This document shows positions 1-64,000 of a stretch of 64,000 nt of DNA, in pieces. The stretch is from Anastatus disparis. Its lineage: Eukaryota > Arthropoda > Insecta > Hymenoptera > Eupelmidae. Under the pieces are notes generated by a model. That model did not search any database, was not told where the DNA came from, and saw only the letters and a program-made list of their open reading frames with translations. The stretch spans positions 2,046,001 through 2,110,000 of the forward strand of contig JAFFSR010000237.1 of NCBI GenBank assembly GCA_017163975.1, read 5' to 3'. The stretch's first letter is position 1, and every line of letters begins with the position of its first letter. The translations under genes and the position numbers were made by a program.

Positions 1-2345
1 TGAAAAAAATTACGTTTAGTATCAGTTAAATGAAAAATATACTTGAAGCGCTAACATTAACAAAAAATGTGAAAATGCGTTGAAATTTTAAACAGCTCAT
101 AAATAATTGAGCTCAACTTGTATGGAAAATTTGGAGCGTATCCATTGAATAGTTTTTAAGTAGTAACAGACACAAACATGCGCTTGTGCATACATACAGA
201 AAATTTTTCAATACAAAATGTTAAATAAAACTTTTTTTAGCGCCGCAAGGCTTTTACAATAAAGAAACAAAATTGTTATTCAATTATTAAATTTTTTACA
301 TTTAGCACGTTTTGCTGCATCTACGTTTGTTAAAATCTATTTTTATAATGTTATTTATTTTAAAATTTCAGATAAAAAAATTTTAGCTTTATTGTTATTG
401 AGAAATAAACAAAGGAAAACAAATTAACAAAATGAGTAATAAACACAATGAAAAAATAATTCTATATCTTTTTTCTACAATGCTGTGTACGAGTTTTTTA
501 AATTCTTATACCAGATAATTTAGTAATAACATATAAAAATTTCATTATTTTTTTCTTTAAGCAATTTGAAATCTTTACATTGCAAAATAATTTATTTAAA
601 ATTTTATATCAATATGAGTAACGAATATTTGTTAATTAAAATAATTTAAAAATAATTGTATTTATTTACCAATAAAAATTTCAAATGAATAAAATCAATT
701 ATTTTAATTATTCTTATAATAATTGAAAAGGTTTTTTCTAAGATTCAATGAAAAAAAGGAAAAATTATTTATTTTGTATAAAATATTTTATTTCCATACT
801 AAACAAATTCACACATACAATAAAATAGATTCGTGTATTTGTTTACGGTAAGAATCTTCGTTGGTAATCAGAATCGATCGATGACATTTTTAAAAGTATA
901 TTTACAATAGTCATGTTATCCTATTATTATTGTTGTTAACTTCATTATTACAATAATTACTATAACTAAATCTTTGGTGATGAAGCATAAAGTACAACCG
1001 ATAAATTATTATGATAATTCGATCAGTAATGTAATAATTACGATAAAAAATTCTTGAAATTAGTTGATATTCATTATTTACAGGCTCAAAAGTACTAAAA
1101 AAATGATCATATTAGACTAATAAAATTGTGACGATTAAGCTTATTTAAAACATCATTGTTTAAAAAAATATGACCATTTTCATTAAATTTTTCGACATCA
1201 TGTTTTAAAATATTTATTCTATTTCGCAAATTTATCATTGATTATTAATACATTCGAAATGCTTTTCATTATCATAATTTTAAAATTAAAAATCTCTCGT
1301 AAAATTAAAACAGTAAAATAAATATTTAACAGTGAAAATTGTTGATGATGAAAAAATTTTCAGTGTCAAATAGTACATATTTATTTATCGAATTAGAATT
1401 CACTGTTTCATTTTTACAGAGTACAGATAAGTATCTTTGATATTAACTTTTTAATTCTCTCTTCCATGCAGTTCAATAATGTCTCGAATACCCAAATTTT
1501 AGTAATAAATTAACATTATACATGATAATCGATCGTTATTTTCTACAATACCGTGACTAATTCGCATACGCAAACGCTAAAAGCAAAAATTAAAAAACGT
1601 TTTTGCTTTGTAATTTTGAACCAGCTTATGAATTAACGAAGTTCTATTTTAAATTTTTAACTTTTATTTTTCATTGTAACATCATATGCTTAAACATTTT
1701 ACGAACAATAAACTCTAACGTATAAAAATGTATATCGCATTTATTCTTGACTATCTTCATTTATAATATATCTATCTCACTTGGATTCTCTAAATTATTC
1801 AATAGAAGGTATTAAAATTTATTTTACTTTAATAACATTGTGATTTTCTTTGTGTAGATATCTGCTTCGATATCCAAACAAAGAATTGATAATTTTTAAA
1901 ACTATACACGTCTTGGAGATATAAAATGTGACCTTAATATGAATTTTATTTCTTATTTTATGGCAACTTTTTTTAGAATTTTTAGAAATTTAATTGTTCT
2001 ATAAATGTTTACTATCTATATAATCTTCTGATATAAAAAAGACTGAAAAGTGTAACGAAATATTTTCATATTAAGATCAGATTGGTATAGTACATTTTGC
2101 GCAAGTTACGCGCATTTATCGCACATTTACAAAGACTATTTTTTATAGGATTATCTCGAATGTTATACATTTTAATTTGGCGGCGCATAAAAATTCATAT
2201 ATTAAAAAAAATTAAGAGTTACACTCTCATCTTTCGAACTTTCACTCAAAATTCAAAGAAAATCATTCGTTCTATCGTACAGTAACGCGCGATTAATTAA
2301 AAATTTACTAGTCTCTTTTTTCAAATTTTAAATACCGATTTCACT
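1..2345. other. Intergenic, 3' flank of scabrous
   Basis: Very AT-rich sequence with no open reading frame I can defend. It lies downstream of the scabrous stop codon, so part is probably 3'UTR. TTTATT on the plus strand near 1940 is a possible minus-strand AATAAA, but nothing singles it out. Confidence 0.5.
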
Positions 2346-5300
2346 TTATAAGCATTGTTCTTTTATTTGTACAGACAATTCGGTCGACGCGACGGCCATC
2401 CATTCGTTGCTGTCCGATCTGTACCAAGTTAAACCCAGAGAGTATCTTCCGTTGAGATTGGCGTGTTGGCAATGACTGAACCACCAGCCGCCGTGATAAT
2501 TAGCTGCGCAATCGGTCGTGCTTATATCCATGTCACGATCTTTGGCACTGAATGCCATGTTGTTCTGATAAGACATTGCGTCGGTCGCATTGCCAGTGTA
2601 ATCAGCCACTCTTAACCTGTAACCGTGTTCCTCGCTGTCAACGCTGAAGCTTTCGTAATTGGCCACCCAATAATTGCCATCGATGTCGTTCAGTTCGATT
2701 CTCAATCTTGTGCAATTGTCTCGGCTGAGTTTGTGCAAGGCCTCGTTACCAGCCCAAAATTCGTTCATCGGCGAACCAAAACCAGTCGCGTAATCGTTCC
2801 ACGTTCTATCGAAGTCAACCGTACCGTCGACTCTTCTTCCAACGACTATCCAACCCTTTCGGCAAGCTGCCAATAACGGCGCACCTGGTCCAGGTGCTAA
2901 GAGCGTTAAACCATCTTTCTTTTCGCAATTACCCGGCAACGAGTCGACCATCATGCGATATTCATCCTCGACGTGCTCCAATTCCTTGGTCAAATTTTCA
3001 GCCTTTGATATGCTAAAGTTGAGATTGAGCTTCTTAAGGGTATCGTTTAGTCGATTTATGGAATCCTGTTGTACGTCGCTTTTTTCTTGTAATTTTGAGG
3101 CACTAACGCTCAATGCCTGCACGGCCTTTTTCAGATTACCAAGCTCTTCCCTGGTGAGCGATAATTCGGCTGCTTTTCTTGCTGCGTTCACGTCTAATCT
3201 AGCTATTTCGCGCTTACTTTCGGACTGATTGGCCACTATTTTTTCTTCCAACGTTTCCAAAGACTCGAACATCTGTACGACCGATTCACCGAAACGGGTC
3301 GATACCCCGACTTCTTGGCTGATGTTACGGATTTTTTCGGTCAAATCACGACCGATACTCTCGAGTATGTGAACACGGTGGGCCATGTTTTCTCTGTCCT
3401 CGTAAACAACGCGTTTTTCCAACAAAGCGCGTTTGCGCGACACAAGACCAATCTTGTGCTCTAATTTATTGAGCCTCTCGTCCAAACGACGCACTGCTGA
3501 TGGCAAACGCGAATATACGTGGCGAGTGTGATGAAGCAATTGCTGCTGCTGATCGTCGTTGTCAATTCTTGGTTGATGCGGCTGGATTATTTCGTTCTTG
3601 AACAGATCATCCTGCTGACGATTCTTGTCACGGCAGTCGTCGCATTTTATTGATTTCACTTCGATCTGCACGGTGCTCAACTGTAAACAAAAACAAAAGT
3701 TTGATTAATTATTAGTTTGAAATATTTTAAAATAATTAAATTATAAAATATAGAATTTTAATTGCTAAAAGTTAAATTGGCAAGAACCTGGTAAAAATGA
3801 AAGCACGTTCGTTAATTATAACACAATATTAACGATGCTGAAATTTGTAGTTTCAAACTATTTCATATTTCTACCTGGTTGAATACTGATTTTAATTAAG
3901 ATACATTTTTTTCCGCTCTATTTTATTCTTTTCACAAACTGAAATATTAAGTTGCTATTTTTATATTTTGATGAATTAAAAAAAAAGGAAGAAATTATTC
4001 ACTTAAACGTTAAAAGTTTTTTCATTAACTGGCCATTTTATTCGTCGCTTTGATATATAGAGGTAAATAATAAAATTTTAATGAAAAGGGGTTAATGAAA
4101 ATGTCAATACTGAAAGGAAAACGTATCGCACATTATCCACACACCTCCCCCAAAAATAACTTTTAACTTATATATAATATATGTGTCGATTCATTAAAAT
4201 TTAATCAGTTTCTGTCTTACACAGAAATTATTTATATTAGTTTGATATTTGTTGAAAATTTTAAATGATTTTGAAAATGCTTTATGAGCATTTGATATTT
4301 AACGGTATTTCGTACTCTTGAAATACCAATTTGATGAAATTATGTAAAACGTGAATAGTACTTCGTTAAATACTGAATATAGTAAACATGTTAACGTATG
4401 TACATTTATTTATTTTATTGAATAAAATTTACGTAAATTCAGCTATTGAACATTACAGAGTAAATATTAATAAAGCGATTGAAAGTGATTACATTATGCG
4501 CTTAAATTTGAAAATTAATAGATTACAATTGATTGATCATAATTAACATGAGTATTTACTGCAATACCCAATGTGTATTTACCTCGAACGCTTAAAAAAA
4601 AAGTCGAATACCCAATCAATAATTGAAACGTAAACTCTTCAAGGATTATCAATTTTTATCTATCCTTTCGTCAATCATAAAATACAATCGTAAAATCTTA
4701 AAAAGTCCGTCGGAAAATCATTCGGTATAAAACAGAGAAAAAATTTCTACAGCTCGACAATATTATATGACTGTAAAAGTTGACCAAGGTATATATACAG
4801 CGCAGCCAGTAGCATCATTAAATAAACGAGATGCGGCATTTTTTCCGCGTTTAAAAATAGTTTCTCTCTATACGAGCCTCCCTCCCGTATAGATATAACC
4901 CTTTTTTTTATATGTGTGTACGTGTATGTGTGTGTGAGCAAAGTAAAAGATAATCGTTCGATCGATCAACTAACTTATTCAAGCACAGGATATTCGTTTT
5001 TTTTTCATTTTCTCTCCTTTTCTTTCTTTCTTTTTTTTCCCGTATAGTCACCCTCTTGCGCTCTGTCGAACTTTTCTGTCAGACGCATACAAGCATATCA
5101 GATTATTATTTTTTTTTTTTTATGTACGTTATATATTACGAGTATAGGGTATAAAAATATCTTTTTAAAATCAGGTGGTTGTTTTTTTATATACTGATCT
5201 TTTTATTTAGTTGAAAATATTTAGTAGGTCGGGGAGATAGAGTTTATTTTTATTATTTTTTTTTGGTTTTGTGAGGGAGATTTTTCAATGATAAGAGATA

Positions 5301-8300
5301 ACAATTTCAAGTTCTTTTTTTAGTAATTTTCATAAATAAATGAGAATAACGCTACTGTTTTTAATTAAAAACATCGCGAAATTAATGATAAGCTAACAAA
5401 AACTCGAGTTTCAAAAAAACTTTATAATGATAAAAATTACAGAACGGCGAAAATTACTGCTGAAATTAAATTTCTAATAATTAACGAAAAATCCTGCGAA
5501 ACGTTATACTACAAGTGGATTGTTATTTAATACATAATTAGACGGCGAATGAGCGCGTACGACAACCGATTGACATGTCAATAAATACATCGACGTATGG
5601 ATGTATACGTATACAAACGCTAAACTGACGGAAATTAATATCGCGCACGATTGACAGAAATAAGTTAAATAATTTAATAATAAATCACATACACGCATAT
5701 ACGTGTACGTGCTTTCGATAGTAATGTTTAATGTATGTACGTTCGATACAGTAAAAAGCAATTTAAATAATTGCCGATATTTCGTGATATAAATGTGAAA
5801 CGGAATTTTTTATTATTGCAGCGAAAAAAAATAGTCTCAAATATTATGTGGATGTAAAAATATTTTTAAGCGGTGAAGTAATGTTTGTTGAATTGTTATT
5901 TAAATATTTGCGATGCATGAATTTATAAAATTTTTAAATGGAACATTGTAACTATTATAATTGAATTATAATTTCAAATTTAATAAAATTTTCACGGATT
6001 CGCTTATAGATTTTATTAAAAAGTGCGATTGTGTATCTTTGTTTTAAAATTAAAAAATGTGACAAAAAAAGAAATTGTCGATTTTCTATTTTTAACGATG
6101 AAAGCAGAATCCAAGGTTTAATTAAATGCTCCCGAAAGAATTCGTGATTGTAATAAGAAAAAGGCTTTATTAATTTAAATCAGTCTTTTGTTAAGAAAAA
6201 TTTTTTTTTTGCAATTAATGGAATTTTATCTTTTTTAACGAAGTAATTATTCATGTAATTAAATTTTTCATTAATTTTTATTTCCATCTTTTCTTTCGAT
6301 TTCGCTATCAAATTTAACAATGCGTTAATTATTTAAATTAAAATAAATTTCTTATTCAATTTATTTAATACAAAAGTATAATTTGAAATTTTTATTTAAA
6401 ATTATCCAAAAGAAATAAAAAGAATTCTAAGAATTTCACTTAGGTAAATATCACTTTTCGCACGTGTTTAAATGTCTTTTCCGTCTACATACTTCTTCAC
6501 ACGCACGTTATATTTAGAAGAGAGAAAAGAAATTATGAGAAAACAATACGTACAAAAGAACTTATAGCAACAAAAAAAAAATATTTAATAATAGTTACGT
6601 CAATAAAAAGTTACTTAACTACCGTATAGGCTAAAAGTATGGAATTGAATAAAAGGTGCTTCCATATAGCTTAGAACGAAAGAGAAAAATAGAAAATAAT
6701 GAACAATTTTTTATCTTTTTTAGAATTGCAGCTTTGGGCAGTTTTCTAATGCGTACGTTTTATTGACATTTTTTGTAAGCAATGAAATGAATTGAAGTTA
6801 TGTGAAAAGGTTTCTGTGTCGAATCAAATCTATTGATAATCGAACGGTAGAAAATCCGTAAACTAACGACTGATTAATCTCTGTATATACGAGTATCATA
6901 TGTCCATCGATGTAAAAGTATGTATTTTATTGGGAATCATGTTTGATGGCTATCGATACATTTATTATTTATTTTACAGGATCGTTCGTTAATAATATGA
7001 AATTCGTTGATTTTGCGTAATTAGTTTGGATACAAATTAACATTGATAATTAAATCATTGAATATGATTTTGCGAAAAGTACTATATTGAATAATTAAAA
7101 TTAATATCTCTGAATATGAATAAATCATAATTAATAACAATAATAAGAAAATTTTTATACATAAAAAATTTTTTTTCTTAATTCTTCAATAAATTTATTA
7201 GATTATATCACACTTAAAAATTTACATGACGTCAAACCCACGTAAATTTAAAAAGATTAGAAAAATTCAATGAAAAAATAAATGCAATTTATCGACTAGC
7301 AAAATTTGACAGTTGACGTGCAAAATAAATTTTTCAGAACAAAACCTTAAATAACCCCTACATTGATAACTAACGTGAATATAACGTTCAGATTTTTATT
7401 AAGAACAAAAAAATAATAAAAAAGAAACGATTGTTCTCAATTTTTTCTTTCAGTCATCGTTATAACTCTAACTTTATTCTTTTATAACAAACTTCTCTAA
7501 CGTATTTGAAAACAACACTTATATAGCTCCCTAAAGATCTTAAAAGAGAGAGAGAGAAAAAAAACGTTCATCTAGAACAAAAAAAACGGCAAAAGCAAAA
7601 AAAAATAAGAACAGAAAGAATTCGCAACGTACGATGACCAGGTGTTCTATACAACTTTTGCATCGTGTATATATATAACATCTCTCCCGCACCCCTACAT
7701 CCGATATATAGATATTTTTCTGTTCGTTTATATACGTGCATATATACACTGCTATCAAAATAAAACCGCGTGGTTTTTGCCATATGGAAAAATCCAGGTG
7801 GTAGAATTGCACGCGAAATGTTTTTTTTTATTTTTTTCCTCTCTCTCTTTTTTTTATTCAAGTTTTATAGTTTGTTGTTGGTTTTTTTAGTGTTTTTTTT
7901 TATTTTAATGGAAGTTTGCAATTCAAGTAATCGTATCGTTTGCTTAAGTAAAATACGTTAAAAATTGTTAGATGAAAAAGTAATGACCTAAGAGAAGATG
8001 CAGACTTAACTTTAATGTTGTTTAATTGACTTTATTGCTATTTAAACCGAAATTATGATTATTGCCAAAGTACTCGTTGAATATAATAAATATAGTTCAT
8101 GAAAACATAAATGTAGTAAGAAAATATTAATTATCTAATATTATTAAACAATCATGATGAATTAATTATAAAAGAATAAAAAAATAAATTTTAAAAAGAA
8201 TTTAATACAATACAAATTTACAAGTGAAATAACGCTAGATGTTTGTAAATAATGAGATAATTTATTTCCTTTAATAATGTAGGTACACCTAAGAATTCGC

Positions 8301-11300
8301 GTATGCACATTAGAGTTACGAAAATTCGTAGAAAGAAGAATTTTTTTTTCATCTTCTACTGCAGCCACAAATGTGTAAATAAAAACACTATTCCGAGTAC
8401 GTAAAGAAGAAAATAGGAATTTCTTTGAACCATAGAAAAAGCTCGATTTCAAAGGATTTTCCTAGTGAAAGGAGTACACGCGTATACCAATCCATTTAAA
8501 GGAAGGCAAAATTTTTTTTTTTTTACTTTCTTTAAATAAATTAGAAATCTATAATTTAAAGAAAATCCGTATCATTTTGTTTGTTGAAAGTTACTTTGAT
8601 ATTTGTTCTTGGATGAAACGCGAAAAAAAGTCGGAAAATATAGAGTAGAGACTATAAGTATAATGAATTTTTTTTTCTGTAAACACAAATTACGTCAGTT
8701 ATTTTTTGCACCGCTGAAAATCTTAGTTATTGTGCCGCAACTGTATAAAACCAGTGTACTGAAAAAAAGGATACTCGAAACTTTATCATATTCCTTTCTT
8801 TATATATTTTTTTAACTTTTTCTTTCCCTTTCTTTTTTTTGTTTTTTCGTGAAAGAAAGTACAGAAAAAAAAGAGTAAAACTGCATAAGAACTGGGAAGG
8901 AAATAGTGATGTAACTCTTTTTCTCAGACATACTTTTGCTTTTAAATTATTCTTTTTTTATTTTATTTTTTTTAACGTTTTATTGTTTGCCGGTATACTG
9001 TAGTGCTGTACAGTGTAAATATATTGGAATCATAGCGTATATCTACGATAAAAATATAGTTTACTTTTTAGATAAAAATATAAAAATTCATTCATGCTTT
9101 TATTTTTGCAATTTACTAATCCATATATAGGGTTCAGGTTGTGTTTGTCTTTAATTTTTTTGTTTTTTACGTTGTTGTTTTAGTTTAGCTCGATTGTATT
9201 GCTTACATGTTTGTTCTTCGATGGAAACGTTAAATTAGAAACTTTTTAATAAAAAATTTTTTGTAAAAGATAAACAATTTTAAAATATATTTTGTCATTT
9301 ACTTTTTAAAATTTGTAGCAGCACTGAAATAAACTTACAGCTTTTATTTATTCATTAATACTTCAACGTTTCGGACTTTTTTAATGAAGTGTTTCCTTTT
9401 TGAAGGAAAACTAGAATATAAATATCAAATCGTTAACGTAAAAATTATTTTACATATTTTTTTATAAAGCAGATTTACAGATCTGTTATAATTATAATAC
9501 TTTTTGAATTCAAAAAATTTTTTAAAACAACAATATAAATATTACTAATCACAAAATAAATAAATTACAGTAACACAAAATATGATAGCAATACATTTTT
9601 AATAATTTTCTTTTATTAAATTTAATAAAATACCATTTGATAATTTAAAAAATAATCCATATAAATTTTTAAATATTTCGTTACCACACACACAGTAGTT
9701 TAATATCCTCACCAAATTTCCCAACCAATAACCGAAATGATCTTCCGCATAGTTAACACAAATGTGCCCGCAAAACGTTATAACACACCCCCTTACAATG
9801 AAAAAAAAAAGGTGAAATAAACAAAAGGTTTCCTTTTTCTTTTCGAATTAAAGAATGCAAACGGTTTTAACAGTAAAAATAATCGAATAAAAAAGAGTAT
9901 AGTGTAAAAATGAACGAGAAACAGAATGCCTATATAAAAAAAGAAGGGAGCGAAGTAAAAGAGAGAAAGAAATAGAGAAAACGGAAAGTGAGAATATAGT
10001 ATGGAAGTGTTGAAATTTTGTTCGTGTATTAAAGTAGGGAGAGAGAAAGAGAAAGAGACGAGTAATAAAGGAAACGCAGCTGCTACCAAAGCCTTTTTCT
10101 TTTTCAAATGTATTATAACGTGCTAGACTAGAAAACCAAATTTTTCTGGATTCTCGAACGACTCGTTGAACAAGAATCGCTTTTTTTTTCTTTTCTTTCT
10201 CCTTATCTTTTATCTTTTTTTTTGTTTTTTGCCAAATATAACAAGTTTGATTATGATCTTACTTTTTTTTTTGACTTCTTTCTCTTCTTATTCACACAGG
10301 AGACAAGATTCGATTTTATTACTTTCGATATCGTGGCAAGATTAAAAAGGACGATAAAATTAAATTATTTGAACTGTTTGCACGAAATTGTGTATATATC
10401 TTGGTCAAGTTTACGACGTTAGTTTGATTTTTTAATAAGGACAGGCTGGTTGTCTGTATTGTTAAAAATTGAGATTCCATATACGCTGCTTGTTTGTACA
10501 AAACTATATATCGAATTGACGTATTTTCTAGTTTCTTTGGTTTTTTAAAGATTTACAATATTGCTACATTGATGTATCTTACCGTTGTGTGCTACATTTT
10601 TACGTTGCGCATTATTAAGAGAAAATACACAGTTTCGTTCTTTAGTTTATTTTCTTTGGTTACGTATAAGATTGCTTTTTCTGTTAATTTTTCAAATTGT
10701 TGGAAAATACCTAAAAAAATACTTGTATTTCGTATGAAAGATAAAATTATTTGAAGTAAATTTTATTACTTAATTCAATTAATTAAATTATAAAAATCTT
10801 TTAGATTTATAACAATATAAATATAGAGTTCATATATTTATATGTGCTTAAAGTCATTTTTCGATTTAAATAAAAGTAGATCAATTACAGATTGAAAACT
10901 CGTTTTTCAAATTATTTTAAACCCAATCGTCCCAGACGAAATTTGAATAAAAAAAAATAAAAGAAGCAAGCATTTGTAAATTGCAAATATCTTACATAAT
11001 GAAAAAAAATTAAGGACAATTCTTATCCCGCAAGTAAAAAAAAAAAGGTCACGCAAGTACTCGACTAAAATTCCAATCTCTTACAAGTCCATCTTCATAA
11101 GTAATTCCTCAACAAAAAGAAAATAAAAAAAAAGCTCCCAAGTGCGTGCGCGCCCGCGACCAAATGCGTCACCTATACTTTTATACTCATGTATATATAC
11201 AATGCAAAAAGAAGCAAGTAAAATAAAAAAAAACAGGAGAAAAAAATTAAAAAAACTTCATAAGCATTCATTTGGTTGACGCAATATACATATAAAAAAG

Positions 11301-14300
11301 TAAGCAAAAATAAAGAAAGAAAAAAGAAAAAGACGAAGAAAGAATGAAGGTGAGGAAGTCGTTGGTATAAGAGAGAAAATAAGGGGGTATATAGGGGAAC
11401 AGTTTCTTGTGGCAGCTGCTGTCCAGTAAATAAAATTAAAAAAAAAAGAAGAAATACAAAACAGTTTGCAGCGTACGACCAGAGGGCCCGTTGTATATAT
11501 TTTCTTCAAGGTGGATAGTTATGTGTCTATATATATATGTAGTGTATGTATAGCGGGCGCCTTCTGCTATACGCAGGTGCAAATTTTAAGCTTCTACATA
11601 TATACCTATATATACATATTGGGTCCCCTTCATGTAAATTAAGGATAAGGCCGCCCGTTTGCTCTTTGGTCATGCGCGCACACGCCTTACATGTATATAT
11701 ACGTATGCTCCCTTCTCTTTCTTGCTTTTTTTTTTTATTTTACGAGATATCTCCTTTGATTTTTCAGCGATGCTAAAGCTTATTTTTGCTTGCGGGCTAA
11801 CAGTTTTTATTAAATCGTTAGAGTTAATTTCCTGTGGATGAGGTATTTTTTCTTTTTCGCTTTTTTTCTGGGTAACAACTGAGGTTTGAATCGAAGTGAT
11901 TAGTTAAATTAATGTTGAAATTTTTATTTTAAACATTAGAATTTTTAACAAAAATTCGTAAAAAAAATTAATACATTTTTATTAACTTTTGTCAATTACA
12001 AAGAAAACAATAGCAACTTTTTTAATTTTATTTAACGTCGCTGAATTTATGCTATCATTGTGATTATAATTAGCGACGGAGGCCGTCAGTGTGTTTATGA
12101 ACAAAGCACATGTTAACGTACAGTGGTGCTTGTATCAATTGGCTGCCGAGAGCGGGATTCGAACTCGAGACCTCGAGATTACGAATCCATCGCTCTACCG
12201 ACTGAGCCACTTACGACCTCATAAGAAATACTTTTATTCAATCATTTTTATGTAACGTGTATAGTGAATTTTTATATTTTATATTGATCGTACTATTTAA
12301 TATATCAATTAAAACGTTTATTAATTAACAAATGTTAATTATCTGTTTATGATTTTAATTGTTAATTAAAATAATTCGTTATTTCCTTTTTAGAAAAAAA
12401 TACTCAACTTTGCCGTTATTTCGTACACGCTGAACAAATTTTTCGACTGTTACAACCCCTTTACCTCATAAAAAATTTCATTCGGTAATAACATCCAATT
12501 ACGCATTTTTTTCGGAGGAGCTACGAAACTACCAGCGACGAATTATAAAATGTTTATACATATCCAAAGTATATCTATAAATAATTCAATTAATTAAAAA
12601 GAATCTAATTATTTTATCATATGAAATAAGTCTGAAAGTTATTTCCTGTTAATTTATATAGATAGAGTCAACCTTCAGTATGGATTTTTAGACAATAAAA
12701 GCAATTGATTTAATTAAACCTGCCGGTATTCTTTTTATTTTGGCTTTCTATTCATTAATAAACGAAAATATAATCGATATTTCTCGTTATATAAAAAATT
12801 TAAAAAAAATAAAGCTTTTAAGTTGATGCAGTTCTGATGTATCTATTTATTTCTTGCTATTAATTGAAATATAATTATCGGCTATTTGGCTATTTTATTT
12901 TATGCGATCGTTTAATCGAGATTTCATTGAAATTTTTTTCTTTAAATTCCGTAGAATAAATTATTTTGTCAAATTTAAACTTCCTTTTCATTAAAGGTAT
13001 ACTATAACGTATAGAAAAGTTAAAAATTAATTATTATATTTAAAAGCTTAATCATGATCTAAAACACCAAATTAAAAAGAACAATTTAAAGCATCGCACA
13101 TATCGTTAAAAGTTAAAACTATTGAACTTGTAAACAAACATTAAAAAAAATTCCCTTAACAGTTTTAGCGCTATTAAAACAGAAAGGGTGAAAAAATAAA
13201 AAAAAATAAATAAGAACTTTTGTTTATGGCTGACTTTATACCGAGAGTCACGATTCTCGGCTTATAGCTATAAGGCTTGGGGGTGCTTATTTTATTACAA
13301 GCTCCCTCTAATTTGGTAGTATACTTAGAACTTTAGGGGGTAGAAAAGGAGAAAAAAAATCAAGAGAGAGAGAGAAGGGTTGTGTGCTCCAAATGTTACG
13401 CGAAGTAGGTCTTAATTAGCGAGATTTTCATTGCAAAGTTGCCATTAGACGAAACATTTTTGCATGGTTTATAATTTTAGAAAAATAAAGTACATAAAGC
13501 TTTGAAAAATTCAAAGCTTTTTTTAATTAATTCAATCTCTCCCTCTCTCTTTTTTATTTTAACAAAGTTTAACTTGTTATTTAAGGTTTGAATAAATTAA
13601 TAAGCATTTAAGTTTAAATGTTTTGTGGAATTAAAGCTAAAGTATTTAAATTTTAAAAACACGAGCAATTAAATATTTTAATGCTTGTTAAAACTAGCTA
13701 AAACTATTTAATCAGCCGAACGAATAATTAATTATAATTACATAAATTAAAAATAAAGAACAATCGAATTAGTGAAATTTTTTCATGCTATAGGCGTACG
13801 CGTATTTTTATTTGAAAAAATCGAGTTATTTATTTTGTAACAAGCTTTTTCCTGTATAATTAGTAAAACAGCGGTTGAATAAAATAATCAATTCAAATTC
13901 AGGTCAATAGTGATAATTGAATACGCGAATTCCCTATCATATAACAACTTATAAATGAGTCGTAAACAATAGCATTATATCGATCGATATAAAAGAGAGA
14001 GAAAAAAAAATCAACCAAAAGATAAAAACTTTTAATTTTTTTTATTTTATTTTTTTCAGCTAAATAAATATGAATTTATTTCTTTTATGTTCTTTAACGT
14101 AAGTTATTTCTGTTAAAAATTTAAAGTTTTGATTTATCATAAAATTTGTAAATTTCGTATCGTCGTACGAATTTAAAAATGCACTTGAATTGCTTGTAAA
14201 TACAAGTAAATTATATATGGAGCATTGGTTGAATACTAAATGAGATTAAATAACCTTTAATTTTATTTCGTAATATTTCGGCTTTCTAAAATGTAAATTT

Positions 14301-17300
14301 ATCTTTTCTTCAATTCAAGCGTATATATCTTTAACTTGATTTTTCAACTCTTAAAATATTTTCGAAATAAATAATGATAAGTTTTTGCCGTCAAATTATT
14401 AAATTATTCGAGATCGAATCTTTGTTATTGGTATTGTGTTATGATTATTAGAATTTAAATAAATTGTTAAGATTAAAATTTTGAAAATTTTTTCATTATT
14501 TGAGATAATTAATTATCCAGACTGATAAAATATATAAATTTTATTCCTAATATTAACAATCCAACAATATTAGGTTCTAAATAAAAGTTAATTCGAAACT
14601 CCAATGTATTATTAAAGTTAGAGAAGCAAACTTTTAAAAATTAAAATTAAGTCCATTTAATCTCCTCAATACATCAAGATTAACTTCATACGAACTAAAA
14701 TATTAGTCACTATACCTATAAATAAAATATCCGTCCAAATTCACATATATTTATTCCATCCATCTTTTACGTACATCCTGGGCTAAAAAAATAAAAATTC
14801 CAATCGCCCGCATCATCATCATCATGATCATCATCATCATCCATCTCATATAAGAAGCATTATAACCTACCCTTCACATATACATACGTACGTAACATAT
14901 CACGTTACGCATTATATCTTCTTATTTCAGCTTTTATTATTATTATTTTTTTCCTCTTCTTTACTTTGAGAATATATATATATACATACGTATTATACAT
15001 ATATACACACGCGACAGGTCAGCAATGTGCTTGTACAAGAACACCTGGCCCCTCTTAGCGCCTCTTATGTACGCGCGTGACGAGTCTCAAGAGAGCAATG
15101 TAAAAGCGTGCCCGCGAAGGCATAAAGAAAGAAAGAAAAAAAAAAGGAACGGAGATATCAGAGTTGTTACAGACCATACTGTTAGGTATCCCCTGTATAA
15201 AGCCAAAAAGAAAGAGAGATAAATCTAGAGCGCGAAATACGAGTGCATTAACGAGTATATGTGGCACCGGTAAAAAAAAAAAAAAGAAAAATAGCGTACG
15301 CTGTGTACTGAGTGTAAAGTGTATAAAGGGGATTTGAAGGTAGTTTGTTTCTTTCCTCTCTTTTTTTTTTGATGGGGAAATAGGGAGAGTATAAATTTGT
15401 TTCTTTCTTCTTTTTTTTTGTTCTTTATTTGGTTTGTTTGAGCGAGACTCTTTTTGATGTTCAATCAAGAAGTTTAATGCTATACTTTTTTTTAAAATTG
15501 TTATTAATATTATGATTATTATAGTTTTAAAAAATTTCTGTCTAGATTACTTTAATTATGAAGAAATTAATTATTAAGATCAAATAGTTACAGTAAGTTA
15601 GAGTCAAGTGAAGAGTAAACAAATTTCTGAACTATAAATAAACTAAATTTCAAATATTGTAAAATGAAAATTGGCAACTTTATTAAATTGCAGTACTATA
15701 TGTGATTTTAATTTTAAAATTTACTTTACTTTAGTAAAATTAAATAATTTTTAAAAAATTGATTAATTTATATATTAATTTTACTGCATAATTTTTAATT
15801 TAATTATTTAGCTATAAATTCGTTTCATATGAGATTCGATAATTTATTGATATACAAATTCAATTAAATAAACTATATAATTATGATAAATTTATTTTAT
15901 TTGACAAATAAACATTTTGCCACATTTAATATGTCGTAATTAGATAATTCATATTGCCGTGTCACTTTTAAGACTAATATCATAGAGACATTTCAGCAAT
16001 GAAATAAATAAAAAATAGAAGAGCCATTAAAATTCAATAACGAAAAATCTGAAACTTCCTTTTCAATTGCTTTATTCCAATTTTTTATTCTCTCTCCTCC
16101 TCGGATTTATTGCTCTATTTTTTTAAGCTTCTCTTTAAAATAAAAACCTCCAAGTGCTCAATTCAGTTTTTATTTAAAAAAAAAAAGAACGAGAAGAAGT
16201 ACTATTTACCCAATCAATTGCATATAACGAATGCGAAAAAGATACATGCTAACCCAGAAGGGTTTGCAATATAAATATTGGTTCATTAAAAATATATATT
16301 GGCATAAACTTTAAATTAGTATCAGTACTTGTAATTTTGTTAGTGGATTTAATTTAAAAAACTGGGGTATATGCAAAAAGTGTTTTGTCAAAGAGTTGAA
16401 TGTTATTTTTGTTTATTGATACAAAATGTTTGAAGGGTGGTATTAATTTTATTCATAACAGTCTAATGCGTTAAATAAACAATATCAATAGATATGTTTA
16501 AAATCATTTTTAAAAACACAAAAAGAGAAAAGTTCGCATTACTCTCAAAAAATACATTTTTCACTAATTTTTCGAATATTTTTTTTCGTTTATGAATTAT
16601 CAATTGTTAAAAAATACAAAAAATCAAATGTAAAATTTCAATTTTTTGAAAGATTTGTTTTTAATAAATAAAATATTTTGAGGATTATTTAAAAAATATG
16701 GAACGAGTTAATAGGTGTTTTCATATAGTATTTCAAAAAGTAATCAAAAATGGAATGTTACTCCAATTATAACTAATATTTTTTTAATACAATTTTTTAA
16801 AATAGAACTTTTTTTGTATTTTTGCATTGTCTTTTTTTAATACAAATTAATTTTTTACTTGTTCATCAATCAATGTCGAAATCAAATATTTAATCTGATT
16901 GAGAGTAATAGAGACTGAAATGATCAATCAAACTTATTCAAAAAATTTTTTAATTAAATTTACTCAACATTTTTGCATTCTATTCAGTTACAAAATAAAA
17001 TTGTTTTTGAAAATCCAACCCATACTATCCGTAAAATTAATCTAAATTCAATTGTTTCATCATTTTTATTTCAACTTTTTTTTATTCATAAAATTAAAAA
17101 AAAAGTTCATAATAGCCTTGCCTTCAAAGTTTATTCTACGTCTAATTTTATTTCTTTTAAAATCAGTATTCCTTTTACTAAAAAATTTCCAAACATCCTC
17201 TCCAAAAGAACGATACTCAATAAAAAAAAAAATCTGTACAGGTATAAATCTATATAAGAAAAAAAATTTACCTGACTGTTAACATCGGCGCAGGTGCGTG

Positions 17301-20300
17301 ACAGCTGGCTAGTTCTTTCCTTAATGGCATTAATGTCAAATTTAACAGTACTTAAAGTTGCCTCTAATCTTGTTAATCTACCACCTAAATCGCGCACACC
17401 GCGTCCAACGCCAGCAACATCACCGCGTAATAATTCAATTTCAGATTTTAATCTCGAGCGCTCGGCGAGCTCCTCGCTAGCGTTACGTGTTTTTAATACT
17501 TCAGCGAGCTCGCTTTGAAGCTCGGTTACTGCGCTGCCGAGCCAACGTAGACGCAGACGATCGTTCTTCATTTCATTGTTGCCCAATGCTAAACCGAGTA
17601 TCGAACTCGCTGCGTTTGATGATGATGAAGTAACGGATGGATTGTTGTTACGGAGCACTGAGATTTCTTTTCTGCAAAATTCAATGGAAAGAAAGTTTTG
17701 ATTATTTGAATTCGATTTATCTAAAATAGTATAAATAATGTATTATATGATAAAAAATAAGATTTATTTATGTGTCAGTTTATATAAAATTTGCATAAAA
17801 TATTTCAAATTTCTTGAATTCAGCAGCCACTTCCTTTTTAATTTTATTTCTTAAGGCGACTTCGGATTTTAGGTTAGGTTTTATTTTTGAGTTTACAAAT
17901 TACTCTTTCAATATGTAAAATTTTTCATATTTTTTAATTTTCCACCATTCTACGGATTATAATAAATGGTGGAAAATTAAAAAATTCAAAAAATTTTAGA
18001 AACTGAAAGAGTAATTTGTAAACTACAAAATGAAATCGAACCGAACTTCCGTAGTCGCCTTAAAGTGCAGTAAAATATTCTATACGCTTAAAATTGAATG
18101 TCTTAATTAAGAAAATTTCGAGCAATAAACGTTAGTTGTAAAATCTAAATATGATATTATGTACGAAAATTTGATAAAACATTTAAATTCCAATATCCAT
18201 ACGGAAAGCCTTTACGTACAAATGAGAGCAAGAATTAGCTCTCGGAGATTTTCACGTACGGAAGGGATAACAACCAGACGTTTCAATATGCAAGTTCAAT
18301 CTCTAACAAGTGTGCATGTATATAGTACGTGTGAGGTCTGGGGAATGTTACGTGATTATCTTACGGAAAGGTTAAAATCGATTTAATTACGTCTATTTAG
18401 TATGAATTTTGAATTTTCGGCAAATATTTTAGGGATATGTTAAAACTATCAAAATTCATTTACGGTTCATTGATTAATTTTTAATTGAACGTACTTATTT
18501 TAATTAATAATCTTTTAATTTTTACTGAAAAAAATTTTATTTTTAGTATTTTGCAAATAAATACTTATTAAAAAGTTGAAAAAATTTTTTTTAATGCATT
18601 TGTAAGCTTTTAAATTTTTCTATTTTAGAAACACGGGTTTGTGGTTATAAACATTTATATGAGCAAACTGAGTTTTCATTATGGTTTTATTATTATTTAC
18701 ACATTTTTTTAAACATTTTATTGTACAAAAATGACACTGCAAACAGAAACGATAACAAAGAGAACAAAACGTTGGACCAGAAGTTATAAAAAATTAAAAA
18801 TAATAATGGTTAATTTATGTTTTAACAATAGTTTTTGTTATGCTTTCAAAAGTTTTAATAATGTATTCGTTTTTTTTTCTCCTTCTGGCTCATAATAGTA
18901 TATCGGACGACGATATACATTAAACAACGAAATAGCCAAGTTTCTAATTCAATGCTGAAACAATATCATTCATTAAAATTGTTGGGGCTTTTGGGGGAAA
19001 TTTTGTTTTTTTTTTTGTTTTTTTGAATTACCATTTTAATTATGCATAAGAATAATTCGAAAGTTCTTGCTGGCGAGCAAAAACTTTGTTTATGATTTAG
19101 ATAATGCAAATGAACTACTAGAATTTATTTTTCGTTTTGCAGGTGCTGTTTAATTGTTTAAAAAAAAAAAGAAGAAGAAGGAAAGAAAAATAACTGAAAA
19201 GCTAAAGAGCTTAATTAATTTCTTACAGAAATGGAAAAACATTCCCTTGTTTTATGTCAAGTATATTCACGGTTCATTAACTTTAGTTTTTTTTTTTATT
19301 TCTTCTTGTTTTCTTAATAACGAGTGATAAATAAAAAATGCTTGAATCTAAAAATAATGTAATTTTATAAAGAAAAAATTTCCGTTTTGACAAAAAAATA
19401 TAAGGAGGAAAAAAAAAAATTGGTCTACCTCTTCCTCTTTCCCGGTATAGCCAAGGTTAATCAGGTAATTAGTGCGCTCTTGGATTGTAGCGTATTATGA
19501 GGACAGAAAAGCTTCAGATTTTAGTGGCAAGCCAATTAACGCTTGAACATTTAGCCGAATATAAATGAAGAAAATGAACACAATTTCTAGTTTTTTTTTT
19601 TATTTCGTATACGTGGAACGTTTTCATATTAACAAAAATATATATTAATATTAAATATTACATGCGTTAATGTTTCAACTGCAATTACAATTTTATTACG
19701 TTTTAATGAGGCTTTAATTTACCCTTTGAGCTACAATGAACTTGTATAATTAAATTGTTGAAATATTCCATAAATGATCAATTTTCTTCAATAAGAGTAA
19801 AATTTCATTTTGCCAAATTTTATCGCTGGAAATTAAATTTCCTCGGATAATTTCAATGCAAAATCCGTAATTATTTTTTTTCTGAATAATTATAATCGTT
19901 AAATCGTTAAATATCACGTATAATGCGTTAAATAAAATTCGAATATTGAAAATGCAGGAACATATTATTTTTTTTTCTGTAAACTTAAACATAAAATTTA
20001 ACGATCAAATATTATGTCACTAAAAATATATGAATTTACAAAATTCGAACCATAAATTTCGCCTAAAAAGAAATAAAGCAAAATAACTTTACATTCAAGA
20101 CATTCTTTAAAAAAAATAAGAAATAAGAAAGAACTTATAATATACCCGCAATTATTACCGCTACGTAAGTCGCATAACAATAATATCGAAAAGGAAAAAA
20201 AAAATATATGTATATTCCCCTTTTCTTATAATATACAGAAAACAGGATGGTATTGTATAGAAAAGCAGACCTTATTCGTTTCCTTCCTGGATGTTATTAT

Positions 20301-23300
20301 ATATATATGCACACTATATTCTGGTCGAAAGGGTCGAAAAGAGTCTAAAAGGGTATGTATACAAGAGAGGCAATAATACAAGTGGCATCGGTTTAGTCGC
20401 GCTCTGTCGATTTCGCAATTCTTCCTCTCTCTTGCAAAAAAAAAAAAATAATTTTTTTTTCCGTTTTTTTTTCATTGTCTGCGGTTGATACGATCGATTG
20501 TATTTATTTCACGTTATGTCAATTTTGGTTAAATAACGTCAGGTGTGCTTTTGATTTTGCGTTTAATAAATTTTGCATTAAAAATTTTAATATATTAATT
20601 CACAAACAATATTTTATTCTACATTAATTTTTAAAAATGATTTTTTCATTATTAATTCATGATTTATTTTAATTTATTATATTTTTAAAAAATTTAATTT
20701 ATTGAATATATATAGATTTTTATTTCAGCCCCTTAGCCCAGAAATGAGGTTTGTTTAAAAGTTTAATTTGCTAAATTCATCCATACTCTCGACACCAAAT
20801 ACATTCGAATAATAAAATTAGTCCAAATTAGGTTAATAATTTCAATTTATTATAACATTTAATGCACTATAATAAAAATCCATTCCAATATTAGAGTGAA
20901 TTTTCACGTTAATTTATTTTTAGCATATTCAATTATCAAAAGCTGCTGCACACGTAGCTATCAATAAAGTTATCGTAATTGTAAATAAATATCGCTGTTT
21001 ACTATAAATACTAAATATTAATAGAATAATTCGTACCATGTTAAACGATATTAAGTTTTCATCAAGAAAATAATATTGCATCGAGATTTCAAATTATGAA
21101 TAATACAATAAAAATTAATAAGAAAAATTTTATTTATTTATCTATTGAAATATTAAATGCATAATGAAAATTATACTTAAAATTAATATTTAACCGTGAA
21201 ACAGCCTGCAGTACAATTGCAGAATTATTAATTATAAAAGTGGATTTTTATTCGTCCTTCGTACGGAATTTAATATTATTTTACAATACATTTTATTTTT
21301 CTCGCTTCTTACTCTCTCGTTACACGGAAATTCATTATAAAATATAATGCAATATAAAATATATAATTTGATAATATTTAATTTCATTATCATTTGTTAT
21401 ACACATCCAATAAAAGAAACACAAGAACGTACTAACTATATTTTTTGTTTCCTCGTTAAAAAAAAAATAAAAAAAATTAGCAACAAAAAATAAGGGAATA
21501 AAAATAAATTTACGAGGAAGAGTATATACTTGAAATTTTTCAAAAAATGTTTTTAACTAGAATTTCTTTCTCCTCTGCTGGCTATTACCACTTTTACAAG
21601 ACCTTAACGTATACTATTCTCTTTTTCGAACTCCATATACACGTATACATATATATAAAACTTTGGTAAAGGTTGCATGGGTCGAAGAAACAGTACAATT
21701 GAAAATTATTGCACTGTAAACTTTGAAAAGTTTTAGACTTTTGCTTCTCTCCCCCCTTTTCTCAGTTCCTTATATAGTGCCCTTTACCATATACTCCTAT
21801 ATACCCTAAAAGTCTTTTGGATTTACATCTGAACGGATATAACGACAGTTGAGTAAAGAACTTGAGTTTTCGTTGTTTAAAGAACTCCTCGTATTATTGC
21901 AAAATTTTAATAATTTGAATAACAATGATTTATAATGGCATGAAATTTATATGTGAAAAATTTTATTAAACGTTAAATAAATTATCGATCGATGAGAGGA
22001 GATTAAATTGATACGAGTCATTTTAACAAAGGTTGATTATTAATATTAATTTTAATTATAAATTTTGCATTCCCAAAATACATAATTGAGAGAATTTAAC
22101 AATTATTAATTAACTAATTAATATATAATAATTTTAATTTGACATCGAAAGTTTATCGAGAAGAATTTTAGTCAAACATTTCCAAAAAAATTCAAAATAT
22201 ACGCAGAAAAATTAAGCTCATCATGTGTCAAATTTGTTACTTTTTTATGCTCAAACTATAATGCGGTGTAAAATTACTTGAAGTAAGAAATTCAACGCTT
22301 TGAAATAACTGTTGCCCAATGAACTGCTGTTTAACATGAAATTTATACATGTGTATATGTTCTTTCATCTTTTTTTTTTACGCCCCATAAGGTAATGTAC
22401 AATATGATGTATGATAATTTGAATGAAGCACTATGAGCGTCAAGGCGCTGAATTGACGTGGATTGTATTACCCCGTTGTTGGTATTAAAGCCTGCATATT
22501 TTTCCTCGCGGTTTATCGCCTCATATGTTAATGGTTTTTGTAAGGGTTTGTTGAGTTCATTTCAAATATAGTTTTTTTTTCCTACCTTTTGTAATACCAT
22601 TGCAATAAAATTTATCTTTTTTAACGAGGTCTTAAAATGGACGGTGTATAGTTTGTTATTTTTAGATAATATATAACAAAACTTCAACGAAATAAATTAT
22701 GCCCGAGTGTTTTTCAAATGATTTGAAATAAAACAGACTTTAAAGTGAAGAAGTTTCGTTAAACACTGTGCAGTGCAGCCTCTCTACGAAGCTACTCTTG
22801 AATTTTGCTCTATCAACTTTTAAAGCCAAAATTATTATTATTATACAAATGTATTATTTGATGAAAAAAAAATAAACAAATATTACGATAAACAGAGTTA
22901 CATTAGCAGCGCATTTTTAAAAGTTTGAAAAAATTTATAATACGTTTATGCTGGAATTAAGATTACAGTTACATTCAAACTCTGCGGAGAGAGAAAAAAA
23001 AAAGATTAAAAAATAAAAAATTGCGCGCTTCTACTTTTAAAGATGCACTTGCAGCTTTCTCAAGTACCCTTTAGAAGCTTTTCGACTATAAGAGTTACTT
23101 TTTTTTCTCTCTCTCTCTCCTTACTTATCAGTTCTTTTGAAATATAATGTTTTTGCACTGTTGTACTATTACATTGAATTTTCGATAATTTTCCATAGCT
23201 TTTTTTATCTTTCCTAGAATTAACGCAAATGTTAAAGCATTCGAAGAAGTTTTTGAAAGCTTTTGTGCATAGAGTATTTGCTAATGAGTTTGGAATGCGG

Positions 23301-26300
23301 AAAATAAATAATTTAGTTTTGTTTCGAGCATAATGAAATTGTATATTTTATTTTTATTTTTTTTGATCGAAGAAATAAAATAAACTTTTTATTCCGCAAG
23401 CTTCGACGCGTCGTGTCGAAAATTATACATTAATAAAGCGTATGCAAATGAAAAACCAAAAGTTTCTGTGGCAAAAAAATATTTTTTTTCGAATATTTCA
23501 ATCTAATTACGTATGCAGCACTCAAAATATAACTTCGTCAAAAGCTTTTATGAAAAAAAAAGAGAGAGCCCGCGTGCCCTGTTTAGTTTTACATGTACTT
23601 TTAGTACGTTCCTCTATATTTTTGAAAGCTTTCAATATAGTTACCTTTACAAAGCAAATTGCATGCCAATCAGATTAAATTTACTTTAAAAAATATTCCG
23701 GCAAAAAAAAAAGTAACAGCTTCACCATATTTTCTATTACGGTGCACGGCTAAAAGTGAAAAATAAAAAAGAAGAAAAAAAAATGTAGAAAATGAATGAT
23801 AAAAATTTCTAATACTTTCAAAGCTATTTCCTTGATAAGGTTTACGTTCGAAAAAAAGTCAAAAACTACTATGAAAGTTTACTATCTTAAAAAAATCCAT
23901 AAAATATTCCAACTTCTTTTTTCTTTACTTTGCTTATTAAAAACATATCCCTTAGATACAACATGTGCAGTCGATTACACGTTAGAAAAAAAAAACTATA
24001 GAAAATAGGGAGACAGACAACACGTGCATTTTACACGCTTGTTTTATACGTATATATTTTTTCTTCTTCACGATCCTTTATACTATACAAAGAGTAATCC
24101 TAGTCTGATCACAACGAAATTTTCCAAGCCATTCCACTGAAGCGCTCACCCTAGATCTTTCAATACGTTGGAAACAAAAAAATAAGAAGAAAACAAGAGT
24201 AAAAAAAGTATAATGAAGAAAGAAGACAAGATGTATATACGTATAGATGTATACGTGTGTATATATATATAACAGTTTGAAGGACGTGTTTCGTCCAGTT
24301 AAAAGCAAAAGGTGGAAAGAGAAGAGACCCCGTTCGGTAACCGACACCGATCTACGCCAGCTGTTGCCTTAGGAGCGGCTTGCATCCTACATACAAAAGC
24401 TTGAGCATATATATTTGTATATATACATATATATAAAATTCAAGTGAAAGCCCTTATATTGGTATGTGTGTGTGTGTCAGCTGGACCATGTGTTTCGAAT
24501 GCTCCCTTCTTCTTCTTTATATATAAATTTCTTCTTATTCTTCATCATCTTCTTTTTCTTCTTCTACCTTTTGTTAAATATGTTAGAGGCGCGTGGCACG
24601 GAGTTATATACGCTTTATGTATATATCAAGCCTATATAGGTATATAACGATTATTCAAATTATCCCGTTGCCGCTGCCTGCCTCAGTTCCTGCTGCTGTT
24701 GAGTTTCGACTTTTGGGATATATACATAAAGAAGAGCGCGCGTGCCATAGAATGAGATGACGATGCATATACATATTTTTTCGAAGAAGAGAAATGAGAG
24801 AAAAAAGAAATAGAAGGGATGATGGACCAGGTGTACGACGTGGTGCATTAAAAGCTATTTTTTCACTCATTAAATATATTATACATTATATATGTGCACG
24901 TCGAGAAATTAAGATACTGTTTTGTGGTTGTTATTTCGAAAGGGGGGAGGACGTTATTACGTGCCTTATTTTCGTGTCGACGAGGTTTTTTTCGGGGATG
25001 AGGTATAAGGATTAACTTTTTCGTTTTATCTATCGATTGGTTATTTTCGAAGGAGCACGAAAGTTTTGTTTCATTATTGATTGCAATGTATTGAAAAAGG
25101 ATTATCTCGGTGCATAATGAAAATTTTCTGTTTTACAAGTTTTAATTGGCTTTTCTTCTTCTTTTTTTTTCTTCTTTTTAAACACGATGATTTATGTACG
25201 ACAAGGAAATTTTAATGCTCCCTTTTGATTAATGTTAATTTTAATAACCAAGTTTGTATCTCTAAGTAAATAATATCTGTCGGATAAAAAATAACGCGAG
25301 AAAAGCAATATTTTTTTTATTTCAAAGTTTCGGTAAGTATTTTTAATTATTTTAATTGTTTGCATGTTTAAAATAAATTTGACTAATTCTATAATAAAAA
25401 AAGCTCAATAATTTTAAATCTACGATTTGTTTCTTAGTCGCATCAAACTATTATTTTAAATAAAATAACATTTAAAAACTTTAGTAAAAAGAAAATTTTT
25501 CAAAACTCAACGTCTATTATTTAAACTTGTGTATTTAGATTTTAATCCGAAAAGTTATCAAAACTAAAAAATGAAACATCTAAAAAAGGATTAGTTTGGA
25601 TAAAATTGTGCATCAACGAAATATATAATAAAACTAGAAAAATATATATTCTAGTAAAAATTCATGAAATATTTTTTTTACTATTTTTATAAAGAAAAAA
25701 ATTTTAATTTAACAAAGGATATATTATTTCAAAGAAAATAAGCTTTCAAAAAATTGTAAGGATAAATTATATACTTTGTGAAATAAAAGCTCGGTTTGCG
25801 TCACAGTTTTGTGTACAGTCGTGTCATAAGAATAGATTTATGCAATTTTTAAATAAACATTCTCTGCATGTAAATTACAGGGGAGTAATTACGTTGGACC
25901 CTTAAGTATTTTAGACTTAATTTTCAAAATAAAACTATGCGCACGGAGAATAAAATAAGTAATTAAAATTTAATTTTAAAACGCGTGCTTTAGATTATTT
26001 TAATTAAAATTCTATGTATGCACGCATCTTCAAAAGGGCAAAAAGAAAAAAAAGAGGTAGAAAATTACGCGTATAAAAAATTTTTTACAATCTTCGCAGT
26101 CATTTAACTAACGCTTGTTTTTTTAATTATAAATGTGAATTATGTCTCTTATCTCTTTCAAATCGTAAATTGCTTAATTATTCATAGTAATTTTAATTTC
26201 GCAATTTTACTCGCAAGCTTAATGTATGAATTGATGCTTTTAATGAAAGGCGGGAAAACGTGGAAATTCAAATGTTGAAAGCGTAATAACGCTTGTATCA

Positions 26301-26650
26301 AATGTTAATTCTCAATTCAAATGTTATATCTTTAAAGACCGAATGCCTTTTCAAATAATTTGTATATTAAAATTTCAAATAAAACTTATATAACTAAAAA
26401 AAAATAGAAAAACATCTCACCTCAGTTGTTTAATCTCATTTTTAAGTACAAACAGTTCGGTATTTTTTTCCATCGATTGTTTGAGGCTTTCTTCGAGCTG
26501 ATTATAATCCTCCTGACGATGTTCCAATAGAGCGTTAACTTGCTCTTGAAGAAACTTCACAGTATTAGCTAATTCCTCTTGCTGTTCTCCTTGGCAATTA
26601 AAAATGTTCAACATCGCTAACAAAAACATCGACAACACTTTGATCTTCAT
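2346..26650 (-). CDS. sca: Scabrous-type secreted fibrinogen-domain protein, three exons
   Basis: Exons on the minus strand are 26650-26421, 17671-17272 and 3680-2346 (stop included). GT-AG junction phases 2 and 0 agree, giving 654 residues. Residues 1-21 are a hydrophobic signal peptide. Residues 22 to about 455 are mostly heptad-like coiled coil, rich in Glu, Leu, Lys and Arg. Residues 462-654 are a fibrinogen-related domain: GWIVVGRRVDGTVDF, then EFWAGNEALH, then CAANYHGGWW, then ANLNGRY. Drosophila Scabrous has the same order of signal, coiled coil and fibrinogen domain in about 770 residues; it is secreted from neural precursors and acts with Notch in lateral inhibition and spacing. That role is inferred here by family. 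The start codon opens the signal peptide and suits the candidate promoter at 26903-26941. Both introns are very long (8.7 and 13.6 kb). The main alternative is another coiled-coil fibrinogen-related protein, but the three-part layout favours scabrous. Confidence 0.88.
12031..12222 (-). mobile_element. tRNA-derived SINE, copy 1
   Basis: Read on the minus strand it begins with a tRNA-like head: box A GTGGCTCAGTCGGTAGAGCG and box B GAGTTCGAATCC. A unique body follows, containing TTGATACAAGCACCACTG and CTCCGTCGCTAATTA, and it ends AGCGACGTTAAA and A-rich. It lies in scabrous intron 2, in the gene's orientation. T-stem and anticodon-stem pairing is poor, so it is a SINE rather than a working tRNA. 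No clear target-site duplication was found for this copy. Confidence 0.85.
14811..14843. repeat. ATC/ATG trinucleotide microsatellite
   Basis: About eleven ATC-type trinucleotides interrupted by one GATC, inside scabrous intron 2. Not coding. Confidence 0.8.
17672..26420 (-). other. Scabrous intron 1 (8.7 kb)
   Basis: The donor is gtgaga at 26420 and the acceptor ttttgcag at 17672 (minus strand). It contains a TTAA-flanked MITE at 17851-18064 and numerous poly-T, TTC and GT runs (for example 24462-24476). The CAGCTG at about 24359 and that at 24478 are E-box cores. Open frames of 60-90 residues here lack family resemblance. Confidence 0.7.
17851..18064. mobile_element. MITE/foldback element with TTAA ends
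   Basis: The 214-bp element is almost entirely two inverted arms of about 100 bp with a loop near 17955. The ends read TTAAGGCGACTTCGG and, in reverse complement, TTAAGGCGACTACGG; the arms meet at AATTTTCCACCATT. The terminal TTAA could be a piggyBac-like target duplication or part of the arm. It has no coding capacity. Confidence 0.75.
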
Positions 26651-26902
26651 GATTATTTAGTTTTTTATTTTTTTAAATCAAATTTAAAACTCGAAAATAA
26701 ATGAAAAAAATAAATTGTTTTCACTTTTTAAATAAAACATAAGATAACAAAATTAAAAAGTTTATCTTAATGTTTATAATCATGTAATAGTGTTTATTTA
26801 TTTGATATGTCGAATAAAATATAACCACGAGGGTTTATTGTCACTTTAAAGATAACACGTGATAGAAATGCTTAGTTCCATGCTGATACAGAGCAAAAAT
26901 GC

Positions 26903-26941
26903 AACTGAAGGCTTGCGCGTTTGGTACGTGGGCTTTTTATA
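26903..26941 (-). promoter_or_regulatory. Candidate scabrous core promoter (TATA and Inr)
   Basis: On the minus strand a TATAAAAA box (26941-26934) is followed 35 bases later by TCAGTT, matching the arthropod initiator TCAGT, with the A at 26906. Spacing is slightly longer than the usual 30 bases. Transcription from here would give a 5'UTR of about 256 bases ending at the ATG at 26650, with no intron needed. Confidence 0.45.
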
Positions 26942-26980
26942 GGCTCTTTTTTTCTCCTTTAGTCCCTTTATACACCACCG

Positions 26981-27050
26981 GCAGCTGCTGTTTGCTGCTC
27001 GCTGGCTGCTGCTGTGCTCTGCTGTGCTGCTGCTGCTGGCTGCTGGCTGC
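26981..27050. repeat. CTG/CAG-rich tract upstream of scabrous
   Basis: About 70 bases of imperfect CTG triplets (CAG on the minus strand), just upstream of the candidate TATA box. It is unlikely to code: its open frames are short, lack a family context and lie outside the gene. It includes GCAGCTGCTG, an E-box core. Confidence 0.7.
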
Positions 27051-27120
27051 GCACGCCGAATAATACTACGATATAGATATACACTCGCATACATATACAT
27101 TTATTATAAAAGAGAAGAGA

Positions 27121-27128
27121 GCAGGTGT
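27121..27128 (+). promoter_or_regulatory. Candidate proneural E-box near scabrous promoter
   Basis: GCAGGTGT fits the GCAGSTGK consensus described for Achaete-Scute/Daughterless sites, about 215 bases upstream of the candidate start site. Scabrous is a known proneural target in Drosophila. A single 8-base match is weak evidence on its own. Confidence 0.3.
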
Positions 27129-27129
27129 T

Positions 27130-30100
27130 CCGTAGCCGCGCACGAGGCCGCCTGCGGGTTCTACTTCTTTTTTTTTTCTTTATTTTTTTTTTCTTCATTA
27201 TGTTGTATATACATATCTGTGTCATATGCATGTGTTTGTGTACATGTATGTATGTATATATATGTTAAGGGACCTACCGGCATGTGCCCTGTAGAGTAAG
27301 GGGGTGGGTATACCATGGCGCGTGGCCTTCCTTTTCTTTTTCTTCTTGCTTTATCGTTTTTTTCGAAAAAGAAAAGATTTTTTTTTTTTCGAGGGGGAAA
27401 AAGAAGAGGTGAAATATATGGCGGTATGGTTGATGCACTTTTGATTGGGATCCGTGGCGCGTGGATACTCAAAAACTGGTTTTTTGGGCTCTCTGGCAAC
27501 AAATTTTTTAACTTTTTACACCGGCTTTAATGCAACATACTGAAAATATTTGACTTTTTTAAAAAATTTATTTTTTAAATTATTATGGTTTGATTATTTT
27601 ATTGTAGTAAGATTTATATTGCGAAATTATACTAATGTTGTATATCTAATATTTTCTTTTGTTATGAATTCAGAAGTACCATTAATAATAAATATTTTAA
27701 ACGTCAAAGTATGTAGCATCGGTTCTTGTGTAGCAAAATACAGTTTCATGTTCTTTTTTTTTGCGAATAAATAATTCATATATGTTATGGATGTTACATA
27801 CGACTTGTATCATGAAAAAAAAAAGTATAAAAAGTTAACATCTACATGAAAAAAATTTCAACATTAAAAATCTATTCTTTTTATATTTCGAACATTTCAT
27901 TCTTTCTACTTTTTTTAACGAGAAGTGGTTTGAAAAATTTTACTTTACTTGCGATTGCGTTTGATCGAATGTTAAATAATAACGAAAAGTTTAACGAATA
28001 TTTATGAATAAAATTAAGAAAATATATTTTTAATGTATTTTTTTATTTAAACAATTACCATTCTTTATGATGAATAAATTTTTTAATTAAAAAATTTCTA
28101 CTCATTTAATTTTTAATGTTGATAAAAATGCATTTAGTATTATATTTTTTTTATCATAAATAGTTTATTATTTGAATTTTTTAAAGTCAATAAAGTATAA
28201 CGAGATGATAAAACATTGCATGAATTTTAACTTTCTAAGCATTTTCCGACGTTAATATCTGTAACTTTCCGGCAACAAATGCATAAAAACAAGCCTTATT
28301 TATCAAAATTAAGCAGACTCAAAAAGTTTTAAAATTAATCGACTGTTATGCCATTTACAATTCTAAAAAGGAAATATAATGTTTAATTTAGGTCAGTGAG
28401 TGATAAAAAAAAAGTTTGTTAAATCATACTTTTGTATTCCTTTTTTTTGTTCATCTTCAGAGAAGATTATTAATCATTAGAGGATGGAAACTAATTACAG
28501 GGAATTATTTAAAATAAATACATTAGAATCTAATGGCATAATCTCACTTTATTTAGGAACGTTTTTCTTCTACTTACAACCCCTTTTCAAGTGCAAATTT
28601 TGAGCTGCGTTAAAAACAAACAAAATAACATCAGTTACTTGATTAATTTAACTTTATTCTTACAATAACATTACTTAATGTACACTAATAAATGAAACCG
28701 AGAAGTTGTAAAAAGAAAAAAGTAAGTATCGTTATGACATTACAATAAACAAAATTTTTATTGTTGTAAATTTTCTTTACAATTAAAATTTGATTGTTCA
28801 TTAAGATTTTTCCAAAATTCATTATAATTAATATTACTATAATTTTCTAGTTAGTTTAGATATATAACATTTGTCTATAATTGCCCAAGGGCTTAGTGTC
28901 AAATATTATTGCTTCTGTCATGTGTATTTTCAACTACGCCGTGTTCAATTATACGCAGAAAATTCAGGATATCTGATTTTACAAGTAGCACTTAAAAATT
29001 ATAAAATCTTTATTTATAATCATTCGTTTCATTAACTGTAAATTTTACACTGATTTTGACATTTGATCGTTCGATTTAACAAACAGCAATCTCGCTTTGC
29101 ATCAATTTGAAATTAGTTTATTGATATTTTCATAATTAATATACAAAATTGAACATTATTTATACACTATCATGATTATGTGTGTTTATGTTTAAATTTC
29201 ATACGTAATAACAGTTTTTTTAGAGATTACAATATTTTTTAATCCATAAGTATGAATTCTATAAAATGTTTGCCATAAAATTTGCTCACGTTGATGTTGA
29301 AGAGGATTAAATGTAACAAGAATATAATAAATAAACTTTGTAACAAAATCAACGTCGAAATGTACAGATTTGTAATAATAAAATTGAGATTATATACCGT
29401 AATGGTTATTATTTGATTTTCAATATTGCAAATATTGTCCGTACACACACGTGTATATGATAATGAGAAGAGAAAGATGGAAAGAGAGAGGATCTGAACT
29501 CTATCAATAATAGATGGATCAGTATTATAGCGTTTTATGTATAAGCACGTAGATATGTATGTGCATAAACTAAACAACGTGTTTGCCCATTATCACGTAC
29601 TCTGTGTAAAAGCAGAAAATTTAAAAGTTTGTAAAGGATTTAATACCTCTTTAATAAGTGTGTATATGTCACTCTTAAGGCTTGTTAGCGAAACAATATA
29701 TATAACAAGTTAAAATAAAGGGCAAATATTATTTTCTTTTTTGATTTAAGCTGAGAGAAATGTAGTTTTTTTATTAAATTCATAAGGATGGGATTTAATT
29801 TTTGTAATTCAACACTAATATTATTTTAAAATGATTAAAAATAAAAATTTTTTAAATAATTTTTTTAAAAATTAATTTTATTATTTTAAACGACTGACCC
29901 TCAAACTGAACACTATGAGCTAATTCACATCGGTGTATTATTTGAGTAAGTGGGTAGTTTTAAAAAAACTAAAATTGTTAATAACATTCATTATATAAAA
30001 ATTAATTTTTTCGATTTAAATAAAGAGCATTTCCTCAGAAAATTTCAAAGAAAATCATTAATTTTAAACTATTTCTATTATAAAAAATAACAGAAATATT

Positions 30101-31887
30101 ATAAAGGGCTAAACAAAAGTTGCTTTTTGAGGTAAGATTTTAATTAACGACATAGATGTATAATTGAATTTTCAATCATTACTTTTTTCTTATTTTAATT
30201 AGATAAAACGCTTAACTTAAAATTTATTAGATAATAATTTTCTGTACTAAAAAAAAGTTTACTAGGTTGCAGTTAACTTTATTCAATAAATAATTCTTAA
30301 TCATATCAGTTAAAATTTATTTAAAGCTGACAGAAAATTTTATTTCAACATATTGATGTCCATTACTTTAATGAAACTATAGATTTTCATTCATAAGTAA
30401 TAAAAATAATAGAATTTAGAAATGGTATAAAATTTAAAAAAAAAAGGATTAAAAAACTCTATTAAATTTCCCCTTACGATAGTTAGATCAACAAAACATC
30501 ATTTATAGGTAAGAAAAATATACTAAAACGTTCTAAAAACAGCGAGCGTACACGATAGGATATCCCGATATCCTATAACAATATATAGATATAGAACTAT
30601 GAGACTATGAAAACCCTCTTTCTCTCTCTCTCTCGCTCTCTATATAGCACGTATTTTACGTGCGATATGATGAACCGGTAGTTCGTGAGCTTCATTATTT
30701 AGAACCATTTATAATAGAAGAGTTGGGTATATACCCAAGCTTTTTTTTTATTCCTTGCTCCTCTTCTCTCTCTCTCTTTATATACCCGAAAAGCTCGTTT
30801 CGCGCGCGCGCTAGTGTCGATTGAATCGTAAAGGCAACATTATAAAGAGAAAAGGAGAGAGAAAGTGAGAGGAGAAATAAAGGAGTAAGAGAGCCACGCG
30901 ACCTAATATATAACTTTGTGAATCTGATGCTTCGTGTAACAAAAAAAAAAAGCTTCTCTCTCTCTTCTCTTGTGATTTTCGTTCCTGCTGTAGCAGCTTA
31001 GAGATGTTCTTTATGGACCTGATTCTTTTTTGGTTTTCTCCCCTTTTTTGTTGGTGTTGAAAGATGGGCACTTTTTTTTTCGTAATTCCGTATGAGCACG
31101 TACCTTAGAAACATATTTCGGAAAGAGCTCACTTAATGGACGAGAATCGCTCTTTAATATCTTCATTTCCGCCGAGCATATACGCGCGGATACTTTTTTT
31201 TATAATGTGATGAGTACGTGTGCATTTATAAAAGCCTGTTTTTTTGTTTAATTTCATTTTTGAAGGATAATTTTAAAATTTTTTCGGAACAAACATGTAA
31301 GCGAATTTTTTATTTTATTAAATCATTTATAATTAAGGAGATACTATGTGGAATTAAAGTAATATTACGTTTTTTTATATTTAAAATTAAATTCAAATTA
31401 AAATTTGTTCATGTTAATTTGTAAAGATTTTTTAAATATTCAAACCTTTTCTTAACAGCACATATTCATAAAATGCTTTTCTCTTTATATTAAATAATTT
31501 CAACTTTCAACCAACAAAAAATATTCAAGAAAAAGTATTTTTTTCAAACCATGCATGTAAAAAAAGTTCTTTTTCATATTTAATTTTTTGAACGTAAAAA
31601 GAATTTTAATGCATCATCGCGATAGCTTAAACTTTCGTACACTAATGCAGAAAAATATGATTTCTCGTACGAGAGTCGAAGAGTTGGAAATTCCTTCATT
31701 ATACATCCTTTTTCGGGATTTTTCGTGAAAAATTTATTTTATTCATTGGGAAAAGCATTTTTTCCTCATTGTTATATATTGAGGTGATGTAATAGAGTAT
31801 ATGATTTACACATGGTTACCGGCATTGTAATTTTTCAAATTTATTTCTTTTTAAAAATGTTTGAAAATATCTCTGTTATTCATTTTA
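27130..31887. other. Intergenic region, scabrous to S28 gene (left part)
   Basis: Low-complexity AT-rich DNA with some GC-richer patches near 27270-27330 and a CT-rich microsatellite at about 30616-30641. No exon, RNA gene or conserved protein was recognised. It may hold regulatory sequence for scabrous, but I see no site clusters to mark. Confidence 0.5.
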
Positions 31888-33210
31888 TTAAGGTGGATTT
31901 AGTGTAATATAGAGATGTATTTAAAATTTTTGAATTTAGAATTAAAAATTTGGAAAAGTGTGATGTCGGTATTTTACACGCTCTCATGAAAAATAAAAAA
32001 AATTTCTTTTCAATTTTTTAGTACTTTTTGGCAGTGAAAGGAACCTTGTAAAATTCACTTTTTAACTGGTGCCAATGATTATGGACTTCTGGTAAAAAAC
32101 GACAAAATTCAAAATCGATTTTACTGCTCTAAAAATGTCAAAAACTTTATTTTTGGGAAAACTACTTCTGTATAAAAGTGGTACTAATATGAATTCTTAA
32201 ATAGATCCTATTTACATTAACGAATCCAATATTTTCTGATTTTTTTAACCTATCAAGAAGATCTAGAGATTTTATACGCGTTCTGCACACGTAGTTTCGA
32301 GGACAACGCGTTTTATTCTAACTATGAAATATTTTTTATTCGATAAAATTATGAAATTAAATTATTTTCATTCGGTTTAATGCTTCATTTTTTTAGAGCT
32401 ATGAACAATTTTGTCTGAATTATTAGGCTTTTTTAAAAAATTTGCATTTACTCTATAGTCGTAAAGTTTGCGAACTAGTAATTCTAGAAGGTTTTTAGTA
32501 GGAACATATTAAATTTGAGATTAAAACATTTTTTGATTGAAAACAAAATTGTTCAAAAAGCTTGTTTAAAAATTATGAGGGGATGAAAATTGAGACAAAA
32601 TTTAGACTAAAATGCAGAATTTATTTTCTATGCGTATTCCAGTTAAATATTTACATTATTTTTGTTTCCTGATAACTTTTGAACAACTTGAGCTTTTTGA
32701 CCAATTTTTTTTTCAATCAAAATGTTTAAATTTCAACTTTTATATTCATTGTATAAATCTTTTAAAATAATTAGATTTAAAAAAAGACAGCTACAACTAT
32801 GAAGCAGATGTAAATTTTCTAAAAAAGTCTAAAAATTTAGAGACGAAACTATACCTTTACTCATAAATATTGACTATCTTTTTACTATATTGCAACATTT
32901 TAAGAAAAGAAATGAATTAGTTTGTAGCATTTACCGTGAAGATTATTTAGTTAAATTTTCAAATAAATTAATTTATTAGTTTTTAAGATATTTAGATCTC
33001 TTATGCAAAATCTAAAAATGTTAATATATAAAATTGGAACCCAAAATTTTAAAAAATTAACGAACGAATTTATTTGAAAATTTAACTAAATAATCTTCAC
33101 GGTAAACACGACAAGCTAAAGCATTTCTTTTCCTCAAGTTTTGCAATAAAATAAAAAGATAGGCCAAATTCATGAGTACAGGTGTAGTGTCCGTTTTACA
33201 TCCCCCTTAA
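31888..33210. mobile_element. TTAA-bounded non-autonomous palindromic element, 1.3 kb
   Basis: Both ends are TTAA, with short related inverted termini: TTAAGGTGGATTTAG on the left, and TTAAGGGGGATGTAA in reverse complement on the right. Its right third (about 32845-33205) is a foldback; one arm carries TTTACCGTGAAGATTATTTA and the other its complement near 33100. A second inverted pair, around TTTTTGATTGAAAA, lies at 32530-32570 and 32700-32740. No transposase frame is present, so it would depend on one elsewhere. Confidence 0.65.
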
Positions 33211-35640
33211 GAAAAACTATTCGAAAGTTAGAAAAAATTCGAAACCTAAGTACAATGCACTCTCTTTGATAATTAATTTTTTTAAATAATTTATTTAGAA
33301 GATTATCTCTGCGTTGTTAAGGAACACTTTTACAAAAAAGAAAATAAAATAATTTGTTCATTGCGACGCGAAAAACAGATACATAAAAGTACAACTTTTT
33401 TATACGTGTTAAAACAAAACGTTTCGTGTAACGAAATATAGTGAACAAATTGCGAAATTTGTCATCCATGTCAGCAAAGTCGTGGCAAGAATTCTTTCAC
33501 CTATATACATGTGTGTTAAAAGAAAATATTTGTATATCAAAATGTAGACTAAGCTTTTCATAAAAACGATTATTTGAACTAAATAATCAAAACTAATTAC
33601 ATAAGGAATTAAATTTTAAGTAAGTCCGTGTTGCAATTACAAGTTTTAATATTGATTGTATGTCAGTTTTAGTTTATTTAATGCTGTCATTACTAAAATA
33701 AATTCGTATATTAATTAAAGAAAAAAAAATTTTACATGAAATTCCAAGAAATTGCAATTATTGTTGGAACGAAGAAAAATTTATCAATCAAAACGTTGAA
33801 AATAATATTTATTTTAGAATATTCAATTAATTTCCAATTAAAACTAATCAAAGTTTATGTGACAATTTTTCTTTGTTTATTAAATTTGTTAAAATAAATT
33901 CACTAAAATAGTTGTTTTTTTCATTAAATGTAAACCTGTAACGAATATTTCGTAGATTAGAATAAATCATTAAAGTTGTTAAATTTAACAGTATACTGTA
34001 ATATCAGTTTAAATGCAGTGAAATATAATACGATGCTAAATTGATTTATGTATACGCACGTGCATATATACATGATATTGTAATAAAAATTTCTGTAAAT
34101 AATAAATTGAAATTTAAATCCAAACAATGAAATATTATTTTTTTTATTCTAAAACCATTTTTTAGTACAACATAAATGTAAATATGCTGATGGATTATAA
34201 TAACAAAAATGAAATGCAACGAGGCAAGAAAATTGTTAGTTATACACAAAAAACTTGATTCATAATGCAAGAATAAAAGCAAATTGTTACATCGATGAAA
34301 TTAATAATATTCAAATTGGTTTAAAAATTCACGAACATCTGTTACCGAGATGCACGTACGAAAAATAAAATTAATATGTAAATCCCGAAATTCAATATTA
34401 CTTACATGCCGTTATTTAATAAATAAGTAATTCACCGTATACAAAGTTTTTAAATTATTTCAGTTTCGAAATTTTGAAAATAAATGTATGCATACATGCA
34501 TCTAAATTTAAAAAAATTGTTTTTAGGATTTAAATAATAATTTTAACATGACCGTGAGACAGAAAGGTAATTTTTTGGGGGCTATGTCAAAATTGTAAAT
34601 TAAAAATAAAATTTTAATTTAGATCAAATGTAATAATTAGTGAAACGTTATTCTTAAAACCAAGAAATGACTGAGTTCATAAGTCAATTTTTGAAAGAAA
34701 GTCGAATCCAAATTAATAATAAAAATATTATGTGCAATTATACAATCTCTCACAAAAAGGATGATACACAATTAAATCATATATATTACAAGATTATCAA
34801 TATAAATTATTTAAAAATTCAAATTTGTGTATATTGTGATTATATTAAAAAAAAAAAAAAGCAACATTTTTCGCCCTGATTGTTTTTTATATGCAAGTTT
34901 TTTATACAAATTTTACCATTTCTGTTAAGTTTTCGATACACAATCAGTATATTTTCCTTCCAATAATACAAAGGAGTATATACAAAGTTATCTAATCAAC
35001 TAAAACTAGAAAAATAGTTTTACGATTAATATTTTAAAAAAATATATTCGCATCTGAAGATAAAACAATAAAAATACCTTATTTTAAATAAGAAACTTTA
35101 AAATAGCCACTGTTGTATTTATCCTTGCTTATAATTTCAAAATCTTACATTGTGTATGCTAAGGTTCATCTCAACTGCAAAATAAAGAACCGTAATCATG
35201 AATAACTATTTTTTAAACTATTTATAATTATCTATTTTTTTTCTTTATTTGTAACAATCATATTTTTTTAAATTCTTTGAAGAAAACTCATTTTTATTAA
35301 ACATAAATATCACTTAATGATAAAGAAAAAATTTTTTAAATTATAATTTAGTGTTTTTCAATTTGATTTACTAACAATTGTGATTTGTAATTTTATGAAA
35401 AGATTATTTTTTTGTATCCATCAATTTTGAAAACACGTGAAAATTCTATTTGAATATTTGAATTTTTTATTTGAATAATATTTTTTTTTAATAAAAATAT
35501 TTTTAAAAAGTATTTTTTATAATCAATGAATATGTGGTTTTAAATAAGTTATAACAGTCTCAAGAATTTCATATCGTTGAAATACGTTTGCATGTATATA
35601 AACGCACACACTATTATGCTCTCTTTGCGTCGAAAATATA
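33211..35640. other. Intergenic, upstream of S28 gene
   Basis: AT-rich, with no defensible coding sequence. From about 35280 onward it is similar to the segment at 59640-60235 within the tandem array. Confidence 0.5.
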
Positions 35641-35659
35641 TGTTTTGTTGATTTTCATT

Positions 35660-35785
35660 ACTTGCTGAGTGAGCTCCGGCTTGTTTGCGGCGGCGGTAGA
35701 TGCACAATAACGTTGACTGCTTTGTGAAATTGCTATTAACATCAGTGCAAGAGAATTACTTTCAAGAAAACATTCAAAAATAACA
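35660..35785 (+). other. Non-coding first exon of the S28 gene (proposed)
   Basis: A short, less AT-rich stretch containing GGCTTGTTTGCGGCGGCGG ends at a good donor, AACA|gtaagtt (intron from 35786). A matching acceptor, tgtatttcag, lies at 36191, 80 bases before the S28 start codon. The upstream boundary is a guess. The stretch is duplicated in decayed form near 59885-59970, where the donor reads ataagt. Confidence 0.55.
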
Positions 35786-36271
35786 GTAAGTTAAAAACTG
35801 TCGGTTTAATTTTGTTATTGCAATGTTAATTTTTCGCATAATATTTTTGCTCGTCATTTTGAAGAGGTTACGTTTTGGAATTAACGTTAAAAAATAAATT
35901 TGAATTTATTTGATTTTTAACGATTATTTTGTATCTTCTTAAAAGTATTAATTTAAATTGAATTGTATTTAAATACTTGATTTATTTAATAAATTAATTT
36001 TTTAAGTTCAAATGATTTATTAAATATATTTTTAACCTAAAGAATTTATTAAATCAAATGTAGAAAAATTTTTAGTATTGAATGTTAATGATAGTTTGTA
36101 TCTTGAATTATTAGGAGAATTCTCTTTGATTATTTTATCTTACATTCACTTGGCTATCGCTTAAACATGTTGACCAATCATTGTATTTCAGCAGATTGTT
36201 TCTGACACCACGGGTCATTCAAATATCAGACATAAGACTGGAATAGCTTAGAAAAGTTCAAGACATTTATC

Positions 36272-38657
36272 ATGAAACTCATTATTACATTTGCTATATT
36301 TATAGCAATCATCAATTCTGGAACAGCATGGCGAAATTTTATGTTAGGAAGAAAGAAAAATGGTAATCTTGGCGAGCCACCTGTATCTAATCTCCAAGAT
36401 ATACCAAAAGATCAATGGTTCACTCAAAATTTGGATCATTTTAGTCCAACGGAAGGACGTACTTGGAAACAAGTAAGAAATATTTTTAATTAATTTATTC
36501 ATAAAACTAAAAATTAACAATTTTATAATTGTTTTCATGATTATTTTTATAGCGATATTTTATGAATTCTGATTATTATAAAAAAGATGGTCCAGTTTTT
36601 CTCATGATTGGTGGAGAAGGGCCAGCTAGTGGAAAATGGATGGTAGAAGGTGGAATGATTGAGTATGCTAAGCAGTATGGTGCATTTTGTTTCTTATTAG
36701 AGCATCGATATTATGGATTGAGTCATCCAACATCGTAAGTGAAATCGATTGATTCTTAAATAATCTATTCTAAATCTATAATTTATATAATACATTTATT
36801 TATTACAAATATTTTTAATTTATTAGATTACTAAGCAATCAATTTCTATAAACTTTGTCACTGTTTTCATATAAATTAGTTTTCATATAATTTATATTTT
36901 ATTTCTTTAAAACAATTTAAATCCAAATTATTCAATATTTATTGTTTATTAGTAGTTATATTTGAGAAAATTAAATATTTATAAAATTATTTTTTTTTTA
37001 TTTAGGGATTTAAGTGTGAAGAATCTTGCATTTTTGAATTCGGAGCAAGCACTTGCTGACTTGGCTTACTTCATTGAAGGAATGCATTTGGCACATCAAA
37101 TACCTCACAGTGCTAAATGGATTGTATTTGGGGGTTCTTATTCTGGTTCATTGGCAGCATGGATGCGTCTTAAATATCCTCATCTTGTACATGGAGCTAT
37201 GTCTGCTAGTGGTCCCTTGCTTGCCAAGATTGACTTCCAGGGTTAGTAGATTTTTATTTTATAATTAAATTAAAATATTATTATCACTATCAAATTTGAT
37301 TGAAACTATTTATGCTAATAAGCAATTTAATTTAAAAAAAAAATTTCTTTAGTAAACTAGTTTAAATCATGAAGTGTATATTAAAAAATTTATATTATTT
37401 TAATAGTAAAGGATTTGTAATTTTAATGTATTGATATTAATTGCAGAATATTATGTGGTGGTTGAGAATTCATTGAAAACACATTCTCAAGCTTGTATAG
37501 ATGCTATAGCAGCTGCCATTAGACAAGTACACATAATGTTACGTCATCGCATTGGTCAACAAGGATTGGAAAAAATGTTTAAGTATGTAACTATATCTTT
37601 TTTTATGAATACTTACAAGTAATTTAACATGTATTGTTATATTTTAGTTTCTGTGATCCTATTGATTCTGGAAAAACAACATTAAAAGATATTGCCAATT
37701 TATATGAAACTCTTGCTGACAATTTTGCTGAAGTTGTACAGTATAACAAAGATAATCGTAACGAGAGTACTATAACTATTGATACTGTCTGTGATACATT
37801 AGTTAACGAGAAAAATGGAGTTCCTGTTAATAGACTTGCTGAAGTTAGTAATATGATACTTAAACAAAATAAAGAAAAATGTCTAGATTATAAATATGAT
37901 AAAATGGTTGGAGAATTAAGAAATATCACATGGGCTGAACAAAGTAAAGCTGGAGGTAATCAGTTATTTTTTTTTTATCAATAACAATGTTGTGAAAATT
38001 CATTTTTTTAATTTTTATTTTATTATTAGGACGTCAGTGGATGTATCAAGTATGCACGGAATTCGGTTGGTTCCAGACTTCCACTGCAAGACCTTATTTA
38101 TTCAGTGAAACTTTCCCTGTCGACTTCTTTATTCAGCAATGTGCTGATATTTTTGGTCCAAGGTTTGTAAAATAAGTTAAATTAATTAATGATTTGCTTT
38201 TTCTGTATAGACAAAGACATGTTTACTTTTGAATAAAACAAAAATATTTAAAGAAATATTGTTTATTTTCATTGCAGATTTTTACATACTGCAGAGTCTG
38301 GAGTTGAGCGTAGTAATACCATATATGGTGCTTTGGACTTGGTCAACGTAATTTCAAATGTTGTATTTGTACAAGGAAGCATTGATCCATGGCATGCTCT
38401 TGGTATCACAAAATCATCAAATCCTAATGCACCAGCTATTTTAATAAATGGTACATGTCATTTTTTTTGTTTCTTTGACTTCGTTTTGTGTATACATTTA
38501 ATGTTTATTCATCATTTTTTACTATATTTCAGGCACAGCGCATTGTGCAAATGTTTATCCACCATCACCAAAAGATTTACCAGCATTGACTGAAGCGAGA
38601 AAGCAAGTATCAACATTGATTGGTGAATGGCTTAAAGAAGAGAAAGTTAATTCTTAA
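36272..38657 (+). CDS. Secreted/lysosomal serine carboxypeptidase, peptidase family S28
   Basis: Eight exons: 36272-36472, 36553-36734, 37006-37241, 37447-37582, 37648-37955, 38030-38162, 38278-38450 and 38533-38657. All junctions are GT-AG with agreeing phases, giving 497 residues, normal for the family. Residues 1-19 are a signal peptide. Diagnostic motifs are IGGEGP, the EHRYYG element, nucleophile motif GGSYSG (Ser172), GSIDPWH (Asp435) and GTAHCAN (His460), so the triad is complete. S28 enzymes (prolylcarboxypeptidase, DPP7, thymus-specific serine protease) cleave after proline or similar residues near peptide ends in lysosomes or secretions. This protein looks most like the invertebrate K12H4.7/PRSS16-like branch, by memory of motifs. 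A polyadenylation signal follows at 38796. The gene's 3' end is also the left edge of the neighbouring tandem duplication. Confidence 0.93.
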
Positions 38658-38795
38658 TTATTTCAATATAATACGTAATAATGGCGGCTGTTAATGTTAA
38701 TTTAAGTAATACTGTTTAATGTAATTGTTAAAACTAATAACGTAAGTGCTTTTTACAATGATCTGATAAATTTGATATAAATTTTTAAGAAACCA

Positions 38796-38801
38796 AATAA
38801 A
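38796..38801 (+). terminator. Polyadenylation signal of the S28 gene
   Basis: AATAAA 139 bases after the stop codon. The sequence just after it recurs near 55340, before gene C. Confidence 0.7.
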
Positions 38802-39092
38802 AATATTTCTTTTTATTGCTAAACGTAAAATTTTATTTTATCTTTGATTCCATATGACTAACGTTTATAAAGTCTAGTACTAATTATTATATTTTTATAT
38901 ACCCTTTTGTTTTTTTTATATAACATTTTATATTATAATTAATTTCAATTTTGGGTCGCGAACTTGTTTTTTATATTAAAATAATTTATTTGATCTTTAG
39001 AAAAATTTCTAAAATTATGATTTCTGCCAATGGTTTTCAATTTAACAGAAAAAATAAAAATGAAATTTTTCTGTTAAAAATATGATTGATTT

Positions 39093-39292
39093 TTTTTTAA
39101 CACCACTGTATTTATGCTATCATTGTAATGCTAATTAGCGACGGAGGTCGTTAGTGTTTTTGTGAACAAAGTACATGTAACGTACAGTAGCGCTTGTATC
39201 AATCGGCCGATGAGAGCGGGATTTGAACTCGGGACCTCGATGCTACAATTTCATCATTTTACCGAATGAACCACTGACGGCCTCATTACAAT
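39093..39292 (-). mobile_element. tRNA-derived SINE, copy 2, with target-site duplication
   Basis: Same family as the copy at 12031. It is flanked by a perfect 12-base duplication, TATGATTGATTT, at 39081-39092 and 39293-39304. The uninterrupted site is visible in the third unit near 55670 (CATGATTGATTTAAAAG), so the insertion is specific to the first unit. Its box A has decayed (GGTAAAATG). Confidence 0.9.
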
Positions 39293-39983
39293 TATGATTG
39301 ATTTAAAAGTGTTTTGATAAAAAATGCAAAACAGTTATATTTTCTTTTATAGTAATGACTTATAGTGTGTGTATACGGCATACCTATACACGTAAATCGA
39401 AATAACAGCGCGTAAATTGAAAATGTGTAAAAGAAAAAGTATTCATAAAAAAAAGGAAATATAAAACAGAATTGCTATCATAAAACTAAGAAAAATTTTA
39501 AAAGAGAGAGTAAATATTTAATGTAACGCACGAAAAATGTGAGGGTTTTCCCAACCCTCAAAATCCTTTTATTACTCAGGCCATGCACGATGCATATGTA
39601 CGCACTCAAATTGAAAATACAGTTACTTTTCGGTTTTAGCAATGGTATAATTTTGGTACTTTAGAGTCAGTATATAGCTCAGGTATACTTAAAAAAAGAA
39701 AATATGTGCGATGACTGACTGAAAGAGTAGAAAAAAAACTAAAAACTATTCTCGAGCGAACACATTTGAGGCATTCGTCCTCGAATTTTTGTACGAAAAC
39801 GGTCAAAAGAGATTTGTACATATCAATATAATATTAGTCTTTCGTTTATTTTACATTTCATCACATTTTTCCTATTCATAAACTCGTACAAACAAAAGTA
39901 CTTGACATGACTTTAATCATTGAACGTATAAAGTCGAATTTCAACGCATTTTAAACGCGCCTGCATCTAACATACTTTAAAGT

Positions 39984-40217
39984 GACGATTTTAGCGCCCT
40001 TTAAATGAAACTATCGATAAGAGCATATTGTTTATATTATTAAATCCTAAAGAATTTCATTTCGAATGGAAGCAAGTAACTTGCATGTATCACACGTTTT
40101 CATTTTATTTTAAAGACGTTTTATGATTTTTATCCGTAGAAAAATATAATAAATATTTTACGTAGATAAAAAATTGTTAAATATTTTTATTTTTGCAAAC
40201 AAACTTGATAAATAAAG
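39984..40217 (+). promoter_or_regulatory. Conserved promoter and 5'UTR exon of gene A
   Basis: The block around TTAGCGCCCTTTAAATGAAA and the following CTATCGATAAGAGC is shared by all four units about 0.8-1 kb before the start codon. This copy alone has TATCGATA, the DREF-binding element. The segment ends at a shared donor, AATAAAG|gtaaga, after 40217; the matching acceptor immediately precedes the ATG at 41002. The transcription start is not resolved. Confidence 0.6.
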
Positions 40218-41001
40218 GTAAGACTGATAACTATAATAATTATTATTATAACCCGTAAAAAATGATTTTTATATATTCATATATGATTATATATGTTTAT
40301 TCATAGTAGCATCGTATTTAATCATGTACAAACTTATATAATTAAATATAACTCAAGAGTCTTAATCATTTAATTATATATGATATTTATAATTCCATAT
40401 AATAATATTCGGCTTATAAGACTACTAGTAAAATTACGAGAACGATATTAAATTATATATAAAAATTTATGAGTTTATAAAATTAAGTACAATTATATGT
40501 AGTCATAAAGACTTTGAAGTCATATTTGATTATATATATTTATGCATAATTATATTTGACAGCCATATATGACCATATATATGATTCTACAGAAATCATT
40601 TTTAGACGGGATCTGATTAAATATTGTCGTAATTTACTTGTATACAAGTCGTTTTATCATCGTTTTTTATTAATTTTCATAAATAATCTGTTATCTTATA
40701 CCATTAAAATTGAAATTGAAAATACTAATTCATCAAAATATTTTGATTAATAACATAATTTTTGTTCACAAAATAAAACTAATTAAAAACATGAATAAGA
40801 ATTATATTAAGTTTAAGAAAGTTATTTTTATTTTACTTTTGTTTATTATTCAAACAAATATTGAGTAAAATTTTTTGTGAAAAAATGTCAAAATTATCAA
40901 AAATTTTGAATTTATTATAGAAAATGATTATTTAAAAAATGTTAGCCTGATTGATTACCTGCGTTAATGTGGATATTCTAATAATTTTTTCCTAATTGTA
41001 G

Positions 41002-44000
41002 ATGTCCAAAAGAACATTAACACCTTTAAGTTATAAAGACTTGAGTACGTCAAGTAGTTCAGATGCCTCAGATAACGAAATAAGCAACAATGGAAGTATA
41101 AAAATAAGGAAAGTATTTAAAAGAAGAAAGACAAACAAAGCTTCTTTGCAGATGTGCCCCAGGCATCCGGGTTTAACTAAAAAACATTTTCAATTATTCA
41201 TGAAATCAAGAACCACTTATATTAAATTAATTAAATTCATACATTCAAAAGAATTATATTTTGTAAAAAATAATGAAATTTGTTTATTCACAAAACAGAA
41301 TATAGAAGAGGCAATTAAATTTATTTTTAAAAGTCCCGATGAACAAACTAAAAATACATTTTCAAATAATATTTCAATATTTTTAAAAAAATATAATAAA
41401 GAAATCTTAGATGATTTAAAAAGTAAGTGTTTACAAAGTAAGAGGTATAATTTCATTATTTTTATTATAACGCTTAAAGTTTCATAATGTTTAATTGCAG
41501 ATTGGGATGGGCATCAGAAATTACCAGTGTTTGATCCAGAAAGAAAACTTTTAAGGATTTATATAAATGATATAGTTGATGTATTATTAAGAAGACAAGA
41601 ATTAAGCCATACACTGATCGACATTTTAATAGACAAAAAAGATCATGTTAATGATAAATACATGGACATTATATTACGTGACATTCACAAAGATGGAAAT
41701 CTAAATTATTACAGAAAATATTTAAAGTATATACTGCGTTATCATATTGAATTTCTGGTTGAAATTCTAAGTAAAAAATTAGTATTGAAAATTCATGAAA
41801 ATGATACAAGCCTTCTAAATAAAGAAAACGGTTGAGTATTAGAAACATAAGTGTATTAAAATAAAATATTTTTTTATTCATTGAATGTTTGGAAATAATT
41901 AATAAATTAAAATGATTCTGTAATAACAAGTTTTGAATGGGCTTTAAATTTTTATTTATTAAAATAAAATTGCAACTGAATTAAAAAATTAAAAAATTTT
42001 ATAGGTTTTACCCAACCATTAAATCAATTAGCAATATCAAATAAAAATGACAATGCACCAAGTATTAATGAAAATGATGATGTTTCAAAAAATCAAAGCG
42101 AATCACAACTGGATCAACTAAAAAAGTAAGTCACGTCTTTATTTTATTATTTGTTGATATACAGATGGAAATAGAAAGAACTGATAATAATACAAAATAT
42201 TATCAATTATAAAGTTTCGTAAATATTCTCAAATTTTGACTTAAAATTTTTTTTACTCAAAGTTATTATTTTTTTGTTTTTTTAATAGTTTTTGAAGTGA
42301 AACTTTTTTACCAACGGTATAAATCTCCCATAAGCGATGTATAAAAAAAATTATACGGGAGTGAATTGATTTCATGACGCTAGATGAAACGGAAGTGTAC
42401 TCCGTAAAGTAAAATCCAATTGGATTTCCAATTGAATTTTGTTGGAAATCCATGATGGAATTCTAATTGGAAATCCATAATGGGATTCCAATTGGAATTC
42501 ATTGGAATTTTAGAAATAGAATCGAATTTATGGATATTTATAAGCGATTAAAATAATATTTTTATAATATACATGTGTACATATAATAAACAGTTAATAA
42601 AAAGACTACAGCTAATTGAATTCAAACATATTATTCAATTTATTAATATAAATTTATATTAATTTATATATATATCATGTATACATTTATATTAATAAAT
42701 TAAATATGTTTATTAAATTCAATTAACTTTAGTCGAATGTGCCGAAGGAGCCGTCCCAACCCCAACACGATAAAACGACTAATAAACATCAGCTGAGTTT
42801 CTCTTTTTGTACACCAGAGGCGCTTTTTGCATAACATAGGCGCAAGGCTTAGACGAATGCTGCAATGTTTGGGGCAGCAGCAGCACAAAATCAAAGGACA
42901 AATTGTGTCGTGCGTTTTGGAGTTGGGCTGTACTAGTGAGTGCACTAATATTCTCTCAGTGTGTGGTTTATAGATACGGTATATAGTGAGAACTGATTGA
43001 GACGCTATTTTGAGGCCTGGTCTGTGTGGTACGTGCGTTGGCCTCGTCTTCGTTAATTTTTATTTATCCATCCACATTTGATCATATTGTGGAATTGAAC
43101 AAGTGTGCCCCGACGCATTATAATTTAAATACGCTAATAAAAAGTATTACACGTGGATACGGTAAATGTAGAAATAATTATATTTTTTTAATTTATAATA
43201 AATTTAAAAAAATGCCCTTATCGTATATACAAATTTACCCCTTACTTAAGGAAATTTTGAAAAAAACGATTTTTTTTTCAGTCATAAATAATTAAATACT
43301 TAACGCATAATAAAGAGTTAAGACCAATTTTTTTTTTTAAATTAGAAGTCTAAACTTAGAGTTAGTGCTTCTGTAAAGTTCATTAATTTACTACCGAAAG
43401 AGAAATATTCTCTCAAAAAAGTTTGTTCAAAGTAGTCCTGCACTTTCCCCTACAAATTGTTCAAGCCACCAGTTGCTTCTATATTTTGGAATCTTTTAAC
43501 ACATTCCATCTTATTTTAGATAAGAAGCCGTGTTAAAGTTTTCTGGAATTACTAGACTTATTATTTTGCGTCGGTTCAATTTCTTTTTTCTTTCCTATTT
43601 ATCTGGACATACGCCCGTAAAAATGTGAAAAGAGACGAAAAGTTTTTCTCTTTTCGGACTTTCGCTTAAAAAAATGATGAAGCAATATGGGCTATACCTT
43701 TTCTTTTTCTGATACTTTGATATAGTTTTAAGTTTTTATACTCTTTAATTTCTTGTACGTGAATTTATCAATACCGTTTTAATACTTTACTTTATGATTA
43801 GCATTGTTTTCCACATTTTGTTTACTGATTTTTTAACTTATAAGACAAGAAAACTTATGTAATCTTAAGTATAATATTTAAATTTTATCATTTTTTATAA
43901 TTGATAGAACAAATATGTGCACACATAATGAGACTTTGTATTGTAATTATAGTAATATAAAAGCAATATGCTTAAGTAGTAAGTAGTAATATCTTTTTAA

Positions 44001-47000
44001 TTCAAAAATCATCTACAATAAAACTAATACAGAATAGAGTTTTAAATGAGTTGAGGAAAGTTATAAATAAAATATCGTTTCTGGAATATAAAGAAAAAGT
44101 GCGCTTGTGTTTCTATGACAAGACTTTCATGTTAAAGAAATCTTAATCACGTTATATTTCAAGGTTTATAAAATTTTTAAGGATATCTTCATATCTCGTT
44201 AGATAACATTGACGATCCCTCTTTTTTGAAATACATTATCTGTTTCTTAAATTATATTTTACGATGTTTATCTTTAGGAAAGTGAGAGAATTCCTTGTTT
44301 GAGAGAAATTTAAAAGTCACTCTACTGGGGTAAAAATATAGAACACAAAACTTGAATCTCTGATAAGAATAATTTAAACATGCTGAATTTGTAATCATTT
44401 AATTACATAAGAAAAATTGAAATTTTGCAACAAAAAAAATTGTAAAAAAAATATGACTCACCTTTTTTTTCTGTCCTCCGGCCGGAAAGCGGCAACTTCC
44501 TGGCCGCTGCCCAAAACGAAGTTGCCGCTTTCCGGCTCCGTCGAGCAGAAAAGTGCATTACAACCCATAGCCAGTAAAAAAGAAAGCCTTAGATCATATG
44601 TAATTGTTGGCCCAGGCGAAGCCGAGGTTAATTATAAAATTTAATTTTACTTATTTAATTTTACTTTTATCTTGGTTTTCAGACTTGAAGAAAACATTTC
44701 AGTTTCTACAGAAGGAGGAGATTGCCTGAAAATGTCGGCAGTGATCGTAGAAAATTATATTTCATCTTTAACAAAACTCACAATTAATAGTAAACCATAT
44801 ATTATTAGGCTTACAACTTTGGCAGAGGAATTCATCGAACATGCACCCGCTATTGTTGAGGCAATTGAAAGTCATTTGAAAAAGGTTAATATCTTTTGTA
44901 GTTAAAATACTCAAAAATATATATTTTACTGTTATTGTATTATTGTTGTTAATGTTATTACTAATTTTACATGTTTATTGTAAATGCACAAAAATTAAAA
45001 TATTTTTTTACATTCTAAAAAAATTGTATATTCACCACGGAAGTAAATGAAAAACGCCTTAAATCGTATGTAAATTGTCACCCGAGCCGGAGGCGAGGTT
45101 TAATTAAATTATAATTAGCAATGATTTATTGTTATATCTGTATTATTTTATCTCTTGTTTTTTAATTTAATAATCTTCATGAATTGTAATTATAAAGTAA
45201 CATTGCTAAAGTAGTTTAAATTCTATAAGTATATGTTGCTAGAAAATTATTTAAATTCATTTCCTTGTATTAATTTTTAAAGTCGTCTGGCTATCATAAT
45301 AGAAGTGACTTTACTAAGATAAATTTGTTTTTTATTACTTTTAGTTATTCGATCTATAACCGGTTTATTCTATTTAAGAAGATTTTGTCTAAAATGTGTT
45401 TTGTTGAAATTATAATTTTAAATTATTTTAAAATTAAAAGTTGTCAAAGTTAAAAACAACAAAAAGGTAATGATATATTATTTTTTTTACTTTAGGTTAA
45501 ACCAGAAATCAAATTACCTGCCTTATATCTCATCGATTCGATAGTCAAGAATGTTGAGCAACCATATTTAGGTCTTTTCTCAAAAAATATTGTGAACACA
45601 TTTTGCAAGGTTTTTAAAAAGGTAATGTATAATTTATACTAGTATGGACTAGTATGGATTTTTTTTATCTTTTATTTTAGGAAAATTTTAAAGTGAATTA
45701 TTAAAATTAAATTTTTTTAAAAACAATAATAAAATTGAAAATTTTAAATAATCATTTTTTGTAATAAACCGTCATGAATTATAAGAAATTATCAAGGCTT
45801 TCATTGATTCATAAAGTTCTTTATAGCCTCAAATTCATTGATTCTAAATAAAAAAAATTTTCAACTTTTATTTACCATATACATTATAATTATCCTTTTA
45901 ATAATTATAATAAAAATAATCAGGTTGACGAAAACACAAGAGCTTCTATGTGGAAACTAAGGCAAACTTGGAATAATATCTTCCCTGCTAAGAAATTATT
46001 TGCTTTGGATGTTCGAGTTCACAATATTGACCCAGCCTGGCATATCACACCATTACCAAATAATAACGTGTCAACAGTCGATTCACGTGAATCCCAAATT
46101 TCTATTGGTAAGTGGAAATGGTGCAAATTTCAACCAATAAAAAATTTACAAAAAATATTTTTTTATTGGTTTAAAAAAATAAATATTACTTATTAATTTG
46201 TTTTAAAGATAATTTATTAATACGATATATAATAAATGTTTCTGAATAATTCATAATTAAATTTAAAATATTTGTTTATAAGTTTTATGTTCACAAATAT
46301 ATACTCATTTACTAATTTATTGTATTTTATTTATGAAAGATTATAAATATTTATTTATAAAGATTATTTTTCTTAAATTTGAATTTTAGTTTTTATCTGT
46401 TATATTTCTTTATTCGAAAAAATATAAAAAAATAATCATAACAATTAGTAACACCAAGTAATTTATAATAATCACTGATAAATATTGTTGTAGTCTTAGT
46501 ATCCTAGTAATCTGGAGTTTATAGACTTATTATTTTGTAAGGATTTTTTATTACTTTTTTCGATTTTCTTTTTAGTATGACAAACGGTTATAATAATTGT
46601 ATGAACATGAAGAAAGAAAACTGGATAAAAAAACTAACTAGAAAAGTGTTTCACTTTCGGGTCACCGATTTTGCTCAAATTTTGGGAATCTTTTCTGGAT
46701 GCGGAAACATGAAGAAAGACAAAATTTTAGAGACTAACATTCAATATTTCCCTAGTTACAGGCAATTGAAGAAAATCACTAAGAAGTTACTACATGTTCA
46801 AACGCTTATAGTTTCTGAGCATTGTTAGCTAGAAGATTATACCTTTTTCGAATGAGCTCAAATTCTTTCAAATAGCACCTATTAGCATCTCAAAATATTA
46901 TTTTTCCCTAAGTTATAGCGTAATAAAAATTGGACCAAAATTTTCTGTTTAAAACATTACCTTGGTCAAAATGTTCATTGAGGTTCGGAAAGATTCAGAT

Positions 47001-48509
47001 GTAAAAAAACCTTTCTGATTCTTTCCGGTTTTTGGTACTGGTCCATAATGAACCTTTTTGAACCCTTATGAAGAAAATTGTTATGATTGTTGTTGATACC
47101 TTCAGAATTTTTCCAATCCATCAAGTTTTATTGAAAAATGGAATCCGGAATTTTATTGTATATTATTATTTTTAGCTAACAATGCTGAGAAGCTATAAGC
47201 GTTTGAAAATTTAGTAACTTTTTTAGTGATTTTCTTCAATTACCTGTAACTAGGAAAATATTGAGCGTTGGCTTCTGAAATTTTGGCTTTCTTCATATTT
47301 CGGCAGCCAGAAAAGATTCCCAAAATTTGAGCAAAATCGGTACCCGAAAGTGAAACACTCTCATTGAAAGTCAAATTTTTGTAATTTTGAAATATTGGTT
47401 TTTTATATTTAAAATCAAGAGTAAATTAAATTGAACAATATGTAAATATCTACTTCTACAGTATTTTGCATAATAGAAATACTTGTTAATTTGTATTATA
47501 AACTCAATTTTTACAAAAATGCAACTTAAATAATTTTTCCAATGAATCATCATACTTTAGCAGCAAAATATTTATTAAATACATCTTATATTTTAATATA
47601 AAGAAGATAAAAATGATTTTATGTTATATTATTCTTCTCCAGTTTTTAATAGCGAAGAATCAACCAAAAATGACATATTACATTAATTTATTTATTTATG
47701 ATTACTACTTTGCATAGGTGCAGAAAATACAGTAGATCTAAAATTACAAGAAAATGTGGTAGATAGTAATGATCAGAAATCAATAGTAAATAAAGTGTCA
47801 TCAGAAACTTCTGAAAACGTTATATCATCTAGAAGTTTAAACGAGACTCAAGAATCCTTTGAAATTACCTCCAGTCAGCTTATTGATTCCATAAAAGAAG
47901 AATTCCATTTTGAAGACCAAAAGCCTCCAATACTGAATGGTGATATCATTACAATTGATGATTTTGATAATGAATTAAAACCAAATATCAAACTTGAGGA
48001 AAATAATGAAGGTGAATTAAATATTTTAGTTATTTTGTTGTTTCATAAATATCTTTAATTTATTAACTTTTAAATTTCAAAGTAGATGATATTACCAGTG
48101 AAATTTTCGATACATTAATGAACAATGAAATCTTGTTAGAATGGGATGTAATAAAAGATAAACATTTGATAAAATTCATATTAAATAATCCTGATGATCT
48201 ACAGAAAGATCGTGTAAGTAATAAAATTTTAATATTTTTTAATAAATTAATTATCTATTAAATATTTTATTTCAATTTATTTTCTAGACTTACAAAAAGT
48301 TACTAATGCTACAGCCCCAAATCTTTGAAGGATTCAAGCCAGAGAATTTGAGAAAAAGAAAAGACCATCTAGCTAATGATTATGAGTATTTAATTAAACT
48401 CTGTGGATTTGAAAAAATTAAAACTGAGCAAGAGAAAGTTATATTTGACAAAAGAATAGAATCACTTAGAAAATTAATGAATTTTTCCATCAAGATGGAA
48501 GTAGATTAA
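41002..48509 (+). CDS. Gene A: tandem-family protein with captured Pcf11-like CID
   Basis: Nine exons in one open frame: 41002-41422, 41501-41830, 42005-42125, 44683-44884, 45496-45621, 45924-46107, 47718-48011, 48083-48213 and 48288-48509, giving 676 residues with every phase matching. The ATG directly follows a 5'UTR acceptor, as in genes B and C. Residues 1-50 are basic and Ser/Asp-rich (TSSSSDASDNEIS). Residues 51-250 are two predicted helical blocks, the first after a CPRHPGLT motif and the second after DPERKLLR. Residues 251-290 are a polar linker. Residues 308-450 are a CID. Residues 462-559 are disordered and contain DIITIDDFDNE, a SUMO-interaction-like motif. Residues 560-676 are helical, perhaps SANT/Myb-like. 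Paralogues B-D lack the CID. I cannot name the host family; the CID suggests contact with RNA polymerase II. It could instead be an unspliced capture or a gene within a gene. Confidence 0.75.
44481..44536. repeat. GC-rich perfect 19-bp inverted repeat
   Basis: Arms GCCGGAAAGCGGCAACTTC (44481-44499) and its exact complement (44518-44536) enclose an 18-base loop, also GC-rich. This is compositionally foreign to the surrounding AT-rich DNA. It lies 150 bases before the first CID exon. A motif just after it (GCCTTAGATCATATGTAA and GGCGAAGCCGAGG) recurs in altered form at 45055-45100. Confidence 0.8.
44683..46107 (+). other. Pcf11-type CTD-interacting domain exons (captured)
   Basis: Three exons encode NSKPYIIRLTTLAEE, LPALYLIDSIVKNV, VDENTR, and FALDVRVHNIDPAW. 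These match the order and wording of the CID of Pcf11, the cleavage/polyadenylation and termination factor that binds the phosphorylated CTD of RNA polymerase II. The CTD-contacting Asp-Ser-Ile of YLIDSIVKN is kept. Introns inside the domain show copying from DNA, not from mRNA. No other part of Pcf11 (zinc fingers, Clp1-binding part) is in the window. The ATG at 44732 could be the original Pcf11 start, in which case the first 16 residues encoded by this exon derive from 5'UTR. Confidence 0.88.
46644..47360. mobile_element. Foldback element with inverted arms of about 200 bp
   Basis: The left arm starts AGTGTTTCACTTTCGGGT and runs to about 46835 (GAGCATTGTTAGCT). The right arm runs from about 47173 (AGCTAACAATGCTGAG) to ACCCGAAAGTGAAACACT at 47343-47360. 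The centre is unique, AT-rich and non-coding. Small open frames at 46577-46828 are translations of the arm. It sits in the gene A intron after the CID exons, exactly at the right end of the 5.2 kb insertion. Confidence 0.85.
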
Positions 48510-48532
48510 TAAATATCTCATGCATAGTTAAT

Positions 48533-48619
48533 AAAAAAAAAATTATATTACTCAAGACATTATTTTTATAAAGTCTTGAGTAATATAATTTTTTTTTTAA
48601 GTCTTGAGTAATATAATAT
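48533..48619. repeat. 25-bp perfect hairpin plus extra direct copy in gene A 3'UTR
   Basis: A run of A followed by ATTATATTACTCAAGAC (to 48558), a 14-base loop, then the exact complement from 48573 to 48597. A further direct copy, AAGTCTTGAGTAATATAAT, follows at 48599-48617. It begins 24 bases after the stop codon. It is absent from genes B and C. Confidence 0.85.
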
Positions 48620-49103
48620 TTCTTCATGTACAATGCTTTTCGGTTATCGTACAACTTGTATAGTTGATTATAACGCCACGAAATATTTTTTTTAGATATA
48701 TTTACCTGTTAATGTACTGAATAAGTATAATTATAGTTTTCCGACGTATAATAAACGTCAAAGATTAATTTGAGTGAAGTTTTAAAAATTATTATTATTA
48801 TTTTTTTTATAAATTTTAATTAATAAATATATAAGTGAATAAGATGTAGAGAAAATTCAAACGCGATGTGGCGGTTACGAGGACTATAACTTTTATTTTT
48901 CTGTACTATATAAGCTTTATTTATTAAATTTTAATAATAAACTTTCTTTACTTTGAATATTATTAAGAATTTATTACAGAAAAGGGCATTTTTTTACCAA
49001 GTTTTGTCGTTCCGATTGTTTAAAAGGAAAACTCAAGTAATAAATGTAAAAAAAGAATAGAGATTTATAATTGTGTTTTGTTAACTTAGATTTTAAGTTC
49101 TCT

Positions 49104-49109
49104 AATAAA
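49104..49109 (+). terminator. Conserved polyadenylation signal of gene A
   Basis: AATAAA within TTTAAGTTCTCTAATAAAA, a stretch conserved after gene B (53921-53938) and, degraded, after gene C (about 59130-59155). Conservation suggests this, rather than the AATAAA overlapping the stop codon at 48508, marks the 3' end. Confidence 0.5.
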
Positions 49110-49521
49110 ACACTTGTTTATTTAAAATTTAATTTAAACAATAATAATAATATACATATTATTGTGTTTTATTAAAGAAATTTTTCTTTTTATTACCAAA
49201 TATCGAATTTTTTTAAATCTTTAATTCTATGTAATCAACATTTATAAAATCTAGCACTGTTTATAATAATAAAAAAATAATTTTATACAATCAACTTACT
49301 TATTTTTTTTTTAATATAACATTTTACATAATAATTAATTTACATTCCGAGTCGCTAACTTGTCTTTCATTTAAAAAATAGTTTTTTAAATCCTGTGAAA
49401 AATTTCTCAAATTATGATTGTTGCTAATGAAGGTTTTCGATTTATCTAAAAAAAAATGAATAAGAGATAACGACAGTACATTTAGGAAAAAAAGATTTGA
49501 ATGATTTTTCTAATAGCTACG

Positions 49522-50001
49522 GCTGACGACGTTAGCGCCCTTTAAATGGAACTATTGGTAAGAGCGCTTTGTTTATATTATTAAACTCTACTAAAGTCAT
49601 TTCGAATCGAACGGAAGCAAGCAACTTGTCTGTGTTAAGTTGAAAACAAATTTTAGAAGACAATTTTTCTAGATTTTAGAATACAAATGCTTTACTATTT
49701 CCATTAATAAAAGAGAGTTTAATAATAAGTGCAAGTGATTATTTGTTTTGAAGTATACAACATTTTATAACTGTGTATAAATTAACTAAATAGTTGATAA
49801 TTTACGCGAAGAATATTTTCATTAAACGTTTCTACAAGTAAATCAAGAGATTATCTTCAGGCGAAGCTTTGAGGTCATAAAAACAATTAATGTGTTACAA
49901 AACGTGAATACCTCGTAAATCGGAAATATTGAACTAATATTTTACATGGATTAAAAATTCTTAAAAATTTGTATTTTTCCATACAAACTTTATGAATAAA
50001 G
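49522..50001 (+). promoter_or_regulatory. Conserved promoter and 5'UTR exon of gene B
   Basis: GACGTTAGCGCCCTTTAAAT is followed by GGAACTATTGGTAAGAGCGC and then GGAAGCAAGCAACTTG. The TATCGATA of unit 1 is TATTGGTA here. The segment ends at the shared donor (AATAAAG|gtaaga, exon end 50001). The acceptor ataattatag directly precedes the ATG at 50454. Confidence 0.6.
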
Positions 50002-50453
50002 GTAAGATTGATAAATATGATTATCATTATTTATAATAAAAAATTTTCGTTTTTTCCTTGTATATAAGTAGTTTTATTGTTGTTTTTTATTAATTTTCAT
50101 AAATTATCTGTTACCATTAATAGATCATTAAAATTGTAATAAATGGTATTGTTCCCATTGCAATTAAAAGTAGTTGAAAATATTACTTCATCAAAATATT
50201 TTGATTAATAACGTAATTTTTGTTCATAAAATTAAACTAATTTAAAGCATGAATAAGAATTATATTAAGTTTAAAAAAGTTATTTTTATTTTTTTTTGTT
50301 ATTTAAACGAGTATTAGATAAAATTATTTTTGAAAAAATGTCAAAATTATCAAAGCTTTTGAATTTATTATAGAAAATGATTATTTAAAAAATGTTAATC
50401 TGATTGATTATGTGAGCTAATGTGGATATTCTAATATTTTTTTATAATTATAG

Positions 50454-53400
50454 ATGTCTAAAAGAACAATATCAACACCTTCAAGATATAGAGACTGGAA
50501 TACATCAAGTAGTTCAGATGCCTCAGATAACGAAATAAGCAATGATGAAAGAAGGAAAATAAGGAAAGTATATAACAGAATAAAGACAAACAAAGTTTCT
50601 TTACAGATGTGTCCTAGGCATCCGGGCTTAACTAAACAACATTTTCAATTATTTCTTAAATCAGGAACTACTTATAGTAAATTAATTAAATTCATATATT
50701 CGAAAGGATTATATTCTTGGATAAGTAATGAAATAAGGTGTTTAACAAGCCAGAATATAGAAGAGGCAATTAAATATATTTTTGTATGTCCTGATCAACG
50801 AACTAAAAATACATTTACAAATAATATTTCAATATTTTTAAAAAAATATAATAAAGAATTATTAGATGATTTAAAAAGTAAGTGTTTACAAAGTAAGAGG
50901 TATAATTTTATTATTTTTATTATAATGTTTAACGTTTCATAATGTTTAATTGCAGATTGGCATCAACATCGGGAATTACCAATGTTTGATCCAGAAAGAA
51001 AACTATTAAGGGCTTATATATATGATATAGTTGATGTATTATTAAAAAGGCAAGAATTGAGCAATGCAATAATTGATATTATATCAGACAAATACATCAA
51101 TGATAATGATATGAACATTATTTTAAATGATATCCATAAAGATGAGGATCTAGATTATTACAAAAATTATTTAAAATTTATGTTGGCATATCATTATAAA
51201 CCTATGGTGGAAATTCTAAGTAAAAAATTAGTATTAAAAATTCGTGAAAATACTACAAGTCACTTGAATAAACAAGATGGTTAAGTATTTGAATAATAAA
51301 ATATTTTTTGTTCATTAAGTGTTTGAAAAAAATTAATTAATTAAATTATTAATGTAATAATAATGTTTTTATTAGTTTTAATTTATTCATATTTGCTCAA
51401 TGAAACAAAATTGCAATTGACTTGAAAAATTTTTAAATTATATAGGTTTTACCCAATCATCAAATCAATCAATATCAAATAAAAATGACAATACATCAAG
51501 TATTAAAAAAAATGATATTCTTTTGAAAAATAGCAATGAATCACAATTGAATCAACAGAGAAGTTAGTCACATTTTTATTTTTACTATTTGTTGATATCT
51601 AAAACGTTCATAATAATTAAATTAATATAAGAAACTGATTAAAGAAAAACAAGTCATATTTTTATAGTTTTGAATTATTGGCATTTTTATATCTAAAATC
51701 AAGAGTAAATAAAATTGAAAAATATGTAATTATAGCTGTTGGTAATAAAATTAAATATTTTACGATATTTTGCATTTAAAAAATATTTGCTCATGTACAT
51801 TAAACTCAATTTTCAAAAAAATGCGACTTGGATAATTTTTCTTTGCCAATTATATCAACAGAATATTCATCAATTTGTTTTGGATTCTAACAAAGAAAAT
51901 GAAAATGATTATATATCACATTATTCTTCTCCAGGATCTAATATGAAAGAATCAAAAAAAATTATTTCAAGCATGTTACATAAATTAATTTTATGATTGA
52001 TACTAGTTTTACTAACTAAACTTTTTTTAGGTATAGCGAATACAGCTCCTATTGAATTTATGATTAAAGTTCTAAGTAAAAAATTAATATTTAAAATTCA
52101 TGAAAATGCTACAAATCACTTCAACAAACAAAACAGTTAAGTATCTGAAACATATACATGGAATCAAAACAAAATATTTTTTTATTCATTAAGTGTTTGA
52201 AAATAATTAATAAATTAAATTATCGACCTATTGATAATTTTTGAATCAGCTTTAAATTTTTTTATGCTTATTCATAAAACTAAGATTGCAATCAACTTGA
52301 GAAATTTACAAATTTTCTAGGTTTTACTCAACCATCAAATCAATCAATATTAAATAAAAACAACGATACATCAAATATTAAAGAAAATAATACTGTCGTA
52401 AAAATTGAAAATGAATCACAATGGAATCAACAAAAAAGTTAGTTATATTTTTATTTTTACTATCTTTTAATATCTAAAATGTTTATAATAATTTAATTAA
52501 TATAGGAAACTGATTAAAGAAAAACAAGTCACATTTTTGTAATTTTGGATTATTGGTATTTTTATATTTAAAATCAAGAGTAAATAATTGAAAAATATGT
52601 AATTATCTAATTTATAGCTGTTTGTAATAAAATTAAATATTTCACTGTATTTTGCATTACAGAAATATTTGCTCATGTGCATGAAACACATTTTTCACAA
52701 AAATGCGATTTAAATAATTTTCTTAACAAATTATTATACTTTACTAATTATATTAACAGTAGAATATTTATTAAATTTGTTAACAAAGAAGGTGAAAATG
52801 ATTTTATATCACATTATTTTTCTCTAGAATCTAATGACGAAGAATCAATTAAAAAATAACACAAATATGTTATATTAATTAATTTATTTATGATCACTAG
52901 TTTTATTAACAAAACTTTTTATAGGTAGAGAAAATACTGTAGACCTGAAATCACAAGACAAAATGATAGATAATTATAGCAAAAAATCAACGGTAAATAA
53001 ATTTTTACCACAAAATCCTGGACTCATATCATCTACAAGTTTAATTGAAGCTGATAAATCTTTTCAAATTACCTCCAGTCAAATTATCAAGACAGAAAAC
53101 TTTGAAAATCAAGAACTTAATAGTGATATAATTACAATTGATGATTCTGATAATGAATTAAAAACAAATGTTAAGCTTGAGAAAAATAATGCAGGTAAAT
53201 TCAATTTCTTAGTTATTTCATTGTTTAGTAAGAACTTCAGATTTATGAATCTGTAAATTTTAAAGTTGATGTTGGCAGCAATATTTTTGATAAATTGAGA
53301 AACAATGAAATCTTGCCACAATGGGATGAAAAAAAAGATAAATCTTTAATAAGATTCATATTAAACAATCCTGATCATCTTCAGAAAGAACGTGTAAGTA

Positions 53401-53738
53401 AATGTAATTTTATTATTCATACTAAATTTATCATTGATTCAATATTTTATTTCAATAATAATTTCATGACTTTACACAAATTGATTTTCATGATAAATAT
53501 ATGTTTTTAGACTTACAAAAAGTTACTAACACTAGAACCCCAAATGTTTAAAGGGTTTAAACCAGAGCATTTGAAACAGAGAAAGGACTATTTAGCTTAT
53601 AATAATAATTATCTGTACTTAATTAAGCTCTGTGGATATGAAAAAATAAAAACTGAGGAAGACAAAGTTTTATTTAACAAAGAAATAGAATTACTGAGAA
53701 GGTTGATGAATTTTAGTGTCAAAATGGAAGTAGATTAA
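50454..53738 (+). CDS. Gene B: tandem-family protein with a hybrid internal exon
   Basis: Exons 50454-50877, 50956-51279, 51446-51562, 52031-52135, 52321-52437, 52925-53194, 53266-53393 and 53511-53738 join in frame to 570 residues. Residues 1-141 are Ser/Asp-rich, then HPGLT and helical. Residues 142-249 are the DPERKLLR helical block. Residues 250-288 are a Ser/Asn linker. Residues 289-323 come from a hybrid exon, and residues 324-362 are a second linker copy. Residues 363-452 are disordered with DIITIDDSDNE, a SUMO-interaction-like motif. Residues 453-570 are the C-terminal helical domain. The donors of 51446-51562 and 52321-52437 are gttagt, weaker than gtaagt elsewhere. No membrane segment or signal peptide was seen; a nuclear, chromatin- or RNA-linked role is only a guess. 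Confidence 0.75.
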
Positions 53739-55329
53739 TAAGTATCTTTTATAAAGCTTAAAAAAGAAATTTGTATTCGCAAAATTTTTATAAAATTTTG
53801 AATATTATAGTACTTCTTTACTACAAGTTTGATTTACTACAAGTCAAGTAATAAACTTTAATTTACAGCTTTAAAAAAAGCATGAACGAGATTTATAATT
53901 ATATTTTGTTAACTAATATTTTAAGTTCTCTAATAAAAAATGTATACATTTAGGTTGCAATTTTTATAATAAAATATTTTGATAAATATAAAGTGTCGCT
54001 CTATTTTTTTTTAATTTCTTCTAAATGAAATTAATATAAAAAAAAATATTTTGTAATAATTTCAATTTTTCTTTGTCAATAATAAAATGTCAAATGTATC
54101 TTATTTAGAGTTGGTGCTATATTTAATTGAAGGTTTTAACATGGATTATATTATAACAGCAATAAGCACATTAGCTTTAAACATATTTTCAAATAAATAT
54201 TTGATTGTTTTTTAATCATTCTGTTTACTATTTGATTTTCCAAATATACTATTATAAGTATGATATATGCCTTTTCATAAAAGATTCGTTTGTATAATCA
54301 AAATAAAATTTTATTTATACATGATTGATATTTTAATTATACAAACGAATCTTTTATGAAGGCATATATCATACTTATAATACCTTTACTTTTGTATCTA
54401 TTCGTTTATACTTTTTTTTAGATGCTTTAGAAAAATATTATGATAATGGTTCAATTTTCAATTTACTCATAAGCAGAGTATCTGACTTCCAGGATACGGA
54501 TTTAGCTGAAACTGCAGGATAGATTCTTTAATGAAAAAAAATGAACCCGTGTTTTTTCGTCCAATAGGCCCATAAAGATCTAGACATTATTTCGTAAATA
54601 TAATAAAAAGAAGCGCCTATAAGTACTTGAATAGCTAAGCAAAATAAACTCTTACAGAAAAATATATAAAGTACAAATTAAATACTTTAATTTAAGCTCT
54701 ATTGCATTCGAAAAGTTTACGCGATTCAAAAGTTGCAAGCGCATCAAAGTTAAATCTTAAGCCGTTTATTAACATTTTGAATGATACGAAAAACATCACT
54801 GTTAGAATCAGTTAAATCGCACAACTCTCCGATCATCTTTATCCTATCGAGACATGAACTTGGAAACTAGTTGATAAAATTTTTTTAATTTTGTGTTTTT
54901 TTTCGTTTTATAATAATTTAAACATTTATTTTTGTCAAACCATACACATTTCCGTAATAAATTTTTAGTTAAAAATTACATTTACTCATTATTGTTATTT
55001 TAATTATACAAACATATTTTTTATCATCCTTATAATACCTCTATGTTTTTATCTGTTCTTTTATACTTTTTCTTTAAATATGTTTAAAATATTATGTAAA
55101 TTAAGAACATTAATTTTTTTATTTGATTCGATCGTTGTATAAATTATTCGTTTACAGTAAACCTGGCTACTGGTAGTCAACGGATTTAATTATATTATTA
55201 TAAATATGTTTCATTTAATGTCGTTACCATTTAAATTATAAATTTCTTATGAATATCATTGATCGATACATGAAGTAAAATGTTTAAATAGTTCGATATG
55301 TATAGTATTGTTATTTTATTTTAAAAAAT
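53739..55329. other. Spacer between genes B and C
   Basis: It begins with gene B's 3'UTR and polyadenylation signal (AATAAA at 53932-53937), then holds AT-rich non-coding DNA with the hairpin at 54251-54381. A sequence ending ATTATAACAGCAATAAG (to about 54166) recurs at 59334-59350, just before a SINE. Confidence 0.6.
54251..54381. repeat. Long near-perfect inverted repeat (hairpin)
   Basis: Arms at 54251-54298 and 54336-54381 pair over 46 bases, differing only by two extra T in the left arm. The shared core is AAAGATTCGTTTGTATAAT. The 37-base loop is itself partly palindromic. A diverged third copy of the right arm and its flank lies near 55000-55080 (AATTATACAAACATATT, then CTTATAATACCT). 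Confidence 0.85.
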
Positions 55330-55724
55330 TTCTATTTATCGCTAAACGTCGAATTTTATTTCATCTTTAATTCTACATGACCATAACATTTATAAAGTCT
55401 ACCACTGTTTATTATTTTTGTATAACAAGCAATATATCTTTTTGCCTTTTCTTAAAATTTATATAGATTCTCTATTTTATAGATTTTCATAATTTTACAT
55501 CATAATAAATTTAAATTTTAGGCTGCAAACGTGTCTTAAATTTTAAAATTACCTATAAAAATTTCTAATCAGTTTTGAAAATTAAGGCTTTTCTTAGAAC
55601 TAAAAAAATAAAGAAAAGATAAAAATATATATTTAGAAAAAAAGATTTTATTTATTTTTTTATGAGAAACATGATTGATTTAAAAGGTGTGTTCAGCAAA
55701 TACGCGAAAAAGCTATAATTTCTT

Positions 55725-56175
55725 TGATGACTATCGACATTAGCGCCCTTTAAATAGAACTATTGGTAAGAGCGCTTTGTTTATATTACTCTTAGAATGA
55801 CATTGCCGCGAACGGAAGAAGCAAGTAACTTGCATGTGTTAAGTTAAAAAAACATTTTCGTTTTCTCGCAACGACATATTCTGATCTTTATTTGTAAAAG
55901 AGAGTTTAGTAATAATTACATGTGATTATTTGTTTTGAAATTTATCAGTTATATTTTTCAAATAAAGTTAAATAAGATAATATAAGATAGGTAATAAGAA
56001 CAAAATTGATTTGTTTATATTTTACAATTTCAAGGGAAGATTTAGATTAGAGGTACACAACAAAGATTGTTTCGAAAAAAATTGATCTGTGTGCGACTGA
56101 AAGTATCGTCATATTTTACAGAGATTAAAAATTTAAAAAAATTTTTATTTTTGTACACAAGCTTGTTGAATAAAG
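55725..56175 (+). promoter_or_regulatory. Conserved promoter and 5'UTR exon of gene C
   Basis: GACATTAGCGCCCTTTAAAT, then AGAACTATTGGTAAGAGCGC and AAGCAAGTAACTTGCATG. The exon ends at 56175 with donor gtaaga. The 5'UTR intron (56176-56727) contains a SINE. The acceptor ataattgtag directly precedes the ATG at 56728. Confidence 0.6.
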
Positions 56176-56213
56176 GTAAGACTAATAATTATGATTATTA
56201 TTATATTTAATCT

Positions 56214-56376
56214 TTTTTTTTTTAATTTTGACGCCACTGTATTTTTGTTATAATATTGATGCTCATTAACGACGAAGGTTGTCAGTGTGCTTGTAAACAA
56301 AGCACACGTAACGTACAGTGGTGCTTGTATCAATCGGCTGAGAGCGGGATCTACCAAATGAGCCGCTGATGACCTC
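56214..56376 (-). mobile_element. tRNA-derived SINE, copy 3, internally deleted
   Basis: Flanked by a perfect 14-base duplication, ATTATATTTAATCT (56200-56213 and 56377-56390). The empty site is visible in the fourth unit at about 60682 (TTATATTTAATCTAG). The tRNA-like head has lost box B and neighbouring bases, a deletion of roughly 35 bases. It lies in the 5'UTR intron of gene C, antisense to the gene. Confidence 0.9.
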
Positions 56377-56727
56377 ATTATATTTAATCTAGTATTTGTA
56401 TTTTACTTTTAATAAACGATTTTATTGTCGTTTTTGCGTGATTTTCAAAAATTTACTGCAATCTTCAATGTATATTTTATACATGTAATGAATGTTAGTT
56501 ACTATTACAATTAAAAAAAATTAGAAATAATTCTTCATAAAAATATTTCAATTAATAAGTTTGAAGCATATGATTTTTATTTACAAAACTAAATTAATTT
56601 TATATTTTAAATTTATCCTATAAATAATCATTTAAAAAATAATAGCCTTATTAATTATATTTTTGTTATGTATAGTATATACGTATATTATATATTATAG
56701 TTTTACAATATTTTTTTATAATTGTAG

Positions 56728-58990
56728 ATGTCTAAAAGGACATCAAGGACTTTGAGTTATAGAGATTTGAGCACAAGTAGCTCATCAGATACATCAGACA
56801 ATGAAATAAGTAGCTCGTGTAGATATAGTGGTAAAAAAATAAAGACAAAGAAAGCACCTGGCAACGTGTTTCATCCAGCCTTATCAAAAAATCATTTCCG
56901 ATTTTTCATGATTTCAAGAGCTACTTACTGTAGCTTTATTAAATTTCTACACTCTAAAGGATTATACTTTTTGTCAAATAATGAAATTGCATTATTAACA
57001 AGACAGAATATAGATGAGGCAATGAAATGCATTTATAAATTTCCTACTCAAAACATTAAAAATAACTTTGCAAAAAATATTGTAATATTTTTGATGAAGT
57101 ATAAAAAAGAAATTTTAAATGATTTAAAAAGTAAGTACTTTTTAAGTAAAAGATTATTTACTATTTTAATTAAAATACATATTTCATAATGTATAATTTA
57201 TGTACAGATTGGCATGAAAATAAAAAATTACCAGTGATTGATCCAGAAAGAAAACTTTTAAGGATTTATATGAATGATATAGTTGATGTATTATTAAAAA
57301 AGCAAGAATTAAGCAACACAATAATTAACATTCTACGAAACAAAAAGGATCAGGTCAAAAATGAAGAAATTAATATTATATTAAATGAGATACACAAAAA
57401 TGATAAGCTAAATTATTACAACAGTTATTTCAAGTATATATTTTCACATCATTATAATACTCTTGTTGAAATTCTAAGTAAAAAATTGGTATTTAAATTT
57501 CAAGAATATGCTGCTATTTGCCTAAATCAACAGAGCAGTTGAGTATTTAAAACATACTTATATTGAAATAATATATTTTTTATTCGTTAAGGGTTTGAAA
57601 ATAACAAATAAATTAAACTATTAGTCTAATAATAATTTTAGCACTAGCTTTGATTTTTTTATATTTGTCATTAATAAAAAGATTGTCATTGATTAACTAA
57701 CATAATTTAAATTTTTATAGGTTTTATCCAACCAACAAACAAATTAGCAATATCAATTAGAAATCACAACACACCAAGTAATAGTGAAAATAATTGTTTT
57801 TTGACGAAAGAAAATGAATTACAATTGAATCAACAAAAAAGTAAGTCATTTTTATTAGTACTATCATATATTAAATTGAAAAAAATGTCTATATAAAAAA
57901 TATCTAATTTATATCAATTTGCTACAAAATAAATTATTCTGTTATATTTCATATTACATACAAACGTGCAAAAATACATTAAACTTAATTTTCATGAAGT
58001 ATGACTTATATAATTTTTTCAACAAATTATTATACTTTATTAACTATATTAGCAATAAAATATGTAATTAATATATTTTAAAATCTAACAAAGAAGATAA
58101 AAATAATTTCATATTATATTATTCATGTCCATAATCCAATAATGAAGGACCTACTAAATATAACATAAGTACATTATATGAATTTATTAATGGTTACTAA
58201 TTTTACTAAAAAACTTTTTTTAGGTAGTGAGAATTCAGTAGAACTGAAATTACAAAAAAAATCAACAGTAAATATATCATCGGGAAGTTTAATCAAAGCT
58301 TGTGAATCTATGGAAAATACCTCCAGTAATATTGATTCTGTTACAGAAAATTTAAAAAATCAAAAGCCTTTAATAAGTAGTAGTGATATAATTATAATCG
58401 ATGATTCTGATGATGAATCAATAATTGCTAAGCCAGAGAAAAATAATAAAGGTAAATTAAATTTTTTAGTTATTTCTTTGTTTAATTTACAATCTCTGAT
58501 TTATTAATCTATGGATTTTAAAGTTGATATTACCAGTGAAATTTTTAATCAAATTATGAACAATGAAATATTGTTACAATGGGATGAAATAAAAGATAAA
58601 GTTTTAATAAAGTTCATATTAAACAATCCTAATAATCTTCAGAAAGAACGTGTGAGTAAATGTAATTTTATTATTTATACTGAATTTATCATCTATTCAA
58701 TATTTTATTTCAATAATAATTTCATGACTTTACAAAAATTGATTTTCATAATGAATATATGTTTGTAGACTTACAAAAAGTTACTAATGCTAGAGCCCCA
58801 AATCTTTGAAGGATTCAACCCAGAGGATTTGAGAAAAAGAAAAAACTATTTGGCTAGTAATTACGAGTATCTAAATGAGCTCTGTGGATCTGAAAAAATA
58901 AAAACTGAGGAAGAGAAAACTGTATTCAACAAAAGAATTACATCTCTTCAAAAGTTAATGAATTTCCATATCAAGATGGAAGAAGATTAA
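56728..58990 (+). CDS. Gene C: tandem-family protein, simplest exon plan
   Basis: Six exons: 56728-57130, 57208-57537, 57721-57840, 58224-58451, 58524-58651 and 58769-58990, giving 476 residues in frame. This is probably nearest to the ancestral layout. Residues 1-45 are basic and Ser-rich (LSTSSSSDTSDNEISS). Residues 46-134 are a helical block; the HPGLT motif is altered to HPALS. Residues 135-244 are the DPERKLLR block. Residues 245-284 are a linker. Residues 285-360 hold DIIIIDDSDDES, the best SUMO-interaction-like motif of the array (hydrophobic core, then Asp/Ser). Residues 361-476 are the C-terminal domain, with LIKFILNNP, then TYKKLLMLEPQIFEGF, then LRKRKNYLA, which resembles a SANT/Myb helix set. 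Function is unknown; the motif pattern would suit a SUMO-linked nuclear protein. Confidence 0.78.
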
Positions 58991-59350
58991 TAAGCATCTT
59001 ATAGAAAGTATTTTAAAAAAGAAATTTGCTAACAAAAAATTTTTATAAAATTTTGAATATTATAATACTTTTTTAAATATAAGATTTATTATAAATAAAG
59101 TGATGAACTTTAATTATATTTTGATAACTTAAATTGTGTAAGTTATCTAATGAAAGATTTATTCATTTAGACTGTAAGTTACATAATAAAATATTTTGAT
59201 ATGGATATAATATTGTTTTTTTTTTATTTGAAAAATAAACTTTATTAATTGCAATTTTTTATGTCGATAAGAAAATATCAAACTTCTTTATTTATTTAGT
59301 ATTTCATTTAATTAAAGATTTTAACTTTGATCATATTATAACAGCAATAA
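58991..59350. other. 3' flank of gene C
   Basis: AT-rich 3'UTR-like sequence similar to the flank after gene B. The polyadenylation hexamer of the other units is degraded here (TCTAATGAAAG). Confidence 0.5.
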
Positions 59351-59540
59351 GAGTCGGTCTGTGGCTCATTCGGTAGAGCGTTGGATTCGCAATCTCGAGG
59401 TTCCGAGTTCGAATCCCGCTTTCGGCCGATTGATACAAGCACCACTGTACGTTACATGTGCTTTGTTCACCAACACACTTACGAGCTCCGTCGCTTAAAA
59501 AAACATAGCAATAAATATAGCGACGTTAAAAAAAAAAAAA
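59351..59540 (+). mobile_element. tRNA-derived SINE, copy 4
   Basis: The best-preserved tRNA-like head of the four: box A TGTGGCTCATTCGGTAGAGC and box B GAGTTCGAATCC. The body then ends ATAGCGACGTTAAAA with a poly-A tail. The 3' part is shortened after CTCCGTCGCTTA. A target duplication is not evident. It is inserted after AACAGCAATAAG, a sequence also present without a SINE at about 54155-54166. Confidence 0.88.
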
Positions 59541-59639
59541 CATAATTTAATAAAATTTTTTTAAATACTTAATTATTTTCTAAATATTTTGTTCTCAGTA
59601 TTGATTTTTGTTCCTTCAATTTTCAAAAAAAACTCATTA

Positions 59640-60235
59640 AAATTAAACATAAACATCACTTGAGGCTTAACAAAAAATGCATAAAATATTTATAATTTAT
59701 TATTTCAGTTTTAAAAAGATATGATAAAACTATTTGATTTGTAATTTTTTTAAATAAAAATATTTTGTATTAAAACTTATACCTTTAAAGTATTTTTTAT
59801 GATTTTAACGAGGTTTCAAAAATTACATATTGAGAGTTTGTATATAGTACGCACATAACTATCTTAATAAAAATATTTTGTTGCTTTAGCTTGTTTGCGG
59901 TGCCAGATGCACAATAACGTATAGATCACTTTATAAGGGAATTACTTTTAAGATGTTTAAAAATAACAATAAGTAAAAGCTGTCAGTATAATTTTGTTAT
60001 CGCATCATATTGTTACTCGTCATTTTGAAGAGGCTAAATTTTGAAACAACGTTAAGCAATAAATTTGAATAAATTTTAATTTTTAACGTTTTCTTTTATT
60101 CTTTTTAAATTGGATTGAATTAAAATCTTTTTTAATCAATCAATTCAGATATAATTTATTTTCTTTATATTTAAAATAAAATTTAATTTATAAACTTCTA
60201 GAATTTATTAAATTTAATATAGAAAAATATTTTGA
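59640..60235 (+). pseudogene. Orphan copy of the S28 gene's 5' flank and first exon
   Basis: Aligns by eye with 35280-36080. Shared stretches include GCTTGTTTGCGG, AGATGCACAATAACG and TCGTCATTTTGAAGAGG. The first-exon donor gtaagt is ataagt here. No S28 coding exon follows; near 60236 it passes directly into the family promoter flank (AAAAAGATTTGAATTATTTT, like 49488-49507). It is a remnant of an S28 copy lost from the array. Confidence 0.75.
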
Positions 60236-60317
60236 AAAAAGATTTGAATTATTTTTCTCTTAAAATTATGATTAATTATAAGTATTTACAAAAAAGTTAT
60301 AATTTCTTTTAAAGTGA

Positions 60318-60668
60318 ATGACTAACGACGTTAGCGCCCTTTAAATGAAACTATCTTGCGCGCGCGCGCCTAAATTCAAATTTAAAGTCATTTTGAACGT
60401 AAACAAGTAACTTGCGAGTGCTTACATTTTTGTTTTGTTACCAAGACGATTTCTGATTTTCATTTGTAAAAAAGAGGTTAATAATAACTTAATGAAGATT
60501 TACTTTATATTATATAGTTTTGAGATAAGTTTAAAGGTGTATAAAAAAATTGTTATAAGAAAATATTAATTTATGTTCAAAAAGTGTCTTGTCAACTCGA
60601 AGTTTAAAAATAATATTTTACGTAGATTAAAAATTGTTATTTCTGCATTCTAACTTGTTAGATAAAAG
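60318..60668 (+). promoter_or_regulatory. Conserved promoter and 5'UTR exon of gene D, altered
   Basis: AACGACGTTAGCGCCCTTTA, then AATGAAACTATC, as in the other units. The TATTGGTAAGAGCGC part is replaced by a short GC-repeat (CTTGCGCGCGCGCGCC) at 60354-60369. The exon would end at 60668 (donor gtaaag, weaker than the gtaaga of the other units). Confidence 0.5.
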
Positions 60669-61108
60669 GTAAAGCTATTGTTATATTTAATCTAGCATTG
60701 TATTTTACTTGTATGTATAAATAATTTCATCATTGTTTTTGTTTAATTTTCGAAAATTTGCTATCATCTTTAATACAGTATTAAAATTGTAAATAGTAAT
60801 TATTGTTCCTATTGCAATAAAAAAAAAGTTGGAAATAATACTTGTTAAAAATATTCTAATTAACGAATTGAAAACATAATTTGCAAATCCTATTAAGTTT
60901 ATAAAAGCTATTATTATTTAACTTATAAAAAAATGGAGAAAAATTAATGTTAAAAAAATCAAATTTTCAAAAAAACTTTTAAATTTATTATAAAAGATGA
61001 TCATTTAAATAATATTAGTTTCATTAATTTTCTATCTGTTAATGTGGATATTCTAATTTTTTTCAGTTAATTGTATACATCTAAAATATATAGACCTCTA
61101 AGTTAAAA

Positions 61109-64000
61109 ATGTCAGATAGCTCAGATTCCTCAGATTCTTCGGATACCTCAGATAGCTCAGATTTCTCAGATTCTTCGGATACCTCAAATAGCTCAGATTC
61201 CTCGGATATCGAAATAAGTAATATAGAAGAAACTGATGAAAGAATAAGAACAATGAAAGAATGTAAAGAAATCAAGGCAAAGGAAATATCTTGTAGACAT
61301 CCGGGTTTAACAAAAATGAATAATCAATTATTTGTTAAATCAATAATTCATTATATTAACTTAATTAAGTTAATTCATACAAATCGATTATATTCGCTCA
61401 GAAATAATGAAATTACATCATTAAGGAGACAGAATATTATAGAAGAGGCAATAACCTTGACTGCTAAATCTCCAAGTGATATTTCATTATTTTTGAAAAA
61501 GTATGAAAAAGAAATCTTGAAGGATTTAAAAAGTAAGTATTTATGAAAAGTTAATATTTATACTATTTACTATATTATTAAAATATACGTTTGATAATGT
61601 TTATTTGCAGATTGGAATGAAAATCAGGAATTACCAGAGATTGATCCACAAAGGAAACTTCTAAGGAGTTATATAAGTGATATAGTTGATGTATTATTAA
61701 AAAGGCTAGAATCAAGCTATACTTTAATAATTGACATTATACTATACAAAAACATCAATAATAAAGATATGAACATTATTTTAAATGCCATTCACAAAAA
61801 CGATGATCTGAATTACTATATGAAATATTTAAAATATATAACGGTTTTTCATAGAAAAATTTTAGTTGATATTCTATGTGAGAAATTAATATTAAAAATT
61901 CACAAAAATGCTGAAAGTTACCCAAAGAAACAAGATGGTAAAGTATTTTAATCATTTATGCATTGAAATATGTTTTCATTAATTTAATACTTTTAAAAAA
62001 TGGAATAGAATTATAAATTTTATATTGGCTTAACCTTTTGTTATATTAGTTGATAGAAAAAAAATTGTGATTAAATTGAAAAATTAAAAAATTTTATAGG
62101 TTGCACACAACCATCGAATCAGTCAACAGCATCAAATAAAAATGACAATGCACCAAGTATTAGTAAAAATAATAATGTTTCGAAAAATGAAAGTGAACTA
62201 CAATTAAATGAACAAAAAAGTAAGTCATGTCTTTATTTTTATTATTTGTTAATATGAAAAACGTTCATAATAAGTAAGTCATGTCTTTATTTTTATTATT
62301 TGTTAATATGAAATACGTTCATAATAAGTAAGTCATGTCTTTATTTTTATTATTTGTTAATATGAAAAACGTTCATAATAAGTAAATATCTAAAGGAATA
62401 TCAAGAGCTGTAAGTTGTAAAGACTCAAATACATCGAGAAAGAGAAAGAAAGAATCTGTCAGACATCCAGGTTTAACTGAAAATTATTTTGAATTATTTT
62501 TTAAATCAGAAATCCATTATATTGACTTAATCAAGTTTATACATACAAAGGGATTATATTCTTTGACAAATAATGAAATTACGTTATTAACAAAACAGAA
62601 TATAGAAGATGCAATACAATTTATTTTTATATGTCCTGATCAGCAAATGAAAAATATGTTTTCAAATAATATTTTAATATTTTTAAAAAACTATGATAAA
62701 GAAATTTTAGATGATATAAAAAGTAAGTATTTACAAACTAAAAGTTAGTATTTTTATCATAATTTTTATCAGAATACTTAATATTTTATGTTCAATTGCA
62801 GATTGGTACGAGCATGAAAAATTACCTGAGGTTAATCCACAAAGAAAACTTTTAGGGATTTATATGAATGTCATAGTTAATGTATTATTAAAAAAGCAAG
62901 AACTAAAAAGAACAATAATTGCCATTTTAAAACGCCAAGAAATCAAAGATAAAAATATGAATATTATATTAAATGACATTCACAAAGATGGTGATCTTTC
63001 TTTTAATTATTACAGAAATTATTTAAAATATATGTTGAGGAATCATTACAAATCTATGGTTGAAATTCTATGTAAGAAATTAGTACTTAGAATTCGTAAA
63101 AATGACGCAAATCACCAAAATAATCAAAATGGTTAAGTATTTCAAACATTTATGAATTCATCTAGTATTTTAAAAAAATGAATAAATTAAATTATTACTA
63201 TATGATAATAATTTTTGCATTTCAAATTTCTTATATTTTTTTATTTGAAAAAGATTCTAATTGACTTGAAAATTTTTTTTTATTTTATAGGTTTTAGTGG
63301 TCTTACTCCAGCATTAAATCAATCAGCAGCATCTAATAAAAATAGCAATACACCAAGTATTAATAAAGATGGTGATGTTTCAAAAAATGAAAGTGAATTA
63401 GAATCAAAGCAACAGAAAAGTAAGTCACCTCTTCATTTTTATTATCTTTAAATATAAAAAGCGTTCATGATACTTGCATTAATGTGGAATTCTATGACTA
63501 AAAAAATAATTAACTATATATATATAAGAATTTCATTTTTAGAATTTTAAAACATTTGCATTTTCGTACTTAAAATTGAGGGTAAATTAAATTGAAAAAT
63601 ATTTACATATTACCGAAAATATCAAACATATAGCTGTTGGCAAAAAAATAAATTATCCTACAATATTTTGCATAACTGAAATACTTGAAAATATGCATTA
63701 CACTTAATTTTCACATAGTAGGACTTACATAATTTTTTGAACCAACTTCAATAGTCAAAAAATATTTATTATCAAATATGTTTTAGATTCTAACAAAGAA
63801 GATGAAAATGATTTTTTATTATATTATTCTTGTTCAAAATCTAATAATAAAGAGCCTACTTAATCTAACACAAGAAGATTACATTAATTTATTTATTTGT
63901 GATTACTAATTTCATTAAAAAAATTTTTTTAGGTACAAAGGATACAGTAGATCCAAAATCACAAGAAAAAATTGTGGATAGTAACAGTCAGGAATCAACA
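61109..64000 (+). CDS. Gene D: tandem-family protein with doubled N-terminal module (partial)
   Basis: Exons 61109-61532, 61611-61937 and 62100-62219 form the first module. Exons 62396(?)-62722, 62802-63131 and 63291-63419 repeat it. Exon 63933 onward is the disordered segment, cut by the window edge. All phases fit if the second module's first exon is entered after ATCTAAAG, where an AG gives the right frame, though the pyrimidine tract is poor. The original ATG is lost in both modules: near 61080 ATGTCTAAAA reads ACATCTAAAA, and at 62386 it reads ATATCTAAAG. The proposed start at 61109 opens a Ser-Asp repeat of about 30 residues that replaces the usual basic start. The expected transcript may use the acceptor ttttttcag at 61067. 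Alternatively the second module is the relic of a fifth gene without a promoter. Confidence 0.6.
62220..62381 (+). repeat. Three tandem copies of a 54-bp sequence carrying splice donors
   Basis: Copies at 62220-62273, 62274-62327 and 62328-62381 are identical except for one base in the second (GAAATACG for GAAAAACG). Each starts GTAAGTCATGTC, the donor region of gene D's third exon, so the donor is present three times. A partial fourth start (GTAAATATC) runs into the second N-terminal module. Confidence 0.92.

Follow-up and report, generated by a model that had tools for sequence, protein, structure and literature searches.

The gene A locus and its tandem family

The window analysed here, a stretch of 64,000 nucleotides from the Anastatus disparis contig JAFFSR010000237.1, carries on its forward strand gene A (41002-48509), which belongs to a tandem array of uncharacterised genes. 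Gene A comprises nine exons, all on the + strand, which join into 675 codons plus a stop. Exons 1 (41002..41422) and 2 (41501..41830) form the head module of the family, each aligned with 8 other heads, and are followed by exon 3 (42005..42125), which exits in phase 2. The next three exons encode the CID of Pcf11, a factor that terminates transcription. CID exon 1 (44683..44884) contains the presumed native Pcf11 ATG at 44732; its first 49 bases are coding in gene A and are taken as 5'UTR in Pcf11. CID exon 2 (45496..45621) carries YLIDSIVKNV, and CID exon 3 (45924..46107), which exits in phase 1, carries VDENTR and FALDVRV. Family sequence then resumes with tail exon 1 (47718..48011), tail exon 2 (48086..48213), and the final tail exon with the stop codon (48288..48509). 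Tail exon 1 carries DIITIDDFD, which we take to be a putative SUMO-interacting-like motif.

The original prediction had placed Pcf11 CID exons within gene A and proposed a continuous head-CID-tail frame. The positions and the Pfam CID match agree with the first claim, and the frame is indeed continuous, with family sequence on both sides and no interrupting stop codon in this assembly. When the CID exons are left out, a stop is reached at codon 307. Only two of the eight possible CID exon combinations reach the normal stop, namely all three exons together and exons 1 + 3.

Family copies B-I were counted within C235:2006001-2270000. Genes B, C, and D had been described as lacking the CID; B and C are intact and free of it, but D is not complete on its own, contributing exons 1-3 only and having one common tail with E, most of which lies to the right of the window. 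Matches of the head and tail to mTERF-like or other known folds were weak and below any cut-off, and these assignments were rejected; the most suggestive, between family exon 2 and the transcription factor SPT6 (E 0.034), is not relied on. Searches of viral contigs for the family head and of prokaryote contigs for the CID found no relatives, which is what a eukaryotic sequence should give. An Rfam search of the window gave 0 matches.

The Pcf11 insertion and its two joins

Comparison with gene B by blastn showed that homology ends at 42160 and restarts at 47368, which places about 5.2 kb of inserted sequence in family intron 3 (42187..47364, approximate ends). The insertion is composite. A dispersed repeat at 42411..42734 (at least 90 matches for the 804 bases queried, with 40 of 1714 candidates scored) is followed by a second at 42772..42962, which ends where Pcf11 homology starts. 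From 42962 to 46371 on the + strand, the 5' part of a Pcf11 gene is present as several aligned blocks corresponding to C237:310663-305978 on the minus strand, the main blocks being 86-94% identical. This copied region includes a repeat (44467..44629) that also recurs near stand-alone CID genes elsewhere in the genome. An inverted-repeat element with 190-bp arms (89.5%) occupies the right edge (46645..47359); considered as a carrier of the whole insert, it has arms without a match at the left end. The segments 42187-42410 and 46372-46644 matched no identified sequence.

The copied stretch keeps its introns and is therefore a copy made at the DNA level, which rules out a retrocopy origin of the CID exons. 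Both parents of the chimera are identified, as family copies B-I and the Pcf11 gene on C237, which encodes Pcf11_helical (PF20845, 61.1 bits) in a reading frame 3' of its CID. The CID dS between gene A and this nearest Pcf11 gene is 0.095 and the intron distance 0.05-0.08, in keeping with the earlier view that the fusion is fairly recent. With a single assembly as the basis, Pcf11 sequence misjoined into the intron might be suspected, but this is very improbable. The copy differs by 6-14% from the nearest Pcf11 gene and by more from the other, and carries indels of its own; it is therefore no stray duplicate of either Pcf11-type gene. Moreover, family sequence restarts cleanly at 47368.

All eight exon junctions agree in phase, as originally stated, but six of them lie within family sequence or within Pcf11 sequence. 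Only 42125/44683 and 46107/47718 are informative, and both depend on an indel. An extra base in gene A exon 3 (42119..42119, + strand) is missing in four aligned copies and is excluded by the lengths of all nine other exon-3 copies (8 heads and an internal duplicate of gene B). As a result, exon 3 of gene A exits in phase 2, while every one of the 9 other copies exits in phase 1. In CID exon 3, a 2-bp deletion relative to Pcf11, located between 46075 and 46076, changes the exit from phase 0 in the C237 Pcf11 gene to phase 1 in gene A, and the final dozen or so residues of this exon are translated in a shifted frame. The last CID exon had been said to exit in phase 1, as the exon at 47718 needs, and it does so by way of this deletion. 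Both indels fit exactly the head-CID-tail fusion, and without them neither join is in frame. When the CID exons were aligned to Pcf11 exon by exon, the 2-bp deletion was the sole gap; a less strict alignment, with the CID exons joined end to end, had 3 gaps. An indel that changes the frame has a chance of about one half of suiting it, and this applies to each of the two. An earlier estimate of 0.027-0.045 for the chance that an insertion is in frame predates the identification of the Pcf11 gene and is superseded by this indel argument.

A shorter fusion was also considered, in which transcription starts in or near the intronic repeat or the presumed Pcf11 5'UTR exon and the head exons are separate or dead. 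The copied stretch has a conserved splice donor at 43162, taken as the end of the Pcf11 5'UTR exon, and the sequence up to this donor is conserved. Translation from the internal ATG at 44732 gives an open CID-tail product of 368 residues, which needs the 2-bp deletion as well. However, the sequence upstream of 42962 contains dispersed repeats and has no match to the 2 kb upstream of the C237 Pcf11 gene, and the extra base at 42119, which fits the long form only, would be left to chance. We regard this shorter form as quite unlikely. The GC-richer segment 42701-43100 was rejected as a Pcf11 promoter, being more than half dispersed repeats, with the C237 Pcf11 upstream sequence absent from the insert.

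Identity of the CID and signs of selection

The gene A CID matches the Pfam CID at 55.6-59.4 bits (cut-off 23.9), and its 59.4 bits compare with 59.7 and 58.2 for the two Pcf11-type genes on C237. Among solved structures, yeast Pcf11 CID chains score highest against it (78.5 bits), followed by RNA-binding protein 16, also named SCAF8 (37.7 bits). Judged by these scores, it is closer to Pcf11 than to other CIDs, and its introns match those of the Pcf11 gene. Alignment with yeast Pcf11 showed that the Asp-Ser-Ile triplet is kept; at yeast positions 68-70, this is the triplet changed in pcf11-13, according to excerpts of PMC8263057. CTD binding by the gene A CID is predicted at the level of residues, from the kept triplet and the kept profile score. 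According to Pfam, the predicted gene A product contains neither the Pcf11 helical domain nor any other Pcf11 domain besides the CID.

The dN/dS comparison suggested with the original prediction gave 0.95 for the CID against the C237 Pcf11 gene, which alone is no sign of purifying selection. At 0.072, the CID exons are as distant as the non-coding pieces around them (0.047-0.079), and the 14 non-synonymous and 2 synonymous changes on the gene A branch, with 7 sites unassigned, fit neutral drift. In neutral simulations, 26-39% of CID runs remained without a stop. These results would suit an insertion that broke gene A, the open chimeric frame being luck in a young pseudogene. Against this, both indels suit the fusion, and the exon-by-exon alignment contains no further frame change. 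The gene A replacements also keep the CID profile score, since only 0.006, 0.001, and 0.008 of stop-free neutral runs were as good under three of four settings; the fourth was not significant (0.154), and the profiles were built from three or four sequences only. Furthermore, the tail of gene A is apparently under constraint, with 15:11 non-synonymous to synonymous changes on its branch against about 3.25:1 expected (binomial 0.027; 0.11 and 0.16 for the tails of genes B and C). The head branch, at 16.5:7.5, is not clearly under the neutral 3.25:1. The selection evidence for the fusion is mixed, with dN/dS pointing one way and the profile scores and frame-suiting indels the other, and we consider a broken gene rather unlikely.

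Proposed function and relation to known CID proteins

We favour, with reasonable though not high confidence, the reading that gene A is a young chimera in which a copy of the Pcf11 5' part lies in intron 3 and the joined head-CID-tail frame, open over 675 codons, encodes a predicted binder of the RNA polymerase II phospho-tail. A new protein is predicted because the two small indels keep the joined frame open. The indels would have arisen after the insertion, and the chimera would have been retained by selection. Transcription would be driven by gene A's own promoter, as suggested by the lack of C237 Pcf11 upstream sequence in the insert, and all three CID exons would be spliced into the mRNA. 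The CID may then dock on the serine-2-phosphorylated CTD late in transcription, bringing the family head and the SUMO-interacting-like tail to gene 3' ends. As the parts of Pcf11 3' of the CID are absent, the protein would probably compete with Pcf11 itself.

Gene A shares with Pcf11 its CID sequence, exon structure, nearest relative, and Asp-Ser-Ile triplet. It differs from the C237 gene, in which the helical domain follows the CID, by having the CID mid-protein with a frame-shifted end. To our knowledge, no other CID protein is joined to a family like that of gene A, and literature on Pcf11/CID, duplication, and insects gave no Pcf11 fusion among the matches listed. Gene A shares a CID with SCAF4, SCAF8, RPRD1B, RPRD2, Nrd1, and Rtt103, but the solved non-Pcf11 CIDs are farther from it (at most 37.7 bits). 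Excerpts of PMC4627417 describe binding of the serine-2-phosphorylated CTD by the first four. Chimeric genes of Drosophila yakuba, as portrayed in parts of PMC5460883, arise by partial DNA duplication and exon shuffling; gene A resembles them in the fusion of a partial gene copy to a host gene. Unlike in what those parts describe, the phases of its parents mismatch, and one indel per join makes them fit.

The genome carries a second Pcf11-like gene and at least 20 stand-alone Pcf11-type CID copies, of which 18 form a single tandem array. Like gene A, the stand-alone genes (C218) encode a Pcf11-like CID, 30-32% identical, but they are intronless single open frames, whereas the gene A CID is split by introns. 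The intact copies read encode about 207 residues with their own C-terminal part. They are not the source of the insert, which aligns to the C237 Pcf11 gene. Together with the chimera and the Pcf11-like gene, they raise the possibility, which we put forward tentatively and hold to be doubtful, that this genome repeatedly makes free-standing polymerase-docking proteins from the Pcf11 CID. Such lineage-specific rivals of Pcf11 would compete for the serine-2-phosphorylated CTD, retuning or sabotaging termination, as in genetic conflict.

As a young chimera, gene A belongs to a known kind, but its architecture is new. One genome shows both parents, the copied stretch with its surroundings, and both indels, so that the sequence of events leading from insertion to fusion can be tested. 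If the protein is made, the polymerase-docking domain of Pcf11 would have been re-used with unrelated modules, providing a natural test of CID action apart from the rest of Pcf11.

Structure of gene A and its tandem family

Gene A consists of nine exons on the plus strand (41002-48509), which join into 675 codons and a stop. Exons 1 to 3 form a head and the last three a tail, both common to the tandem neighbours, and the three exons between them (44683-44884, 45496-45621, and 45924-46107) encode a Pcf11-type CID. When the whole protein was searched, the CID matched its Pfam profile at 55.6 bits, and the nearest solved structures to it were yeast Pcf11 chains (78.5 bits). The head and tail gave weak matches only against Pfam and solved structures. 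The family tail carries DIITIDDFD, which we take to be a putative SUMO-interacting motif.

The genome holding the window comprises 939 Mb in 399 contigs. Within the 264 kb read around the window, the family array extends from gene A to position 2162415 of contig C235, which carries the window. The neighbours B and C are complete genes without the CID. Genes D and E share a single tail, with two consecutive heads followed by one tail, and two more such pairs lie rightward (window 61109-64000 continuing to C235:2110749, C235:2134061-2137745, and C235:2140951-2144373). Two further tails, J (C235:2147363-2150821) and K (C235:2159519-2162415), lack a family head immediately before them. Other open frames take its place and, from their position, are presumably joined to the tails. 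Gene B contains an internal tandem duplication (window 51376-52550, 875-bp spacing) in which exon 3 occurs a second time, along with a portion of exon 2. The double heads and the J and K tails suggest that heads and tails have been re-sorted within the array, in which the intron following exon 3 is one site of extra modules. Elsewhere in the window, a fibrinogen C-terminal domain protein is encoded on the minus strand (2349-3704, Pfam 162 bits), and exons at 36236-38590 may encode an S28-type serine carboxypeptidase, which they resemble.

Origin of the inserted CID

Homology between genes A and B ends at 42160 and restarts at 47368, and B has 52 bases between the match points, so approximately 5.2 kb was inserted into intron 3 of A. 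At its right edge the insertion carries an inverted-repeat element (46645-47359, arms of 190 bp), and two dispersed repeats (42411-42734 and 42772-42962) occupy its left part. For the stretches 42187-42410 and 46372-46644 within it, no identifiable match was obtained.

Searching the genome with the CID returned at least 29 matches, comprising the 3 window exons, 6 exons of two intron-split loci on contig C237, and 20 stand-alone copies on contig C218. The first C237 locus, X (304-311 kb), is a Pcf11 gene, because a reading frame located downstream of the CID encodes Pcf11_helical (61.1 bits). On the evidence of its CID (58.2 bits), the second locus, Y (287-293 kb), about 18 kb from X, is a further gene of Pcf11-like type; the two CIDs differ at a dS of 1.35. 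The insert aligns with X in six collinear blocks (42962-46371) at 86-94% identity, introns included, and one extra match (58 bases, 76%) falls off the collinear line, 3 kb away in X. Against Y, just the three CID exons align (72-80%), besides a 75-base match on the opposite strand. These alignments identify X as the nearest Pcf11 gene found and indicate that this part of the insert arose by copying of Pcf11 sequence at the DNA level. The copy starts about 200 bases ahead of a conserved splice donor (43162), taken as the end of the Pcf11 5'UTR exon; to the left of this start, the insert has no match to the 2 kb of X read upstream of the copied stretch. A repeat within the copied Pcf11 intron (44467-44629) recurs no more than 2 kb from each of the two dispersed stand-alone CID genes.

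The genome contains at least 20 stand-alone Pcf11-type CID copies. Eighteen form a tandem array (C218:13823154-13870368), mostly about 2.87 kb apart, and two are dispersed (C218:12472495 and C218:12478983). A TGA stop lies inside the match in two of the 18. Five of the 20 were read, and four are intronless and open over 207 residues; the fifth, which is the first array member, is altered at its two ends. No difference separates the two intact array members that were read. Between array and dispersed copies, dS is 0.47-0.49 and dN 0.15-0.18, so the stand-alone type looks constrained. These copies are 30-32% identical to the window CID, and they did not give rise to it. Two further loci (C235:6264712-6267984 and C248:9630303-9633800) hold a SCAF8-like CID gene, assigned by eye against the solved-structure matches of the gene A CID, and another copy of the exons of that gene, which looks decayed.

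Reading frame and selection

The opening 49 bases of CID exon 1, which we assign to the 5'UTR of Pcf11, contain no stop in the reading frame set by the ATG at 44732. Reading through this exon requires exon 3 of A to exit in phase 2. Exon 3 exits in phase 1 in all nine other copies (eight heads and the internal duplicate of B), as seen in six of six heads at the double-head loci, and in phase 2 in A alone, owing to one extra base placed at 42119. The family tail requires entry in phase 1. The original prediction held that the last CID exon ends in exactly the phase the family exon requires. The phase 1 exit does fit, but it is a derived state rather than a lucky match of intron phases: the corresponding exon exits in phase 0 in X, and in A the loss of 2 bp between 46075 and 46076 changes this to phase 1. 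When the joined CID exons were aligned less strictly, three gaps opened; aligned exon by exon, they show one. The fusion is out of frame if either indel difference is absent. The normal stop is reached only with all three CID exons or with exons 1 and 3, and skipping the CID leads to a stop at codon 307. We infer that both indels postdate the insertion and were selected.

The main rival explanation is neutral drift in a young pseudogene. The dN/dS comparison proposed with the original prediction gave, for the window CID against X, a dN of 0.091 and a dS of 0.095 (ratio 0.95, 143 codons); the ratio between X and Y is 0.13 (131 codons). Polarised by Y, the window branch carries 14 non-synonymous and 2 synonymous changes and the X branch 6 and 4, respectively; 7 sites could be given to neither branch. 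The CID exon distance (0.072) lies inside the non-coding range (0.047-0.079). Purifying selection is thus not shown. The window CID nevertheless scores the same in Pfam as the CIDs of X and Y. In simulations, the inferred ancestor received an equal number of neutral changes, and stop-free runs were scored with profiles built on three or four sequences. The fractions scoring at least as high as the window CID were 0.006 and 0.001 with unassigned sites given to the window branch, and 0.154 and 0.008 with these given to X; in an earlier run they were 0.007 and 0.016. No stop was met in 26-39% of neutral runs. On its own branch, the tail of A shows a non-synonymous to synonymous ratio of 15:11 against an expected 3.25:1 (binomial 0.027), and that of the head (16.5:7.5) is not clearly different from expectation. 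On our reading, gene A is coding, and its CID evolves fast yet remains a CID.

Proposed function

According to PMC4627417, Pcf11 favours the serine 2-phosphorylated CTD. The Asp-Ser-Ile triplet altered in yeast pcf11-13 lies within the CTD-binding domain, as stated in PMC8263057, and is retained in the gene A CID. The predicted protein would dock on the polymerase late in transcription, carrying the family head and tail there. Beyond the CID, no Pcf11 domain was found in it, and competition with Pcf11 would therefore be the simplest effect. The chimera, the second Pcf11-like gene, and the stand-alone copies amount to a striking re-use of the Pcf11 CID in a single genome. The extent of this re-use is the ground for a bolder and rather doubtful reading, in which the genome may repeatedly make Pcf11-CID rivals that compete for the serine 2-phosphorylated CTD.
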